A stretch of 64,000 nt of DNA from positions 62,001-126,000 of the forward strand of contig DATCTN010000018.1 in NCBI GenBank assembly GCA_036567965.1, written 5' to 3'. Positions 1 through 64,000 of this stretch are shown here, piece after piece. The translations under genes were made by a program, and so were the position numbers. The notes under the pieces were generated by a model. It was not told the DNA's origin. It was given only the letters and a program-made list of their open reading frames with translations, and did not search any database. The stretch is from Candidatus Kryptoniota bacterium (GTDB lineage Bacteria; Bacteroidota; Ignavibacteria; Kryptoniales; JAKASW01). Position 1 is the stretch's first letter; each line of letters begins with the position of its first letter.

Positions 1-765
1 ATAGACTTCAACCGACTGCATGTCGGGAAGGTTGGGCGAGGGATCGATCCATTTCAATCCTGTTTGATCGTACCACATCTCATGACGATAATTCTGCATC
101 TTTATCACCGTCAGGTCGGCTTTCACTCCGTTCTTCAAGAGATGCTCCTCGTTCATCATAGTAGCGAGCTCACCGGGAGTCATGCCGTAAACACTCGGAA
201 GCGGTTGGATACCGACGAAAGATTTGAGTGAATCGTCGAGTACCGGTCCATCAATAAAATCGGATCTAACCATATCGGGTTTGTCCAGCACGACGAATTT
301 TATATTATGCTCGGCTGCTGCCTCCATACATAAATCAAGCGTGCTTATGTAAGTGTAGAATCTGACTCCGACGTCCTGAAGATCATAGACCAACACGTCG
401 ATGCCGGAGAGCATCTCAGCGGTAGGCTTAACATTTTTTCCGTAGAGCGAATACACGTGGACTCCGGTCCTCGGATCAATGCTGTCGGGCACGGCAGTAC
501 CGTCGCTCGCTTTGCCCCGTATCCCGTGTTCAGGTCCGAAAAGTGCGACCAAACTAAAATCGTGGTTCATCGACAACGCGTCGGCGATGTGCGTGCCGTT
601 CTGCATTATGCCGCTCTGGTTCGTTATTAATCCGACTCTCTTTCCTTTTAGAATCCCCAGGTCGTTCTGTAGGAGAACCTCGTCCCCTGTTCGCACGCGG
701 TCCTGTGCAAATACCGATATAGAAATTGCCAGTATTGCAGCTGGAATGATTTTCAAGCGACGCAT
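1..765 (-). CDS. DUF1343 family protein (NamZ-type exo-beta-N-acetylmuramidase), C-terminus cut by window edge
   Basis: The reading frame is open to base 1, so only the first 255 codons are seen. It starts with a signal-peptide-like segment (MRRLKIIPAAILAISISVFA) and continues with the DUF1343 hallmarks GLITNQSG, FGPEHGIRG, LVYDLQDVG and RFYTYISTL near residues 45-120, then MTPGELA and WIDPSPNLP near the cut end. Members of this family are exported enzymes that trim N-acetylmuramic acid from peptidoglycan fragments (NamZ) during cell-wall recycling; that role is taken from the family. The ATG at 765-763 overlaps the TGA of the upstream Nudix gene by one base and follows a good GGGAGG ribosome site, so it is probably translationally coupled as the last seen gene of the purC-headed run. 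Confidence 0.88.
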   Translation of the reverse strand, partial: MRRLKIIPAAILAISISVFAQDRVRTGDEVLLQNDLGILKGKRVGLITNQSGIMQNGTHIADALSMNHDFSLVALFGPEHGIRGKASDGTAVPDSIDPRTGVHVYSLYGKNVKPTAEMLSGIDVLVYDLQDVGVRFYTYISTLDLCMEAAAEHNIKFVVLDKPDMVRSDFIDGPVLDDSLKSFVGIQPLPSVYGMTPGELATMMNEEHLLKNGVKADLTVIKMQNYRHEMWYDQTGLKWIDPSPNLPDMQSVEVY

Positions 766-1319
766 CACTGCCTCCCTTTCGTAAATTTTGCGACTTGTTT
801 CTCCGCCAGGCACCATGCCGCGAGCGTCATCCCGTCCCAGATTTCCATCTTCTCGATTCGCCTTCTTAATTCTGACGGACTCATCTTCATAACTTCAAAT
901 TCTTCGGACGGGTCGTTTCCCTTTTCCGCCGGTGACAATTCGCTGGCGACATAAACATTACACTTCTCGTCAGTCACACCGTTAAATGGATTGAACTTTC
1001 CTACGAGCTTCCAGTTTCTGGCGGACAGTTTGGCCTCTTCTGCCAATTCGTTCTTTGCCGCGGTCAGGAACGACGGCGCGTTCACTCCTCCCGAAGGGAA
1101 CTCGACGCTCTCAGTCTTCCACAAATACCTGAATTGTTTGACCATCACCAGCTTTCCGTCATGGGTTACGGGAACAACCATCACGGAGCCGGGCGTTCTT
1201 ACAAAATGGTACTCCCCGACATTTCCGCCGGGGAGTGAATATCTATCGCGCCAATATTCCCAGTAAGGGTTCTTGTGAACCAGCTCAGTCTGGAATGTCT
1301 TCAGACGCTTGAGTGCCAA
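765..1319 (-). CDS. Nudix hydrolase, ADP-ribose pyrophosphatase-like
   Basis: A 184-residue Nudix-fold protein, a normal length for ADP-ribose or nucleoside-diphosphate-sugar pyrophosphatases. The fold is recognised from VMVVPVTHDGKLVMVKQFR, then VEFPSGG, then the Nudix helix AAKNELAEEA near residues 86-95. The catalytic glutamates of REUxEE are present (E-L-A-E-E), but the usual leading arginine is asparagine, the loop after PSGG is one residue shorter than in typical ADP-ribose pyrophosphatases, and the helix lacks its usual glycine. Substrate is therefore uncertain. It sits just downstream of ndk (6 bp gap) and overlaps the DUF1343 gene, suggesting one transcript with a nucleotide house-cleaning role. 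Confidence 0.85.
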   Translation of the reverse strand: MALKRLKTFQTELVHKNPYWEYWRDRYSLPGGNVGEYHFVRTPGSVMVVPVTHDGKLVMVKQFRYLWKTESVEFPSGGVNAPSFLTAAKNELAEEAKLSARNWKLVGKFNPFNGVTDEKCNVYVASELSPAEKGNDPSEEFEVMKMSPSELRRRIEKMEIWDGMTLAAWCLAEKQVAKFTKGRQ

Positions 1320-1325
1320 TTCTCC

Positions 1326-1745
1326 TCACAATTCCAGCAGCTCGCGATCACTAAAGAAGAATGCTATTTCACGCTCCGCGTTTTCCGGAGAATCCGAACC
1401 GTGCACAATATTCTCCTGCTTGTTTGCTGCAAAGTCGCGACGGATAGTTCCGGGTGCCGCATCTTTCGGATCGGTCGCGCCGATCAATTCCCTGAATTCA
1501 TCGAACGCGTTTTCCTTTTCGAGGATAATCGGCACACACGGGCCAGACGTCATGAACTCGACGAGATCTTTGTAGAACGGCCTTTCCTTGTGAACGGCGT
1601 AGAATCCTCCGGCATTTTCCTTGGTCAATCGCACCATCTTCAATGCGACTATTTTAAAATTCGCTCTCTGGATTCTCGCAATCACTTCGCCTATCAGATT
1701 CTTCTTCACACAGTCCGGCTTAAGTATCGCTAATGTGCGGCTCAT
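1326..1745 (-). CDS. ndk: Nucleoside diphosphate kinase
   Basis: A 139-residue protein matching the usual length of bacterial Ndk. It begins [14 protein letters not shown], has the [16 protein letters not shown] segment, [18 protein letters not shown], and the active-site motif NIVHGSDS with the phosphohistidine at residue 115. It transfers the gamma phosphate between nucleoside triphosphates and diphosphates in the cytoplasm. It lies 67 bp after sucD in the same direction. Succinyl-CoA ligase can make GTP or ATP and Ndk interconverts them, so the pairing makes metabolic sense (inference). All expected catalytic residues appear intact. Confidence 0.97.
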
Positions 1746-1812
1746 ATGAGTTCAGGTATTCCTCTCTTTCAACGTGTAATTTCTCAATTCGAAACTGTCT
1801 GGATAATCCGTG

Positions 1813-2784
1813 CTATTTTCTTTTTCTTATCCTGGCGGCCGATTTCTTCTTCCGCGATTGTGTCGGCTTCTTTGATTTCTTTGAGACTGAGACGGATATC
1901 TTTTTTCTCGAGGCTCTGCCGAGTATTTTTGCCACCGCGTCACCGATCATAGCGGGGCTCTCCACGACTACAACTCCCGCTTTACGCATCGAAGCCATTT
2001 TTTCGTCAGCGGTGCCATGTCCGCCGGATATTATGGCGCCGGCGTGTCCCATCCTTCTTCCGGGCGGCGCTGTGCGGCCCGCGATGAACCCCACTACAGG
2101 CTTGTTGAAATGGCTCCTGATGTAAGCAGCCGCCTCCTCCTCCGCGGTACCGCCGATCTCACCGATCATCACTACCGCCTCGGTCTGCTCGTCGTTCCTG
2201 AAGAGCTCTAACGCATCGATGAACTTGGTACCGATAACCGGATCTCCGCCGATGCCGACACAGGTCGACTGTCCGTATCCCTGCGCGGTTACCTGTGCGA
2301 CCGCTTCGTAGGTCAGTGTTCCGGATCTCGAAATCAGACCGACGTTGCCCTGTCGGTGTATGAAGCCGGGCATTATGCCGACCTTCGCCTTGCCGGGCGA
2401 GATGACGCCCGGACAGTTCGGTCCGACCATTCTCACGTTCTTCTTCTTGAGATAGTCGTAAACTCCGATCATGTTTCGAACGGGGATTCCCTCGGTAATG
2501 CATACGACTAGTGCGACTCCGGCGTCTGCCGCCTCGACGATTGCGTCAGGCGCAAAGACAGCGGGGACAAAGATTACCGATGTGTTCGCCCCTTCTTTTT
2601 CCACCGCCTCCGCTACCGTATTGAACACGGGAACATCAAGATGTTTACTTCCTCCCTTCCCCGGAGTGACGCCGGCGACGACTTTCGTCCCGTACTCGAT
2701 CATTTGACCGGCGTGGAATGAACCTTCACTGCCAGTGATTCCCTGTACAACGAGGCGAGTGGATTTATCAACCAGGATACTCAT
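1813..2784 (-). CDS. sucD: Succinyl-CoA ligase alpha subunit with extra basic C-terminal tail
   Basis: Residues 1-290 are a complete SucD: CoA-binding Rossmann segment [24 protein letters not shown] near 121-130, and the phosphohistidine loop [10 protein letters not shown] with His247. The enzyme makes ATP or GTP from succinyl-CoA in the TCA cycle together with SucC, which is not in this window. Residues 291-323 form an unusual tail made almost only of Lys, Arg, Ser, Ala and Val ([19 protein letters not shown]). Typical SucD stops near residue 290. The tail stays in frame to a normal stop, so it is probably real. It follows gatA by 12 bp. Confidence 0.95.
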
Positions 2785-2796
2785 CTACTTCCTCTT

Positions 2797-4236
2797 CTAA
2801 TTTTTCTGCGAACGTTCGACAAGATCTGCCAAAGAAAGAATCGTCTGCTCGTCAAATTGGCGGCCGAGGAGTTGCATCCCTACCGGCAGACCGGAAGAGT
2901 CATTGCCCGCCGGCACTGAAATTCCGGGTATGCCTGCGAGGTTTGCAGAAACCGTAAATATGTCTTCGAGGTACATCTCAACCGGATCAGAAGTCTTCGC
3001 TCCAAACTTGAATGCCGTGGTGGGAGCAGTGGGGGTAATTATCGCGTCAACTTTGCTGAACGCCTGATCGAAATCGTCCTTTATGAGCCGTCGTACTCTC
3101 TGGGCTTTTCTATAGTATGCGTCGTAATACCCGGCCGATAGAACAAACGTACCGAGCATTATCCGTCTTTTCACTTCAGGACCGAAACCTTCGGTGCGTG
3201 ACTGGACGTACATTTCTTCGAGATCATCTATTCCTTTCGTCCGATGCCCGTACCGGGCACCATCAAATCGCTCCAGGTTTGAGGACGCTTCTGCAGTCGC
3301 AAGGATATAATATGTCGGGATAGTGTAGTCAAGATGGGGCATAGACAACTCCACCATCTCCATTCCTGCATCTCGCAAGAGATCAATTTGTTTTTCGATC
3401 GCGCTCCGAACGTCGTCGGCCACACCCGCCCCCATGGTCTCTTTGACCACTCCGATCCTGAGTTTATCCAAGTCTCCCGTCAGGAATGAGGCATAAGATG
3501 GTACAGGCATCTTTGCGGATGTTGAATCGCGCTCATCGTAACCCGCAATTACTTCGAGAATGAGCGCGGCATCCTGCACGGTAGTTGCAAATGGGCCGAT
3601 CACATCGAACGAAGAAGCGAACGCGACCAGGCCATGTCTCGACACGCGGCCGTAAGTCGGCTTCAATCCGACGACACCGCAAAAGGAAGCCGGCTGGCGG
3701 ATCGATCCGCCGGTATCACTCCCGAGCGCCATCTGGCAGGTCCCCGCAGCAACCGCGGCAGCGCTTCCGCCGCTTGATCCACCCGGAACCCTAGAGTTAT
3801 CGACGGGGTTCAGTACGGGCCGATATGCGCTGTATTCCGTCGAAGATCCCATCGCAAACTCGTCCATGTTTGTTTTGCCGATAATGATGGCGTCTTCTCT
3901 TTCCAGCCGTTCGATAACGGTTGCATCGTAAGGGGAGGTAAAATTCTCGAGGATCTTCGAACCACAAGTAAGCCGCTTGTTCTTTATCGCAATAACATCT
4001 TTTACAGCGAGCGCAAGTCCGGCCAATTTGCCGGCAGTACCATTCTTGATCTTAGTGTCGACACGACGCGCGACTTCCATCGATTCGTCAAAAAGCTCAA
4101 GGTAGGCGTTCAAGTTTGACTTCGACTTCGCAGCAGCCAGGCATCTCTCAATGTTCTTCTCACAGGAGATTTCGCCTTGAAGAAGTCTCTTCCTAAAATT
4201 TCCGAAAGTCTCGACTTGAGATGATTTTGTGGGCAA
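2797..4236 (-). CDS. gatA: Glutamyl-tRNA(Gln)/aspartyl-tRNA(Asn) amidotransferase subunit A
   Basis: A 479-residue amidase-signature protein of normal GatA length. The catalytic Lys-Ser-Ser triad is visible: Lys79 in LALAVKD, Ser154 in PGGSSGGSAA, and the nucleophile Ser178 in SDTGGSIRQP. GatA releases ammonia from glutamine and passes it to GatB, which amidates mischarged Glu-tRNA(Gln). GatB and GatC are not in the window, so the complex must be encoded in separate places. The gene sits 5 bp after the last tatA gene and 12 bp before sucD in the same direction. Confidence 0.96.
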   Translation of the reverse strand: MPTKSSQVETFGNFRKRLLQGEISCEKNIERCLAAAKSKSNLNAYLELFDESMEVARRVDTKIKNGTAGKLAGLALAVKDVIAIKNKRLTCGSKILENFTSPYDATVIERLEREDAIIIGKTNMDEFAMGSSTEYSAYRPVLNPVDNSRVPGGSSGGSAAAVAAGTCQMALGSDTGGSIRQPASFCGVVGLKPTYGRVSRHGLVAFASSFDVIGPFATTVQDAALILEVIAGYDERDSTSAKMPVPSYASFLTGDLDKLRIGVVKETMGAGVADDVRSAIEKQIDLLRDAGMEMVELSMPHLDYTIPTYYILATAEASSNLERFDGARYGHRTKGIDDLEEMYVQSRTEGFGPEVKRRIMLGTFVLSAGYYDAYYRKAQRVRRLIKDDFDQAFSKVDAIITPTAPTTAFKFGAKTSDPVEMYLEDIFTVSANLAGIPGISVPAGNDSSGLPVGMQLLGRQFDEQTILSLADLVERSQKN

Positions 4237-4241
4237 GAATA

Positions 4242-4526
4242 CTATGACTTGTGGTCGGTTGCCGCCGGGTCAGTATTGGATGTTCCGCTATGATCCGCAA
4301 CTCCAGGCTGTGATGATGACGCCAATCTGCCTGACTCCATTTGAGGTTTCGTTTCAGCATCCGGACTTTTCTTCACCTCGTCCGAAACATCGTGCATCGC
4401 CTTCTTAAATTCCCTGATCCCTTTTCCTATCGACTGTGCAAGATCAGGTATCTTTTTCGGTCCAAAGAAAATCATTACCACAACGAGTATCAGTAATATC
4501 TTGCCAATGCTAAGGTCTTCAAGCAT
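4242..4526 (-). CDS. tatA: Sec-independent protein translocase subunit TatA (third of three tandem copies)
   Basis: A 94-residue TatA/TatE protein: one N-terminal membrane helix (ILLILVVVMIFFG), the FGPKKIPDLAQ hinge, an amphipathic helix (SIGKGIREFKKAM), and a charged then Ser/Gln/Asp-rich tail. TatA subunits assemble to move folded twin-arginine substrates across the inner membrane. It follows two other TatA genes in the same direction but is separated from them by 191 bp, while gatA starts 5 bp downstream. A TatB role cannot be ruled out from sequence alone. Confidence 0.92.
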   Translation of the reverse strand: MLEDLSIGKILLILVVVMIFFGPKKIPDLAQSIGKGIREFKKAMHDVSDEVKKSPDAETKPQMESGRLASSSQPGVADHSGTSNTDPAATDHKS

Positions 4527-4717
4527 AACATTTTGCTCCTTATATGTATCATAATCATCGACCGGATTCGCTTCTGATCCGGATCGCCGCGATCATTTTG
4601 AGAGCATCCCGAAATAAACGCGCCGAGTTCCATTAAATTTAAAGGCTGTGGAGCAATCTTCAAAGGCGTGTAAGATTGGATCCAGACACCCCGGTATCTC
4701 TAGCGCTACTTAAGTGG
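4527..4717. other. 191-bp spacer between tatA copies
   Basis: No gene is visible here. A short inverted repeat CCGGAT/ATCCGG with a 9-nt loop lies near 4561-4582. The rest of the purC-to-DUF1343 run has gaps under 70 bp, so this spacer is the likeliest place for an internal promoter or processing site ahead of the third tatA, but no convincing promoter was found. Confidence 0.4.
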
Positions 4718-4984
4718 TCAGGACTTGATTTCGGTCTTCGACTGGGAGTCGGCCTTCAATTCCTGATTCTGAGCAGGAGGAGTTACCTGCTTCTGGTCTG
4801 TCGTCTTAGGGACTTCGTTCACCGATCTCGTTACTTCATCCTGAACATCTTTCATTGCCCTCTTGAATTCGCGAATCCCTTTTCCGATTGATTGGGCAAT
4901 ATCGGGAATTTTCTTCGGACCGAAGAAAACTATCAATACTATAATGATCAGAAGAAGTTCGCCGAAACCGATATTCTCAAACAT
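4718..4984 (-). CDS. tatA: Sec-independent protein translocase subunit TatA (second of three tandem copies)
   Basis: An 88-residue TatA/TatE protein: short N-terminus MFENIGFGELL, membrane helix LLIIIVLIVFFG, hinge FGPKKIPDIAQ, amphipathic helix SIGKGIREFKRAM, and an acidic/Gln-rich tail. It is nearly identical to the third copy through the hinge and helix and differs in the tail, which suggests fairly recent duplication. It starts 11 bp after the first, shortest tatA. Confidence 0.92.
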   Translation of the reverse strand: MFENIGFGELLLIIIVLIVFFGPKKIPDIAQSIGKGIREFKRAMKDVQDEVTRSVNEVPKTTDQKQVTPPAQNQELKADSQSKTEIKS

Positions 4985-4995
4985 CGATTCTTCTC

Positions 4996-5178
4996 TTAGC
5001 TTTTCTTTTCTTCTTCCTTCTTGTCAGGATCTTCCTGGATTTCCTTCACCGATTTTTTGAACTCTTTTATACCTTTACCTATGTTCTGGGCAAATTCAGG
5101 TATTCTCTTGGCACCGAAGAAAATGAAAAGGATCGCAACTATCAGTATAAGCTCAGGGACACCAATTCCATCAAACAT
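4996..5178 (-). CDS. tatA: Sec-independent protein translocase subunit TatA (first, shortest copy)
   Basis: A 60-residue minimal TatA: FDGIGVPELILIVAILFIFFG membrane segment, FGAKRIPEFAQ hinge, and NIGKGIKEFKKSV helix, then a short Asp/Lys/Glu tail. The Phe-Gly hinge needed by TatA is present. It differs from the two downstream copies in the hinge (AKRIPEF rather than PKKIPD), so it is the most divergent of the three. It starts 18 bp after purQ. No tatC is in the window. Confidence 0.92.
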   Translation of the reverse strand: MFDGIGVPELILIVAILFIFFGAKRIPEFAQNIGKGIKEFKKSVKEIQEDPDKKEEEKKS

Positions 5179-5196
5179 ATCAGCCTCTTCTTTGAC

Positions 5197-5892
5197 CTAA
5201 TTTAAGTTTTCGATCACCGATTTCAAAACCATCGCGCCGCTTGCGCTTCCCAATATCTGTTCGCTGGCCCGCTCAGGATGAGGCATCATTCCCAAAACAT
5301 TTCTTCTATTGTTCACGATCCCGGCGATATTCATGATCGACCCGTTCGGATTTGATTCAGGGGTGATTCTGCCGTCGGACGTGGAATATCTGAAAACTAT
5401 CCGGTCTTCATCCTCGAGACTCTTGAGAGTCGATTCGTCCGCATAATAGTTTCCATCACCATGCGCGATCGGCACTTTTAATATTTGTCCCGGTTTCAGT
5501 TGCGAGCTGAAAGGTGTATTCGTCGTCTCTGTCCGCAAATAGACCTGCTTACACACGAATTTCAGCTCTGCGTTCCTGAGGAGCGCTCCCGGGAGCAATC
5601 CCGCCTCCACAAGTACCTGGAAGCCGTTACATATTCCGAGGACAAGTCCGCCCCGTTCAGCGAATTTCACAACCTCATTCATGATGGGAGAGAACCTCGC
5701 GATTGCTCCCGACCTCAGGTAGTCACCGTAAGAGAAGCCGCCGGGAAGGACCACCAATTCCGATCCGTTGAGATTTGTATCTTTGTGCCAGAGAAATGCT
5801 ACATCCTGGTGCATCACGTCTGCGAAAGCGTTGTATGCGTCTCTGTCACAATTGGATCCTGGAAATACCACGACGCCTATTTTATGTGACAT
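5197..5892 (-). CDS. purQ: Phosphoribosylformylglycinamidine synthase, glutaminase subunit
   Basis: A 231-residue class I glutamine amidotransferase of PurQ type. It opens [16 protein letters not shown], has [12 protein letters not shown], the nucleophile Cys88 in GICNGFQVL, and the C-terminal MMPHPER motif carrying the catalytic His and Glu. PurQ supplies ammonia to PurL for the fourth step of purine synthesis and works in a PurLQS complex. Its start overlaps the purS stop by one base, and purC heads the same run, so this is a small purine cluster. PurL is elsewhere. Confidence 0.96.
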
Positions 5893-6206
5893 CAGGCGCC
5901 GACCTTCTCGCGTGTTGAAGCAGACTTCACGCTCGAGAAATGCTGGAGGAGATTTCCTTTCTCGTCAAACATATCGAGCTCATAATCTTCGGTTACAGGA
6001 TTTGCCAGGAGTTTCCTGCAGGCGGCCTGCATCGATCCGAGCGCGCGTTCTGTGTCAGTCTCGTCGACCGAGATTTCGATCGTTCTTCCGGTTCTCACGG
6101 AGCCCAGCTTTCCAAAACCAAGATTATGGAGACTGCTCTCAATCGCTTTCCCCTGCGGGTCAAGTATCTTTTTCTTCAGGTTGACTTTGACGACGGCCTT
6201 GAACAT
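5892..6206 (-). CDS. purS: Phosphoribosylformylglycinamidine synthase subunit PurS
   Basis: A 104-residue PurS, slightly longer than the common 80-90. Recognisable segments are [20 protein letters not shown] at the N-terminus, LHNLGF, and [13 protein letters not shown]. PurS is the small scaffold that holds PurQ and the small-type PurL together. It overlaps purQ by one base, which fits co-translation. The last 20 residues (after [11 protein letters not shown]) extend past the usual end and are not recognised. Confidence 0.93.
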
Positions 6207-6217
6207 TTCAAATCCCC

Positions 6218-7012
6218 TTAGATGTCGAAGCTGCTGAATTCCACGTCTTCTTCTTCCTCGCGGCCCTTTCTCGAGTGGACAAGCGATTTGATGTGCTCAA
6301 TTATCCACCTCACTATACCTCCGAGGATATAAAGAAGGAATAGCCAGAACAATGCTTTGCCGATTGTAACCACGATGAGTGTCAATGAGACGATAAAAAC
6401 TGAGGCCTTCAATGGATGAGCGCGAATTCCCCTTCTGCTCAGCTTCGGCATCGTATCGTATCTAACCGTACTTACCATAAGGAGAGAGAGACTTACCGCA
6501 AGCACAATCAGAAAAGGTGCCGCGTCAGCAGTCAGCGACTTCAAGTTTCTGTCAAGAAAAAGAAGCACAAAGGAGCTCACCGTAATCGCTGCCGATGGAA
6601 TCGGAAGTCCTTTGAAGTAATCTTTGTCAAAACCGACGAGCTGGACGTTGAACCTCGCGAGCCGCAATCCTCCAAAGACCATGAGCATGGCGCTGGAGAG
6701 TGTGCCCAGCGGGCCCATTGCTCTTAAGCCCAGCATGTAAATCAAGAACGAAGGCGCCACACCGAACGAGACAAGGTCGGAAAGTGAGTCCAGTTCCACA
6801 CCGAACTCGCTCGAGCTTCTCGTCAAGCGCGCCATGACTCCATCAAGACTGTCAAATATTGCCGCTAAAATTATAAGCCATGCCGCAGAAACGAAATCCC
6901 TGTCCGTGGTCGAGAGGATCGATAGGAAACCGGAAAACATGTTGAGGATCGTGAAGAAATTCGGGATGACCGCACGCGAGATGCGTATGTTGTATCTTCT
7001 TTGTTTACTCAT
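6218..7012 (-). CDS. pssA: CDP-diacylglycerol--serine O-phosphatidyltransferase
   Basis: A 264-residue integral membrane protein with several hydrophobic helices. The CDP-alcohol phosphotransferase signature is complete: Asp57-Gly58, Ala61-Arg62, Gly71, Asp75 and Asp79. It joins serine to CDP-diacylglycerol to make phosphatidylserine. The next gene upstream in the operon (psd) decarboxylates that product, and the two overlap by 8 bp, so together they make phosphatidylethanolamine. The acidic C-terminus (EEEEDVEF) is cytoplasmic by inference. Confidence 0.95.
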   Translation of the reverse strand: MSKQRRYNIRISRAVIPNFFTILNMFSGFLSILSTTDRDFVSAAWLIILAAIFDSLDGVMARLTRSSSEFGVELDSLSDLVSFGVAPSFLIYMLGLRAMGPLGTLSSAMLMVFGGLRLARFNVQLVGFDKDYFKGLPIPSAAITVSSFVLLFLDRNLKSLTADAAPFLIVLAVSLSLLMVSTVRYDTMPKLSRRGIRAHPLKASVFIVSLTLIVVTIGKALFWLFLLYILGGIVRWIIEHIKSLVHSRKGREEEEDVEFSSFDI

Positions 7013-7670
7013 TGCGCAAAAATCCCAGTACAGTCTTGCCTGAAAAAGTCTTATCGTTCATCTTGACAGTCACTTCACTATTCATCGGTAACAAAACATC
7101 CACCCTTGATCCGAACTTGATCATACCAAACCGGTCTCCGGCATTCACTACCTGACCGTTCGTCAATTCGCACACAATTCTTCGCGCGACAAAACCCGCT
7201 ATCTGCTTGAACAGAAGCCGCTGGCCTTTATCTTCGATGCCGATCAGCATGCGCTCATTTCGACTGCTCGATTTCTCGTCGAACGCTACAAGATAATCAC
7301 CTTTAACGTATTTCAGAAATTCCACAGTCCCCTTCATGGGGATCCTGTTCACGTGAACATTCAGGGGTGACATGAATATGCTGATCATTCTCGCATTTGA
7401 CTTGAGGTACTCGTCTTCTCTAACGTCGCCTACAAAAACGATTTTGCCGTCCGCTGGCGAAATGACGGCGTCTTCCCTTTCTGAAGCCGGTGTTCTGTCC
7501 GGGTCACGAAAGAAATAAAGAGTAAAGGCGGTCGCGATAAGAGCTATGAAGTCGAGAATTATCCTGACGACAGGTCCTTCCGTTAGGAATGACCCCACGA
7601 CCAGTGCTACGCTGACGATGACAACAACTGCGATCACATCGGATCCGTAACGCGCCAATCTGGGGAACAT
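7005..7670 (-). CDS. psd: Phosphatidylserine decarboxylase (short, self-cleaving type)
   Basis: A 221-residue proenzyme of the short Psd class. Two N-terminal hydrophobic helices (residues 10-55) precede the catalytic part: YFFRDPDR, SPADGK, FMSPLNVHVNR, and the self-cleavage site KFGSRVDV, where Gly187-Ser188 would be split to give the pyruvoyl group. It converts phosphatidylserine to phosphatidylethanolamine. It overlaps pssA by 8 bp and lies 6 bp after purC. Confidence 0.95.
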   Translation of the reverse strand: MFPRLARYGSDVIAVVVIVSVALVVGSFLTEGPVVRIILDFIALIATAFTLYFFRDPDRTPASEREDAVISPADGKIVFVGDVREDEYLKSNARMISIFMSPLNVHVNRIPMKGTVEFLKYVKGDYLVAFDEKSSSRNERMLIGIEDKGQRLLFKQIAGFVARRIVCELTNGQVVNAGDRFGMIKFGSRVDVLLPMNSEVTVKMNDKTFSGKTVLGFLRNE

Positions 7671-7676
7671 TAGATA

Positions 7677-8399
7677 TCAAGCCTTGCGTGAGGCAGAGGG
7701 AAGGATGCGGTCGTACACCAGTTGATATTGCTTAGACGCCTCCCGCGAATCTCGCGCCGAGAAAACGGAAATCTCTTCGCCGGTAGGATTGTCGATGGCA
7801 GTCATGTTTTCCGGCGAGATCTCGTCTCCAAGCATGACCACACCTTTATACTTTCCGAATTTCATGGAAATATCGACCAGGGTGAATCCACGCCGTTCGA
7901 GAAAACTCTTCATCACAGCGTCGATCTTGCTCGCCAGTCGGTTGATAGTCCGGAATTCTTCCGGCGTGAGAATCTGCAAGGCGTACAAATGAGTCTCGTT
8001 GACAAGAAAGTCACCGCTTTCATCTTTCAGGAGGTATTCATAGATGGGAAAATCAAGGGGGTGCTTCGCCTTGAAATGTTTGAATCTTTTTGCAAATGCC
8101 TGTGACACCAGATTCCGGACAGTGACTTCCACCGGAATTATGCTCAACCGTTTTATGAGAAGTTCATCAGCGGACTGGCTGAAGAAATGCGTAGGAATCT
8201 GGTAAGTTTCCAGATAAGCATAAATGAACGCCTGTAATTCTGCGGCGATCTTTGGTCTGTCTTTAATCTTGAAGACTTTTTTTCCGTCAACTGCCAAATC
8301 AGGACGAAATTCCGCCAAAAGTATGTCGTCTTGAGGAAGGGAGTAAAGAATTTTTGAACTCCCCTTGGAAAGGATGACACGTTTTTCCTTTTTTGCCAA
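7677..8399 (-). CDS. purC: Phosphoribosylaminoimidazole-succinocarboxamide synthase
   Basis: A 240-residue PurC of normal length. It starts with a TTG codon (MAKKEKRVILSKGSSKILYS), six bases after a CGGAGGG ribosome site. Key segments are the basic SIIPVEVTVRNL, LVNETHLYAL, DISMKFGKYKG and LGDEISPENM. It joins aspartate to CAIR in purine synthesis. It is the first gene of the minus-strand run reaching the window edge and has a near-consensus sigma-70 promoter in front of it, so it is the likely head of the operon. Confidence 0.95.
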   Translation of the reverse strand: MAKKEKRVILSKGSSKILYSLPQDDILLAEFRPDLAVDGKKVFKIKDRPKIAAELQAFIYAYLETYQIPTHFFSQSADELLIKRLSIIPVEVTVRNLVSQAFAKRFKHFKAKHPLDFPIYEYLLKDESGDFLVNETHLYALQILTPEEFRTINRLASKIDAVMKSFLERRGFTLVDISMKFGKYKGVVMLGDEISPENMTAIDNPTGEEISVFSARDSREASKQYQLVYDRILPSASRKA

Positions 8400-8423
8400 A
8401 AACCCTCCGGTAAAATTCGTAAA

Positions 8424-8452
8424 ATAATAACAAAAAGGGAGGCAAAAGTCAA
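8424..8452 (-). promoter_or_regulatory. Sigma-70-type promoter for purC operon
   Basis: On the minus strand TTGACT (8452-8447) and TATTAT (8429-8424) are separated by exactly 17 bases and lie 24 bases before the purC start. This is a near-perfect -35/-10 pair in an AT-rich stretch. Bacteroidota often use a different -33/-7 pattern, so the match is notable for this lineage. Confidence 0.6.
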
Positions 8453-8624
8453 GGTTCTAACTTATTGATTCTGCGAAAGTTACAATATTTTTCGGGGTCT
8501 TTGAAAACACTAAAAATCTGGCGGGTGAAAATTAAGGGCAGTTGAACTTCGATCTTCAAAAAAATCAAAATTCTGGCACTCTAAGAGATTCCGGACGGCG
8601 AAAGAAATCTGAAGCCAGAGGGGT

Positions 8625-9362
8625 TCAGCTACTCGGCCAAGCAGCAGCATCCACCCACCAAATCAAATCACCGTGAGACGGCTTGATTCCCGCGGAGGGG
8701 CACAAATGATGATCAGTTGAAGGCGTCACCGCCGCTCGAAGTGCCTCCCGCTTGCCCGCACCGGCAACCAGGAAAAATATGTTTCGCGAAGAGTTGAGGG
8801 GAGGATAAGTAAGCGTAATTCGGGTCGGAGGCAGAGCTGTGGTGCTTACTGGGACGACCCATCGATCCGTTTCGTCAAGCGCGGGTGAATACGGAAATAG
8901 CGACGCGGTGTGACCTTCCTTCCCCATTCCAAGTAATGCAAGTGTGAACGTATTTTCGGTCCCCGGGAAAAACTCACGCACCTCGCGCTCGTATGCAACT
9001 GCGGCTTTCTCAGCGTCAGGAAAATTTGTGCGAATAGGATGAACATTTTCTCTCGGGATGGGTACGGCCTCTAACAAAGTTTCCCTGGCCATCCGAAAAT
9101 TACTTTGCAGGTCATCTTGAGAGATATAACGTTCATCTCCGAAAAAAATATGTATTCGGTCCCAGGGTATAACATCGCGTCTTGTCGTAGAAAGAAACTT
9201 ATAAAGTGTTTTGGGCGTGCTCCCACCTGAAAGGGCAAGCGAGAAGACGCCCTCCTTCGAAACGACTTCATGGATTATCTCGACAATACGATCCGCGGCG
9301 GCGGCGCTGAGATCTTCCAGGTTCCGGAATGATTTTATTTCGCCGTTCAGACCGTGCACCAC
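8625..9362 (-). CDS. pgl: 6-phosphogluconolactonase
   Basis: A 245-residue DevB/Pgl protein. Visible motifs are SLALSGGSTPKTLY, IHIFFGDERYIS, SNFRMARETLL and LLGMGKEGHTASLFP. It hydrolyses 6-phosphogluconolactone, the product of Zwf. It overlaps the end of zwf by 16 bp and starts at one of two consecutive GTG codons preceded by GGGAGG inside zwf, indicating coupled translation. The last stretch (WWVDAAAW) is typical of the family's C-terminus. Confidence 0.95.
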   Translation of the reverse strand: MVHGLNGEIKSFRNLEDLSAAAADRIVEIIHEVVSKEGVFSLALSGGSTPKTLYKFLSTTRRDVIPWDRIHIFFGDERYISQDDLQSNFRMARETLLEAVPIPRENVHPIRTNFPDAEKAAVAYEREVREFFPGTENTFTLALLGMGKEGHTASLFPYSPALDETDRWVVPVSTTALPPTRITLTYPPLNSSRNIFFLVAGAGKREALRAAVTPSTDHHLCPSAGIKPSHGDLIWWVDAAAWPSS

Positions 9363-10789
9363 TTACCTCCCCCAAGGAGGCGCTCCGCCACTTCGGGTCC
9401 CCAAGTGCCTGATGCATATTTGTTGACCTCGAACTTGTTGCCGAGGAGTGGGGTATAGATTTCCCAGGACGCCTCGACCTCGTCGGCGCGGACAAAGAGC
9501 GTCTGGTCTCCTTTGAGAATGTCCTGCAGGAGGGTTTCGTACGCGTCGGGAAGTTTCCCGAAAATGTCGGCGTACTGGAAATGAAGTCTCTGTGTCGAAA
9601 GCCTGAACGGATCGCCCGGTTCCTTCACCTTGAATAGGAGATCGAATCCTTCGTTTGGCTGGAGCGTCATGACTAACTCGTTTGCCTTGATATCCTGGAT
9701 TGAGAATTGTCTGAAGATTGAAACGGGGGGGCGTCTGAAAGTGATCGCCACTTCCGTGACTCCTTTAAACAGTCGTTTACCTGTACGAAGTATGAACGGA
9801 ACGCCTTGCCATCTCCAGTTCGAGATGTTCACCTTCAGCGCCACGAATGTTTCAGTTCGCGATTCTCCGGATATGCCCTCTTCCTCAGAATAACCGACGA
9901 CCTCTTTTCCATCGACTGCACCTCGCGAATATTGTCCATAGATGACGTCATCGTTTGAAATCGGGGACACGGATCGGAGGACTTTTACTTTCTCGTGTCT
10001 GACAGCTTCAGCCTCGAAAGCCGTGGGAACTTCCATCGCAACGAGAGTCATGATTTGTGTCAGGTGATTTTGAATCATGTCGCGGAGCGCGCCGACTTTG
10101 TCGTAGTATCCCGCCCGGTGTCCCAGACCGACAGTCTCGGCCACTGTGATTTCCACTCTCTCGATCCTATCTCTATTCCAGAGCGATTCAAACATCGCGT
10201 TGCTGAATCTGAACGCAAGTAGATTCTGCACGGTTTCTTTTCCGAGGTAGTGATCGATCCTGTAGATTTGCGACTCGTTGAAATAACTGTGGACAAGCTG
10301 GTTCAGCTCGCGGGCAGTTTTCAGATCCTGACCAAATGGTTTCTCCACGACCATTTTGACGTCACCTGCGCTCTTGTTCAGGCCGACCTCGCCTATATTT
10401 CTTATGGCAACGGGAAAAACCGAGGGTGGCACAGCCAGGTAAAAGACTCTATTGCCGGGGAGATTCATCTGTTTCTCGAGCTCCTGCACTCGATCAGCAA
10501 GTCCTTTGTACTCTTCAAGGCTTCCACCACCGACGGAGTGATAGTGCATCCAGCTGAAATCGTCTCCCAGCGTATTCAAGTTCACCCCTTCGTCCTCGAG
10601 GGAGCGGGCGACGAAATCGCGGTAGGTCGCATCATTGTGTTTCCTTCCTGTCCCCGCCCCGATGAGATAGAATTCGGAGAGATTCTTTTCGCGCAATCTA
10701 CAAATAGCCGGGAGGAGTTTTCGTCGCGCTAGATCGCCCGTCCCTCCAACAATTACAAGCAAATACGGGGGTACTTTTTTGCCGTTCAT
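9347..10789 (-). CDS. zwf: Glucose-6-phosphate 1-dehydrogenase
   Basis: A 480-residue Zwf of standard length. It has the NADP-binding VIVGGTGDLARRKLLPA at the N-terminus, VVEKPFGQDL, and the active-site motif RIDHYLGKETVQN. It oxidises glucose 6-phosphate and reduces NADP in the oxidative pentose phosphate route. It is followed by pgl with overlap; gnd is not in the window. The glucoamylase gene lies 127 bp upstream on the same strand, so glucose freed from glucan could feed this step (inference). Confidence 0.97.
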   Translation of the reverse strand: MNGKKVPPYLLVIVGGTGDLARRKLLPAICRLREKNLSEFYLIGAGTGRKHNDATYRDFVARSLEDEGVNLNTLGDDFSWMHYHSVGGGSLEEYKGLADRVQELEKQMNLPGNRVFYLAVPPSVFPVAIRNIGEVGLNKSAGDVKMVVEKPFGQDLKTARELNQLVHSYFNESQIYRIDHYLGKETVQNLLAFRFSNAMFESLWNRDRIERVEITVAETVGLGHRAGYYDKVGALRDMIQNHLTQIMTLVAMEVPTAFEAEAVRHEKVKVLRSVSPISNDDVIYGQYSRGAVDGKEVVGYSEEEGISGESRTETFVALKVNISNWRWQGVPFILRTGKRLFKGVTEVAITFRRPPVSIFRQFSIQDIKANELVMTLQPNEGFDLLFKVKEPGDPFRLSTQRLHFQYADIFGKLPDAYETLLQDILKGDQTLFVRADEVEASWEIYTPLLGNKFEVNKYASGTWGPEVAERLLGGGKWCTV

Positions 10790-10916
10790 TTTATGTCCTC
10801 ATTAATTGCCGCCCGACGATTCAAGTTCAGATCCTTCACCTTTCAAAGTCCCGTAAGCGTATCATGATAACAATTTGAACATCCCTCACGTTCCTCTCGT
10901 GCTCGAAATGGATTTG

Positions 10917-13304
10917 TCAAACGACTTCCACACAAAAATCTTTCTCCTCCCATTTACCTGGTTCCGTCCAAAAGAACGTGAAGAAGATCTTCGTTCCCTT
11001 CTTGAGTCTGGAGATATCCAGGTCGACTGTGAAAAGTCCTACACCTGAATCCGTGGTCGATGAATCGATTACTTTCTTCCACTTGTCGGGACTCCAACGA
11101 ACCATTGCGGGCGCAAGCACTTCTATTCTGAGCTTTAAGCCGGCAGCGATAGATTTGATCTTATGATTGAATCGCCATGAGCCGAAAGCTGCGGGGTGAT
11201 TCTCTTCCACATATCGTTTGAAAGTCTGAGGAGGCATATCAAATACTGTCCCTTCTTCCAGGGAGCGTACAAGTTTAAGGTATTCAGCGTGCGCCCACAC
11301 AAGCGGCATTGCCGAGCCTGAAGGCTTCCCGAAAAAGAGTTCCTTATCCGGAATGTCGGCGGAGTCCCAAATCTGTTCAGGCGGCATCCCACCGTCGCCG
11401 GCGAATGATCCCATCGCAGCAAGCAATTTCCTGGCGCCCGATATCCTTCCCGCTGCGAGTTCGTAATGAGCCCGCTCGCCCGTAAGGAGCGGCCAGGCCC
11501 TGCCGATTCCGGTTCCGTCGAACGGACTGCCATCCTCGTGTTCGCCATATCCATCATCGTTATACCTATGCCAGCAAGGGCCCCTCGGAGTTTCCACACG
11601 GAGGGTGTAGTCTATCGCCTTTACAGTATCGACCAGACGCGGGTCACGCGCACTCCTAAGTCCCATACGCACAAGTGCGAGAGCATCGGGACTGATAACG
11701 TGCGCGGCATCTACGTTGGCTTCAGACGGAGGGCGATTCTTGATCGGGACGAAGCCGTCCTTTGGCGAACCCGCATCGGCAACATCGGCAGGCGCGACGC
11801 GTACATAATACCCATCGACCTCCAAACGCTTTGCGAAATCAGTATTGGAAACGTATATCCATTTTTCTATGTTCGAGTTCCAGGTGCCTGCTGTTTCCAG
11901 CAAGTATCGCGCCAGTCTCACATCTTTGAACCTGCGGGAATGTTCAGCTGCAACGACGAGTGCCGCAATCTCGGCGGCTAGAGTAAACGGCGTGTAACCC
12001 GGATCTTCTTCCCAACGATCCTCCTGGCTCACAGGTCCGTTTCTGAGGATGAACCCGGCCGCCTTCTTCATCATCGGCCAGAATCTCCGGAGGTCTGAAA
12101 GAGAGATCGCATTCTTCCGGAAGGCGAGGTCGACGAGAAGAATCGGAAGCGCCGACTCGTCCATCTGAACTCCGTCCCAGTACTTTCTTCCATCAGTCCA
12201 CATATTCTGCGGCCAGTGTCCATCGTCTTCCTGAGTGGCCTCAAGATATTTCAGCGCGGTTCTGACTTCGTAGTTTGCGTTGATCGCGAGGAATCCACCT
12301 GCCGCCTCCGCCATATCGCGCGGCCAGATAAGATGGTAGCCTCCGAGGTCGTCATCACCTTTCGATGATCCCCACGGTACTGACAGGCTCGCGATTATGC
12401 CGCCGGAAATTGAATAGCCTGAATGCGACTTCAGAACGGATTTGCTTACAGCGTGAAGATCATTTTTCTTTTTTGGACACCAGGTATCTTTGGTCCAATC
12501 GCTCCAGAATTTCAGGTAATCCTTAAGGAGACTTTCGAAGTCCTCGAACAGCGAAACCGAAGCCTGATGTGCCGCTTCTTCGGGAGTCTTTCCGAACCCG
12601 AGGGCCAGAACAAATTCACCTCCCGACGAATCAATATCTATCTCGGCGACAAGCGCCACATTTCCGTTCTCCGCGCGATCGTAACAAGTGGTCAGCTTAG
12701 CGTTCGCCCGAAGGTCCAGCCACCCGTCAGAGAAGCCGACGAATCCCGCCGAGATATCATTCAGGGAGACCGAGGCAAGGAGTGAAAGCGCGGACTCGTC
12801 CCGGGACGCCATTAGTGCGGGGCGACCTTTGTAGTCGCCTCTCCACGCCGTGTTCCCTCCGCCTCTGTTTGAAATGTGCGGTGCAAGCAGGACGTAAACG
12901 TGGTAGTTCGATCTTGGTTCTTTCGCGACGCTGAACTTTATGTGCTGAAGTACGACGGCGCGATGAGGATCAGTTATGATTTTCTTTTGAATAACAAATC
13001 TGCCCGAAAGACACGTGTTCGTGAGCTGGTACGCCGGGAAACTGCCGGAGATCGACTCGACTCTGTGTTCCGTATTTCTCTTTTCTTCTGAAAAAAATCC
13101 GTCATCGCAAGTGACTATCAGCTCCATGTCACGAATCATGGCGACATCCAAACGAGGATAGTATACTTCGTTGAGAATGCCGTGGGATATCGTGAACCAC
13201 ACCGGGCTCAGACCGGCATGTGCGGTTCCGACACCGTTTTTCGCGCTTGAAGTCCATCTCCCCTCAATCCCTGGCCATCCCGGCGCGTTTTCTAATCTGA
13301 CCAA
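10917..13304 (-). CDS. GH15 glucan 1,4-alpha-glucosidase / glucodextranase-like
   Basis: A 795-residue two-domain GH15 enzyme. Residues 1-265 form the beta-sandwich N domain (GVGTAHAGLSPVWFTISHG, LNEVYYPRLD), and the rest is the alpha/alpha barrel with YHLIWPRDMAEAAGG, QMDESALPI and GGMPPEQIWDS. The last two hold the expected catalytic glutamates. The family releases glucose from the non-reducing ends of alpha-glucans. No signal peptide is seen, so a cytoplasmic role on storage glucan is favoured. About 80 C-terminal residues (after the RFNHKI segment) form an extra beta-rich part. Confidence 0.93.
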   Translation of the reverse strand: MVRLENAPGWPGIEGRWTSSAKNGVGTAHAGLSPVWFTISHGILNEVYYPRLDVAMIRDMELIVTCDDGFFSEEKRNTEHRVESISGSFPAYQLTNTCLSGRFVIQKKIITDPHRAVVLQHIKFSVAKEPRSNYHVYVLLAPHISNRGGGNTAWRGDYKGRPALMASRDESALSLLASVSLNDISAGFVGFSDGWLDLRANAKLTTCYDRAENGNVALVAEIDIDSSGGEFVLALGFGKTPEEAAHQASVSLFEDFESLLKDYLKFWSDWTKDTWCPKKKNDLHAVSKSVLKSHSGYSISGGIIASLSVPWGSSKGDDDLGGYHLIWPRDMAEAAGGFLAINANYEVRTALKYLEATQEDDGHWPQNMWTDGRKYWDGVQMDESALPILLVDLAFRKNAISLSDLRRFWPMMKKAAGFILRNGPVSQEDRWEEDPGYTPFTLAAEIAALVVAAEHSRRFKDVRLARYLLETAGTWNSNIEKWIYVSNTDFAKRLEVDGYYVRVAPADVADAGSPKDGFVPIKNRPPSEANVDAAHVISPDALALVRMGLRSARDPRLVDTVKAIDYTLRVETPRGPCWHRYNDDGYGEHEDGSPFDGTGIGRAWPLLTGERAHYELAAGRISGARKLLAAMGSFAGDGGMPPEQIWDSADIPDKELFFGKPSGSAMPLVWAHAEYLKLVRSLEEGTVFDMPPQTFKRYVEENHPAAFGSWRFNHKIKSIAAGLKLRIEVLAPAMVRWSPDKWKKVIDSSTTDSGVGLFTVDLDISRLKKGTKIFFTFFWTEPGKWEEKDFCVEVV

Positions 13305-13462
13305 TACAATCCCATATCTTATCCTGAAACAATTTATCTAAACCGAGTCAAAATCGACAAGGTATTTTAGATTAAAAATGATTCATGACGATATCCGTCC
13401 CACTTGAATTGATTGATTTTAAAGCAGAGCTGTACGATCCCGAAAATGGGAATGGAAAGGAT

Positions 13463-14125
13463 CTAATGTCTCTTTAAGATCGGCACCATAAGGATGCCAG
13501 CCGCGAATCCTCCGACATGTGCCCACCACGCGATTCCGCCCGAAGTATCGAGTCCCCACGATTGAAGTCCGCTCACGAACTGTAACACAAACCATATTCC
13601 GATAAAGATAACCGCATACATTTCGATTATATCGAAGAAAAAGAAAATGAAAATGAATGTAACTACTTTTGCTTTCGGAAACATGACAAGATAAGCGCCG
13701 AGAACTCCGGAGATCGCCCCGCTGGCCCCGATCGTCGGCGCGGAAGACGAAGAGGACACAAATGCCTGTAGTGCCGACGCGGCAAGCCCGCTCAAGATGT
13801 AGAAGACGAAATAATTGCCATGGCCTAGCTTATCCTCGACATTGTCCCCGAATATAAATAGGAACCACATATTCCCGATTATGTGCATCCATCCACTGTG
13901 GAGGAACATGGACGAAAAGAAGGGGAAGTACCTCATAAAAATGTGAGTGTGGCTGCCTGCCAACTCAAAGAATCTTGCCGGTACAAGTCCGTATTTTAAG
14001 AAGAAGACATCAAGCTTGGGTCCGAGCGAAAGCTCGTAAAAGAACACTGCGACGTTCGCGGCAATCAGAAGATAATTGACAATCGGAAATGTACGTGAAG
14101 GGTTCCTGTCCTTCAGAGGAAGCAT
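13463..14125 (-). CDS. Rhomboid family intramembrane serine protease
   Basis: A 220-residue polytopic membrane protein. It has the rhomboid pattern HIIGNMWFLFIFG in TM2, the nucleophile Ser in GASGAISGVLGAYL, and the partner His in WWAHVGGFAAG near the C-terminus. Rhomboids cut transmembrane substrates within the membrane. It starts one base after the glcF stop. The long hydrophobic VVTFIFIFFFFDIIEMY segment is typical of the rhomboid loop family found next to metabolic genes. Its substrate is unknown. Confidence 0.93.
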   Translation of the reverse strand: MLPLKDRNPSRTFPIVNYLLIAANVAVFFYELSLGPKLDVFFLKYGLVPARFFELAGSHTHIFMRYFPFFSSMFLHSGWMHIIGNMWFLFIFGDNVEDKLGHGNYFVFYILSGLAASALQAFVSSSSSAPTIGASGAISGVLGAYLVMFPKAKVVTFIFIFFFFDIIEMYAVIFIGIWFVLQFVSGLQSWGLDTSGGIAWWAHVGGFAAGILMVPILKRH

Positions 14126-15385
14126 TTAGATCTCTTCGGACTTGTAGAGCCTGTTCAGTACGGTTGCTGGATGCACGACCTTCAGCGGGAGGCCGCGCTG
14201 TTTGATCCCGGCATCGATTTGTGCAAGACACCCCGGATTTCCCGTTATCACGATTTCGGCACCGCTGGCAATAATATTTTCCATTTTCCGCTCGAGAAGT
14301 TTTGCCGCGTCTTCATACCGAACAATATTATAGATTCCCGCGCTTCCGCAACACCATGTGGACTCGTTCAGCTCGCAAATATTTGTCCCGGCCAGCTGGC
14401 TCACGATCGCGTTCGGTTCCTTGCTGACCTTCTGGGAATGCACGAGATGACAGGCTTCATGATACACAGTCTTCTTTCCGATGGCCCGTTGGGGTATCTC
14501 GTAACCCGTCTTGAAAAGGAATTCTGAGAAGTCAAGAACTTTAGAACTGAATCGCGCGGCCTTCTGTGAGAATTCCGGATCATCCGATAAGAGCGAGGCG
14601 TATCCCTTCATGAAGGCACCGCAGCCGGCGGAATTGATCACGTAATACAACGCCCCGGTCTCTTCAAACACCTTTATGTTTTCCCTCGCAAGCCGCTTCG
14701 GCAATTCTGAATCGCCGTAGTGGCCGCTGAGCGAGCCGCAGCAAACCTGCTTCCGCGGTATTACGACTTTCCAGTTGTTCCTGACCAGAACCTCCACCGT
14801 ATCTACGTTGATGTCTGAATAGAAGACATCCATGACGCAACCGGTCAGAACAGCGACTGTTCCCCTGGAATTGCCCTGAGACTCGATAGTCTCGGGTAAT
14901 GTAGCCCTGGCACTTCTCCTTGAAATGCGCGGCATCAGAAGGGCACGAGCGTAAAGATTGCTTGACAATTTTCGAAGCAGAACAAGGACACCTTTTTCAA
15001 TTCCGGATATTTGATACACTCTAAGCAGTCCGGCGACAAACTTGAGTACGGGGCGCTTAGAGACGATGTACCGGAGAATGAACTTTTTAAGAGTGAGGGG
15101 CCTGTTTTCATCTACGAGGACCCGGGCGGACTCGACCAGTTCACCGTATTTGACTCCCGCGGGACACGCTGTTTCACATGCCTGACAGTCCAGACAGAAA
15201 TTCATTTCCTCGGCAAACTCGTGCGACACCGGGAGAGCCCCCTCCATCACGCTTTTCATGAGCCTGATCCTCCCCCGCGGCGAACTCTTCTCCATTCCCG
15301 TGAGCGCATAGGTCGGGCAAACCGGAAGACACAATCCGCAATGCATGCACTGTGTAAGAAGATCGTCCGGAATGCGCGGCGTCAA
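14126..15385 (-). CDS. glcF: Glycolate oxidase iron-sulfur subunit
   Basis: A 419-residue GlcF. Two 4Fe-4S clusters are bound by CMHCGLCLPVCP near residue 14 and CLDCQACETACP near residue 63. Two CCG domains follow, with VCCGSLSGH and TWCCGSAGIY. It passes electrons from the flavin subunit to the quinone pool or another carrier. Its ATG overlaps the stop of glcD by four bases. GlcE, the third subunit in Escherichia coli, is absent here, as in many two-subunit systems. The pair may instead act on D-lactate. Confidence 0.9.
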   Translation of the reverse strand: MTPRIPDDLLTQCMHCGLCLPVCPTYALTGMEKSSPRGRIRLMKSVMEGALPVSHEFAEEMNFCLDCQACETACPAGVKYGELVESARVLVDENRPLTLKKFILRYIVSKRPVLKFVAGLLRVYQISGIEKGVLVLLRKLSSNLYARALLMPRISRRSARATLPETIESQGNSRGTVAVLTGCVMDVFYSDINVDTVEVLVRNNWKVVIPRKQVCCGSLSGHYGDSELPKRLARENIKVFEETGALYYVINSAGCGAFMKGYASLLSDDPEFSQKAARFSSKVLDFSEFLFKTGYEIPQRAIGKKTVYHEACHLVHSQKVSKEPNAIVSQLAGTNICELNESTWCCGSAGIYNIVRYEDAAKLLERKMENIIASGAEIVITGNPGCLAQIDAGIKQRGLPLKVVHPATVLNRLYKSEEI

Positions 15386-16854
15386 AAATACGCCTCCGAA
15401 GGATTGTCCATGTTTCGGGTTGCCTTTTCGATTTGCTCGCGACTCCTTGGTAGCGCACCTTCACAGCGAGGTTCAACCGAGATGATCTTTCCGGGATTGA
15501 GAATCAGATTCGGATCGAGCATTCTCTTTGTGGTCTTCAGCAACTCTATGTACGGCGAATCGTACAACTCCTCGAGAAACGCCTTCTTGGCGAGACCGAC
15601 GCCGTGTTCACCGGTGATCGTGCCGCCGAGCTCAACAGCCTTAGCAAATAGTTTCCTGAAAACTTCTTTTACCTTTTCTATTTCCTTTTTGTCTCTCTCG
15701 TCTGTCAACCCCGTCGGATGGAGGTTCCCATCGCCGGCGTGCCCGAAAGTCCCGATTTGCACGGCATGCTTCTTTGCGGTCTCATTTATGAAGTCCACCA
15801 TAACCGGCACTTCGCTTCGCGGCACCGTTACATCTTCGAGAATAGTAGTCGGACGGATTCTCGCGAGTGCCGCAAAAGCCGACTTTCGCGCGGCCTTTAG
15901 CCGTGCCGCCTCCGCATTGTCCGTGGCAGCTCTTACCGTTACCGCTCCCGCACTTTTACAAATCTGAGCGATCGCGGATGCGTCCTCATCAACAACTGCG
16001 CGAGGCCCATCCACCTCGATCAAGAGCACAGCTCCCGAGTTCTTGTCCATGCCGAGGTGGGAGAAATCTTCAACAGCGCGGATCGTTGGGTTATCGAGAA
16101 ATTCCAACATCGCGGGCATGATCCTCGCAGATATGATCGCCGATACTGTCTCGGCCGCTCGCCCGATCGAATCGTAAAATGCCAGGAATGTCTTGCTCGC
16201 CGAAGGTATCGGTATAAGCTTCAGAAGAATTTTCGTGAACACACAAAGTGTCCCCTCAGATCCGACCAAGACGTCTTTCAAGTTATACCCCGCGACGTCC
16301 TTGGTATTCTTCCCGCCTATATGCATGACGTCGCCGTTCGGCATCACCGCCTCGAAGCCGAGCACATAGTTCTTCGTGACGCCATATTTGAGACCTCTCA
16401 ACCCGCCGGCGTTTTCCGCCACATTTCCTCCGATAGTGCAGATCTGAGAACTTCCGGGATCGGGTGGATAGAAGAATTTCATCGATTCAACCTGCGATTG
16501 GAATCTTCCCGTAATCACACCGGGTTCAACCCAGGCGGTGAGATTGTCGGGATCGATTTGAATAATCTTGTCCCATTTGTTCATAAGGATAATAACAGAG
16601 TTCTCGGAAGGTATGGAGCCGCCGCTCAAACCGGTACCCGATCCTCGCGGAATAACGGCGAACCTTTCTTCGTTCGCGAGCTTCATCAACCGGCTCAACT
16701 GTTCCACATTAGTCGGGATCAGTATTGCATCGGGAAGCGCCCCGAGCAGTGCAGTTCCATCATATGAGTATGCAATTCTGTGTTCCGGGGAATCGAGAAA
16801 GTTCGACTCGCCGAAGATCTCTTTCAATTTTTTCTTTAATGCTTCAGTAATCAT
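15382..16854 (-). CDS. glcD: Glycolate oxidase FAD subunit (FAD-linked oxidase)
   Basis: A 490-residue FAD-linked oxidase. The PCMH-type FAD domain contains IPRGSGTGLSGG near 75-86 and GGNVAENAGGLRGLKYG near 145. The C-terminal half has GTFGHAGDGNLHP and GTITGEHGVGLAK, the cap-domain substrate and metal motifs. It oxidises a 2-hydroxy acid, glycolate or D-lactate. It forms a four-base overlap with glcF and heads that operon; the divergent SDR gene starts about 190 bp away. Confidence 0.92.
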   Translation of the reverse strand: MITEALKKKLKEIFGESNFLDSPEHRIAYSYDGTALLGALPDAILIPTNVEQLSRLMKLANEERFAVIPRGSGTGLSGGSIPSENSVIILMNKWDKIIQIDPDNLTAWVEPGVITGRFQSQVESMKFFYPPDPGSSQICTIGGNVAENAGGLRGLKYGVTKNYVLGFEAVMPNGDVMHIGGKNTKDVAGYNLKDVLVGSEGTLCVFTKILLKLIPIPSASKTFLAFYDSIGRAAETVSAIISARIMPAMLEFLDNPTIRAVEDFSHLGMDKNSGAVLLIEVDGPRAVVDEDASAIAQICKSAGAVTVRAATDNAEAARLKAARKSAFAALARIRPTTILEDVTVPRSEVPVMVDFINETAKKHAVQIGTFGHAGDGNLHPTGLTDERDKKEIEKVKEVFRKLFAKAVELGGTITGEHGVGLAKKAFLEELYDSPYIELLKTTKRMLDPNLILNPGKIISVEPRCEGALPRSREQIEKATRNMDNPSEAYF

Positions 16855-17044
16855 TTTCTATTCCCTGCTGAAATTTAATTACAACAGGCTCACAGTTCAC
16901 AAAAGAAAAGTGCAATCTCATATTGATTGGCGATGATATTGCGCGCGCCCGAAGACATTTCGTCCGATTTTCTGCAAATGCGACATTCCGCGATAGACAG
17001 CGAGAGTTTTGCCCGTCGACACCGGATGCTTACATTACCAGCAA

Positions 17045-17971
17045 ATGAGAATTGCTGTAACAGGCTCGACGGGATTCATTGGGAAAGGACTAGTGAAGCG
17101 CCTGTCCGAAAGTGGTCACGAGATAATTGCGCTTACCAGGAACACAAATCGCGCGATGAAAGTCTTAGGTGCAAGAGTTCGATGCGCAGAATTCCCCGGA
17201 GACAATCCGGAGAGAGCTGCCGCCGTGCTCGAAGGCATCGACACGATTGTGAACCTGGCAGGCGAAAACATCGGCTCCTTTCTCTGGACTAAACGTAAGA
17301 GAGGAAAGATAATTGATAGCCGCGTTCGCATCGGTCGGTTTATCACTGAGATTATTCGGATCATGAGGAATCCGCCTGAGGTTCTTGTCCAGGCCTCCGC
17401 GGTCGGTTACTACGGATCAAGAGGCGATTCGATTCTCACCGAGACTTCAGACAAGGGATCGGGATTTCTTCCAAAGGTCGTAACGGAGTGGGAAGGTTCA
17501 GTTGCCGAAGTTGAGTCGCTCGGTGTCAGGACTGTTATCATGAGGAGCGGTGTGGTGATTTCTCCGGATGGCGGAGCATTCCCGAAATTGTCTCTACCTT
17601 ACAGGCTGGGCGTCGGTACGCTCCTTGGTTCGGGAATCCAATGGCTGCCCTGGATTTATTTTGAAGATGAAATCCGTGCCGTCATTTTCCTCCTGTTGAC
17701 AAAGAAGTGTTCGGGGACATACAATCTTGTCGCGCCGAACCCCGAACGGATGAGTGAGATCTGCAGAAGGCTCGGCCCGACGCGTCTGTCAATTCCACCG
17801 GCGATTCTCCGGTTTGTACTTGGAGACATGGGTAACGAGACAATTCTCACTAGTCAGCGTGTCCTTCCTGAAAGACTGACTGCGGAGGGATTCGTTTTTC
17901 AGTTCCCGAGGATAGCTGACATTCCAGCCATGGTTTTTAATAGGAAAACGGATTCACCCCCCCTCCAATAA
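17045..17971 (+). CDS. TIGR01777 / SDR39U1 family NAD(P)-dependent epimerase-like protein
   Basis: The start is placed at the internal ATG giving MRIAVTGSTGFIG, because the Rossmann GxxGxxG motif normally begins right at the N-terminus; an earlier ATG at 17009 would add 12 unlikely residues. About 308 residues. Family marks are NLAGENIG, ASAVGYYGSRGD and the late SQRVLPERL, seen in the DUF1731 tail of this family. The substrate is unknown. It faces away from glcD across a 190-bp divergent promoter region. Confidence 0.88.
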   Translation: MRIAVTGSTGFIGKGLVKRLSESGHEIIALTRNTNRAMKVLGARVRCAEFPGDNPERAAAVLEGIDTIVNLAGENIGSFLWTKRKRGKIIDSRVRIGRFITEIIRIMRNPPEVLVQASAVGYYGSRGDSILTETSDKGSGFLPKVVTEWEGSVAEVESLGVRTVIMRSGVVISPDGGAFPKLSLPYRLGVGTLLGSGIQWLPWIYFEDEIRAVIFLLLTKKCSGTYNLVAPNPERMSEICRRLGPTRLSIPPAILRFVLGDMGNETILTSQRVLPERLTAEGFVFQFPRIADIPAMVFNRKTDSPPLQ

Positions 17972-18132
17972 TACACCCGTTGCCTTTCAAACCCGGCAAA
18001 TGCAGTTGAACGGGACGGTATTCGTGAGTTATTTTGTGATCGAGTCCTGAAGCGGGATCGGGCTTCCTCATAGATGAGAGTTGCTTCCTTTGTACTCGTG
18101 GGCTGCGTGTAATATATCGAGAAAGGGTCGTT

Positions 18133-18960
18133 ATGCGTGAAAGGATTTCTGTATCCGTCGGAGCTGTTCAAAGAACATTACTTCTTCCATTGTGGGGGCG
18201 AGCCGTGGAGACACGCAGTCCTCACCCTCTTCTCATCGACAAGACGGCAGAGGTAATCGTTGAGAATATCGACTACGATTTTGTGCAGCAAGCCAGGAAT
18301 CTCAGGAACACGACGAGAAACGCATGGATCATCCGCGCTATATATATGGATTCCGTTATACGAGATTTCCTCTTGAGCCATCCTTACGCGACTGTTGTGA
18401 ATCTCGGGTGCGGACTGGATACTACCTTCGAACGAGTGGACAACGGAAAGATCATGTGGTACGATCTCGACTTGCCTGACGTGATCGAATTACGACGAAA
18501 ATTTATACCGGAATCCGAACGACGAATTTTCATCCCTTCGTCATTACTGGAAGAATCATGGCTGAACTGTCTGGTTGTCCGGGACAATATCATATTCATG
18601 GCTGCCGGCGTCTTTTATTATCTCGACGGAGAGGATGTCAGAAAGTTTTTCAGGACCTTAGCGGCCCGTTTCCCAGGAGGCGAAATCGTTTTCGACATTT
18701 CGTCTACGTTCGGCATGAAGCTCGCCAACAAGGTCGTGATACGCGACAGCGGGCTGGATGAAGGGTCCTTTCTCAGGTGGGGTATCGACGACCTGGATGA
18801 AATTCGGCTGTGGCACGAGGGATTAGAAATCGTGGAGTCATTTCCTCTATTTAAAGGAAGGAAGAGACTGTTGGAATTTCCTGACAAAATCGGGGCTTTG
18901 TTTTCAGACCTGCTCAAAGTGCAGTCGTTGATCCATATCAAATTCGGTGCGCAAGAGTAG
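18133..18960 (+). CDS. Class I SAM-dependent methyltransferase, leucine carboxyl methyltransferase (LCMT) family
   Basis: A 275-residue protein with the LCMT/PpmA layout: SPHPLLIDKTAE, the SAM loop VVNLGCGLDTTFERV near residues 88-102, and the acidic DLDLPDVIELRRK segment. The family methylates carboxyl groups of small molecules or proteins in eukaryotes; bacterial members have mostly unknown targets, often polyketide acids. It is a single-gene unit with 160 bp before it and 100 bp after it. Confidence 0.88.
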   Translation: MRERISVSVGAVQRTLLLPLWGRAVETRSPHPLLIDKTAEVIVENIDYDFVQQARNLRNTTRNAWIIRAIYMDSVIRDFLLSHPYATVVNLGCGLDTTFERVDNGKIMWYDLDLPDVIELRRKFIPESERRIFIPSSLLEESWLNCLVVRDNIIFMAAGVFYYLDGEDVRKFFRTLAARFPGGEIVFDISSTFGMKLANKVVIRDSGLDEGSFLRWGIDDLDEIRLWHEGLEIVESFPLFKGRKRLLEFPDKIGALFSDLLKVQSLIHIKFGAQE

Positions 18961-19062
18961 TAGTAAAGTGCTAAATTTGTTTCCGGGATGCCCGAACGGT
19001 GTACGACATTCCTAATAAGTCATATTATGAAAGTGCGGAAAAAGGACAGGAGAGCTTAGCTC

Positions 19063-19758
19063 GTGAAAAGACTTCATTACATCCAGCATGTTCCTTATGA
19101 AAGCCCCGGCAGCATTCTAGATTGGGCTCACCAAAAAAAGATCGGTGTGAGTTCCACGAGGATGTATGACAACGAAAACTTCCCCGATATCGAAAGCGTT
19201 GATTGCCTCGTAGTTATGGGAGGCCCCATGAGAGCAAACGACGACAAGATTTATCCGTGGCTCAGGAACGAAAAAGGTTTCATCGAGAAAGCGATCAGGT
19301 CGGACAAGATTGTTCTCGGTATCTGTCTCGGTTCGCAGATAGTTGCAAATGTCCTGGGAAGCAAGATCAACAAGAACAAAGAAAAGGAGATTGGTTGGTT
19401 CCCGGTCCGGCTGGCGGCTGAAAGAGGCGAACTCGGCCCGCTCAGCTTCCTGCCCGATAGCTTCACGCCATTCCACTGGCACAGCGAAATATTTGACATA
19501 CCGAAGGAAGCGAAAAAAGTCGCGAGTTCAGACGGCTGCGATAACCAAGCCTTCCTCTACGGCAATAAGGTTATCGGCCTCCAGTTTCACCTCGAAGCCA
19601 CTGACGATTCGTTGGCCGAAATGGTAAAGAACGGCGGAAAGGAACTTGTGCCCGGCCGGTTCGTCCAGGACAAGGATACTATCGTTCGGACCGCGCAGTA
19701 CATCGCGACGAACAACGCCTACCTGTCGAAATTGATGGACAGACTTGCTGAGTTCTGA
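19063..19758 (+). CDS. Class I glutamine amidotransferase (GMP synthase-like, stand-alone)
   Basis: A 231-residue stand-alone GATase1 domain. It starts with GTG after an AGGAG ribosome site. It has LVVMGGPM, the nucleophile Cys in GICLGSQIVANVLG, and the catalytic His in GLQFHLEATDD. The trailing DDSLAEMVKNGG resembles the DUF of gamma-glutamyl hydrolysing amidotransferases. The true substrate is unknown; such proteins are often mis-named GMP synthase. A weak hairpin follows the gene. Confidence 0.88.
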   Translation: MKRLHYIQHVPYESPGSILDWAHQKKIGVSSTRMYDNENFPDIESVDCLVVMGGPMRANDDKIYPWLRNEKGFIEKAIRSDKIVLGICLGSQIVANVLGSKINKNKEKEIGWFPVRLAAERGELGPLSFLPDSFTPFHWHSEIFDIPKEAKKVASSDGCDNQAFLYGNKVIGLQFHLEATDDSLAEMVKNGGKELVPGRFVQDKDTIVRTAQYIATNNAYLSKLMDRLAEF

Positions 19759-19784
19759 TTTTTTATATCCAGTAAGTCATCAGG

Positions 19785-19810
19785 CCGGTTCATAATTAAC
19801 CGGAACTTTT
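19785..19810 (+). terminator. Weak hairpin after amidotransferase gene
   Basis: CCGGTT and AACCGG pair around a 7-nt loop, followed by AACTTTT. The stem is only six pairs and the T-run is short, so termination is possible but weak. Confidence 0.3.
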
Positions 19811-19871
19811 AAGGTGCATTAGGGCAAAGGAGTCACTCAACATCAATCAAAAAAAATCTTGGGAGGCAAAC

Positions 19872-20702
19872 ATGAATCGCGTTATCACTTTGGCAGCAGC
19901 ACTGTTTTTCGTGACAGTAACGGCTTGGGCACAGGAGGAGCAGGATGCGGAAGGATCTCACGATCACCCGCTGTTCTCCAGGTTGTCCGGATTCTACATC
20001 ACAGCTTACGATCAGAAAGAGTTCGACAGTTTCGTTTCGCCATACATTCCCGAAGACCAGGGTCCATGGGAGGGAAAGCTGACTCAGATCAACTACAATG
20101 TTAAGACGGGGGCGAAGAGAGCGAGTACAATCCAGATCGAGAGGAATTACGAAAACGCAGTCAAGAAGATCGGCGGGAAAGTCCTTTTTCACGATGACCG
20201 AATCCTCTGCGCGAAGATCGAGGCAAACGGCGCCATCACGTATGTGCAGGTCGAGGGATTCAATGATGGGATAAATTACCAGCTGACTATTGTAGAATCG
20301 AAAGCGATGGAGCAGGAAGTGGTTGCCGATGCTGCGGCTTTAAGTGAGAGCATCGCGTCAACAGGCAAAGCAGCAATCTACGGGATTTACTTCGACACTG
20401 GAAAATCGGAGATCAAGCCGGAGTCGAAACCTGCCATCGAGCAGATCACCAAGCTGATGAAAGACAATATGGCCCTATCGCTGTATGTTGTCGGTCATAC
20501 TGATAATGTCGGCACGCTTGAGTCGAATTTAAAATTATCATCCGACCGGGCCGACGCCGTAGTGAAAGCATTGATTGCCCAGGGCGTCGAATCGTCAAGG
20601 CTGAAGGCTGCGGGAGTGGGACCATATTCACCTGTTGCTTCTAACTCTACTGAAGACGGGAAAGCCAGAAACCGAAGGGTTGAACTCGTCTCCCAAAAGT
20701 GA
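19872..20702 (+). CDS. OmpA family outer-membrane/peptidoglycan-linked protein
   Basis: A 276-residue exported protein. A signal peptide (NRVITLAAALFFVTVTAWAQ) is followed by a central domain rich in charged and beta segments, then an OmpA C-terminal domain from about residue 165 (IYFDTGKSEIKPESKPAI, VVGHTDNVGT, LSSDRADAVVKAL, GKARNRRVEL). That domain binds peptidoglycan. The N-terminal domain resembles those of OmpA-fused DUF4892-like proteins only loosely and lacks a beta-barrel. A strong GGGAGG site precedes the ATG. Confidence 0.9.
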   Translation: MNRVITLAAALFFVTVTAWAQEEQDAEGSHDHPLFSRLSGFYITAYDQKEFDSFVSPYIPEDQGPWEGKLTQINYNVKTGAKRASTIQIERNYENAVKKIGGKVLFHDDRILCAKIEANGAITYVQVEGFNDGINYQLTIVESKAMEQEVVADAAALSESIASTGKAAIYGIYFDTGKSEIKPESKPAIEQITKLMKDNMALSLYVVGHTDNVGTLESNLKLSSDRADAVVKALIAQGVESSRLKAAGVGPYSPVASNSTEDGKARNRRVELVSQK

Positions 20703-20832
20703 TTTAGCTGCCGCTTGATAGAGATACTTGCACTCTAATTCACCCGACCGCGTTCAGGTGATGATAGTGCCTTCATCTTATTCAATTGCACGAATATATT
20801 GTTCAATAGGTTTCAGATAGAGAAGGCATCTC

Positions 20833-21171
20833 ATGAGAATGAAACATTGGGCAGTACTGGTCCTATCAGTGACGGCGGGCATGTTAGTCGGTTATATCGA
20901 CAGCAGGCCGACATGGGACGATACGGGAATAACAGTGGCAGCGATCATCGGGACAGGACTTATTATCGGATTCATAGAACGCAGGAGGTCCTGGCTTTGG
21001 GCCCTGTCGATTGCGTGCGGATTCAGTGTTTTTCAACTTAACTCAAACCACGTGTCAGTCACTTTGGCCGTACTTGCATTTTCATTATTAGGCACGTATC
21101 TCGGGGCATTGGTGAGAAGAGCGATTTCAATCACTTCTTCGGCAGGAGATAAGGGAGTCAGAGAAAAATGA
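20833..21171 (+). CDS. Small integral membrane protein, unknown
   Basis: A 112-residue protein with about four membrane helices: WAVLVLSVTAGMLVGYI, GITVAAIIGTGLIIGFI, SWLWALSIACGFSVFQL and VTLAVLAFSLLGTYLGAL. The C-terminus is short and charged. I do not recognise the family. Its stop overlaps the start of the next gene (ATGA), so it is translated together with the monooxygenase-like gene. Confidence 0.7.
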   Translation: MRMKHWAVLVLSVTAGMLVGYIDSRPTWDDTGITVAAIIGTGLIIGFIERRRSWLWALSIACGFSVFQLNSNHVSVTLAVLAFSLLGTYLGALVRRAISITSSAGDKGVREK

Positions 21172-21481
21172 TAAGCAGGATCTGGCATGGTTACACGAAC
21201 ATGCAAAATGCTGATAAGTACGAGAGACTTTTGAAGGAAGAAATATTTGTGGGAATTGGAGACAGGAAGATCAACGGTTATCGTGGCATTCAGCTTTTGA
21301 AGCGACTAGTGGGCAGCGAAGCAGAGTTCATAACAATTATGTCGTTCGACAACATTAATGCAGTCAAGGAATTTTCAGGCGAGGACTATGAATCAGCGGT
21401 GGTTCCGGGGCGAAGGCAAAGGAGATACTCTCGCACTACGACAAAAGGTCACAGCACTACGAGGTCCTAGTGGGGGCGTGA
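21168..21481 (+). pseudogene. Antibiotic biosynthesis monooxygenase-like protein, frameshifted near its C-terminus
   Basis: The N-terminal 80 residues match the small ABM-type ferredoxin-fold family: MISRIWHGYT, GYRGIQLLKR, EFITIMSFDNI, VKEFSGEDYESAVV. After VVPG the annotated frame turns into an Arg/Thr/Ser-rich tail and stops at 21470. In the frame two bases on, the expected family ending appears: AKAKEILSHYDKRSQHYEVL then VGA and a stop at 21481. One base is missing at a run of four G near 21408-21411. It may be a real mutation or a sequencing or assembly error. It overlaps the membrane gene upstream. Confidence 0.82.
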
Positions 21482-21679
21482 GGCTGCGGCTCGTCGGAAG
21501 TATGTGATTTTGATCACCCGTTTCGTAAAAATTGCATCGAAACGCACCTGAAACGACGAGAATTTTTGAAAATGTGCATGACGTGAACACCTCACTGGGA
21601 AATGTTGTTATATTTTGGTGAGCGGGCTTGAGGGGAAGGCCAAGTAGAACGCTCACAAAAAAAACGGAAGGAGTTCAGG

Positions 21680-22312
21680 ATGAACATCGCATTATTTGCG
21701 GCCAGCGGGAAAATTGGGTCGAAAATAATGAGCGAGGCGTTGCGCCGTGGTCACAAAGTAACGGCCATCGTCCGTAATCCCGCTAAGATTACCTCCTCAA
21801 AAGATAACCTTGTCATCAAACAAGGAAACGTCTTAAACGCGCAGGAGGTAGCATCGTTGGCTAGAGGGCATGATGCGGTCGTAAGTGCGTACGGACCTAA
21901 TGGGAGAGCACAGGAGCTCGTGGACGTGGCTCATTCCCTTCTCGAAGGAGTGAAGATGTCCGGCGTAAAACGGCTTATCATGGTTGGTGGAGCTGGAAGC
22001 CTCGAAGTGTCTTCCGGCAAACAATTAATGGATACTCCTCAATTCCCGGCCGCCGCCAAACCTTATGCGGTTGCCCACCGCGACGCGATGGCCGTCTTCC
22101 GCATGGAGAGAGATCTGCAATGGACTTTCGTTAGTCCATCAGCACAGGTCGAACCAGGAGAGAAAAAGGGGAGTTATCGGACGAGTGACGACAGACTGCT
22201 CACAGACGAACAAGGCAAAAGCACAATCTCGACAGAAGACTATGCAGCTGCGCTCGTCGACGAGCTGGAGCACCCTCAACATATCAGAAGGCGCTTCACG
22301 GTCGGTTACTGA
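21680..22312 (+). CDS. NAD(P)-binding NmrA/SDR-like reductase
   Basis: A 210-residue atypical short-chain dehydrogenase. It begins MNIALFAASGKIGSKIMSEA with the nucleotide-binding GxxGxxG variant and has VTAIVRNPAKI, VSAYGP and RLIMVGGAGSLEV. Family members are flavin or NAD(P)H reductases and redox-sensing regulators; the substrate is unknown. A GGAAGGAG ribosome site precedes the ATG and a strong terminator follows 15 bp after the stop, so it is transcribed alone or from a promoter in the 200 bp before it. Confidence 0.88.
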   Translation: MNIALFAASGKIGSKIMSEALRRGHKVTAIVRNPAKITSSKDNLVIKQGNVLNAQEVASLARGHDAVVSAYGPNGRAQELVDVAHSLLEGVKMSGVKRLIMVGGAGSLEVSSGKQLMDTPQFPAAAKPYAVAHRDAMAVFRMERDLQWTFVSPSAQVEPGEKKGSYRTSDDRLLTDEQGKSTISTEDYAAALVDELEHPQHIRRRFTVGY

Positions 22313-22326
22313 ACCGGAACATCGTA

Positions 22327-22363
22327 AGTGCCGGCCGACGCGGAGGTCGGCCGGCACTTTTTT
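22327..22363 (+). terminator. Rho-independent terminator after the NmrA-like gene
   Basis: A perfect 13-bp stem (AGTGCCGGCCGAC with its complement) closes a 6-nt loop and is followed by six T. It marks the end of the plus-strand block and separates it from the convergent beta-helix gene. Confidence 0.93.
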
Positions 22364-22394
22364 ATTTTCTCACCACGGCAGACCCGCACCCAAC

Positions 22395-24215
22395 TTACCA
22401 CACTCTAACACTGACTGAACCATTCCCCGGGTTTTCAAATGGTCCGGGAGTCGGATTCGCCAGACTTCGATCATGCCCTGAGTAATCGTTCGAAATGCTT
22501 ATCTGATTTCCATCTCGATCTTCGTAAGGTAAATCAGGTATCACCGCTTTGCCCAGAACCAGACTGGTTACCAGACGGTGTTCCCGCGTGACACTCCACG
22601 TCGTGTCGAATTTAAATTCGAGAAAATAACTTTTGTCCTCTTCGATCAACTTAATTGACGGATCGAAGTCGGGCATAATTATCGGATTCCTTTCCTGAAC
22701 TGTGGGTTTCGCACCGTAGAGATAGACATTTCCATCCATCGGCATCTTTAATTGTGCGTTATCATAATTTTTCAGATCACAACGTTTCACAAAAATATTG
22801 TTGTAATATGTCTCATCACCGCACGGATTGTCGTGATAGCCCGCCACCTCAGTTGAGTGCGGCTTCAGGAAAGGTGTTTGGCGGCCATCGAAGTGAAAGA
22901 TATCGAACGAACCTGCAAAAAGGTTATGCACATACGCGCCTCCCTGCGACCGGTCCATCAAAGATGAGGACGAAAGAAAGAGATTATTGTCGAAGAGGAA
23001 CGGGCCGTGGTCCACTTCGACCAGCACATCGAAATCGTTGTCGTTAAGGAGATTGCCTGTCACGCGCGTGCCCTGAGCCATCCAATCGAGCCAGAGGCCG
23101 AGGCACGTCCGGTAAATATGATTATGCTTTATGACCACGTCGACGGCCGCATGAAACTTGATGCCCGCCATCTCCGCGCCCGAAAAGAGCTTCCGCACGT
23201 GAATGTCGTGTATGACGTTGTCCGTAACAGTGCTGAACACGGCACCAAGACTTCCCACAATTCCCGCCTGTTCACAATGAGAGATCGTGTTGTTCCGGAC
23301 AATATGATGACCGATATTTTCTTTTGACCATCCGTTCGCGAGCGCGCGCTCGATAGTTTTTACATATCCTTCGGCAGTATTTTCAGATGTGTTATCCCAC
23401 TGATCGCCGTACTTGCCCAATGCGATGCCGGAGCAGGTCGAATAACAAACGACATTGTTTTCTATTATCCATCCCTTGCTCCAACGAGTTCCGATCACAC
23501 CGATTTGCTCGGCGGTAGGAGGTGCCCAGGGTGTAGCGGCGTCCTCCAACGTGAAGCCGCGTACCGTTATGTAGTTTATCCCGGTCTTGCCGGGATAAAA
23601 CACAGTTCTTCTAACATTTATTTCTACGAGCTGATCATTCGGATCGACGCTTTTGAATTGAGCCCATATGGTCGTGCTCGCACTGTCAACTTTTGCGAAC
23701 CACAGCGCATTCTCGCCCACGGGCTTCACTAGATCACTGAAAGTCGCTGCCTCTGTTAGCCAGTCGCCGTTCAGATATACCGCACCCGTGTGATGATCGC
23801 GTCCCATATTGTCAAACCAGTCGCCGTGGATTAGATCACTGTAGGGATTGAAGCTTCCGAAGAATGAATTGGGAATCGTGGTTTTCCAGACATCTCCTTG
23901 CATTTTCACCCAGTTCCTGGCGACTTCAGATCCTGTTATCACCACTTTGTCTCCAGAAGCGGCTTGGTACACGATCCGTATCGAATCGGAAATGCCTCCG
24001 CGGGGCGGATCTACGCGTTCCCTATAAACTCCTTCATGCACCGTGATCACGTCGCCGGGTTGTGCCACGTCGGCGGCTCCTTGGATGGTTCGCATTGGAG
24101 CCGAAAGAGTACCGGGATTGGAGTCACTCCCGTTTGTTCCAACGTGGATCTCTCTCGACTGAAGAGTTGCTGAAAAGATTGAGAAGGTCAGAAATATTGG
24201 GATCACATTTTTCAT
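22395..24215 (-). CDS. Exported right-handed parallel beta-helix protein
   Basis: A 606-residue secreted protein. The signal peptide (VIPIFLTFSIFSATLQS) is followed by the DUF1565-like start EIHVGTNGSDSNPGTLSAP, a motif found in pectate-lyase-fold proteins. Repeated strand turns rich in Asn (IIENNVVCYSTCSGIAL, HIVRNNTISHCEQAGI, VTDNVIHDI, VIKHNHIYRTCLGLWLDW) indicate the helix coils around residues 215-440. Related proteins bind or cleave polysaccharide; no catalytic residues could be assigned. It lacks a T9SS ending, unlike its neighbours. It ends 32 bp from the opposing terminator. Confidence 0.88.
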   Translation of the reverse strand: MKNVIPIFLTFSIFSATLQSREIHVGTNGSDSNPGTLSAPMRTIQGAADVAQPGDVITVHEGVYRERVDPPRGGISDSIRIVYQAASGDKVVITGSEVARNWVKMQGDVWKTTIPNSFFGSFNPYSDLIHGDWFDNMGRDHHTGAVYLNGDWLTEAATFSDLVKPVGENALWFAKVDSASTTIWAQFKSVDPNDQLVEINVRRTVFYPGKTGINYITVRGFTLEDAATPWAPPTAEQIGVIGTRWSKGWIIENNVVCYSTCSGIALGKYGDQWDNTSENTAEGYVKTIERALANGWSKENIGHHIVRNNTISHCEQAGIVGSLGAVFSTVTDNVIHDIHVRKLFSGAEMAGIKFHAAVDVVIKHNHIYRTCLGLWLDWMAQGTRVTGNLLNDNDFDVLVEVDHGPFLFDNNLFLSSSSLMDRSQGGAYVHNLFAGSFDIFHFDGRQTPFLKPHSTEVAGYHDNPCGDETYYNNIFVKRCDLKNYDNAQLKMPMDGNVYLYGAKPTVQERNPIIMPDFDPSIKLIEEDKSYFLEFKFDTTWSVTREHRLVTSLVLGKAVIPDLPYEDRDGNQISISNDYSGHDRSLANPTPGPFENPGNGSVSVRVW

Positions 24216-24613
24216 TTCCGTATCTCCGCTCGAGTTGTCTGTGCCATTTTAAATTTTGATGGACTATCAATATCCGTGATCAGCAATTTCAAAAACAATA
24301 AGAGCAATTGACCGGACGAAATCGGAAAGGACTCTGAAAGATAATCGAGAGATTCATCGATTCTCGCAGACCTTTCTCCGGCAGAATTTTAGGTTGTCTC
24401 GATTAGAATTACAATCCGCGTCCGGACCAATCAACGTTGACGTCAAGACTTATTGCGATTAAGGACGGCATTAACAGAGATAAAAGAAGCATTTGGTTTC
24501 GAAACAATCGCCGCGAAGGAGAAGCTCGAACACGCGACCAACAGACTGAAACAAAAAATCCCGCCACGCAACCATGTGGCGGGACTCCGATCAGGAGGAG
24601 ACCGGTGGAGAGC
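24216..24613. other. 398-bp intergenic region
   Basis: Apart from the terminator at 24553-24584 no gene is seen. It should hold the promoter of the beta-helix gene on the minus strand. Short plus-strand reading frames here have no ribosome site or recognisable content. Confidence 0.5.
24553..24584 (-). terminator. Rho-independent terminator after the short T9SS protein gene
   Basis: On the minus strand TCCCGCCAC pairs with GTGGCGGGA around an 8-nt loop, followed by six T. It lies 30 bp after the stop of the gene that ends at 24614. Confidence 0.92.
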
Positions 24614-25708
24614 TTATTTTATCAAAAGCATTTTCTTCGCTGCGACATTGGTCCCTGAAACAAGTCGGTAGAAGTAAAGACCGCTCGAAAACCTAGATGC
24701 ATCGAAATTGACACTGTACGCGCCCGGCCCTTTTGTATCGTTCACCAGAGTTGCCACTTCTTGTCCGAGGGTGTTATAGATTTTCAAACTGACGTGACTG
24801 AGCGCTGCAACCTGATAGTTGATTTTCGTCGTCGGGTTGAACGGGTTCGGATAGTTCTGCGCAAGCGCAAAGTCGACAGGTTGTCCAACTGATTTGTTGA
24901 CAGCTGTCTGAGTCTGGCCGACACGCGTCCAGGAAATCGAAATCACATGCACTGTACCGGATGTAGCGCCGGAGTCGACACCCACTGTCAATTGATGGCC
25001 CTCCTGGGTAGTCCAGACGAGCGAATAGCTAGTTGAACTATTTACCAGTGAACCGCCACTATAGATCTTAAAGGTAGTCACTTGATTGGAGCGAAGCGCC
25101 TGAAAAGTTCCGTTGGGCAGAGTCAGGGAGCCGTAGGCGTCATACGTGGATGACGTTGTGACCACCTGCATTATGCCGGGGGCGAGAACAACCGTATCCG
25201 GCGAGCCGACCGCGACCTCCCCCAAAGAGAGCGGCACATGGAAGGCAAATTTCATCTCGTGCTGAGACAGCGTGGAGTCAATAGCATGCCCGCCGGAAGA
25301 TCCTGATAAATGTTCTACAAATCCGATCAAGTATAGTGAATCGTTCGAAAGCTCCAGGTATGCGTAGTATGAAAGAGTGACACCCGTGTCGGTCTCAGTG
25401 AATGTCTCGGCGTATGTGGCTCCCGGAAAATCGGAGGCAAACGGTGTGGAAGCGGGAGAAACGTTGTCCAGTATAGACGAGTCAAGGACGACAAAGGCGG
25501 GGATAGTCCAAGACTGAGCCGCAGAGGTGGATGGAGTTCCGACGTTCATTGTTTCCATGCTGTCGTGATTTGAGTACGTAAAATTCGTTGTTCCGGCCCC
25601 AAATAGATTCTGAAGATCCGATACTGTAATTGTGATTTGGGCAAATGCGGCTGATTGAAGAAGCGCAATAACGGTAACAATCATTAAGCCGTAGGTATAG
25701 TGTTTCAT
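24614..25708 (-). CDS. Secreted protein with type IX sorting domain
   Basis: A 364-residue protein. It has a signal peptide (IVTVIALLQSAAFAQ), a central beta-rich domain of about 250 residues with no recognised fold, and a C-terminal T9SS type A sorting module from NYPNPFNPTTKINYQV through LGQEVATLVND to KKMLLIK. The module directs export across the outer membrane by the type IX system and is then removed. The mature part has repeated Thr/Ser-rich strands and a single unknown function. It starts 62 bp after the stop of the next upstream gene. Confidence 0.88.
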   Translation of the reverse strand: MKHYTYGLMIVTVIALLQSAAFAQITITVSDLQNLFGAGTTNFTYSNHDSMETMNVGTPSTSAAQSWTIPAFVVLDSSILDNVSPASTPFASDFPGATYAETFTETDTGVTLSYYAYLELSNDSLYLIGFVEHLSGSSGGHAIDSTLSQHEMKFAFHVPLSLGEVAVGSPDTVVLAPGIMQVVTTSSTYDAYGSLTLPNGTFQALRSNQVTTFKIYSGGSLVNSSTSYSLVWTTQEGHQLTVGVDSGATSGTVHVISISWTRVGQTQTAVNKSVGQPVDFALAQNYPNPFNPTTKINYQVAALSHVSLKIYNTLGQEVATLVNDTKGPGAYSVNFDASRFSSGLYFYRLVSGTNVAAKKMLLIK

Positions 25709-25770
25709 TGTATTCTCCGATTAATGATTCATAAAAATAAAATCTCTTAATTGCACCAGCCTTTGTCGCG

Positions 25771-27630
25771 CTATTTTATTAAAATCATTTTTCTGGTTGA
25801 CACATAACTACCTGCGACCATCCGGTAAAAGTATATGCCGCTCGCAAGCCGACTAGCATCGAACCTGACGCCGTATTTTCCGGCGATCTGTTTTTGATTT
25901 ACGAGCGTTTGGACTTCTCTTCCCAGAATATCGTAGATCTTCAACGTCACGAAATTGTTAGCCGGTATGTCGTAGCTGATCATTGTAGACGGGTTGAATG
26001 GGTTCGGATAGTTCGGGTAGAGCTGGTAGCTCTTTGGGACGTTGCCTGGGGCGGATTTTACAGCGGTCGGGATTTTAAAAGGAGTTATCGAGACCGAGAC
26101 GTGCGAGGAAGTATACCAGGTTTTTACTAGGCTCGATTCGGTCTCCGTGCTGTCTGCCAGATTATCTCCGACGAAAGCCCATCCGCTATCATTTCCAAAG
26201 AAAGAAGCCGTGGTGTATGGAGAGTGCGGATAGGTCAGGAACTCGTTCGTGTATAGATCAATAGCATCTGTAAAAGGAGTGTCTCCACCGAGTGTTGTTG
26301 TTGTGCCATCACTATTATAATAAGTGGTGTACCCTGTCGTTATCCCATCGTATTTGATTTGCGATATAAAGCCGAAAGTGGGGACGGTGGCGCTTGGTAA
26401 TACATACCAGAGAAGTTGCAAGTCGTTTGTGAACTTTTCATGCCTGGAAATCCAACCGCTTGATGTGATGAGACTGTTCATTGTGCTCGTGATGTATTTT
26501 TGGGAAGAAAAGACTGAAATACCTCCGCCCCCACCATACATTGCTCTAGTATTAAAGCTGGAGTCCGTTATATCGGCAAGGATGTACTGTTTGAATGTCC
26601 CTTTCGACCTAAAGGTTAAATCAAAATAGGAACCACCGGTCTCGGTGCGGCGGGAATTTTCGGACTCTATAATTATCAACTGCCAAATCCTCAATCCGGG
26701 ATCATTGATCGTCACGACGGCGAACCCTTGCGAGCTTCTCTGCTGGTGCATGGGTGTCGTATACGGGTCATAGATTGCGGTCAGGCCGGCAACATCTGAC
26801 ACGTTATCTGCGGTGAAATTCGCTGTCGCCTCGCCGTTGTCGTCCGTTACGACGCTTGATTGATCGAAGCTGCCATTGCTGCCGCCGATTGTCAGTGTCA
26901 CGCTTTTCAACGGCGTGCCATCGCAATCATTGACCTGGAAGGTCACCGGAATTGTCTGCAGCGCATTCATTTCTGACTGGGATGGTGTAATGCTTATCTG
27001 CGGATCGAGCGCCATGTTGGTGCCATTTTCCACCAGGCTCTTTTGGTATGCCCTGATCTTGCCGAAGACAGGTTCAATGTGCGATACGGTAGAATCCGCT
27101 GCCGCCGCTGCGTCTGCGGCGGTCGTGAAATTTCCCTGAGCTGAATCTATCCGTGTCCTGGTGTAGCCATCCTCCAGGTAAACATGGAAGTGATACCGGC
27201 CCCCTGAGCTATCGAGCATCGCCCAGATCAAATAGTCGACACCGCCCAACGTTCCGGCGGGAGGTACATCTCCAGCGGAGTTCTTTTCAAGAACTACTTT
27301 CATCAGCGAATCCGCCGACGTGTCGGACGGGAAAAAGCTCGTGCCGAAGAACCAATTAACGCAACTTCCCTCCGGGTCGTTGATCGCGATCAAGTCAAGC
27401 GCGAAAGTGACATTCTCAAGTGAGGACCAGTTCGATAAAGCCTGATGGCTTGAAGGTGTTGAATAGTCGCCGGTTGTCGAGTCAGGCGGGGGCATGCTCA
27501 CATTCATCTGAACTCCGTAGATCTCCACTTGTGGCGGGGGACAATTGTCACACTGTGCCATGGCAGTCTTACCTATCGTCAGAAGACTAATTAAAACCGC
27601 AAACCTTTTTATAGTCGCCCTCATTTTCAT
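25771..27630 (-). CDS. Secreted T9SS protein with CDNCPPPQV start and Ig-like domain (copy 1)
   Basis: A 619-residue protein. A signal peptide ends at AMAQ and the mature chain starts CDNCPPPQVEIYGV. An Ig-like domain of the bacterial Big_1 type follows (IPVTFQVNDCDGTPL, FDQSSVVTDDNGEATANF) near residues 225-290. The end is a T9SS module (NYPNPFNPSTMISYDIP, LGREVQTLVNQ, KMILIK). It is a tandem paralogue of the next gene; the start, Ig-like domain and end are closely alike and the middle diverges. The family is not otherwise known to me. Function is probably surface display or adhesion (inference). Confidence 0.88.
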   Translation of the reverse strand: MKMRATIKRFAVLISLLTIGKTAMAQCDNCPPPQVEIYGVQMNVSMPPPDSTTGDYSTPSSHQALSNWSSLENVTFALDLIAINDPEGSCVNWFFGTSFFPSDTSADSLMKVVLEKNSAGDVPPAGTLGGVDYLIWAMLDSSGGRYHFHVYLEDGYTRTRIDSAQGNFTTAADAAAAADSTVSHIEPVFGKIRAYQKSLVENGTNMALDPQISITPSQSEMNALQTIPVTFQVNDCDGTPLKSVTLTIGGSNGSFDQSSVVTDDNGEATANFTADNVSDVAGLTAIYDPYTTPMHQQRSSQGFAVVTINDPGLRIWQLIIIESENSRRTETGGSYFDLTFRSKGTFKQYILADITDSSFNTRAMYGGGGGISVFSSQKYITSTMNSLITSSGWISRHEKFTNDLQLLWYVLPSATVPTFGFISQIKYDGITTGYTTYYNSDGTTTTLGGDTPFTDAIDLYTNEFLTYPHSPYTTASFFGNDSGWAFVGDNLADSTETESSLVKTWYTSSHVSVSITPFKIPTAVKSAPGNVPKSYQLYPNYPNPFNPSTMISYDIPANNFVTLKIYDILGREVQTLVNQKQIAGKYGVRFDASRLASGIYFYRMVAGSYVSTRKMILIK

Positions 27631-27661
27631 TTCCTCGATCCCTATTCTTAGTGCATGCGTT

Positions 27662-29602
27662 TTACTTGACCAGCATCAACTTCTTAGTCTGCGAGAAACC
27701 ACCAGCCTGCAGCCTGTAGAAATAGACTCCGCTCGCGAGCCTGCTCGCGTCGAACCTGACGCCATATTTTCCTGGACTCTGCCTCTGGTTGATAAGCGTT
27801 TCGACTTTTCTCCCTAGTAAATCGTAAACCGTCAGACTTACGATAGATGTCGTCGGCACGTCGTAAAAGATCATTGTAGACGGGTTGAACGGGTTCGGAT
27901 AATTCGGGTACAGATGGAACGTCTTCGGCAAATTGTCGGAAGCGGATTTCACCGCGGTCGGTAATTGGTAGGGCGATATCCCGACGCTGATCATTGCATT
28001 ATAGATGGCGCGCTTCTGACCCGATGGGGAAACATCGTAGGTACTGTCAACGTGATAATTTCCGCTGAAATGGTAACTTGTTCCGCTGCCTGAAAACGAC
28101 GAAGTGACTTGAGTCGAAGGAGGATAGGATTGAAACTCCGTCAGGTAAAGACCGAACCCGTCCGTTATCGGATTGGAGCCACTGCCAGAGTTCGAATATC
28201 CTGGTTCGTTTTCGCTCGGGACAGGCTTTACTAGATAATACTGGTTCCCTGTAGATTGACCGTCCCACTTGACCTGGGTGGCGAAATAGAAAGTCGGTGG
28301 CTGGCCAGGCAGTCGATAGTAGTCTAGATCAAGATCATCTTTATAATTCTCATCGCTGGCAACCCAGCCGGTTGTCACACTGAATCTATTTGTCATGGAC
28401 CCTCCGCCATCGTAGGCACTAATGTCTTCGAGGGTCTTGTCCGTATTAAAGAGTGTTAAGTCGCCCGAACCTCCGTACACGGCTCTCGCATCTATCGACG
28501 AGTCGGTAATCGTCCCGAGGACGTACTGTCTGTAGTTTCCTGATGTTTTAATTTGCTGTTGTTCGTACTCATATGTACGAGTCCCGACATTGTCCGTACT
28601 ATCAAAGTAGTACAAGTAGGATTGGTCCTCCGACTCGGTGATGGTGTATTGCCATATCAGTAGTCCCGGATTATCGATCGTAACAACAGCGTCTCCGTGT
28701 GAGCCTCTTTGTTTGTGCATGGGTGTGGTGTAGGGATAGCACACGGCAGTCAGGTTGGCTACTCCAGGTGAACTGCCCGCTGTAAAATTCGCAGTGGCCT
28801 GACCGCTTTGGTCTGTTACGACGGAAGATTGGTCGAAGGATCCCTCACTCCCGCCAATGTTCAGAGTGAAACCGTTGAGCGGCGTTCCATCGCAGTCGGT
28901 CACCTCAAACGTTACCGGGATCGATTGAAGGATATGCATGTCCGCCTGAGACGGAGCGATGGTGATCTGTGCGCTTAGGGCCATGTTGGATGTCATGTTC
29001 CGAAGATTCGTCTGGTACTCTCTGATTTTATCGAAAACTGGTTCTATAGAGGCAATAGCCGTGTTTGCTGCACCTACAGCGCCGCTTGCGCCGGAAAAGT
29101 CGGCGGACCCTGTTGCTATTCGCTCCCTGGTGTATCCGTCCTCGAGATAAACATGGAAATGATACGCGCCGCCCGAGCTGTCCATAGTGGCCCGAATCAA
29201 ATAGTCGACCCCCCCGAGAGCTCCTGTATCGGGCACGTCACCCGTCCAATAGTTCTGAAGGTGAATTCTCACCAATGAATCGGGCAGAGTCGCCAGCTGA
29301 TTTGCAAGTGAACCCTGTGACCACCTGACGCAATTCGCTTCCGGATCGTTGTTCGCGATCCCGCTCAGCGGAACAAAAACATCTCCGAGTGCAACCCAAT
29401 TCAGAAATGCCTGCTGGCTGGCAGTCGTTGTATAACTGCCGGTGGTCGAATCGTCCGGCGAGGGTATGGGCACATTCAACTGCATGCCGTAAATCACGAC
29501 CTGCGGCGGCGGACAATTGTCGCACTGAGCGCGCGCGCATTCACTAACCGCCAGCATGATAATCATGACTCGCACCAGGTTAATAATTGTTTTCATTTGC
29601 AT
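27662..29602 (-). CDS. Secreted T9SS protein with CDNCPPPQV start and Ig-like domain (copy 2)
   Basis: A 646-residue paralogue of the preceding protein. The signal peptide ends at ARAQ, then CDNCPPPQVVIYGM. The Ig-like domain (IPVTFEVTDCDGTPLNGF, FDQSSVVTDQSGQATANF) and the T9SS end (NYPNPFNPSTMIFYDVP, LGRKVETLINQ, KLMLVK) are conserved, while the region around residues 320-540 differs. The two conserved cysteines of CDNC next to the mature N-terminus suggest a disulfide or metal site. The gap to copy 1 is only 31 bp, so the two may be transcribed together. Confidence 0.88.
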   Translation of the reverse strand: MQMKTIINLVRVMIIMLAVSECARAQCDNCPPPQVVIYGMQLNVPIPSPDDSTTGSYTTTASQQAFLNWVALGDVFVPLSGIANNDPEANCVRWSQGSLANQLATLPDSLVRIHLQNYWTGDVPDTGALGGVDYLIRATMDSSGGAYHFHVYLEDGYTRERIATGSADFSGASGAVGAANTAIASIEPVFDKIREYQTNLRNMTSNMALSAQITIAPSQADMHILQSIPVTFEVTDCDGTPLNGFTLNIGGSEGSFDQSSVVTDQSGQATANFTAGSSPGVANLTAVCYPYTTPMHKQRGSHGDAVVTIDNPGLLIWQYTITESEDQSYLYYFDSTDNVGTRTYEYEQQQIKTSGNYRQYVLGTITDSSIDARAVYGGSGDLTLFNTDKTLEDISAYDGGGSMTNRFSVTTGWVASDENYKDDLDLDYYRLPGQPPTFYFATQVKWDGQSTGNQYYLVKPVPSENEPGYSNSGSGSNPITDGFGLYLTEFQSYPPSTQVTSSFSGSGTSYHFSGNYHVDSTYDVSPSGQKRAIYNAMISVGISPYQLPTAVKSASDNLPKTFHLYPNYPNPFNPSTMIFYDVPTTSIVSLTVYDLLGRKVETLINQRQSPGKYGVRFDASRLASGVYFYRLQAGGFSQTKKLMLVK

Positions 29603-29703
29603 CTCCTTAGTCTCAGTCGATTCAGGTCGCGACGTCTCTAGTGCAACCGATGTGTAATTCGAACATGTTCGAGCAATGCAGCCACAGGTTTGTTGGGCCC
29701 TGG

Positions 29704-29731
29704 GGCACGGAGAACAAAATCTCTCCGTGCC
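29704..29731. repeat. 10-bp perfect inverted repeat between two secreted-protein genes
   Basis: GGCACGGAGA and its complement TCTCCGTGCC flank an 8-nt loop, 44 bp downstream of the Asp-box gene stop. No T-run follows in either direction. The arms resemble the CTCCGTGCCTC core of the tandem array near 47.3 kb, so it may be a solitary copy of that repeat family. Confidence 0.65.
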
Positions 29732-29774
29732 TCACGTGCCTCTCGCAGCTCAGTCGAGCTGCGTGTTCAGCCGA

Positions 29775-31832
29775 TCATTTCACCAGCATTAGTTTCTTTG
29801 TCTGCGAGAAACTTCCAGCTTTGAGTCTGTAGAAGTAGACTCCGCTGGACATTTTGCTTCCGTCGAAACTGACTGAATGCGTTCCGGCCGTCTGAACGCC
29901 GTTGACAAGTGTAGTGACCTCTCTGCCCAGGATATCGTAGACAGTCAGTGTAACGTGGCTGACAGCCGGCAACTGATAACTGATTAGTGTTGTCGGGTTG
30001 AACGGGTTGGGATAGTTCTGCGAGAGAGAGAACTCGGTGGGTGTTCCACTATGATTTTCATTGACGCCGGTCGTGATCTGGGATGCCGGTCGGATCAAAA
30101 CCGAATTATTGTAGCTCCCGGCAAAGACATCTGTTCCATTAGCAGCTAGTGCATTGACTCTCAAATTAGGTAGACCGCTATTAAACCCACTCCAACTTGT
30201 CCCGTTGTCAGTGGAAACATACACACCGCTGTCAGTAGCGGCGATAAGGTTCGAACCGCTGACCGCAAGAGTATGGAGGTACATGTTGTTGAGGCCGGAA
30301 TTTACCGCAGTCCAACTTGTCCCATTGTCGGTCGATCGGAAGACTCCTTGGCCGGAAGTCCCGGCGAATAAATTCGAGCCGATTTGGGCAAAGCCTTCAA
30401 CATAATCCGTGTCGCCAATGCCATTATTGGCGCCAGTCCACGTCACTCCGTTGTCAGTCGAGACAAGGACTCCTTGCCCCGAGCTTCCGGCAAGCAACTT
30501 ATTGCCTACGGTTGTAAAAGAGATGACTGTTGTATCGATGCCGAGATTCCAGCTGCCACCGTTGTCGGTTGAATAATAGATATTTCCGTACGCCCCGGCA
30601 ATTACATTGGATCCACTGACGCCGATAGCATAGATATTACTAGTGTATAATCCTGAGTTGGTCAGATTCCAGCTTGTCCCATTGTCCGTTGAAAGAAAGA
30701 CCCCGCTTGTTGTCGCGAGAAATAGATTTGCACCCGACTTCACAAATCCACCAATCCAGGTTGTTCCCAACCCTGAATCAACGAGCGTCCAGGTTGTACC
30801 ATTATCAGGGGAAACAAAGAGACCGTTGGATGTCCCCGCATAAAGACTCGAGCCGTTAAAGTCTAACGAATAGACATCCATTAAAGATATTCCGTTACTC
30901 GCCGGCGTCCAGTCTGCACCGCCGTCGCTGGAAACGAAGATTCCCACCCCACCGGTCGCCGCAAATAGATCCGAGCCGATCGAGGCAAAGGCATTGGTTG
31001 AGCCGGGCAATACACCAACTGTATTCCAGGTGTTCCCGTTGTCGGTGGAAAGGTAAAGGGTGTTCTGGTCGTTCCCCACAAACAGATTCGTGCCGACAAC
31101 GGCCATCGGAGTGAATACCTTGTAGAACGTACCACTCGGACTAACGTCGGTCCAGCTCTTCCCGTTGTTGGTGGAGCGGAAAAGACCATTGTCGGTTCCC
31201 ACAATAAGATTTGTATCGATGGCGGCCATCGAGAACACATACTTGTTTGTCATCCCTGAATCAGATTCTGCCCAGTAGGTCCCGTTGTTCGTGGAACGAA
31301 AGACGCCGTTTGTTGTCCCCAAAAAGAGGTTGGTCCCGCCTGCAAGGAGACCGCTGACGCTTTGGATTGTCACACCTGAATCTTTTGTAGCGGTCCAAGT
31401 TGAGCCGTTATCGGTGGAGACGAAGATTCCCCGATAGGAACACCCTGCAAAAAGATTCCCGCCGCTTGCAGCCATGGCGTCAATCCTTAGATTCGACAAG
31501 CCTGAGCTGATCGGCGTCCACGTCGCTCCGTGGTCAGTAGATAGAAAACTGCCTCCAGCGGCGCCCGCAAAAAGATTAGAGCCGTTGGTAAACAAAGTCC
31601 AGATCTGATTATTGGTCATGCCGGAATTCGAGGCTTTCCAGCTGGCTCCCTGGTTGGTTGATAGGAAGACGCCAGCGGAAGTCCCGGCAACAAGATTTGA
31701 TCCGCTCGCGGCGAGACTTAAGATGGTCCCTCCTCCGGGCCCGCTGGTTTGGACCCATTGCGCAAACGACGGGTTGATGCCGCAGAAAGACAGAAGCATC
31801 AACAAAAGAATATTCCGGTGTGAATTACGCAT
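29775..31832 (-). CDS. Secreted T9SS protein with 13 Asp-box (BNR) repeats
   Basis: A 685-residue protein. A signal peptide ends near FAQWVQ. Thirteen Asp-box motifs of the form S-x-D/N-x-G-x-x-W (for example STDNGTSW, STNNGKSW) recur about every 40-44 residues to about residue 590, each preceded by a variable strand with xNLFAGT-type residues. This is the pattern of sialidase/sortilin-like beta-propellers. The end is a T9SS module (NYPNPFNPTTLISYQLP ... KLMLVK). No catalytic residues of sialidases were identified, so it is more likely a binding propeller. The repeats make the gene prone to slippage in assembly. Confidence 0.9.
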   Translation of the reverse strand: MRNSHRNILLLMLLSFCGINPSFAQWVQTSGPGGGTILSLAASGSNLVAGTSAGVFLSTNQGASWKASNSGMTNNQIWTLFTNGSNLFAGAAGGSFLSTDHGATWTPISSGLSNLRIDAMAASGGNLFAGCSYRGIFVSTDNGSTWTATKDSGVTIQSVSGLLAGGTNLFLGTTNGVFRSTNNGTYWAESDSGMTNKYVFSMAAIDTNLIVGTDNGLFRSTNNGKSWTDVSPSGTFYKVFTPMAVVGTNLFVGNDQNTLYLSTDNGNTWNTVGVLPGSTNAFASIGSDLFAATGGVGIFVSSDGGADWTPASNGISLMDVYSLDFNGSSLYAGTSNGLFVSPDNGTTWTLVDSGLGTTWIGGFVKSGANLFLATTSGVFLSTDNGTSWNLTNSGLYTSNIYAIGVSGSNVIAGAYGNIYYSTDNGGSWNLGIDTTVISFTTVGNKLLAGSSGQGVLVSTDNGVTWTGANNGIGDTDYVEGFAQIGSNLFAGTSGQGVFRSTDNGTSWTAVNSGLNNMYLHTLAVSGSNLIAATDSGVYVSTDNGTSWSGFNSGLPNLRVNALAANGTDVFAGSYNNSVLIRPASQITTGVNENHSGTPTEFSLSQNYPNPFNPTTLISYQLPAVSHVTLTVYDILGREVTTLVNGVQTAGTHSVSFDGSKMSSGVYFYRLKAGSFSQTKKLMLVK

Positions 31833-32755
31833 TTAGAACTCCTCCTCCTTATGATTGAATAATTGTAAAAGGTCTACTGATGATGTCCAGATAAGTTTAC
31901 GGACGCGCTGAACCGAACGGAGATTAACTCCAACATGAGTAAGCGGGAGTGTGTCCCGGCGTATTTGTTCGCGATCATTTTGATGTGCCAACGCTCTTTT
32001 CATATATCAGCACAACTTACCGCAACAATTGCAACCATTCTCCTCGCGATCCGCTCATATGTATCATCTCTAGTATCCTCAGTACCAAACTAGGGTTATA
32101 AACAACATGCGCAACTGAACGAATGTACAGTAATGGAGCACAGCCGGGATAGCGTGACTGGCGTCATGGTCGAAGGGATAAGTGGTGATAAGATGGAGCA
32201 GTGGCAGCGTTCTGCAATTAGTCGGGGGATATCGGTCTGGGTCCTGCCCTTTGGCCCGGATTCACAGACGATCACAATGACCTATACCGGCCTCACGCCA
32301 GTTTCGCGGTGAGTCTCGCTCCATCCTCACCGTCCCCTGAGTGTATCTACGAGTCCTCCTTCGCACCACAACATGGCACACGTACATCAATGCCGGTGGC
32401 AAAGTCATGGAATGGGTGACTAACATCCCCAACTCACGTTTGTAATTTCAAATGAAGGCAAAACAATGTGTGAGGCTGAACCAACTCGAGGGAAATTGTG
32501 GCGGAGGAGGGACTCTCCGCCGGAGGCGGATCCTCCGATCCGAAGGATTCCGTCGGAAAGGAGTCTCCCGAAGGGATCCTCCGAAGGAGTCCTTCGGACC
32601 TTCGGGACTTCGGACCTTCGGGAGAACCCCCGACACATGTTCGGTCGCCTTAGCAGTTTGATCCCGGTCTAATCTACGAAATACAAACTATACACTTCGG
32701 GAACCTGGGATGGGAAGGCGAGCATTTAAGATTGGAAGAGACTTAAGTGAAGCAG
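31833..32755. other. 923-bp gene-poor region
   Basis: No intact gene is seen. It contains the tRNA-fragment and repeat insertion (32501-32636). Two short open stretches on the plus strand at 32133-32312 and 32341-32445 look like decayed coding sequence; the second includes TWHTYINAGGKVMEW, which resembles RHS-type repeats only loosely. The first 200 bases should hold the promoter of the Asp-box gene on the minus strand. Confidence 0.5.
32501..32636. repeat. Duplicated tRNA 3'-end fragment interrupted by a palindrome-rich insertion
   Basis: Bases 32501-32515 and 32624-32636 joined together equal 28 consecutive bases of the functional tRNA at 32758-32785. Between them lie 108 bases made of short inverted and direct repeats of TCCGAAGGA, CCTTCGGA and GGATCCTCCGA types, including a near-perfect 19-nt palindrome around 32579-32597. 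The junctions are exact, so the repeat appears to have inserted into a partial copy of the tRNA gene. Confidence 0.8.
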
Positions 32756-32829
32756 TAGCGGAGGAGGGACTCGAACCCCCGACACGTGGATTATGATTCC
32801 ACTGCTCTAACCACCTGAGCTACTCCGCC
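32756..32829 (-). tRNA. tRNA with CAT anticodon (Met elongator or Ile2)
   Basis: A 74-nt cloverleaf read on the minus strand. The acceptor stem is GGCGGAG with CTCCGCT, leaving one terminal G-U pair. The D arm is TAGCTCAGGTGGTTAGAGCA. The anticodon stem GTGGA/TCCAC holds loop ATCATAA with anticodon CAT. The T arm is GGGGG-TTCGAGT-CCCTC. The 3' CCA is not encoded. The terminal pair is not the C-A mismatch of initiator tRNA, so it is an elongator Met or a lysidine-modified Ile tRNA; I cannot decide which. Position 32 is A rather than the common C. Confidence 0.93.
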
Positions 32830-32921
32830 TTGAAATCAATATACCGCACGCGACATCGTGATTCAAGAAGTGCACTTCGGTTCCAATGTGAACGCCGAAT
32901 CGATCAACTCCTTCAAGATAT

Positions 32922-33512
32922 TTACGCTCCCGATAGTTTCATCCCGAGATCTGAGCGGACCTGTGGCCATTCCGTATCGAGTATGCTGTAGTAAACCGTA
33001 TCCCTGATCCGGCCGGAATAAGTTACAACATGCTTCCTAAGCGTTCCCTCTTCCTTTGCTCCTATCCGGAGAATCGCATTCCGCGATTTCTCATTCAGAG
33101 CATCTGTCTTCAACTCCACTCTCGTGCATCCGAGTTCTTCAAACGCGTGTCTGAGCATTAGATATTTCATTTCCGTATTCACTCGCGTCCGCTGCCACTT
33201 TGTTCCGATCCACGTGGCTCCGATCTCGAGACGATTATTCGGGACGTCTATGCTCATATACCTCGTGCTTCCTATCGCCTTGCCCGAATTCCTTTCGAGG
33301 ATTGCGAACGGAATCGCAGATCCATCGGCCTGGGCACGGAGTGCCGCTGCAATGTAATCTCTCATTTCATCTACGCTTCGGACCGCGTAAGGGATCCACT
33401 TCCATATCGATTCATCAAGCCCGACCTCGCAAAGCTCACCGAGATGTTCCGCGCTAAGCGGCACCAAATCGACGGAATTACCCGTGAGCGTTAACGGATA
33501 AGGTTTTTTCAT
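32922..33512 (-). CDS. GNAT family N-acetyltransferase, RimJ/RimL-like
   Basis: A 196-residue GNAT of the RimJ/RimL group, with LVPLSAEHLGELCEVGLDE, AIPFAILERNSGKAIGSTR, LEIGATWIGTKWQRTRVN, and the acetyl-CoA-adjacent AFEELGCTRVELKTDALNEKS. These enzymes acetylate protein N-termini or small amines. It stands alone, ending 93 bp from the tRNA and starting 28 bp from the gpmA stop on the same strand. The true substrate is unknown. Confidence 0.9.
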   Translation of the reverse strand: MKKPYPLTLTGNSVDLVPLSAEHLGELCEVGLDESIWKWIPYAVRSVDEMRDYIAAALRAQADGSAIPFAILERNSGKAIGSTRYMSIDVPNNRLEIGATWIGTKWQRTRVNTEMKYLMLRHAFEELGCTRVELKTDALNEKSRNAILRIGAKEEGTLRKHVVTYSGRIRDTVYYSILDTEWPQVRSDLGMKLSGA

Positions 33513-33540
33513 GAAGCACGATGGGCGAGCGACTGCCCCA

Positions 33541-34149
33541 TCATCCCTCCAGGTATTTCTTACTCGTCACCTTGTCGCCATCGAACTCATAAACAAGCGG
33601 CACACCTGTAGGAATGTTCAGTTCAAGAACCTGCTCTTTGGTCATATTGTCCAGGAACATCACGAGCGATCGAAGACTGTTGCCGTGAGCCACTACCAAA
33701 ACATCTTTGCCCGCTTTCACGTCGGGAAAAATTTTAAACCGCCAGTACGGCAGTACTCTCGCCGCCGTGTCCTTCAGACTTTCTCCATTTGGCGGCGCAA
33801 CGTCATAACTTCTCCTCCATATGTGGACCTGCTCGTCTCCGAACTTCTTCGCGGTCTCCGCTTTGTTGAGACCTTGCAAGTCTCCATAGTGTCTCTCATT
33901 TAGCGCGGTGTCGTACTCTATAGGCAAATCCTTTTGACCTGTCTTTTCAAGAACGATTACAAGCGTGTCTATGGCCCTCTTCAATTTTGAACAATAACCC
34001 TGGTCAAACCTGTACGATTTCAGTTTCTCACCCGCTGACTCAGCCTCTTTTATTCCGCGTTCCGACAAAGGTACGTCGACCCATCCCGTAAAACGATTTT
34101 CGAGATTCCATTGTGATTCGCCATGTCGAATTAAAACCAGTCTTGACAT
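33541..34149 (-). CDS. gpmA: 2,3-bisphosphoglycerate-dependent phosphoglycerate mutase
   Basis: A 202-residue GpmA, shorter than the usual 230-250. It has the phospho-accepting His in [36 protein letters not shown], and the second His in [12 protein letters not shown]. It interconverts 3- and 2-phosphoglycerate in glycolysis. The shortening is in the C-terminal third and in the loop around residue 115. All catalytic motifs are present. Confidence 0.94.
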
Positions 34150-34239
34150 TTTTACTCCGATTCGATTTTATGATTCTCAAAATGTGAATTTAACTGAAGT
34201 GGAGCACCCGGCATACCACGCCTTCTCGCGAAACCAGTG

Positions 34240-34503
34240 TCACAGAAACGGATCGAATATCTCTGTGTGGATCCGGTTCTCCTCAATAAATTTGTCGATT
34301 CCCGACGTTGAACGCAAGGTCGCCAGTTTTTCGAGGCGCTCTTTTGAATCATCTCCTCGCTCGATGATCTCCATGAAGAGTCCTGGTTCGTCATGTTTCC
34401 GCATTACTGATTTCAGCCCCAACGATTGCGCACTCCGGAAATAGACCGGGATCCTTGCCTCAAAGTCTTCTGATGAGGTGACATGGTAATAAACAAAAAT
34501 CAT
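34240..34503 (-). CDS. Hypothetical protein, small DUF4936-like
   Basis: The start is placed at an ATG giving MIFVYYHVTSSEDFEARI (87 residues); an upstream start would add 13 residues inside the preceding gene. The YYHV opening, a central MRKHDEPGLFMEI strand and a short helical ending resemble small ferredoxin-like DUF4936 proteins. The relationship is tentative. It starts 10 bp after the O-methyltransferase stop and is probably co-transcribed. Confidence 0.6.
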   Translation of the reverse strand: MIFVYYHVTSSEDFEARIPVYFRSAQSLGLKSVMRKHDEPGLFMEIIERGDDSKERLEKLATLRSTSGIDKFIEENRIHTEIFDPFL

Positions 34504-34513
34504 CCGGTCTCCT

Positions 34514-35137
34514 TCAGATTTTGTAAGCGACAGCCACGCCATCTCTCACAGGAATTATGCTCGTCGAGAATTCTTTCAGCGAAAAAAGGAGCCTGTTGAA
34601 TTCCTTTATGCCTTCGGTCGACTCGTCTCCGCGTGATTCCACCACTTTTCCAGACCACAGGACATTATCGGCAACTATCAGCCCTCCCTTCTTTACACGC
34701 GGGACGGCTTTTCGCAGTGCTCGCGGATAGTCCCGTTTCTCGATGTCGATGAAAACTATATCGAATTTTCCTCTGACTCCGTCGATTATCTCAAGCGCGT
34801 CACCGACATGGTATTTCACTTTGTCAAGGAGTCCGGCCTTCTTCAGATATTTTTCACCGGAAGATTTGTTCGATTCACTTCCTTCCGTGCAGATGACTTC
34901 ACCTCTTTCCATGCCGAGAGCCCACCACAAGGCCGAGTAGCCGTATCCGGATCCCATCTCGAAAACGCGACGCGCTCCCGTCATTTTCGCAAGTTGAAAA
35001 AAAAGTTTCCCTACCAATGGTCCGACAATCGGGAAATCTCTCTTCTCCGCTTCGGCTTCCATCTCACGCAGAACCCGGTGCCTCTCACCGTAGATCTCGC
35101 CCATATAGGTTTCTATCTCAGGACTTACGATTTCCAT
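34514..35137 (-). CDS. Class I SAM-dependent O-methyltransferase (catechol OMT-like)
   Basis: A 207-residue protein of the small bacterial O-methyltransferase family. It has the SAM motif VFEMGSGYGYSALWWA, ICTEGSESN, the metal-site FDIVFIDIEKRDYP, and GGLIVADNVLWSG. It methylates phenolic or carboxyl oxygens; the substrate is unknown. It precedes the small DUF4936-like gene and follows the flippase by 37 bp. Confidence 0.9.
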   Translation of the reverse strand: MEIVSPEIETYMGEIYGERHRVLREMEAEAEKRDFPIVGPLVGKLFFQLAKMTGARRVFEMGSGYGYSALWWALGMERGEVICTEGSESNKSSGEKYLKKAGLLDKVKYHVGDALEIIDGVRGKFDIVFIDIEKRDYPRALRKAVPRVKKGGLIVADNVLWSGKVVESRGDESTEGIKEFNRLLFSLKEFSTSIIPVRDGVAVAYKI

Positions 35138-35174
35138 TTCCTTACCCTCATTTTACAGATGTGTCACCGCTCCG

Positions 35175-36629
35175 TCAATCTACCGTGAACTGGAGCTTCC
35201 TCAAACTTACGATACGCAGAGACTTTGTAATAATAGCAAGGATACCGAACCCTGCCGCGAAGAGAACGCCTTCAAAGAGAAACCGGATATAGACATTTGA
35301 GAACTGACCCCGGAGCAGGATCACGGGCCCGAGTCCGACAAGTGATATTCCTACTATCCGCAAAATTTTCAGCCACGGGAAAAATTCTTTGACGTTAGTC
35401 TTGAGAAGAAACATCAGGACAGATGCCAGTACAGCAACCTCGAGGTAACTGACGATCACCTTTCCCACCGCCGCCCCTTCAAGTCCGTAGAGTCTCATCA
35501 TGATGTAAGATGCGAATCCGCTGAGAAGCATTTCTGCAATAGATGTATACATATAAAGTTTTTGCTTGCCGAGAGACAAAAGTGCCTGGCTGTAGAAAAC
35601 CAATCTCAGAGGTAAAAGAAAAAGAAAGATCCTGAAAATAGTTGCGCTCGCGATATATTTCTCACCGAAGAAGAATCCCATGAAATCCTTGGCGACGAAC
35701 ATTAGAAAGACCATCATCGGGAGGAGGAATAGTCCTGTCTTCGAAATCGAGTTCCGCCATAAGCCGATGAACTGCGCGTTCATTTCCTTTGATCCAAGTT
35801 CGCTGAACACGGGGAATAGGACGGCTGATGCCGATCCGGTGATGACCGCGACCATCGGAATTTGTTTAGAGCCGATCGCGTAGATTGCAAACTGGTCGGG
35901 AGTGAAGAAAAGGGTCACAAGGTATCGGTCGATCTGCTTGCTGACTGTTCCCATGAGGCTGCTTATGAGAATGGGAAGAGCATAGAAGAGTTGTGCCTTC
36001 ATAGCCGGGCCGATTCTGTCCGAGGAGAGCCTCCGTTCTCGAATAAGATAGAAGAATAGAAAAGCCGATTTTGCAAGACCGACTCCGGCGATCGAAATGA
36101 AGACCACGGTGAGACTATGGAAGAACAAAGCCGATACCATGACGACAGCCGCAAACATGGCTGCCAGGAGGGCATTTCCGATGAGGAGGAGACCGGTTTT
36201 GCCTTCGGTCACGAATACGGACTCGAACATAAGCGATGGCGACGATAGTACCGCGTAAAGCGCGAAGATGCGAATGTAAATCGTTAGAGAGTCCGCTTTG
36301 AACCAGTGAGCTATCAGAGGCGCGAAAACGGTGAGCACAATGCCGGTCAGCACTCCGATGATTGTCGTTCCGAGTGAGGCAGCTGCATAGACAATCCGTT
36401 TATCTTCTCTTGCAGAGAAAAAATAAATCGCGCTGCTCAGACCGTATCCGACCAGCGGGAGAAATGAATTGTACACGAGCCAGACCTGCTCATAATTTCC
36501 ATATTCGGATCTGTTGAGCAGGCGAGTGAGGATCATAGACGCGGCGAGAAGTCCGAGGATGTTAACGAATTTTGAAACGCCCACGAGACCGGCGCTTCGG
36601 GTCAGCGAATTCTCTTCGGGATTTCCCAT
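35175..36629 (-). CDS. Polysaccharide flippase / oligosaccharide transporter (MATE-like, Wzx-type)
   Basis: A 484-residue polytopic membrane protein with about 14 helices spread through the chain. It has the N-terminal LVGVSKFVNILGLLAASMILTR pattern and ALPILISSLMGTVSKQIDRYLV at residues 215-240 of the polysaccharide-synthesis family. It probably moves lipid-linked oligosaccharides across the inner membrane. Its start overlaps the stop of the FemAB-like gene by one base, so they form a unit; the sugar-biosynthesis genes lie 15-27 kb away. Confidence 0.9.
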   Translation of the reverse strand: MGNPEENSLTRSAGLVGVSKFVNILGLLAASMILTRLLNRSEYGNYEQVWLVYNSFLPLVGYGLSSAIYFFSAREDKRIVYAAASLGTTIIGVLTGIVLTVFAPLIAHWFKADSLTIYIRIFALYAVLSSPSLMFESVFVTEGKTGLLLIGNALLAAMFAAVVMVSALFFHSLTVVFISIAGVGLAKSAFLFFYLIRERRLSSDRIGPAMKAQLFYALPILISSLMGTVSKQIDRYLVTLFFTPDQFAIYAIGSKQIPMVAVITGSASAVLFPVFSELGSKEMNAQFIGLWRNSISKTGLFLLPMMVFLMFVAKDFMGFFFGEKYIASATIFRIFLFLLPLRLVFYSQALLSLGKQKLYMYTSIAEMLLSGFASYIMMRLYGLEGAAVGKVIVSYLEVAVLASVLMFLLKTNVKEFFPWLKILRIVGISLVGLGPVILLRGQFSNVYIRFLFEGVLFAAGFGILAIITKSLRIVSLRKLQFTVD

Positions 36630-37597
36630 CAGAATTTCTTGAAACGGGAAGCCAATCTGGTTATCAATGTGTTTGCGCGCCAGACCCTAAAGTACGCCGC
36701 AAGTCTCGGTCCGAAGGCCGACTTGAAGAGATTTATTGATGGAGTGTTCGCTCCGCAAAAGTCGACGAAAATTTTTCCCTCGCGTTTTTCTTCATTCAGG
36801 ATATTGTGATAAAGGAGATGCGACGCACCTCGCTCGGCAATCGCATCCGTCCCGCTGACATAGAGGTACATCCCCCGGCCTCGTATAAGAGAGGTCATCG
36901 CAGAAACCACTCTGCCATTCTTGTTCCGGACGCACCGGGTGCGCAGCAATCCTGCCGCATCAAGCCGCTTCAGAAGCGCGAGCAGATTCCCCGCCGATAC
37001 CGGGGGACGCCGGCCGTGCCTTTCGTAACTTAGCTGCTGAAGTGACACGAGCTCATCCACACCGCACATCCCGCCAGCGAGACCGGAATTTTGCGCGCCA
37101 CGCAACACTTCTCTCAAAGATTTTGTATAGCCATCTTCCGTGAAACCGGGAAGATCCATGACGTAAGTGTAATTCGTTACGACCTGGGCGCCGTCCCATT
37201 GAAATGCCCGTATGTCGGATGTGTCAGGCGGGAAGACCATCTGGTAGAAAGCGAAATTGCGTTTCAGATATTCGGCCAGAGCCTGGAGCGCCGTCAGCAC
37301 GTCGTATTCCCTCTTCTGATTCGTCGAGGATTCGAGCGACCTGAAATGGACACCGTCATATGGACGGATGGGCATAAGTTTGACCAGCTTCTGGCTTGCT
37401 CTTCGTCCCACAAAGAGAGCACAAACCGCGACGGTAGAGTCGTTCCTATTAATTGACAGGAGTTCACTCTCCGTAGAGAATGTTTCGCGGTAGGCCGCAA
37501 GAAATTCGGGAAGGGAGAAAGGCGACGAGGGTGGATTGTTGGCAAGAAATTTCGAGTATGCTTCGGCGTCGATCTTTTCTATTTTCAGATCAGCCAT
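36629..37597 (-). CDS. GNAT/FemAB-like acyltransferase (BioF2-like domain)
   Basis: A 322-residue protein with two GNAT-like halves. The start is a family pattern (FLANNPPSSPFSLPEFLAA), and the second half has SYERHGRRPPVSAGNLLALL, VSAMTSLIRGRGMYLYVSG, and INLFKSAFGPRLAAYFRVW, which match FemAB/CelD-type proteins that act in cell-envelope or exopolysaccharide synthesis. Substrate is unknown. Its stop overlaps the flippase start, suggesting a shared role. Confidence 0.85.
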   Translation of the reverse strand: MADLKIEKIDAEAYSKFLANNPPSSPFSLPEFLAAYRETFSTESELLSINRNDSTVAVCALFVGRRASQKLVKLMPIRPYDGVHFRSLESSTNQKREYDVLTALQALAEYLKRNFAFYQMVFPPDTSDIRAFQWDGAQVVTNYTYVMDLPGFTEDGYTKSLREVLRGAQNSGLAGGMCGVDELVSLQQLSYERHGRRPPVSAGNLLALLKRLDAAGLLRTRCVRNKNGRVVSAMTSLIRGRGMYLYVSGTDAIAERGASHLLYHNILNEEKREGKIFVDFCGANTPSINLFKSAFGPRLAAYFRVWRANTLITRLASRFKKF

Positions 37598-37829
37598 CTC
37601 AGGGGAGACAAATTCTAAATTCGAAGAACGAAATCCTAAACAATCTCAAATTTTCAAAAGTCAAAAGACATTATCTCCTTTTATGAATTTCTAATCTCGA
37701 ATTTTGATTTTGTTCGTCCACGACATTTGAATGTCCGGCTGCCGCTTCGATCAAAATGATTCCGTTGGAAAGGAGTCCTTCGGACAAGGCGGCATTTAGA
37801 ATTTAGAAATTAGGATTTAGTATTTGCTC
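37598..37829. other. 232-bp AT-rich intergenic region with dispersed repeat
   Basis: No gene is seen. It carries simple AT-rich motifs (TTCTAAATT, AATTTTGAT) and one copy of the dispersed hairpin repeat described separately, located just after the hslU stop. Confidence 0.6.
37741..37793. repeat. Dispersed hairpin repeat, second copy of the tRNA-fragment insertion type
   Basis: The core ATTCCGTTGGAAAGGAGTC followed by CTTCGGA matches the inner part of the 32.5-kb insertion with few differences. The outer ends GCCGC and GCGGC pair, so the whole stretch can fold into one long imperfect hairpin. Its place 37 bp after hslU would let it act as a transcript end. Confidence 0.7.
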
Positions 37830-39221
37830 TCAGAGTATATACTTGCTCAAATCGCGGTCTTTAACAATCTTGCTGAGACGATCGCTTACCATTTCACGCG
37901 TGATATTCACCAACTTCTGATCTATTTTGTCCGGCACGTCGAACAGAATTTCCTCGAGTAATGTCGTCATTATCGTGTGAAGTCTTCGTGCACCGATATT
38001 TTCCACCTGCTCATTGACTTCAGTGGCGACTCTTGCAATCTCGTGTATCGCATCATCTGTGAACGTTATGTCGACACCTTCGGTGGCAAGAAGAGCGGTG
38101 TACTGTTTTATGAGCGCATTTTCAGGAAGTGTAAGAATCTTGTAAAAATCTTCCTCGTTCAGGCTGTTCAGTTCAACCCGAATAGGAAATCTCCCCTGCA
38201 ATTCGGGGATCAGGTCGGAAGGTTTCGAAGTATGGAACGCTCCGCTCGCTATGAAAAGTATGTGGTCGGTCTTAACCATTCCGTACTTCGTCATCACAGT
38301 CGAGCCTTCCACGATAGGAAGCAGGTCCTTCTGAACGCCCTCCCGCGACACATCAGGACCGTGTGTCTCTCCGCCGGTACTGGCGACCTTGTCAATCTCG
38401 TCGATGAAAACGATGCCGCTGTTTTCGACACGTCTGACGGCTTCCTTTACCACACTATCCATATCGACGAGCTTCTGCGCTTCTTCCTGTTCAAATATTT
38501 TCAATGCCTCCGAGATCGGCACGCGTCTCGTCTTTGTCTTCTTAGGCATGATGTTGCTCAATAGATCCTGGAAGTTAGGTCCGAGATCCTCTGAGCCGAA
38601 CGGACCGAACACCTGCATCATCGGCATTGCGTCGGTATTCACCTGCACTTCCACCGCGCGTGAATCGAGCTCGCCGTTCTGAAGCATCAGTCGGAGTTTC
38701 TCTCGCGTCTGTTTGCGTTCTTCGTCCTCCTCACCGTCGTGTGGACCGTCCGCCTTCAGTTTCTTCGGAGTTTTCATCGGGATGAGCTCGTCGAGGACGC
38801 GCTCTTCCGAAAGTACTTTCGCGCGACCGATGACTTCGGAAGTTTTTTCAGTCTTGACGTTTGCAACTGCTATTTCGGCGAGGTCGCGTATCATCGATTC
38901 GACGTCGCGGCCGACATACCCGACCTCTGTAAACTTCGAAGCTTCGACTTTGACGAACGGCGCGTTGGACAGCCTGGCGAGTCTCCTGGCAATTTCGGTT
39001 TTCCCGACTCCTGTTGGGCCGATAAGTATGATATTATTCGGCATTATTTCTTCGCGCAGGTTTTCCGGGACCTGCTGGCGGCGCCAGCGGTTCCTCAGCG
39101 CGATCGCGACGGATTTTTTCGCGGCATCCTGGCCGATGATGTACTTGTCCAGCTCACGCACGACCTGGCGCGGGGTAAGTTCGTTCTTCACAGGATCTAC
39201 GGGCTTGAGAGCTTTCGGCAT
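37830..39221 (-). CDS. hslU: ATP-dependent protease ATPase subunit HslU
   Basis: The start is placed at an internal ATG ([20 protein letters not shown]) giving 463 residues, because the annotated longest frame runs 28 residues into hslV. It is a full AAA+ unfoldase: [20 protein letters not shown], Walker [10 protein letters not shown], Walker B VFIDEIDK, the sensor [12 protein letters not shown] and the C-terminal DLSKYIL tail that docks into HslV. It unfolds proteins for the HslV chamber. It starts one base after hslV. Confidence 0.96.
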
Positions 39222-39222
39222 G

Positions 39223-39753
39223 TCAAATTTCTTCAATCGAAAAATTCTTGTTCGTGTAAATACAGATATCGGAAGCAGCCCCGAGAGATTCAAGGACAAT
39301 TTCACGGGCGGACAGCTTTGTATGTTTGATCAGCACTCTTGCGGCGGACAGCGCGTAATTACCGCCCGACCCTATTGCGACAATCTTGTCATCAGGTTCA
39401 ACGACATCTCCATTTCCGGAGATAAGGAGCGCCGTCTCGTGGTTCATTACGGCAAGGAGTGCTTCGAGTCTGTGAAGGTACTTGTCCATTCGCCAGTCTT
39501 TCGCGAGCTCGACAGCCGCGCGGCTGAGATTCCCGTGATATTGCTGCAGTTTATCCTCGAACCGCTCGAAAAGGGTGAAGGCATCTGCCGACGCGCCCGC
39601 AAAACCGGCTAACACGGCATCATTATATATCTTCCGGACTTTTTTGGAATTGTGTTTCATGACCGCCTGCCCGATCGTTACCTGACCGTCGCTTCCGATC
39701 GCGCACTTCCCGTCCTTTATGATGCCGATTACGGTTGTCGCGTGAATGTCCAT
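39223..39753 (-). CDS. hslV: ATP-dependent protease peptidase subunit HslV
   Basis: The start is placed at [11 protein letters not shown], because the catalytic Thr at the processed N-terminus is expected just there, as in related ClpQ proteins; an earlier ATG would add nine residues. 176 residues. Motifs are [38 protein letters not shown] and [12 protein letters not shown]. It is the proteasome-like chamber working with HslU. The genes are coupled and sit downstream of rpoN. Confidence 0.95.
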
Positions 39754-39823
39754 CGTTCTCCTTGATGCGCCCATATTCAATTACCAGGAATAATTATATA
39801 AACCGCCGACCGGATCAACCTGG

Positions 39824-40051
39824 TTAGCCGAACCCACCGGATATTCTTTCGTAAATGCCGAGCATCAGGAGGGCCTCCTTCCAGTCGAGAAGATCGTCCT
39901 CAATCTCTGCGGTCATCGCTTTCCCCGCGATTGATTTGGAGAATTCTTCGTAAGTCACCGAATATTTCTTCGTGTAGTGCGAGACGATGCCTTCATAATG
40001 CTTGATTTTTTCCTGAACGGATATGTGATCAGAGGTATCTGTAATTCCCAT
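39824..40051 (-). CDS. Small hypothetical protein between rpoN and hslV
   Basis: A 75-residue, mostly helical, charged protein (IKHYEGIVSHYTKKYSVTYEEF, MTAEIEDDLLDWKEALLML). It has a clear GGGAGG ribosome site inside the end of rpoN and starts five bases after its stop, so it is very likely translated. The neighbourhood usually carries a ribosome-hibernation factor after rpoN; this is shorter than that and does not match it. Family unknown; it resembles small helical antitoxin-like proteins only superficially. Confidence 0.65.
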   Translation of the reverse strand: MGITDTSDHISVQEKIKHYEGIVSHYTKKYSVTYEEFSKSIAGKAMTAEIEDDLLDWKEALLMLGIYERISGGFG

Positions 40052-40055
40052 TATG

Positions 40056-41507
40056 TCATGCCTCCCGGCGCATTCTGGCGGGGGATATCTTCAACTGCTC
40101 GCGATATTTCGTCACAGTCCGCCGCGCCACCCGGTATCCCTGCTGGTTCAGGAGTTTCGTTATCTTTTCGTCATTAAGCGGTTTATTTTTTTCTTCAGAT
40201 TCTATCATGCTCTTTATCTTGTTCTTGATCTCCCGGGTCGCGACTTCCTCGCCGTCGTTCGTCTTAAGCCCCTCGCTGAAAAGTTCTCTCAGCCGAAAGA
40301 CGCCATAATCGGTCTGCACATATTTCGCGCTGACGACACGGCTGATAGTCGAGATATCGAAACCAGTCCGGTCGGCAATGTCTCTGTATATCAGCGGGTG
40401 AATATTGTCGGGTCCTTCCGTGAAGAAATCGCGCTGAGTCTCTATCAGTGCTTGCATCACCTGCGTCATAGTCTGCCGCCGCTGCAGCAATGCGTTCACG
40501 AACCACTTTGCCGATTCAAGCTTTCGTTTCAGAAAATCCTTCGTTTGAGGATCTGTCTTGTGTCCGCGAGCCTGCTTCATCATGTCGAGGTACCGAGGGC
40601 TAATCCTCACCTGAGGCATGTCGCGCTCGTTAAGGGTCAAGATCAGTTCCCCCTGCTCGTTTTCCGATACTACGAAATCGGGGACGACTACGGTTGTCTC
40701 AAGCGGGACCATGAATCCTTCGCCCGGCTTGGGATTGAGTTTCCTGATGATCGCATCTGCCGTCCTGATCTCCTCGGGGGTAATGTTCAACTTCCGGGCA
40801 AGCTGGTCATACCGGTGATTCGAGTAATCTTCAAAGCCCTCTTCGATTATCCGAAATGCGACGGTGTGCTCCTGAGGATCCGCTTCAGCTCTCGCTCTCA
40901 ACTGGACAAGGAGACACTCCCTCAGATTTCTCGAGCCCACACCGACCGGGTCGAGACTCTGAATTCCCGCTAAAACTTTTTCAGCGTCCTGAATAGTGAG
41001 GCTCATCTGAAAAGCGAGGTTCGTGTCGTCTACAATTTTCTGGAGGTCTTCCCTGAGATATCCGTCGTCGTCTATATCACCTATTATTTCTTCTCCGAGT
41101 CTCTTCTCGTCATTGTTAAAATCGAGGAGCTGGAGCTGCTGGAGAAGATGGTCGTACATTGTGTCGATTGCCGGCGGCGCAAATTCAAACTCTTCATCAT
41201 TATCGGGACGTTTCTTCAGGCGATAGTCGGTTTCATCGTTCCTGAACTCGTCAAGATCGACATCGCTGAATTCGGGTTCATCGATCGGGTCGTCCTGTTT
41301 ATCTTCCGAGTCTTTCAGTTCCGTCTCGGGTTCTTCCGAGAGTTCTTCTGCTTCCTCGAGCTCAAGGACAGGATTCTCATCGAGCTCGGTCCTGAGTCTT
41401 TGCTGCAGGGCAAATATCGGCTGCTGGAGCAAATCATAATAAAGTATCTGCTGGGGCTGGAGCCGAAGCTCCTGGCTCATCCTCTGTGTCTGTCCAAATT
41501 TCAGCAT
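40056..41507 (-). CDS. rpoN: RNA polymerase sigma-54 factor
   Basis: A 483-residue RpoN with all three regions. Region I is glutamine/leucine-rich (QEL...QQILYYDLLQQPIFAL), region II is acidic (residues 50-90, EELSEEPETEL), and region III has the core-binding and DNA-binding parts, ending in the RpoN box ARRTVTKYREQL near residue 465. It directs transcription from -24/-12 promoters with an AAA+ activator. No clear -24/-12 site was found within the window. The gene is followed by the small ORF and hslVU. Confidence 0.96.
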   Translation of the reverse strand: MLKFGQTQRMSQELRLQPQQILYYDLLQQPIFALQQRLRTELDENPVLELEEAEELSEEPETELKDSEDKQDDPIDEPEFSDVDLDEFRNDETDYRLKKRPDNDEEFEFAPPAIDTMYDHLLQQLQLLDFNNDEKRLGEEIIGDIDDDGYLREDLQKIVDDTNLAFQMSLTIQDAEKVLAGIQSLDPVGVGSRNLRECLLVQLRARAEADPQEHTVAFRIIEEGFEDYSNHRYDQLARKLNITPEEIRTADAIIRKLNPKPGEGFMVPLETTVVVPDFVVSENEQGELILTLNERDMPQVRISPRYLDMMKQARGHKTDPQTKDFLKRKLESAKWFVNALLQRRQTMTQVMQALIETQRDFFTEGPDNIHPLIYRDIADRTGFDISTISRVVSAKYVQTDYGVFRLRELFSEGLKTNDGEEVATREIKNKIKSMIESEEKNKPLNDEKITKLLNQQGYRVARRTVTKYREQLKISPARMRREA

Positions 41508-41525
41508 CTCAGTAAAATACTCCCA

Positions 41526-42146
41526 TCACTGTCGTCCCGAAGTCTCCTCGGTCTCCGAGGTAACATGTATTGACTCTTCTATTATCGACTTCCCATACGA
41601 TTTGAGTTTTGCATACCATTCATTTCCATACCGCCGGACGAGCGGTCCCTTCAGGAAATCCACTACACTTGTATTTTCCGCTTCACCTCTTGCTATTGCG
41701 GGCTTGCACTCGAGTATCCGGTGATATCGCAGCGCATCGCCGCCGAACTTATTGACTCGAATCGGGTAGAGGTGACATGAAATCGGCTTCTGAAAGTTCG
41801 TCTTGCCCTCATTGAATGCGCGTTCGATGGCGCACTTAGCAATACCTTTTTCGCGATAAACAAATATGCAATCCTCGTCGTTGACACATGTAGTGGCATA
41901 ATCTCCTTTGACACCTTCGTAGAAACCGACGTGTGATATCCTTTCCCTCTTCTCGTCGCTTAGAAGCGGGAGCACTGAAGGTAGTGTCGCCTCTATGGCC
42001 TCGATTTCAGAATCGAGAAGGGGCGCTCCTCGTCCCCCGGGGAGACTGCAGCACGCGCCGCGACATTTCAGGATATCGCAGGCAAATTTGCGGCCGAGAA
42101 GGCCCGCTTCCACTGCAACATCGTCGACAATTATCAGCTCTTTCAT
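41526..42146 (-). CDS. DUF3109 family cysteine-rich protein
   Basis: A 206-residue member of the DUF3109 group, known mainly in Bacteroidota. Cysteines are arranged as FACDILKCRGACCSLPGG near the N-terminus, TTCVNDEDCIFVY and AKCAIERAF in the middle, and ISCHLYPIRV and ILECKPAIARGE near the C-terminus, like the zinc- or iron-sulfur-type CxxxCxxCC clusters. Function is not known. It lies 19 bp before rpoN in the same run, and after the GroES-like gene. Confidence 0.88.
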   Translation of the reverse strand: MKELIIVDDVAVEAGLLGRKFACDILKCRGACCSLPGGRGAPLLDSEIEAIEATLPSVLPLLSDEKRERISHVGFYEGVKGDYATTCVNDEDCIFVYREKGIAKCAIERAFNEGKTNFQKPISCHLYPIRVNKFGGDALRYHRILECKPAIARGEAENTSVVDFLKGPLVRRYGNEWYAKLKSYGKSIIEESIHVTSETEETSGRQ

Positions 42147-42236
42147 CGCTGATTAAGTTAACAACTGAATGCCTAACTTGAAACAAACGTGGAACGGGAT
42201 TTGATAGCCGGAATTCCTGGAACCGGCAAAATTCTT

Positions 42237-42623
42237 CTAGAGGGCGGATTCCAGGAAATTAGAATGGCGCACAAGCATCAGGATCGACGAATGACCTACG
42301 ATAAAATACTTTTCGCCTTCGTATTCGATTTCGACGGCCTGATCGCGGAGGAAAAGCGCGTAATCGCCCGCCTCAGCTTGAAGGGGGATGTATTTCACCG
42401 GGTCCCGAGGCGAAGTCGACCACGGTTCCTGATCGATGAAGTTCGGGTTGGCGATCGCGAATCCCGGACCGACCTGGACTACAATTCCACCCTGTACCCT
42501 GTCTTTTTCTTTCACACCCGGCGGAAGATATAATCCGTGTTCTGTTTTTTCCTGGTTCTTATCGGGTGATATGAGCACTTTATCACCGACGAGTACAATT
42601 TTCCTGTGGGTTTTGGTGTCCAT
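42237..42623 (-). CDS. GroES-like co-chaperonin, longer than usual
   Basis: The start is placed at MDTKTHRKIVLVGDKVLISP, since a longer frame begins with unlikely residues. 128 residues against about 97 for ordinary GroES. The GroES fold is visible: GDKVLISPDK, the mobile loop region EKTEHGLYLPPGVKEKDRVQGG, and the roof-to-end strand VVQVGPGFAI, then EGEKYFIVGHSSILML. A 25-residue insertion (NPNFIDQEPWSTSP and after) sits in the middle. It is probably a second, specialised GroES; groEL is not in the window. Confidence 0.85.
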   Translation of the reverse strand: MDTKTHRKIVLVGDKVLISPDKNQEKTEHGLYLPPGVKEKDRVQGGIVVQVGPGFAIANPNFIDQEPWSTSPRDPVKYIPLQAEAGDYALFLRDQAVEIEYEGEKYFIVGHSSILMLVRHSNFLESAL

Positions 42624-42668
42624 CGATTCACCGATAATATAAGATGAAACGGGAAGATATGCTTTCAA

Positions 42669-43665
42669 TGCGGAGATAATGAATCTATACTTTGCAAATC
42701 CCCCTTAATCCCCCTTTGGGAAAGGGGGAAAATGTTGGTGCTTTGGGAAAAGAGGAGAGTGTCAGTCCTATGCTGAGGTAGTGGCGCAATGTGGGAGTGA
42801 GCAAATCCCCCTTAGTCCCCCTTTGGGAAAGGGGGAAAGTGGTGGCTTTGAAAGTAGAAAAATGATTATGGTATCGGGAAAAAGAGAAGGGAGGAGTTCA
42901 AACTGTGAGTGAGCAAATCCCCCTTTTGTCCCCCTTTAGGAAAGGGGGAAAGTGTTCGTGCTAGTCCGATGGGTAAAAATGTTACGGAAGAAGTTTAGCA
43001 TAACCGAGAGCAAATCCCCCTTAGTCCCCCTTTGGGAAAGGGGGAAAGTGTGAGGCTTTGAAAATAGAAAATTGCTAATGGATCGGGAAAAAGAGAAAGG
43101 AGGAGTTCAACCTGTGAGTAAGCAAATCCCCCTTTTGTCCCCCTTTGGGAAAGGGGGAAAGTTTTAGCTTTGAAAAAAGAAAATTGCTAATGGTATCGGA
43201 AAAAAGGGAAAGGAGGAGTTCAAACTGTGAGTAAGCAAATCCCCCTTGATCCGCCTTTGGGAAAGGGGGAAAGTGTGAGGCTTTGAAAGTAGAAAAATGA
43301 TTATGGTATCGGGAAAAAGAGAAGGGAGGAGTTCAAACTGTGAGTGAGCAAATCCCCCTTAGTCCCCCTTTGGGAAAGGGGGAAAGTTCTGGCTTTGAAA
43401 AAAGTTAAATGCTTATGGTATCGGGAAAAAGAGAAAGGAGGAGTTCAACCTGTGAGTGTGCAAATCCTCCTTTTGTCCCCATTTGGGAAAGGGGGAAAGT
43501 GTTCGTGCCTTTGGGAAAGGGGGAAAATGCTGTTGCGATGTCTTGAGGATGGATATATGACTCAGGTGCTAAGATAAGCTGAACATATTTGAATCTTACC
43601 CGGATGTTTGCTAGAATTCCGTTGCAGTTGTCAGATTATTCCAAAACCATCAAAATGGAGGCACA
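42669..43665. repeat. Minisatellite of hairpin units (8 copies, about 112-bp period) and flanking spacer
   Basis: The array spans about 42694-43530. Each unit begins GCAAATCCCCCTT and contains CCCCCTTTGGGAAAGGGGG, an 8-bp hairpin with a 3-nt loop, preceded by a second run of C that could pair instead. Unit starts are at 42694, 42801, 42913, 43010, 43122, 43235, 43348 and 43460. Five of the seven inter-unit segments are nearly identical (CTTTGAAAGTAGAAAAATGA type), two differ. A truncated ninth copy lies near 43508. Plus-strand frames inside (for example 43344-43577) are repeat-derived and not genes. No cas genes and no unique spacers, so it is not CRISPR. Confidence 0.93.
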
Positions 43666-44085
43666 ATGAACAAGAAGGTATGGCTGGGGGCCCTGGTGGT
43701 CTTCATAGTCCTTGAGCTCCTCATGATCCTGGTGGATGGCGTATTGCTCGCGAGTACGTACCAGTCTGTCCAGGGCGTTTGGCGTCCCGACATGAACTCC
43801 AAAATCTGGATATACCATGTCATTAATGTCTTCACCGCATTTTTCTTCACGTTTATTTTTTCGAAGGGGTACGAAAAGAAAGGCGTCATGGAAGGAGTGC
43901 GATACGGCTTTTATATCGGAGTCTGGATGAGTGTGGGGATGGCTTACGGAACCTATGCCATGGTCGCGATCCCGTATTCGCTGGCATTACAATGGTTCAT
44001 TTACGGAATAATTGAGTACATCATCGCGGGCGTTGCGCTGTCATATGTTTTCAAGGAGAAATCCGCGCAAGCACCAGCGAAATAA
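43666..44085 (+). CDS. Integral membrane protein, unknown
   Basis: A 139-residue protein with about four helices: VWLGALVVFIVLELLMILVDGVLL, IYHVINVFTAFFFTFIF, RYGFYIGVWMSVGMAYGTY and YGIIEYIIAGVALSYVF. The soluble loop SKGYEKKGVMEG sits on one side. A good GGAGG site precedes the ATG. No family could be named. It is the only plus-strand gene in this stretch and lies after the hairpin array. Confidence 0.75.
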   Translation: MNKKVWLGALVVFIVLELLMILVDGVLLASTYQSVQGVWRPDMNSKIWIYHVINVFTAFFFTFIFSKGYEKKGVMEGVRYGFYIGVWMSVGMAYGTYAMVAIPYSLALQWFIYGIIEYIIAGVALSYVFKEKSAQAPAK

Positions 44086-44093
44086 AATGGGTG

Positions 44094-44118
44094 AGGCGGC
44101 GTCCCCATGGCGCCGCCT
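44094..44118. terminator. Hairpin between convergent genes
   Basis: AGGCGGCG pairs with CGCCGCCT around a 9-nt loop eight bases after the membrane-protein stop. The following TTCATTAAT tail is only weakly T-rich. It lies between this gene and convergent trxB and could end both. Confidence 0.55.
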
Positions 44119-44132
44119 TCATTAATCCTGTT

Positions 44133-45074
44133 TTAGTCCGATTGAAGATGGAGGCTCCCGAGATACTTCTCCGCGTCGATCGCGGCCATGCATCCCGTCC
44201 CGGCCGCTGTAACAGCCTGTCGGTATTTTTTGTCGGCAACATCACCGGCAGCGAAAACTCCGGAGACACTCGTCTCTGTTGAACCATTCCGCGTAATGAC
44301 GTAACCGGCATCATCCATCTTGAGTTGTCCCGCGAATATGGAAGTATTGGGCTGATGGCCGATCGCGACGAACACGCCGTCGCATTTCATTTCTGATCTC
44401 GACCCGTCGACGACATTCTTCAGCACAACACCACGGACGTGTTTCTCCGTAACGCCCAGGATTTCGTCCACAACCGAATTCCACACGAATTTTATTTTCG
44501 GATTGGAGAATGCACGTTCCTGCATGATCTTCGACGCACGCAGGGCATCACGTCTGTGGATGACCGTGACTTTGCTCGCGAACTTCGTAAGGAATGTCGC
44601 TTCTTCCATCGCGGTATCCCCTCCGCCTACAACTATTACTTCACGACCTTTGAAGAAAAATCCGTCGCACGTCGCGCAAGCGGACACGCCGTAACCCATA
44701 AGCGATCTTTCAGATTCGATACCGATTAATTTCGCCGACGCGCCTGTGGAAATTATAATTGAATCGGCCGTATACGTTTCGTTATCTGTTTTAACAATAA
44801 ACGGTCGCTTGGAAAGGTCTACCGATGTCACATCTTTAAAAATAGACTTCGCTCCAAATCTTTCGGCCTGTTTCTTCATTATGTCCATCAGCTCGGGGCC
44901 CATTATTCCGTCTGCAAATCCCGGATAGTTCTCCACCTCTGTTGTGATCGTGAGTTGCCCGCCAGGCTGACTCCCTTCAAATATTACAGGTTCGAGGTTC
45001 GCACGGGCAGTGTAGATAGCTGCGGTGAGACCTGCTGGTCCGGAACCGATTATCACAACCTTCTTATGACTCAT
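44133..45074 (-). CDS. trxB: Thioredoxin-disulfide reductase
   Basis: A 313-residue TrxB of normal length. It has the FAD site [17 protein letters not shown], the redox Cys pair in [10 protein letters not shown] near residue 137, the NADPH site [12 protein letters not shown], and the second FAD motif [15 protein letters not shown]. It keeps thioredoxin reduced using NADPH. Its start overlaps the stop of the HAD gene by four bases (ATGA-like). Confidence 0.96.
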
Positions 45075-45739
45075 ACTTTCTCCTTAGCGTTCACACGAAA
45101 TATTTTCTGTAATTCTCCGTCGGTGAAATCCTTTATGAAGAAATCAGCTTTGCTTAAGACTTTACGAGTTGTGGTCGTCAGGAGCGCCACGCAGGTTGAT
45201 CCGGCCGCTTTAGCGGCAATAACACCGGGGTACGAATCCTCGAACACGACGCAATCTTCGGGTTTCTCCCCGATAAGTGCGGCGGCTTTGAGGAAAACCT
45301 CCGGATCGGGTTTCCCGCGAGAGACGTTATCTGCACAGACTTCAGCGTCGAATACTCCCGACAATGAGAACGCGTCGAGAAATGCGTCGACGTTCTGGCG
45401 AGGCGCAGAAGTGGCCAGCGCGACCTTCCGTCCCTTTTCTTTCAACATATCGATGAATTCGAAAGCACCTTTTACCGGTACCCCGAGTTGAGCGACGGTA
45501 TCTACAAAGTTCGCGTCGATCCGGTCGGAGAGATTTTTCGCTTCTTCAGGAGTAAACTTCCCTTTTCCGAAAACCTGCTCAAGTGTGTCCGCACCTCTCC
45601 TGCCGAAATAAGACTTAAGAAAAGTTTCGTATTCGACATCTCTGCCGAGTTCGTTCAACACTTTTCTCCAACCTGTAAAATGAATTCTTGAACTGTCTAT
45701 CAATACACCGTCTAGATCGAATATGAATCCTGCGTACAC
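45071..45739 (-). CDS. HAD family hydrolase, beta-phosphoglucomutase-like
   Basis: A 222-residue HAD subfamily IA protein. Motif I is [13 protein letters not shown], the cap domain follows (residues 15-85), motif II is ALATSAPR, and motifs III/IV are [12 protein letters not shown] and [18 protein letters not shown]. The substrate is a small sugar phosphate, such as beta-glucose 1-phosphate. It overlaps trxB, but no functional link is evident. Confidence 0.9.
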
Positions 45740-45880
45740 TAGTTAGTCTCTCCTGATTGATATGAAACCTTACAAATTTGTTCGTTCCGAAAATTAAGAT
45801 AGATAAAATTGGAAAGAGGGACAAAGGCACAAAGGGACAGAGGCGCAGAGGTAAGGAGGCGTGAATGAATGTCGTTGATG

Positions 45881-46846
45881 TTAATTGTCGGCTTTATTTC
45901 CGGATTCAGAATTAGTTTTATTGACTATTAAAGCTTTCGCATTTCGAATGAAGCCGCTGTGTTTCGCGCGTTTGACCGGACTGCGACTGAAACGCCTGGC
46001 GAACTCCTCCTGACTTATTAGATGAGCGTCGTCCACATTTAGATTCAGGTTTCCCTGGCGTGGAGCAAATCGCGCTTCATCCGTCGGCTTTTGGAATTTC
46101 AAATTCCACGGACAGACTTCCTGACATATATCGCATCCGAAGATCCAGTTCTGCAGATTGCGAGCGAGATCTTCGTGGATGGTGTCGTCACGGTTCTCGA
46201 TGGTTAGGAATGATATGCACTTGTTTGAATCGAGAACATAAGGTTCGTCGAGCGCGTGAGTCGGACATGCGTCGATGCATGCGCGGCATTCCCCGCAGTG
46301 GTCCATTGCAGGTGTATCGTACTCGCACTCAAGGTCTGTGATAATCTCGGATAGAAAGAACCATGAGCCGATGGATGTGTTGATCGCGTTGGTATGTTTA
46401 CCAATCCATCCTACGCCCGCTCGCTGCGCCCAAGCCTTGTCCATCACGGGACCGGTGTCGCAATAATGGACGAATTTCCTACCCGGAAATTCCGATTTAA
46501 GCGATGCAACGAGATGTTTCAACTTTTCCTCAATCACAATGTGGTAATCGTCTCCCCACGCATAGCGTGAAATCTTTGCGGGCCCTTGAGGATGCTCGAC
46601 CGGGTAATAGTAATTCCTGGCAAGTGAGATGACAGACTTCGCACCTTCGACGATTTTACGCGGATCGATTCTTTTCTCGCGGCTTCTCGCCATCCAGTCC
46701 ATGCTTGCGTTGTGTCCTCTCGAGAGCCACTCGTAGAGTCTCTCTCCTTCCGGACCGAGCTGTTTGGCTTCTGCGATTCCTACGAGGTCGAAACCTTCTT
46801 TTGTCGCGAGGGCTTTCACGATCTCCGACGAGGTCAATTTCACCAC
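45881..46846 (-). CDS. queG: Epoxyqueuosine reductase
   Basis: A 321-residue QueG. It has the cobalamin/substrate domain GLVGIAEAKQLG-like start (FDLVGIAEAKQLGP) and MARSREKRIDPRKIVEGAKSV, the HYCDTGPVMDKAWAQRAGVGWIGKHTN core, and two 4Fe-4S motifs CGECRACIDACPTHAL and CDICQEVCPWN near residues 195 and 245. It makes the last step of queuosine in tRNA. It overlaps the Rieske gene by 7 bp. A signal-like TTG-rich spacer precedes nothing further here. Confidence 0.95.
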   Translation of the reverse strand: MVKLTSSEIVKALATKEGFDLVGIAEAKQLGPEGERLYEWLSRGHNASMDWMARSREKRIDPRKIVEGAKSVISLARNYYYPVEHPQGPAKISRYAWGDDYHIVIEEKLKHLVASLKSEFPGRKFVHYCDTGPVMDKAWAQRAGVGWIGKHTNAINTSIGSWFFLSEIITDLECEYDTPAMDHCGECRACIDACPTHALDEPYVLDSNKCISFLTIENRDDTIHEDLARNLQNWIFGCDICQEVCPWNLKFQKPTDEARFAPRQGNLNLNVDDAHLISQEEFARRFSRSPVKRAKHSGFIRNAKALIVNKTNSESGNKADN

Positions 46847-47235
46847 AGCGAATTTCTCCCGGGCATTTTGACAAACACGGTTTCATTTTCGATCTTCACT
46901 TCGAGCATTCGCAGCTTACCACTTTTCCCGCTCATCATTGTAGTCTCATCTGAATGCGGGATGCCGTAAGACGGCACGTTCACGCACTTTCCGGATTTGA
47001 GTTCGAAGGTCCAGCCGTGCATTGGGCAGGTGAGGTTTCCGTCTGCAATTTGACCGCCCGTTTTGTCGACGAGCGGTGTATGTTGATGAGGACAGACATT
47101 TATGAATGCGTGGACTTCGCCTTCGAGCTTTACAAGTGCGATGTCGTCGTCCTCAAGCTTGCGCACGATTCCCTTACCTTCGCGAAGGTCGTTCAAGCGT
47201 GCAACTTTCTTAAGATCAGTCAAAGTGCAATCCAC
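46840..47235 (-). CDS. Rieske 2Fe-2S protein (nitrite reductase small subunit/ferredoxin-like)
   Basis: A 131-residue stand-alone Rieske domain. The cluster motifs are CPHQHTPLVD (Cys-x-His) and CPMHGWTFEL (Cys-x2-His), near residues 48 and 71. Such proteins feed electrons to oxygenases or belong to nitrite reductase; no partner oxygenase is nearby. It ends with an extra VKIENETVFVKMPG part as in NirD-like proteins. The 7-bp overlap with queG suggests one transcript. Confidence 0.88.
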   Translation of the reverse strand: MDCTLTDLKKVARLNDLREGKGIVRKLEDDDIALVKLEGEVHAFINVCPHQHTPLVDKTGGQIADGNLTCPMHGWTFELKSGKCVNVPSYGIPHSDETTMMSGKSGKLRMLEVKIENETVFVKMPGRNSLW

Positions 47236-47245
47236 ATCTCAGCCT

Positions 47246-47645
47246 TAATTTAACCACAAGAGACACGGAGACACAGAGGAGAATATTATTCTCCGTGCCT
47301 GCACGCCGAAGTATTATCAGAGTTGGTTCCGGCACGCAGGCGTGCCTCGGTGTTTTAATTCAACCACAAGAGACACAGGAGACACAGAGGGAAGACATTA
47401 CTCCCCGTGCCTCTGTGCCTCTGTGTTTTAATTCAACCACAAGAGACACAGGAGACACAGAGGGAAGACATTACTCCCCGTGCCTCCGTGCCTCGGTGTT
47501 TTAATTCAACCACAAGAGACACAGGAGACACAGAGGGAAGACATTACTCCCCGTGCCTCTGTGTCTCTGTGTTTAGATTCAACCACGGGAGACACAGGAG
47601 ACACAGAGAGGAGATATCATCCTCTGGGTCTCTGTGTTTTAATTT
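47246..47645. repeat. Tandem repeat array, 5 copies, 73-bp period, with insertion in copy 1
   Basis: Copies begin AACCACAAGAGACAC at 47252, 47362, 47435, 47508 and (AACCACGGGAGACAC) 47581; the last four are exactly 73 bp apart. Each unit has an inner inverted repeat (CACAGGAGACACAGAGG against CCTCTGTGCCTCTGTG), so each copy can form a long hairpin. Copy 1 is 110 bp because an extra stretch of about 37 bp with GCACGCAGGCGTGC is inserted in its 3' arm. Plus-strand frames in the array are artefacts of the repeat. Confidence 0.93.
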
Positions 47646-47654
47646 CTCTTCACT

Positions 47655-48509
47655 TCAGTCGGATTCTAGATCGATCGGTTCTCCTGCCCTAAATCCCCTC
47701 TCGGTTCTTTCTACGAGCGTTGCTGCGTGCCTCGGGTCGTGCTCGAAAAATAAAATCCAATTCCTGTCCGCCGCCTTTCTCAGAATGTCCGCTTTCTCTT
47801 CAAGTGTGATCAAGGGATAATTGTCGTAGCCCATTATGAACGGAAGCGGAACGTGGGATGACGTCGGTATCATGTCGCCGGGATGATAGAGTGTCTTCGT
47901 CCCATCAGTAACAAGAACCGTCTGCTGCGCGATCGTGTGCCCGTCTGAGAGCTTGATGTAAATGCCGGGACGAAGCTCCATTTCACCATCGAGGAGCGCC
48001 AACTTTCCCTGTTCGTACAATGGGACAAATCTCTCGGCGACAAAACTCGCCTTGTCCTTCTCCGAGGGTTTGACAGCCCATTCGTAGTGTTTTTTCTGAA
48101 TGAAGTACTTTGCGTTCGGAAAGGCCGGTTGCATCGATCCGCTGGCGCCTTTGACCATCGCCCCACCAGTATGGTCGAAATGAAGATGGGTTATAATGAC
48201 GTCTGTTATGTCAGCGACAGCGAGACCGATCTTCGCAAGCGATTTGTCAAGTGTAACAGACGAATGATCGACCCCGTATATGTCGGCGAATTTTGGATCC
48301 CAGTTCTCGCCGATACCGGTATCGACAATAACATTGCGTCCTTCGCCCCTGATGATGAGGACTCTGAGTGCAAGCTCGATCCTGTTTCTCTGGTCAGCGG
48401 GATTCGTTTTATTCCAGATCACCTTCGGGACGACTCCGAACATCGCGCCCCCGTCAAGGAAGAATCGACCCGATTCCAGTGATGACAAAGTGTAATTTCC
48501 AATTCTCAT
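47655..48509 (-). CDS. Metallo-beta-lactamase fold hydrolase
   Basis: A 284-residue MBL-fold protein. The metal-binding HLHFDHTGG motif is near residue 107, followed by LSDGHTIAQQTVLV and YHPGDMIPTSSHVPL, the second and third metal-ligand sites, and EHDPRHAATL near the end. The N-terminus (MRIGNYTLSSLESGRFFLDGG) and IVDTGIGENWDPKFADIYG resemble quorum-quenching lactonase-like and stand-alone hydrolases. The substrate is unknown. Confidence 0.9.
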   Translation of the reverse strand: MRIGNYTLSSLESGRFFLDGGAMFGVVPKVIWNKTNPADQRNRIELALRVLIIRGEGRNVIVDTGIGENWDPKFADIYGVDHSSVTLDKSLAKIGLAVADITDVIITHLHFDHTGGAMVKGASGSMQPAFPNAKYFIQKKHYEWAVKPSEKDKASFVAERFVPLYEQGKLALLDGEMELRPGIYIKLSDGHTIAQQTVLVTDGTKTLYHPGDMIPTSSHVPLPFIMGYDNYPLITLEEKADILRKAADRNWILFFEHDPRHAATLVERTERGFRAGEPIDLESD

Positions 48510-48593
48510 TCATTCTCCAATGTTGTTCCATAATCATTCAGAGATAGAACACGAGAACGGCCTGTAAAAGTTTGCCGCCGTACGCTATAAAAT

Positions 48594-48621
48594 AAAAAAG
48601 GCCGGGGAGTTAAACCCGGCC
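48594..48621 (-). terminator. Rho-independent terminator after the ferredoxin gene
   Basis: On the minus strand GGCCGGG pairs with CCCGGCC around an 8-nt loop and is followed by six T. It lies 26 bp after the ferredoxin stop and separates it from the MBL gene. Confidence 0.88.
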
Positions 48622-48646
48622 ATGCAGGCGTTATTTACAAATAAGT

Positions 48647-49438
<792 letters not shown>

Positions 49439-49792
49439 TCAAACAGGCTCGACCGGGTGGTTATGCGGGTTCTTTTTCTTCGCACATAATCCCTTTGGGA
49501 CCGACTTCACCTCCTGAATAGCGTTAGGAGTTTTATTGCCGGTGTCTTCCTGAGAGGCTTGCTTTGCGAAGTCTCCCTTCGACAGCAGCCTCTGTCTGAG
49601 TTCTTCAGGTGTGAGAGTGCAGCCTCTCTCCTCCATTGCCGCGAGTTCAGCCCTGTACCTGGCTACGATCTCCAGAAGCATGTTTTGGAATGCGTCCACA
49701 TCTATTCCTTGGTCGGCAAGATATCGCCGTATGTACTCCGGGTCTTCGTCGCTCATGTCGGAGTAAAAATCTATGAAAGTGTCCCGATCCAT
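49439..49792 (-). CDS. Hypothetical protein, unknown
   Basis: A 117-residue acidic-to-basic protein with a GAAGGAGA ribosome site ahead of the ATG. The first 60 residues are helical and charged (FIDFYSDMSDEDPEYIRRYLADQGIDVDAF), then ALAAMEERGCTLTPEELRQRLL, then a basic Lys-rich tail (KSVPKGLCAKKKNPHNHP). No family could be named. It stands between the ferredoxin and the sigma-like gene. Confidence 0.6.
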   Translation of the reverse strand: MDRDTFIDFYSDMSDEDPEYIRRYLADQGIDVDAFQNMLLEIVARYRAELAAMEERGCTLTPEELRQRLLSKGDFAKQASQEDTGNKTPNAIQEVKSVPKGLCAKKKNPHNHPVEPV

Positions 49793-50037
49793 CTTATGTT
49801 CTCCTTCATGCTTTAATTCAAAATCTCAGACGTAGTCGCTAATCAAGATCGATGAGATATGCGGACGGGTCTCCATTGATTCGACAAGACGCTCTACATT
49901 GATCTAAGCCGGCAAGTAACTATCCGCCGCGCAAAGAGAGCCTCTGGGGGCGGAAGTGATGCCTCCTTCGATTCTAACCGCACCCGACCCCGGGTATATC
50001 GGTTCGACGAGGCGGCCAAGTCAAAGTAGAGAATTTA

Positions 50038-50604
50038 TTAACCCGACTTGCGCGTGCCTTTGAGAAGTTTGTCCCCCTTTCGTTTGATTCTTTTCTTGGC
50101 ATTTAAGACCTCCGAAGGGTGTAACATGAGATTCGAAGCGATTTGATCGTTCGTCATATCCTGGAGCATACCGGCAAGAACTGAATACTCGACCCCATCT
50201 TGTTTGAGCATGCTCTTAAGTCTTTCAACAAACTCGCTGCTCTCATAGTGCTTGACGTGGTCCAGACTCCCAGGGATGTCGATCCCTTTATCGGATAACT
50301 CCTTTTCAAGCGAAGAGTGATGAACCTGATTGTGTACCAGGTTATACATTTCACTTCTCAGCTGGGTAATGATCCACCCGTCAAATCCAGGCATCTTGTC
50401 CATGTCCCATGTGCGAGTACCGCACAGGGCGTCCGCGACAAGTCCCTGCACCAAGTCTTCGGCAGTGATTGCTCTTTCGGTATTGCCATAAGTGGTGCGG
50501 TGAAGCATCCTCTCCGCGGTTGCGATGACCTTGACGAGTCTCGGCTTATCCATCATGAATGCCGCAATCAGCGCGGTCTTCACACACCCGTCGTCTCTGC
50601 CCAT
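50038..50604 (-). CDS. Sigma-70-like regulator, weak match
   Basis: A 188-residue protein. AITAEDLVQGLVADALCG and WIITQLRSEMYNLVHNQ resemble sigma region 2 helices, and LAGMLQDMTNDQIASNLMLHPSEVLNAKKRIKRK resembles a region 4 helix-turn-helix. The two parts are spaced as in short ECF-type factors. Alternatively it is a stand-alone DNA-binding protein. The first 20 residues (MGRDDGCVKTALIAAF) may not belong. The identification is only moderate. Confidence 0.5.
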   Translation of the reverse strand: MGRDDGCVKTALIAAFMMDKPRLVKVIATAERMLHRTTYGNTERAITAEDLVQGLVADALCGTRTWDMDKMPGFDGWIITQLRSEMYNLVHNQVHHSSLEKELSDKGIDIPGSLDHVKHYESSEFVERLKSMLKQDGVEYSVLAGMLQDMTNDQIASNLMLHPSEVLNAKKRIKRKGDKLLKGTRKSG

Positions 50605-51038
50605 CCTTCCCCCGTAATTTTGTGCCAGAAAATTGGATTACGACTGCTGCCTCCCTATCAATATATATTACTCGTCAAATACATGATTTTGCCGTCGAGA
50701 AGAAAATTTTTCGAGCGGCGGCAAAAAGACTGATTCCATGAGTAATACAGTTAAGAAGGACGAAGACAGGTTGGATGAGCGAGTGCTTCATTCCCGGTTC
50801 ATTCCCAGTTCAGTCCCAGTTTGATCTCAGTAAGCCCCGGTTTCCGAAAATCGGTAACACACCCGGCGGTTTACGAGTGGCCCGGGTGTGCGAAGGGATT
50901 GGTTGGAATGAAAGAGGGGGATGAAGAGGTCGAGGTTGAGAAGCAAGTCCGGCACGGCCCGCAGGGGAGAAGGAGGGACTGCCTCGGGTCCTTTAAATGA
51001 GTTCACAAACCCAAAAAAAGAAAGGAAGGTAAGGCAAG
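50605..51038. other. 434-bp intergenic region between divergent genes
   Basis: It must hold the promoters of both neighbours. A 9-bp inverted repeat CACACCCGG/CCGGGTGTG (50858-50890, 15-nt loop) lies 149 bp ahead of the DUF6266-like gene and could be a 5' leader element. A purine-rich AAGAAAGGAAGGTAAGG ribosome site precedes that gene. A 28-codon frame at 50738 has no support. Confidence 0.5.
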
Positions 51039-51725
51039 ATGGCACACTTGAACAAATCGGTGCTTGGGAAAGTCAGCGGGACTGTCGGTGACATTACGTT
51101 CCGACAGAGAGGCGGGAAGAACGTGATAAGTTTGAGGCCGAAGTCGTTCATCCCCGGGGACGACGCGGCTTCGGAGGAGAGGCGGGCAAAGTTCGCGTTT
51201 TCAGCAAGACTCGCACAAGCAATGAACGGGGTGCCGGTGCTCCGTACATTGTGGGAGGCGGACACGCCGCCAGGGATATCGCCGTACAATTACATGATCG
51301 CGGTGAACTATAAGCTGGTCAACGCGGACTCCCCGACGAGCCTGACGACGATCATCCCGTCGATGGGATTCCCCGCGAAGGCGACAACGATCTCAATCGA
51401 CTCAAATGCTGTAGCGATAGAGATGCAGCCGCTCGGGACAGCCGCGGGCGTAGATCCAAATGTAGAAAAAACAGTTCAGCTGGTTGCGGTTCTTCATCTT
51501 TTCAAGCCGCTGAACGCGACGCTTGACGAAACCCGCTGCGTCGCGCTGATTTCTCCCGAGCAGGCAGTGGTGACGGATGCGGCGATGATATTCACGATAA
51601 AGCCGGGGAGCATGGAATCGCAGATGATCGCCGCTTACCAGGAGAACAAGGCATTGATGGCGATCATCACACTCGACGCAGACAAGAATGTTGTCCAAGC
51701 ATCGAACACGTTCCAGTCGGAGTGA
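51039..51725 (+). CDS. DUF6266-like protein, unknown
   Basis: A 228-residue protein with an N-terminus of DUF6266 pattern (LGKVSGTVGDITFRQRGGKNV, SLRPKSFIPG), then an ERRAKFAFSARLAQAMNG segment and a beta-rich rest (MQPLGTAAGVDP, LNATLDETRC). The family is found mainly in Bacteroidota, in many paralogues, and has no known role. No signal peptide is seen. A strong terminator follows. It stands alone and divergent from the sigma-like gene. Confidence 0.7.
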   Translation: MAHLNKSVLGKVSGTVGDITFRQRGGKNVISLRPKSFIPGDDAASEERRAKFAFSARLAQAMNGVPVLRTLWEADTPPGISPYNYMIAVNYKLVNADSPTSLTTIIPSMGFPAKATTISIDSNAVAIEMQPLGTAAGVDPNVEKTVQLVAVLHLFKPLNATLDETRCVALISPEQAVVTDAAMIFTIKPGSMESQMIAAYQENKALMAIITLDADKNVVQASNTFQSE

Positions 51726-51747
51726 TGGTTAGCACGAAGGCAAGGTC

Positions 51748-51779
51748 AGGGCGCGCCCCGCGGTGCGCCTTGTTTTTTT
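51748..51779 (+). terminator. Rho-independent terminator after the DUF6266-like gene
   Basis: AGGGCGC pairs with GCGCCTT (one G-T pair) around a 10-nt GC-rich loop and is followed by G and seven T. Confidence 0.85.
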
Positions 51780-51872
51780 GAAAGGGTTGGTGAGGCTAGG
51801 AAGAGGTGGAAGGCGATTTAGAGAAAGGGTTTGATAGGAGGAACGTCATAGCCGCAATCGAATCGGCAGAGC

Positions 51873-53042
51873 TTAATCTCGCTTGACAAACTCGGCTATC
51901 GAATGGACAACGTATTCCAGTTGATCGTGCGTCAGTTCAGGGAATATTGGCAATGCCAGCGAGTGTTCCGCGGCATAATTTGAAACCGGAAAGTCTTCAT
52001 CCTTCGCGTGCAGGTTGGCAAAACATTCCTGCCGATGAAATGGAACCGGATAATATATTTCCGATCCTATCCCGTTATCCGACAAATGTTTCTTCAGGGC
52101 ATCTCGCTTCGAAACCCGAATGACATACTGGTTGTAGATATGATAATTCTTAATCTGATTTGATTTGTAAACCGCTTTCGGCAGAAGAGCTGCGTTTCCA
52201 GGATCAAGTGCTACTCGCCCCTCAGCGTCGGCGAGTCCTGATGATATGAAGATCCTAGAATACTCAGCCGCATTATCCTTTCTCATCTGGGACCATTTAT
52301 CAAGGTGAGGAAGCTTCACATTTAGGACTGCCGCCTGTATTGCATCGAGCCTGAAGTTTCCACCTATTACTCTGTGAAAGTACTTCGGCTTCCCGCCGTG
52401 AACTCTCATTATTCTCAGCTTCTCTCCGAGATCATCGCCGTTCGTGACGACCAGTCCGCCGTCTCCAAAACCTCCCAAGTTCTTGCTCGGAAAGAACGAA
52501 TAACATCCGATATCACCGATGGTCCCTACTTTTCTGCCGTCTTTGTACTGGACTCCAATCGCCTGCGCGCCGTCCTCTATCACTTTCAATGAATGCCGCC
52601 GAGCGATTTCCATTATTGGAGACATGTCAGCACTCTGTCCGTAGAGGTGAACTGGAATTATTGCCCTTGTTTTTCCGGTGATCTTCCTTTCTATGTCATT
52701 CGGATCAATATTGAATGTAACGGGATCAATATCGGTGAATATCGGCTTCGCATTCATTCTTGCAACCACGCCGGCCGTCGCAAAGAATGAAAATGTGGGG
52801 AGAATAACTTCATCTCCCGGCTTGATATCGACTGCCATCAGGGCAATCAACAGGGCGTCTGTACCAGATGAAACGCCGATCGCGTGTTTGGCACCTAAGT
52901 ACGAGGCGAGGCCCTTTTCCAGTGCTTCTACTTCCGGTCCAAGAATAAAGTGCTGCGACTCGGCGACCTTGAGCAGCGCTTCGTTGATCTCGGTCTTAAT
53001 TGAAGCGTACTGTGCTTTTAAATCCAAGAGTGGAACTTTCAT
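51873..53042 (-). CDS. wbpE: DegT/DnrJ/EryC1/StrS aminotransferase, WbpE-like
   Basis: A 389-residue PLP-dependent sugar aminotransferase. It has [15 protein letters not shown], the PLP-lysine in [15 protein letters not shown] near residue 185, and [20 protein letters not shown]. The family adds an amino group to a 3- or 4-keto sugar nucleotide. Following WbpB (3-dehydrogenase) and WbpD, the expected product is a 3-amino uronic sugar. Its start overlaps the acyltransferase stop by four bases. It is the last gene of the unit. Confidence 0.9.
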
Positions 53043-53641
53043 CCCGCAATCTCCTTCACGATTCCATTTTGAAGTCTGTATTTCTTCTTCGATTTTTCGC
53101 AGTAAGCAACGCCATTTCCGTCAAACTGCAGCCTCTTGCCCGCTTCACTGAACCACCCGGCAACTCTCGCAGGGTTGCCGACGACGAGAGCAAAATCAGG
53201 TACATCCTTCGTCACAACAGCACCGGCTCCGACAAAAGCAAACCTACCTATGGTATGTCCACACACAATTGTGGAGTTCGCACCGAGCGAGGCTCCTTCT
53301 TTCACGAGCGTGTTAATGTAATATTGCGCCCCGACCTGAGGATACTTAGATCTCGGATCTTTGATATTGGTGAATACCATCGATGGACCGCAGAAGACAT
53401 AATCTTGGAGCGTCACGCCCTCGTAAACGGATACGTTGTTTTGGATCTTTACATAATTTCCTATCGTCACATTATTCGCAACATTCACATTCTGTCCTAT
53501 CGTGCAATGATGTCCGATTTTTGCACCCGATTGTACGTGGCTGAAGTGCCAGATTTTGGTGCCTTCGCCGATTTCGACATTATTGTCGACGACCGCGTGT
53601 TCGTTAACGTAGAACTTTGCCGGCTCTGAATTAGATTGCAT
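53039..53641 (-). CDS. wbpD: UDP-sugar N-acetyltransferase with left-handed beta-helix, WbpD-like
   Basis: The start is placed at [19 protein letters not shown], giving 200 residues; a longer frame runs into the dehydrogenase gene. Hexapeptide repeats fill residues 12-120 ([45 protein letters not shown]), followed by [12 protein letters not shown] and [19 protein letters not shown] typical of WbpD/WlbB. It acetylates the 3-amino group of the uronic sugar. It overlaps both neighbours. Confidence 0.9.
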
Positions 53642-54617
53642 TATCCCTGAGACTCCTTTCAGCTTTTTCAAGTATTTCCAATACCTCAAGGGCATGCTTG
53701 CCATCGGTAAGAGGTCTTATGTTGTTCACGACAGAGTTGCGAAAATGCAGCTGCTCCTCAGCAAGGGGCTCTTTCTCTTCGTGGTTTATGACTTCGAACT
53801 CGCCGTCGAATTTCTCAATGGTTCCATTTGCGTTGTTGAACCGCTTCGGGTAGAACTTCAACTTGTCTTTCGGTGCACTGTCCTCGAACACCATCATCCC
53901 CTTGTCCCCGATCACGACGAGCCTCTGCTCTTTGAACGGATGGAGCCAGCTCACGAAAATATGCGCATGCACATTGCCGGGATAGACGAGATAAGTCACG
54001 GTTGAGTCTTCAAGGTTAGGTTGGAGGAACGATGCACCGCGTGCGTAAACGTCGATAGGATTGGATTCCGTCAGTAGCTGGACAATCGAGATGTCATGGG
54101 GCGCGAAGCTCCACAGGATATTTTCTTCCGTCCTCACCGTCCCGAAATTGAGCCTGTTGCTGTAGATGTACTGCAGCCTGCCGATCTTGCCTCCCTTCAC
54201 CAGCTCCTTCAGTCTCAGTACTGCGGGATGAAAAAGGAGGACATGGCCGACCATGAGTTTCAAGCCGCGATCCTCCGCAATCTTCCGCAGCTCCACCGCC
54301 TCCAGCGAATGAAGCGTGATCGGTTTCTCGACGAGTACGTTCTTGTCCTTCAACAGAAGAGACTTTGCGACGGCGAAATGCGTCTCTGCAGGTGTAGCCA
54401 CGATCACGGAGTTGATTTCCCTGTTGCAGATAACGTCATTGAGATCGGTCGAAAATCTAATCTTGTCGGAGACCGACCTCACCTTCGCTGCCGCCGCCGT
54501 ACTTGAATCAGCAACGAGCATGAGCTTATCGCCGAAAAGTCGGTGGGCCGTCCGAACGTGGTTGATTCCCCACCTGCCGCAGCCTATGACGGCTAATCCG
54601 AAATGGTCGTTGCTCAA
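53631..54617 (-). CDS. wbpB: Gfo/Idh/MocA dehydrogenase, WbpB-like
   Basis: A TTG start at 54617 is preferred, four bases after GGAGG; the annotated ATG lies inside the upstream remnant and adds 11 unlikely residues. About 328 residues. Rossmann [14 protein letters not shown], the catalytic EKPITLH segment, and the WbpB signature [20 protein letters not shown] are present. It oxidises C3 of a UDP-N-acetyl uronic sugar. Its partners here are WbpD and WbpE. Confidence 0.88.
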
Positions 54618-54633
54618 CGATCCTCCGGGCTGA

Positions 54634-54949
54634 TCACGTCTTTTGAGCAAATCGCGCCTTGACGACAGAGTTTCCCTTTGCTAGGTTCCCGGTGTCGACG
54701 ATGGGACACTTGAACTTCGAGAAATTCGCGCGTCATTCCGATCTCAGGGATATACGGGTCGTTGTAACTCACTTCGGCGCCCTTTTCTTCAAGTTTCTCT
54801 ATCAGATGGAACGACGGCGACTCCCTGTAGTCGTCGACATTCGCCTTGTAAGCAAGTCCGGGGATGAGAGGCGAACCCACATAGCCGAGGCCCACCACAC
54901 CGACCATGAATGTCTTGTTTTCAATTTTTTGAACCAGCTCTTCCTCCAT
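54634..54949 (-). pseudogene. Remnant of UDP-N-acetylglucosamine 6-dehydrogenase (WbpA-like)
   Basis: The 5' end keeps the NAD motif FMVGVVGLGYVGSPLI, which then joins directly to the C-terminal domain (GLAYKANVDDYRESPS, LIEKLEEKGAEVSYND, YIPEIGMT). About 280 residues between them, including the catalytic Cys region, are missing. After REFLEV the frame is lost, but two bases on it resumes as CPIVDTGNLAKGNSVVKARF then AQKT and a stop at 54634, which is the normal WbpA ending. So at least two deletions have occurred, and the protein cannot work. It lies directly before wbpB, in the place WbpA holds in related gene sets. Confidence 0.9.
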
Positions 54950-55611
54950 GAGAAGTAGATCCTTTTTGAATTAGGGTGGCTTCAATTTAACAATTTGTCT
55001 GATATGGAACGAGGAATAGAATGGGTTGCACGCTTCGACCGACGTGTGGAACAGCTTCTAATTCAGCTTCGCCAAGTGAGTCACCCTTTTAGATTGATCC
55101 AAAGCATAAATGCCACCGAACACCCCAACATGGTACACACGAGCGGGCAGATTGGCTCCAGCCCTTCGGGCCGGAACTTCCCTAGGCTCTTTTCAGTAGA
55201 CATTACGCCCATCTGATTGTGGTGGATGTATGACCTTATCAGGCGTCTGATCACTGCGGCCGCACGACTCGAAACGAAAGCGCGTCAGAGATGGCTTTCG
55301 CTACCGGAATCATGTTTAGGGCTTCCATAATGCGTTGCTTCTGCCTTGAAAGTGAAATCGAGTTAAGTCTCGGTCAAGATCGCTATAACCACGCCTACTT
55401 TTCCCCTATGACTAACGGCCACGTTTGACGTCCCACTTCCATACAAAGAGTTAGCTCGCTCAGAAAGTTTCATCACGGGAATTTAGCGCTCAAGATTGGG
55501 CTACAGACCCACTTACAGCCAGCACAAGCCTAACATTCTTCCAATTGACTGACCTTAGCGGGCGGGTGAATTGCACAAGAAAGGCGCAAGAATTCGACCT
55601 GACCTACAAGA
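54950..55611. other. 662-bp gene-free region
   Basis: No reading frame with recognisable content. On the minus strand a stretch around 55250-55350 reads RQKQRIMEALNMIPVAKAIS, like coding sequence, but stops surround it. The region resembles decayed genes between the two sugar loci. Confidence 0.4.
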
Positions 55612-56271
55612 TTAAATAGCCTTCTGGTAAATGTAAAAATCAGATATCGATCCGCATCCGTTAGCGAATGGGTGCGGGTTCGGTATATGCTCGATCAGCT
55701 TGAGCTCGGGGTGATTTCTGTCGATCCAATCCGAAAACTTCCGCTGCTTTAAGTGCGCGGGCCTATTCTTCGTTTGCTCATTCGTATTGGACGAATAGAT
55801 AATAACGAATCGAGTCGCGGATGTAATAAGGTCTGTCATGTACTTCTCAAACACCGGATCGTTCACCAAATGGTAAATTACATCAAGCGAAATCGAAGCC
55901 TCTGACTGAGCGTCAGGATGCTTGTACTTCGAATCATAGAGTCGGAAGCTTTTGGTCGGATCTCCCGCAAATTTGTGTTTGCAGAGTTGGATCGCCTTTT
56001 CAGAAACATCTAGACCCGTATAGCGTGGAATCTTGAGTAAGGAAAGTTGGTTGCCGTCACCGCAGCCGAAGTCAGCAACCGATTGAATCTTGTGCTTCTC
56101 CACTATCGAATTGATGACATCTGCCTTGAACTTGGCGAGCTCGCCATAAGACCCGTCCCCGGAGTTGCCACCGTTCGCATATCGCTTCTGCCAATAGTGT
56201 GTGGCATTGAACGGTACGAGTGCCAGGTAGAAGGGCCTGAAGATGCGTCTGAGTCTTGATTTAAATCCCAT
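55612..56271 (-). CDS. Class I SAM-dependent methyltransferase
   Basis: A 219-residue protein with the SAM loop SVADFGCGDGNQLSLL near residue 62, GLDVSEKAIQLCK and the post-motif SISLDVIYHLVNDPVFEKY. The N-terminus is basic (FKSRLRRIFRPF). It looks like the sugar- or methyl-transfer enzymes common in polysaccharide loci. It stands alone with gene-free sequence on both sides. Confidence 0.85.
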   Translation of the reverse strand: MGFKSRLRRIFRPFYLALVPFNATHYWQKRYANGGNSGDGSYGELAKFKADVINSIVEKHKIQSVADFGCGDGNQLSLLKIPRYTGLDVSEKAIQLCKHKFAGDPTKSFRLYDSKYKHPDAQSEASISLDVIYHLVNDPVFEKYMTDLITSATRFVIIYSSNTNEQTKNRPAHLKQRKFSDWIDRNHPELKLIEHIPNPHPFANGCGSISDFYIYQKAI

Positions 56272-57153
56272 TCAACTAATCGATATTTATGTGATTAAGG
56301 TGTAAATGTCAAGGACACCTCACAAGAGGCGCGTGAACTATTGCAAAATGAGTATCGAGAGGCCCGCATGCAAGCTGTCGGTCCTCACAGTAACTTCAGT
56401 ATTCTATCCGGCAACTCGGACACTTAAGTACTATCGGCTGACTCCGCCCATTCGTCCCTTCTTTGAAAACCACCGAATTCAGGCAACCGCATTTCGGGCA
56501 TATGGTTTCTCGCTTAGGATACACGAAATCTTATTCGAGTACCTTACCCGCCGTCCTGTCTTCCAACTTTCTTCTCCTGCGTTATTTGCTAGCCCACCGC
56601 CCGGCATTGGGTGCTGTCTCAATCTGAGGTCCACCGTGACACTATTTCTCATGCCAGCCGCGCTTGGAGAGTGCTTGACTCCAGCTAGGATCCAGCACCT
56701 GCTTCGGGATTCCGGCTGCCCTCGGAACTACATTTTGAGGCGGAAAAGAGACAGTGTCAAGCGTTCCTTTTCAGACAGAAAATGATTTTCGATTCAGAGC
56801 GGCGAGGAGACAAAAAATTAATACGACGGAACGAACCGGGGCCGTTCGAATCCTCAAACGCGATCGTGCTTCGCTAACGCGGTGGGGTGAGTAGACACCT
56901 GAAACGAGACAAAATGCCGGTGTCATGCGAAAATGTGAAAGGAGCGGCGTGGGCTTTGAGAGGCAACAAGGTATCACGCCCAGCTGCCAGAGGACTGAGA
57001 CGAATCAAGACGATGTTGCCGGATCTCCACAAGGAATCCAGCATATCAGAAGTCACTGGTCGATTGACGTAGAAGCGCGGGGACGGAGAAACCTCGAGCC
57101 AGATCGATGGACAAGCACGGAGGAGGCTGTCGAGCGGGAAGGATGATCTCAAC
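56272..57153. other. 882-bp region without an intact gene
   Basis: A minus-strand mini-frame at 56396-56524 is listed separately. Otherwise no supported gene. Long plus-strand frames here (56306-56785) lack a ribosome site and recognisable content. A possible transcript start for the methyltransferase would lie in the first 200 bases. Confidence 0.45.
56396..56524 (-). pseudogene. Zinc-ribbon mini-frame (possible gene remnant)
   Basis: A GTG-initiated frame of 42 residues: VYPKRETICPKCGCLNSVV, then FKEGTNGRSQPIVLKCPSCRIEY. Two CPxC pairs 22 residues apart make a textbook zinc ribbon. An in-frame TAA lies just before it, preceded by RRKLEDRTAGKVLE in the same frame, so it may be the end of a longer gene cut by a stop. 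Or it is a small zinc-binding protein with a GTG start. No ribosome site was found. Confidence 0.35.
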
Positions 57154-57927
57154 TCAGTTCACGGTGAACGTGAACGACGTCGATCGGGAACCGATGTAAG
57201 GTCGACCTGTTTGATCGGTGTTGAACCTATCCACGCGCCATTGGTAGGAGTGATGAGAGATCAAACGAGAAGTGGCCGAACCATCGAAGTCAAAAAACCT
57301 TATGGTAAATGTACCGCCAAAGCTCTGAAACCTTGGAGTTATCCAAATATATTTGTTCGGGAACACCGCCATGTCCGTCATCCGAATCACCGTGAAACCG
57401 CCTGCGGCATAGTCAATCCACTTTAGGTTTGCGTCTCCGCTATCTATGAAGGCATGGTTCTGTGGAAGGTTGAGTGCGGATCTGGGCCACAGTGTATAGT
57501 TAATAGTATCTGACGGATCGCTCATGCTCCCGTCTGACAGGTAGCTTCTAAGGTAGTAGAAGTACTTCTTGTCAGTCGTCAGAGACGCGTTGTCGACGAC
57601 TGAAGTATCACTTAATGACGACGCCACTGAGACGTTTGCGACTATTGAGAAGCCCAATGGATTCCCGCCGGGGTCTGATGTATCCGCCCGGAAAAGTTTA
57701 TATCCCGCGGCATCGGGGACAATATACCATTGCAAATAGATTCCGCCGGTAGTCACGTCCTGGCCAATTCCGGTTTCAGCAATTGAGTCAGGCTGGGATT
57801 GTGGGACGAACTTCGGCGCAGCAAGAGATGCCGTTTTAGGAGCGGTTGTGGAGCAACTGAGCGAATAGATTGCCATCCCGGCGACAGCTATCGCCCTGAC
57901 AAATGCTTCTCCCCTGAACTTGCTCAT
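57154..57927 (-). CDS. Lipoprotein with fibronectin III-like domains
   Basis: The start is placed at MSKFRGEAFVRAIAVAGM (257 residues); an upstream ATG adds 16 doubtful residues. A lipobox is seen in YSLSCSTTAP, so it is attached to a membrane by lipid. The chain then has FnIII-like strands (GGIYLQWYIVPDAAGYKLFRA, KKYFYYLRSYLSDGSMSDPSD) around residues 85-170 and an unknown C-terminal half. No T9SS end. It lies 101 bp after the Gfo/Idh gene on the same strand, but the link is unclear. Confidence 0.82.
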   Translation of the reverse strand: MSKFRGEAFVRAIAVAGMAIYSLSCSTTAPKTASLAAPKFVPQSQPDSIAETGIGQDVTTGGIYLQWYIVPDAAGYKLFRADTSDPGGNPLGFSIVANVSVASSLSDTSVVDNASLTTDKKYFYYLRSYLSDGSMSDPSDTINYTLWPRSALNLPQNHAFIDSGDANLKWIDYAAGGFTVIRMTDMAVFPNKYIWITPRFQSFGGTFTIRFFDFDGSATSRLISHHSYQWRVDRFNTDQTGRPYIGSRSTSFTFTVN

Positions 57928-58028
57928 GGCTTCAGATTTTGTCTCCGATGGCACAAATGCAGAATGTAAAGGCAAAAGGAAGAATGATACGGGCTACGAA
58001 GCGGTGAATGAATTCTCTGTCTCTGTTC

Positions 58029-59030
58029 TCAGTCGAGAAGTATATCCTTCCCGTTTTGGCGGATGGATTTGTTTGCGGCTTCCAAAATGCGCACGACATT
58101 CAGACCGGACTGGCCGTCGGATTGAGGTTTTGATTTTCCCTGAATGCTTGAAATGAAGTTCGCGCACAATGCGGCAAGCGCCTCCGTCCCATCCAGTTTC
58201 GGAGCAAACATATCGCCCGTCCGGTACTGTATCAACGTCTGGTAAATTCCCTCGCGGGTTTTTATGTCCACGCCTTTGTCATACACCTTGACCTTCTCAC
58301 TCGGCTCGACGTCATCGTAGAGAATCATTCTCTTCTGTCCGCCGATGAGAATCTGTCTCACCTTTACGGGGGCGAGCCAATTCACATGGAAGTGTGCGAT
58401 AAGGTTGTCCGGGAATTTCACGACGACATAGGCGACGTCTTCGACGTGGTTATAGTGGGAAGTTCCGTAAGCGCTGACCGCGACCGGTTTCTTGTCGATC
58501 AGGTAATCCATAATAGAGACATCATGCGTAGCAAGGTCCCATATTACGTTTACGTCGTGTTGAAACAGTCCGAGGTTAACGCGCACAGAATCGAAATAGA
58601 ACAAGTCACCAACGTCGCCGGATTCGATGATCTCCTTGATCTTTCTCACCGCGCCGGTGTAAACAAATGTATGGTCGACCATAAGGACCAGGTTCCGCCC
58701 GGCGGCCAGCGCGCATAACTCGTCCGCTTGTGCCACCGAACTTGTGAGCGGCTTCTCCACCAGTACGTGCTTTCCCGCTTCGAGAGCTTTCTTCGCAAGT
58801 GAATAATGCGAAGAGACGGGAGTTGCGATCACCACAGCATCGACGTCGACAGAATCGAGGAGCTTCTCGAAGTCCTTCTCAAATTTCGCTCCTGGGAGTC
58901 TTTTGGAGACCTGGAATAATCTCGTTTCGTTCACATCTACAGCGTATACTTCCTTTACACCATCCGTTCCAAGAAAATTTCGTACCAAATTCGGACCCCA
59001 GTACCCCAAGCCAATCACGGCAACTTTCAT
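58029..59030 (-). CDS. Gfo/Idh/MocA sugar dehydrogenase
   Basis: The start is placed at MKVAVIGLGYWGPNLVRNF (333 residues); the longer frame adds 49 residues of upstream gene. Family motifs are AVIGLGYWGPN, VVIATPVSSHYSLAKKALEAGKHVLVEKP (Lys of the EKP motif), and ATHDVSIMDYL. It is related to the WlbA/WbpB group that oxidises nucleotide-sugar C3. It overlaps the KdsC-like gene by four bases (ATGA). Substrate is unknown. Confidence 0.9.
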   Translation of the reverse strand: MKVAVIGLGYWGPNLVRNFLGTDGVKEVYAVDVNETRLFQVSKRLPGAKFEKDFEKLLDSVDVDAVVIATPVSSHYSLAKKALEAGKHVLVEKPLTSSVAQADELCALAAGRNLVLMVDHTFVYTGAVRKIKEIIESGDVGDLFYFDSVRVNLGLFQHDVNVIWDLATHDVSIMDYLIDKKPVAVSAYGTSHYNHVEDVAYVVVKFPDNLIAHFHVNWLAPVKVRQILIGGQKRMILYDDVEPSEKVKVYDKGVDIKTREGIYQTLIQYRTGDMFAPKLDGTEALAALCANFISSIQGKSKPQSDGQSGLNVVRILEAANKSIRQNGKDILLD

Positions 59031-59521
59031 TCCGGTATCCCTCCTTTGTCCAACAACTCGTAGATTTCCATCAGGCAGCCTTTTCCTCCGGCTCTTTCGA
59101 GTACAACAAAAGCTCTTTCCCTTATGAAACCGATCGCATCCGACGGGCAAAACGAGTACGGCAGTGCCTCGAAACACTCAACGTCAGGCAGGTCGTCGCC
59201 GACATAAATTACCTCGTTCCTCGCGATACTGTTTTCCATAAGGAATTTACTTATCAAAGCTAACTTCGAATCGTGCAGTGAATGCAGAAACTCGATCTTC
59301 TTCGATTCTGCAAGCGCCTTATTGACGCGATCGTCGGCAGACACAAAGATAACACGGAGTCCCGCCTTCCTGAACAGATTGATCGCCGTGAAATCCTTGT
59401 CACAGAACGACTTTGAAATCACATTGCCGTTCAAATCATAAGTCTTGCCCGAATCGGTCAGGACTCCATCAATGTCGGAAAAAACGCACTTGAACTTAAT
59501 CTGGTTGAGAGAAGAATTCAT
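59027..59521 (-). CDS. KdsC-like HAD phosphatase
   Basis: A 164-residue HAD hydrolase of the C0 capless type: motif I VFSDIDGVLTDSGK, motif II VIFVSADDR, and VIYVGDDLPDVECFEALP. KdsC removes phosphate from Kdo 8-phosphate, and relatives act on sialic-acid-like 9-phosphates. It overlaps the ATP-grasp gene by 26 bp and the dehydrogenase by 4 bp, so the three are translated together. The true sugar is unknown. Confidence 0.88.
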   Translation of the reverse strand: MNSSLNQIKFKCVFSDIDGVLTDSGKTYDLNGNVISKSFCDKDFTAINLFRKAGLRVIFVSADDRVNKALAESKKIEFLHSLHDSKLALISKFLMENSIARNEVIYVGDDLPDVECFEALPYSFCPSDAIGFIRERAFVVLERAGGKGCLMEIYELLDKGGIPE

Positions 59522-60464
59522 TCCAGTATCTATACATTCTCACTAGTTTGTAGTTCAGATCTTCGGGCGGAATTTCCCTTTGCTTCAATATGTGAAGCAG
59601 CAGCAGCGGCGTGTTCAGACCCGCACCGATAGTGCATGCAAGGGCTCCGGAAAAGCGGGGGTTTAGATCGAAGAAGTAATTTCCACTTGCTGTCTTAATG
59701 AACTGCATGTTCGCCGGCCCGATGACCCTTAGAGCTTCGCCTATTTTATAGGCTTCCTTCAGTGCTCCATCGTCGAGAACCACCTCCGCCTTGTAAGCGA
59801 GTCCTCCCTTGGTCTCAATCCTTTTTCTGACCAGACCAGCAACGGGCCGCGAGTTGAAGTCGAACATAAGATCAATTGTAAATTCTTCTCCTTCAAGGCA
59901 CTCGGTAATCAGCGGATTCTGGATTTTTTTGAGATAAAACGCGAGTTCCTCGCGAGAGCGGGTCTTGTAGACGTCTATCGATCCCCTGCCGTTTATCTGA
60001 GGCTTGACTATGAAGGGTACGCTCAGCTTTGCCGCCTCCCCGGCCGAAAACACTTTCGGCGTGTGAATGCCGATCCCGGTCAGAAAGCGATTCATCATCA
60101 GCTTGTCGTCGCAGATATCCACGGTCTCCGGAGAAGAGATCACTATGCGGCACCCGAGAGTCTTCAGGAAATCCTCACGCGATTCAGAAAGCTTCCTGAA
60201 CTCCCAGTCGACGATCGGAATAACTGCGTCCACCTTACATTCGCGGACTATATTTCCGATGCGCTTCATAAAATCCGGGTCGCTCGCCGCAGGCACCGTA
60301 CAGAACTCGTCGCTCATGAACTTCCCCGCGTTTTCAGGATTCATGTCATAGGTAATAATTCGGAGCAGCTTGTAGGATGTCTGTTTCCTCAGCCCCTTGA
60401 TGACCGATTGGCATGTAGCCGTTCCCGCGCCTGAAATAAGGACAGTAATTTGATCGCCGTTCAC
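59496..60464 (-). CDS. ATP-grasp enzyme, carbamoyl-phosphate-synthase-like
   Basis: A GTG start at 60464 is preferred; it overlaps the TAG of the sugar transferase by one base (TAGTG), giving 322 residues. The N-terminal Rossmann-like part (ITVLISGAGTATCQSVIKGL) and the ATP-grasp core (SVPFIVKPQINGRGSIDV, ITECLEGEEFTIDLM, the Mg-binding YFFDLNPRFSGALA) are visible. Such enzymes join an acid to an amine using ATP, for example an amino acid to a sugar. This gene sits between a sugar transferase and a sugar phosphatase, so it may modify the sugar (inference). Confidence 0.85.
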   Translation of the reverse strand: MNGDQITVLISGAGTATCQSVIKGLRKQTSYKLLRIITYDMNPENAGKFMSDEFCTVPAASDPDFMKRIGNIVRECKVDAVIPIVDWEFRKLSESREDFLKTLGCRIVISSPETVDICDDKLMMNRFLTGIGIHTPKVFSAGEAAKLSVPFIVKPQINGRGSIDVYKTRSREELAFYLKKIQNPLITECLEGEEFTIDLMFDFNSRPVAGLVRKRIETKGGLAYKAEVVLDDGALKEAYKIGEALRVIGPANMQFIKTASGNYFFDLNPRFSGALACTIGAGLNTPLLLLHILKQREIPPEDLNYKLVRMYRYWNEFFSQPD

Positions 60465-61873
60465 TACTTCGCTCCTCGCTTGAAAATGATTGCGGGGATG
60501 GTCTTGAGAATTAATTCCAGATAGAGCCAAGGAGACATATTTTCGATCATGTAAAGATCCATCACTACCATATCGTCAAATGAAGTTTTACTTCTTCCGT
60601 GAACTTGCCAGAATCCTGTGCACCCCGGGAGAACACGGTCCCTTTGGTGGTGCCAATCCTTGAAGGACTCGTACTCGTAGGGAAGCACAGGTCGTGGTCC
60701 GACGAGGCTCATGTCGCCCTTTAGAACATTGAACAACTGAGGCATCTCGTCGAATGTCATGGCGCGCATCAACCTTCCGACCCAGGTTACCCGCGCGTGG
60801 TCGATCACCTTATCGACCTTGCTCCCATTGCCCTTCATGAATTCCAGCATCATCTCTTTCCGCTTCGTGTCTTCCTTGTCACTGACGTACATCGACCGAA
60901 ACTTGTACATCTTGAACAGCTCGCCATCCATCCCGACGCGGTCGTGTGGATAGAGGACGGGACCTTTCGATGTCAGTTTAATCGCGATCGAGGCGATGAC
61001 AAAGAAGGGCAGCAGGATTGTTAACCCGATCAGTGCAAGAATGATATCCGAGATGCGCTGATAATATTTTGTAACCGACGAATAGAGCCCGCGCGTCACT
61101 GTGACCGTCGGATGGATCGTATAAGCTTCCGTAGTCGTCACTTCCGTGATCGTCTCGAAGAGGTTGGAAACGACCTTTACGGTCGAGCCGGTGAGTTTGG
61201 CCTGTTCGATAAGCGAAAGCATCCGGGAGTGCGATATGTTGTCGATCGCTATGACTATCTCGTTACATGAATTGGAGTGTACGAGATAATCGAGGGATGA
61301 AGTGTCCCCGAGAACGCGGAACCCGTTGAGCACGCCTGTGCCCGCCGGGATGGTATCATCGGCGAAGCCGACTATCTGGAGGCCGAGGCCTTTCTTAAGT
61401 TCGATGGCGGACGCGAAGCGGCGACCCGCGTTCCCCGCGCCAACGACCAGCACTCTCCTCCTTCTCACGCCAGAGGATCCGATTTTGTCGAACACCGCCG
61501 GCAGGATCACTATGCGATAGAGCCAGAATGCAAATAGCAGGCTTGCAAAGAAGTATGCGAAGGCGAGTCTACTCGGAACCACGATTATGAACTTGGTCAT
61601 GAATCCGCCCACGATGTAAACGACCGCTATCGCGATCATCGACTTCAGGAGGAGAATTGCGGATGCAGACCTGTCGAGAAAAACATTGATCTTGTAGAGA
61701 CTGTTGTACTGGAAGATGAATCCGGATACAAGCGTGAGGATGACAGCCGGAAACAGCTCCCTCGGCTGGATGTACCCGAACCTCAGCCACGTCGAGCCCA
61801 TGAAGCACAAGTATACGACCAGCAGGTCAATCAGAAGAAGCGTGAACTTGTATGCGGCAATACGAATTGCCAT
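60464..61873 (-). CDS. Polyprenyl-phosphate sugar-1-phosphate transferase (WbaP/CpsE-like)
   Basis: A 469-residue enzyme of the exopolysaccharide phosphotransferase family. Several N-terminal membrane helices (LLIDLLVVYLCFMGSTWL and on) and a nucleotide-binding CoA_binding_3-type domain (VLVVGAGNAGRRFASAI) precede the catalytic C-terminal part: ITKGPVLYPHDRVG-like LTSKGPVLYPHDRVGMDG, KMYKFRSMYV, MTFDEMPQLFNVLKGDMSLV, and the final PGCTGFWQVHGRSKTSF. It places the first sugar on undecaprenyl phosphate. It overlaps genes on both sides by one base. Confidence 0.93.
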   Translation of the reverse strand: MAIRIAAYKFTLLLIDLLVVYLCFMGSTWLRFGYIQPRELFPAVILTLVSGFIFQYNSLYKINVFLDRSASAILLLKSMIAIAVVYIVGGFMTKFIIVVPSRLAFAYFFASLLFAFWLYRIVILPAVFDKIGSSGVRRRRVLVVGAGNAGRRFASAIELKKGLGLQIVGFADDTIPAGTGVLNGFRVLGDTSSLDYLVHSNSCNEIVIAIDNISHSRMLSLIEQAKLTGSTVKVVSNLFETITEVTTTEAYTIHPTVTVTRGLYSSVTKYYQRISDIILALIGLTILLPFFVIASIAIKLTSKGPVLYPHDRVGMDGELFKMYKFRSMYVSDKEDTKRKEMMLEFMKGNGSKVDKVIDHARVTWVGRLMRAMTFDEMPQLFNVLKGDMSLVGPRPVLPYEYESFKDWHHQRDRVLPGCTGFWQVHGRSKTSFDDMVVMDLYMIENMSPWLYLELILKTIPAIIFKRGAK

Positions 61874-63078
61874 CAGCTGCTCTTCCTGTTAGTGAAGAAT
61901 TCGTGAATTGTATCGGAGACATATTTGGTTTGCTCAACAGAGAGCTCCGGATACATGGGTAAAGATAAGCCCAATTCAGCTAATTGCTCTGTGACAGGGA
62001 ACTCACCATGCCGGTATCCGAGATGCGCAAAACACGGCTGAAGGTGAAGCGGAAGAGGATAATGCAGGCCGGTGGCGATTTCCCGCTCATTCAGGAACTT
62101 CTGCAGGTCATTTCTGACCTCTGCACCCGACTTTGCAATTAACGGAGCACGGGAATTCAGGCGCAAGACAAACAAATGATAAACGTGTTTGGCATACGGC
62201 ATCTCGGCAGGAACAACTACTTCAGAAATATCCGAAAGCAAATCCGAATATCGTGCGGCAACCTTTCTCCTGGCTTCTGTCCAACTCTGAAGATATCCCA
62301 GCTTCACACCGAGCACTGCCCCCTGCACTGCTTCCATTCTGTAATTGTGCCCGAACGATTTGTGAACGTACTTTTCTTCCGCGCCATGATCTCTCAGCAT
62401 CCTGAATTTTCTTGCGAGATCGTCATCGTTCGTCGCGACAGCTCCCGCCTCGCCGTACGCACCGAGGTTCTTCCCGGGATAGAACGAGAACGAGGAGGCC
62501 TTCGACAGGCCGCCCACTTTCTTTTTATTGTACTCCGCAATGTGCGACTGCGCGCAGTCTTCAACTAGAAATATCTTCTGCCCCGATTTCCGATTCACGA
62601 AGACGCCCGGCTCACTCACTTCAAAATTCATGATTGATAATTGAGAGCTGATTCCATCCATGTCAGCCGACTGTCCGTAGAGGTGAACGGCGACGATTGC
62701 TTTTGTCCGAGGTGTTATCACGGGTCCTACTTTTTCCGGATCGATATTGTAGCTCTCGGGATGGCAATCAACGAAAACGGGTTTCGCACCGCAGAGTGTT
62801 GCACCCCAGGCCGTTGCTATGAAAGTGTTGGCGGGAACGATCACGTCATCTCCGGGCCCGACACCGAGTGCCCAAAGCGCCATATGATTTCCATCTGTCC
62901 CTGAGCTTACACCTACGCAGTGTTTCACACCGTGAATATCGGCGAACCGTTTTTCAAAATCTGAAACGGTCTTTCCCAGCACAAATGATGTGCTTTCAAA
63001 CACGCCGATTACAGCATCGTCGATCTCCTTCTTGATTGAGTGATATTGAGCTTTCAAATCGAGAAACGGGACTTTCAT
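61873..63078 (-). CDS. DegT/DnrJ/EryC1/StrS aminotransferase
   Basis: A 401-residue PLP-dependent sugar aminotransferase. It has GVSSGTDGNHMALWALG, the PLP-lysine in SFYPGKNLGAYGEAG near residue 195, and FGHNYRMEAVQGAVLGVKL. An insertion around residue 150 (SIMNFEVSEPGVFVNRKSG) makes it slightly longer than the WbpE-like gene. It is the first gene of the unit and probably makes the amino sugar that the sugar transferase moves. Confidence 0.9.
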   Translation of the reverse strand: MKVPFLDLKAQYHSIKKEIDDAVIGVFESTSFVLGKTVSDFEKRFADIHGVKHCVGVSSGTDGNHMALWALGVGPGDDVIVPANTFIATAWGATLCGAKPVFVDCHPESYNIDPEKVGPVITPRTKAIVAVHLYGQSADMDGISSQLSIMNFEVSEPGVFVNRKSGQKIFLVEDCAQSHIAEYNKKKVGGLSKASSFSFYPGKNLGAYGEAGAVATNDDDLARKFRMLRDHGAEEKYVHKSFGHNYRMEAVQGAVLGVKLGYLQSWTEARRKVAARYSDLLSDISEVVVPAEMPYAKHVYHLFVLRLNSRAPLIAKSGAEVRNDLQKFLNEREIATGLHYPLPLHLQPCFAHLGYRHGEFPVTEQLAELGLSLPMYPELSVEQTKYVSDTIHEFFTNRKSS

Positions 63079-63320
63079 TTCAATTCTCCGAAGAGTGTCT
63101 TGTTCAATCTTGCCTTTGGGTGTTCAATTTAATTCTTGTTTATTAAAAGTGGTGCCGCGGGGAATCAGAAACTGTAAACGGGGAAGTCGAGGAGTCTTCG
63201 AATTCGGACCCGACGGAATGCCATCATGTTCGATTTTCGGGCAAATCGGGGCAAATGCACACGATATATTTCAGCTCAGAACCGGGAAGACAACGTATTG
63301 CGAAATCGCCGAAGATCTGA

Positions 63321-64000
63321 TTATTTCAGAAGGAGCATCTTCTTTACAGCGACGAATTTCGGAGCGCCATTGGTCGGGGTTGCTTCCATCTGGCAGAAGT
63401 ACACGCCGCTGCTTACCATCGTCCCGAAGTCGGTATCACCTCGCCACACAACGGAATGATCGCCGTGAGCGACATTGCTGCGCTCCAGAATTGTTTTCAC
63501 CCTCTCGCCAAGAACATTGTAAATTCGAATCAACACGCTACTCTGAAGAGGAAGGTAGTATGAAATCGTTGTCGCCGGATTAAAGGGATTGGGATAATTC
63601 TGAACCAGCTGGAAAGTGGAGGCGACCTTCAAAGCAGGCGGGACCGCTGAGTCATTCACATCCTGACCGAAGTTCAGATCAGCGACCTGCACCGAACCTC
63701 TTATTGAAAACCCAAGTATTCTACGGACCGTACTTCCCCACTTGACGCTGGTCAGGTCGAGGTCGAGATTTCTAGCGAATGACGTCCAGCTCCCTGAACT
63801 TGCCGCGTTCCCAATATAGATTGAAATTGTGTTGTCCGGATTGATCATAGATGCACCGCTCCCCGGATAGTAGCTAATGTATGTCGAAGTGCTGTTGTTA
63901 TCCACCAGCCATACTCTCAAGAGATAAGGCGAGCTGCCTTTTACAGAAGCGGTGACGGTATTCGCAAGCCAGCGGCCGTATTTGTCAATGCCGAAGTCCA
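63321..64000 (-). CDS. Secreted T9SS protein, C-terminal part only
   Basis: Open to the window edge, so only the end is present. Visible are a beta-sandwich carbohydrate-binding-like stretch (DFGIDKYGRWLANTV, SGASMINPDNTISIYIG, SSGSWTSFARNLDLDL), then the T9SS module (NYPNPFNPATTISYYLP, LGERVKTILE, KKMLLLK). A TTG at 63920 is a possible internal start but the frame continues in the family pattern before it. It lies 243 bp after the aminotransferase start. Confidence 0.85.
   Translation of the reverse strand, partial: DFGIDKYGRWLANTVTASVKGSSPYLLRVWLVDNNSTSTYISYYPGSGASMINPDNTISIYIGNAASSGSWTSFARNLDLDLTSVKWGSTVRRILGFSIRGSVQVADLNFGQDVNDSAVPPALKVASTFQLVQNYPNPFNPATTISYYLPLQSSVLIRIYNVLGERVKTILERSNVAHGDHSVVWRGDTDFGTMVSSGVYFCQMEATPTNGAPKFVAVKKMLLLK

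Follow-up and report, generated by a model that had tools for sequence, protein, structure and literature searches.

In 2008, Brok-Volchanskaya reportedly described SegB of phage T4/T6 as a free-standing GIY-YIG homing endonuclease. SegB belongs to the tRNA region of T-even phages (PMC2988022). The purified T6 enzyme cuts within tRNA genes with a preference for RAWTSGAAC, although this motif is present in only 23 of 83 cut sites, and SegB drives tandem amplification of the tRNA-plus-segB segment in a manner that requires its nuclease activity (PMC13096335). On the opposite strand, this preferred sequence becomes GTTCSAWTY and agrees with the T-loop GTTCGAATC, an agreement at the level of the motif rather than of a cut bond; the T-loop of the window (the whole 64,000-nucleotide stretch of DNA analyzed here, from a Candidatus Kryptoniota bacterium), GTTCGAGTC, differs from the SegB motif at one position. 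The elements described below resemble SegB in this fit, in their GIY-YIG domain, in adjoining tRNA genes of many isotypes, and in the tandem amplification of endonuclease and tRNA. SegB is phage-borne, however, whereas the elements here are chromosomal, with each lineage tied to one tRNA and located directly behind it, followed by a degenerate, hairpin-plugged copy.

Hairpin elements of organelles are tolerated in loops and spacers. The double-hairpin elements of Allomyces mtDNA and the organelle hairpin elements (sponge RHE, PMC2800124) are, like the inserts reported here, short, paired and dispersed, but the present inserts, compared with them by description, lie in a bacterial chromosome and at a fixed T-loop bond of tRNA copies. 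REP/RAYT systems likewise comprise short palindromes in many intergenic copies; in the present case, by contrast, no link to a RAYT gene was found, the T-loop inserts lack a constant tetranucleotide at their foot, and tRNA copies serve as targets. Integrative elements with a tyrosine recombinase also target the tRNA 3' end and leave a tRNA fragment downstream, whereas the elements here carry a GIY-YIG gene and no integrase, and 5' copies occur as well.

A split tRNA-Met copy in the window

The locus comprises a tRNA-Met gene, a spacer and a degenerate tRNA-Met copy that is interrupted by a cluster of hairpins:

32755..32829, minus strand: functional tRNA-Met (cat) gene, parent of the copy (ARAGORN; Rfam tRNA, 63 bits).
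32637..32754, minus strand: spacer of 118 bp between tRNA and copy, the site of the GIY-YIG gene in relatives (comparison with relatives; remnant search).
32624..32636, minus strand: degenerate tRNA-Met copy upstream of the insert, GTGTCGGGGGTTC, comprising variable region, T-stem and the TTC of the T-loop (direct reading).
32516..32623, minus strand: hairpin cluster of 108 bp, made of TCC...GGA units and inserted at TTC^GA (genome search, fold, repeats).
32501..32515, minus strand: degenerate tRNA-Met copy downstream of the insert, GAGTCCCTCCTCCGC, comprising the 3' strands of the T-stem and the acceptor stem (direct reading).

When read directly, 32501-32515 (gcggaggagggactc) and 32624-32636 (gaacccccgacac) together give 28 bases identical to 32758-32785, within the tRNA-Met gene, and the match continues to 32639 with one mismatch. 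The copy is split at 32515/32516 and 32623/32624 by the 108 bp of hairpins. On the tRNA strand, the order is GTGTCGGGGGTTC, then TCCCGAAGG...GGCGGA, then GAGTCCCTCCTCCGC, which places the break in the T-loop between TTC and GA with zero bases lost (GGTTC^GAGTCC). A palindromic insert with exact junctions inside a duplicated piece of tRNA had been proposed in a preliminary description of this DNA, and the reading confirmed both the 28-base rejoining and the 108-bp insert.

The insert (32516-32623) has several repeats, both inverted and direct. When the stretch was folded as single-stranded DNA, its energy was -42.1 kcal/mol, whereas shuffled sequences gave -29.4 +/- 3.0 (z -4.2). Taken by itself, CCTTCGGA is not uncommon in the window, with 7 occurrences against 3.5 expected. 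The combination of tRNA-Met copy and insert is not a chance occurrence because a 108-bp insert with 95% identity is located at the same point of a tRNA-Lys copy in the same genome (G000:C17:10696-10825). The spacer contained no reading frame, and hmmsearch with all filters off and blastn detected no significant GIY-YIG remnant in it. A VYSLYFVD start in the spacer was considered as such a remnant, but it was within chance. No integrase gene was found between or beside the tRNA-Met gene and its copy. Judged by the copy and its plug, and not by its own gene content, the window structure is called a putative solo (GIY-YIG-less) member or relic of a tRNA-nested GIY-YIG family.

Twelve genus relatives were compared at tRNA-Met. 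In one of them (G002), an elongator tRNA-Met copy carries different hairpins at the same bond as in the window; in most of the others, no tRNA-Met copy was present in the 500 bp that were read. Both states of the tRNA-Met locus, with a copy and without one, occur in the genus.

Degenerate tRNA copies and hairpin insertion sites

A 171-bp query from the window produced 66 matches in its own genome at a loose limit, approximately 19 of them with E < 0.001, and about half of the good matches are located directly behind or before another tRNA gene, inside that tRNA's damaged copy. Twelve of the 46 tRNA genes in this genome have an exact self-match of at least 13 nt in their own flanks; when each flank was paired with a tRNA of another amino acid as a control, such matches occurred in 14 of 1976 pairs. 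The following goes beyond the preliminary description: the target of the insertion is a decayed copy of the adjoining tRNA, the arrangement is repeated at numerous tRNA genes, and at other loci the tRNA and its copy are separated by a GIY-YIG gene.

The position and extent of the copies bear on the possibility that the tRNA copy is the attachment-site scar of a deleted tyrosine-integrase island at the tRNA 3' end, with hairpins that arrived later and are unrelated to GIY-YIG genes. A 3' tRNA fragment downstream of a tRNA is the classical footprint of an island. Tyrosine-integrase reading frames were read in the sequence behind tRNA-Met in two genus relatives only (G005 and G011; L136 and L137), and integrase-like pieces are present behind the tRNA-Lys (L086) and tRNA-His (L092) of the window's own genome. 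Copies in this genome are mostly 3' of the parent tRNA, but those at Pro-ggg, Asn and Ser-cga are 5' of it, and many exceed a 3' fragment and include the D-arm or the whole cloverleaf; attachment-site scars explain neither. Moreover, what repeatedly separates copy and tRNA is a GIY-YIG gene and not an integrase, and we regard the scar explanation as quite unlikely.

Over the gathered loci, from the window's genome and its relatives, 35 insertions occurred without loss of a parental base, and 17 of the 35 are at TTC^ of the T-loop. These 17 represent 14 tRNA species and 17 different inserts, all but one of which start with T and end with A, mostly as TCC...GGA. The first three bases of the T-loop inserts are TCC, TCG, TGC, TGA or TTT, and the flanks are the tRNA's own (TTC^GA). 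The binomial figure for the T-loop bond assumes independent loci and equivalent bonds and means only that the count is far from chance. Rows from the position mapper want checking by eye; for example, an 81-nt D-arm "insertion" in the upstream flank of tRNA-Met in G033 (L144) resembles a chance chain of short matches. Other hairpin sites are the anticodon arm (often with a perfect hairpin in its place), the D-loop and the 26/27 junction, and in some lineages the hairpin is in the anticodon or D region and the T-loop is intact. Hairpin types vary from genome to genome. Inserts frequently contain two hairpins side by side, e.g., [TCCAAAGGA][TCCCGCTTTGCGGGA] in the tRNA-Pro copy of G004, and two adjacent TCC..GGA hairpins are found at several loci.

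The pattern GGTTCTCC..GGAGANTCC was scanned in 197 genomes of the class; only matches checked for tRNA context were used because many matches outside the genus are in ordinary sequence. A scan of genome contigs for the exact 15-mer GGGTTCTCCCGAAGG gave mostly chance matches and one true case, in Calditrichia.

The preliminary description had interpreted the locus as an insertion, and two observations support this. In the tRNA-Gln array of G004 (L314) and the tRNA-Pro array of G001 (L355), degenerate copies with an intact T-loop stand beside insert-bearing copies, representing the empty and filled states of the insert, and different hairpins occupy the same bond in other genomes. The repeat and the tRNA fragments are therefore not one unit everywhere, since copies without the insert and copies with other inserts exist. 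The RAYT-type mechanism suggested at the same time is not supported: five domains scored as Y1 transposase (Y1_Tnp) are present in the genome, but none was linked to the inserts, and the foot of the T-loop hairpins lacks the constant tetranucleotide.

The hairpin family of the window insert is also found at non-tRNA places in its own genome, and the hairpins are therefore not made by the GIY-YIG element itself. This distribution, together with the paired hairpins in many inserts, fits palindromic repeats that move on their own, much as REP or double-hairpin elements do, and land in any relaxed DNA. The T-loop would then be a hot spot only through the T-arm palindrome centered on TTC^GAA; read from the sequence, T-arm DNA is indeed almost palindromic, and its dyad coincides with the insertion bond. 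Such mobility alone does not explain the recurring degenerate tRNA copies and tRNA-linked GIY-YIG genes, nor does it account for the hairpins at anticodon and D positions, where the DNA has no dyad. As a complete explanation it is unlikely, but mobile palindromic repeats can be compatible with the homing explanation developed below, as the source of the plugs.

The hairpins are mostly located in parts of the cloverleaf that are unpaired, and the anticodon arm is often exchanged for a new perfect stem, which would suit functional structured RNAs (tRNA-like processing signals or decoys) derived from tRNA duplicates. The 5' acceptor strand is mostly lost from plugged copies, however, the inserts vary in size and sequence between genomes, and copies are absent in close relatives. 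A functional tRNA-like RNA was set aside as highly improbable because of the missing acceptor strands and the absence of copies in close relatives.

Several further structures were noted in other settings. The same hairpin (CTCCGAAGGAGTCCTTCGGAC) occurs at G000:C12:155154-155174 and 158054-158074 (L021 and L020), 2.9 kb apart, within sequence that resembles integron attC ends (CCTAAC...AAGCTGAC) in a cassette-array-like arrangement. Six further loci (L019, L024, L026, L027, L028 and L030) share a dispersed repeat that has gcgattttttga...caaaaaatcgc as its arms and gcgggacattttcgcaagggg at one end; it contains the same hairpin cluster at a constant place and resembles a small non-autonomous element. 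At tRNA-His (L092), a 3' tRNA fragment is located 1.46 kb downstream, as at the end of an island.

GIY-YIG genes behind tRNA genes

In the genus, in other families and in a Calditrichia genome, a functional tRNA is followed after 0-160 nt by a small GIY-YIG gene on the same strand and then by a degenerate, hairpin-bearing copy. Among 78 small GIY-YIG domains scored in 13 genus genomes, 30 had a same-strand tRNA 0-162 nt upstream, most often at 0-10 nt, and at these tRNA-linked loci a degenerate, hairpin-bearing copy of the tRNA comes after the gene. The gene has about 80-100 codons and is not accompanied by an integrase. The domain in the relatives' elements matches PF01541 with E values of 1e-15 to 1e-18, and its nearest solved relatives are UPF0213 BH0048/EF2693 and then, weakly, I-TevI. 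In three tRNA-Gln elements (L338, L325 and L339), the last codons of the gene, as read from the sequence, come from the D-arm of the copy. The GIY-YIG gene is under purifying selection, with a pN/pS of 0.23 among seven tRNA-Gln elements, for which dS is mostly saturated.

In the genome of the window, tRNA and copy are separated by a small GIY-YIG gene at Val-tac, Ala-ggc, Pro-ggg and Ser-cga, and at Ser-gct such a gene lies beyond the copies; copies at Lys, Val-gac, Pro-tgg and Pro-cgg are without a GIY-YIG gene. A four-gene GIY-YIG array with initiator tRNA copies is located on contig C20 (G000:C20:11804-20217). Tandem arrays of gene plus copy were also found for Gln in G004, for Pro-tgg and Arg-ccg in G002, for Pro-cgg in G001, and for Leu-taa and Thr-tgt in G254, and in the Leu-taa array the hairpin is exactly at the start of the displaced 3' part.

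The same layout of tRNA, GIY-YIG gene and copy is present in other families and classes. Calditrichia bacterium CSMAG_1839 has a tRNA-Ser-gga, a GIY-YIG gene and a copy with T-loop hairpins (L452 and L439), and Flavobacterium pectinovorum DSM 6368 has the layout at tRNA-Ala (L445). A GIY-YIG gene behind a tRNA, with no clear copy in the stretch shown, was found at the initiator tRNA of F. pectinovorum (L438), in Marinilabilia rubra (L432) and in Marinimicrobia MT.SAG.3 (L430).

A tree of 129 GIY-YIG domains, built on few columns and uncertain in its deep branches, placed all 54 tRNA-linked domains in one clade of 67 (support 99/92), and none of the 62 domains outside the clade is tRNA-linked. 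Several clade members that were not scored as tRNA-linked carry degenerate Asp, Asn or Val copies. The amino acid of the associated tRNA changes 17 times on the tree, compared with a mean of 38 and a minimum of 32 in shuffles, and a GIY-YIG lineage therefore mostly keeps its target tRNA. Close relatives of the tRNA-linked genes were absent from phage, plasmid and viral collections, which contained distant relatives or none. In a search of the open-access literature, chromosomal elements that combine a tRNA, a GIY-YIG gene and a degenerate tRNA copy were not found to have been described; the loci point to a widespread, apparently undescribed family of selfish elements at tRNA genes.

A possible homing mechanism and related observations

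The tRNA-Met locus of the window is probably a member, or a relic, of a family of homing-type GIY-YIG elements nested at tRNA genes of the chromosome, one that lacks the GIY-YIG gene; in this family, hairpins would plug the duplicated target at the cut site or close to it. More tentatively, the family as a whole may consist of chromosomal, selfish, tRNA-specific GIY-YIG homing endonucleases, widespread in Bacteroidota and related phyla, that cut a tRNA gene, restore it on insertion, and leave a hairpin-plugged displaced copy as a record of past invasions.

We propose that a GIY-YIG nuclease would cut its tRNA gene in the T-loop or, for certain lineages, in the anticodon arm. With an occupied gene as the template, repair would then copy the endonuclease gene together with the part of the tRNA that keeps the tRNA whole, and the displaced tRNA copy would stay behind. 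Hairpin repeats from the genome's own families could lodge at the cut point of the displaced copy, where they would protect it from renewed cutting and stop it from functioning as a tRNA. The window element would have lost its endonuclease gene or never had one, with the plugged copy alone remaining. The parent tRNA keeps an intact T-loop, and self-cutting must be avoided somehow, which counts against the homing model. So do the lack of a GIY-YIG remnant in the window spacer and of the gene at several other copies in this genome, the occurrence of the same hairpins away from tRNA genes, the lineages whose hairpin is in the anticodon or D region beside an intact T-loop, the one-position departure of the window's T-loop from the SegB motif, and the presence of that motif in only 23 of 83 cut sites. 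The equation of hairpin position with cut site, which we infer, is a weak point of the model, as is the origin of the hairpins.

The essential role and strong conservation of tRNA genes offer a homing selfish nuclease a universal target, yet one whose function it has to preserve. The family would form the chromosomal equivalent of phage SegB and would account for many tRNA fragments and unassigned small GIY-YIG genes in genomes of Bacteroidota and Calditrichota, and the hairpin positions would provide a natural map of possible cut sites.

Two further observations concern assembly and the remaining GIY-YIG genes. The initiator tRNA of the window's genome is at a contig end (G000:C2:174-246) and its GIY-YIG/copy array is on C20, which suggests that assemblies may be interrupted at arrays of this kind. 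Genes of the other GIY-YIG clade (L118, L126, L128, L129, L311-L313 and L316) are located away from tRNA genes, and several are flanked by palindromic repeats, TCATCCTGAGC... or CGTCATTGCGAGGAG...GCAATGACG, that may be linked to that clade.
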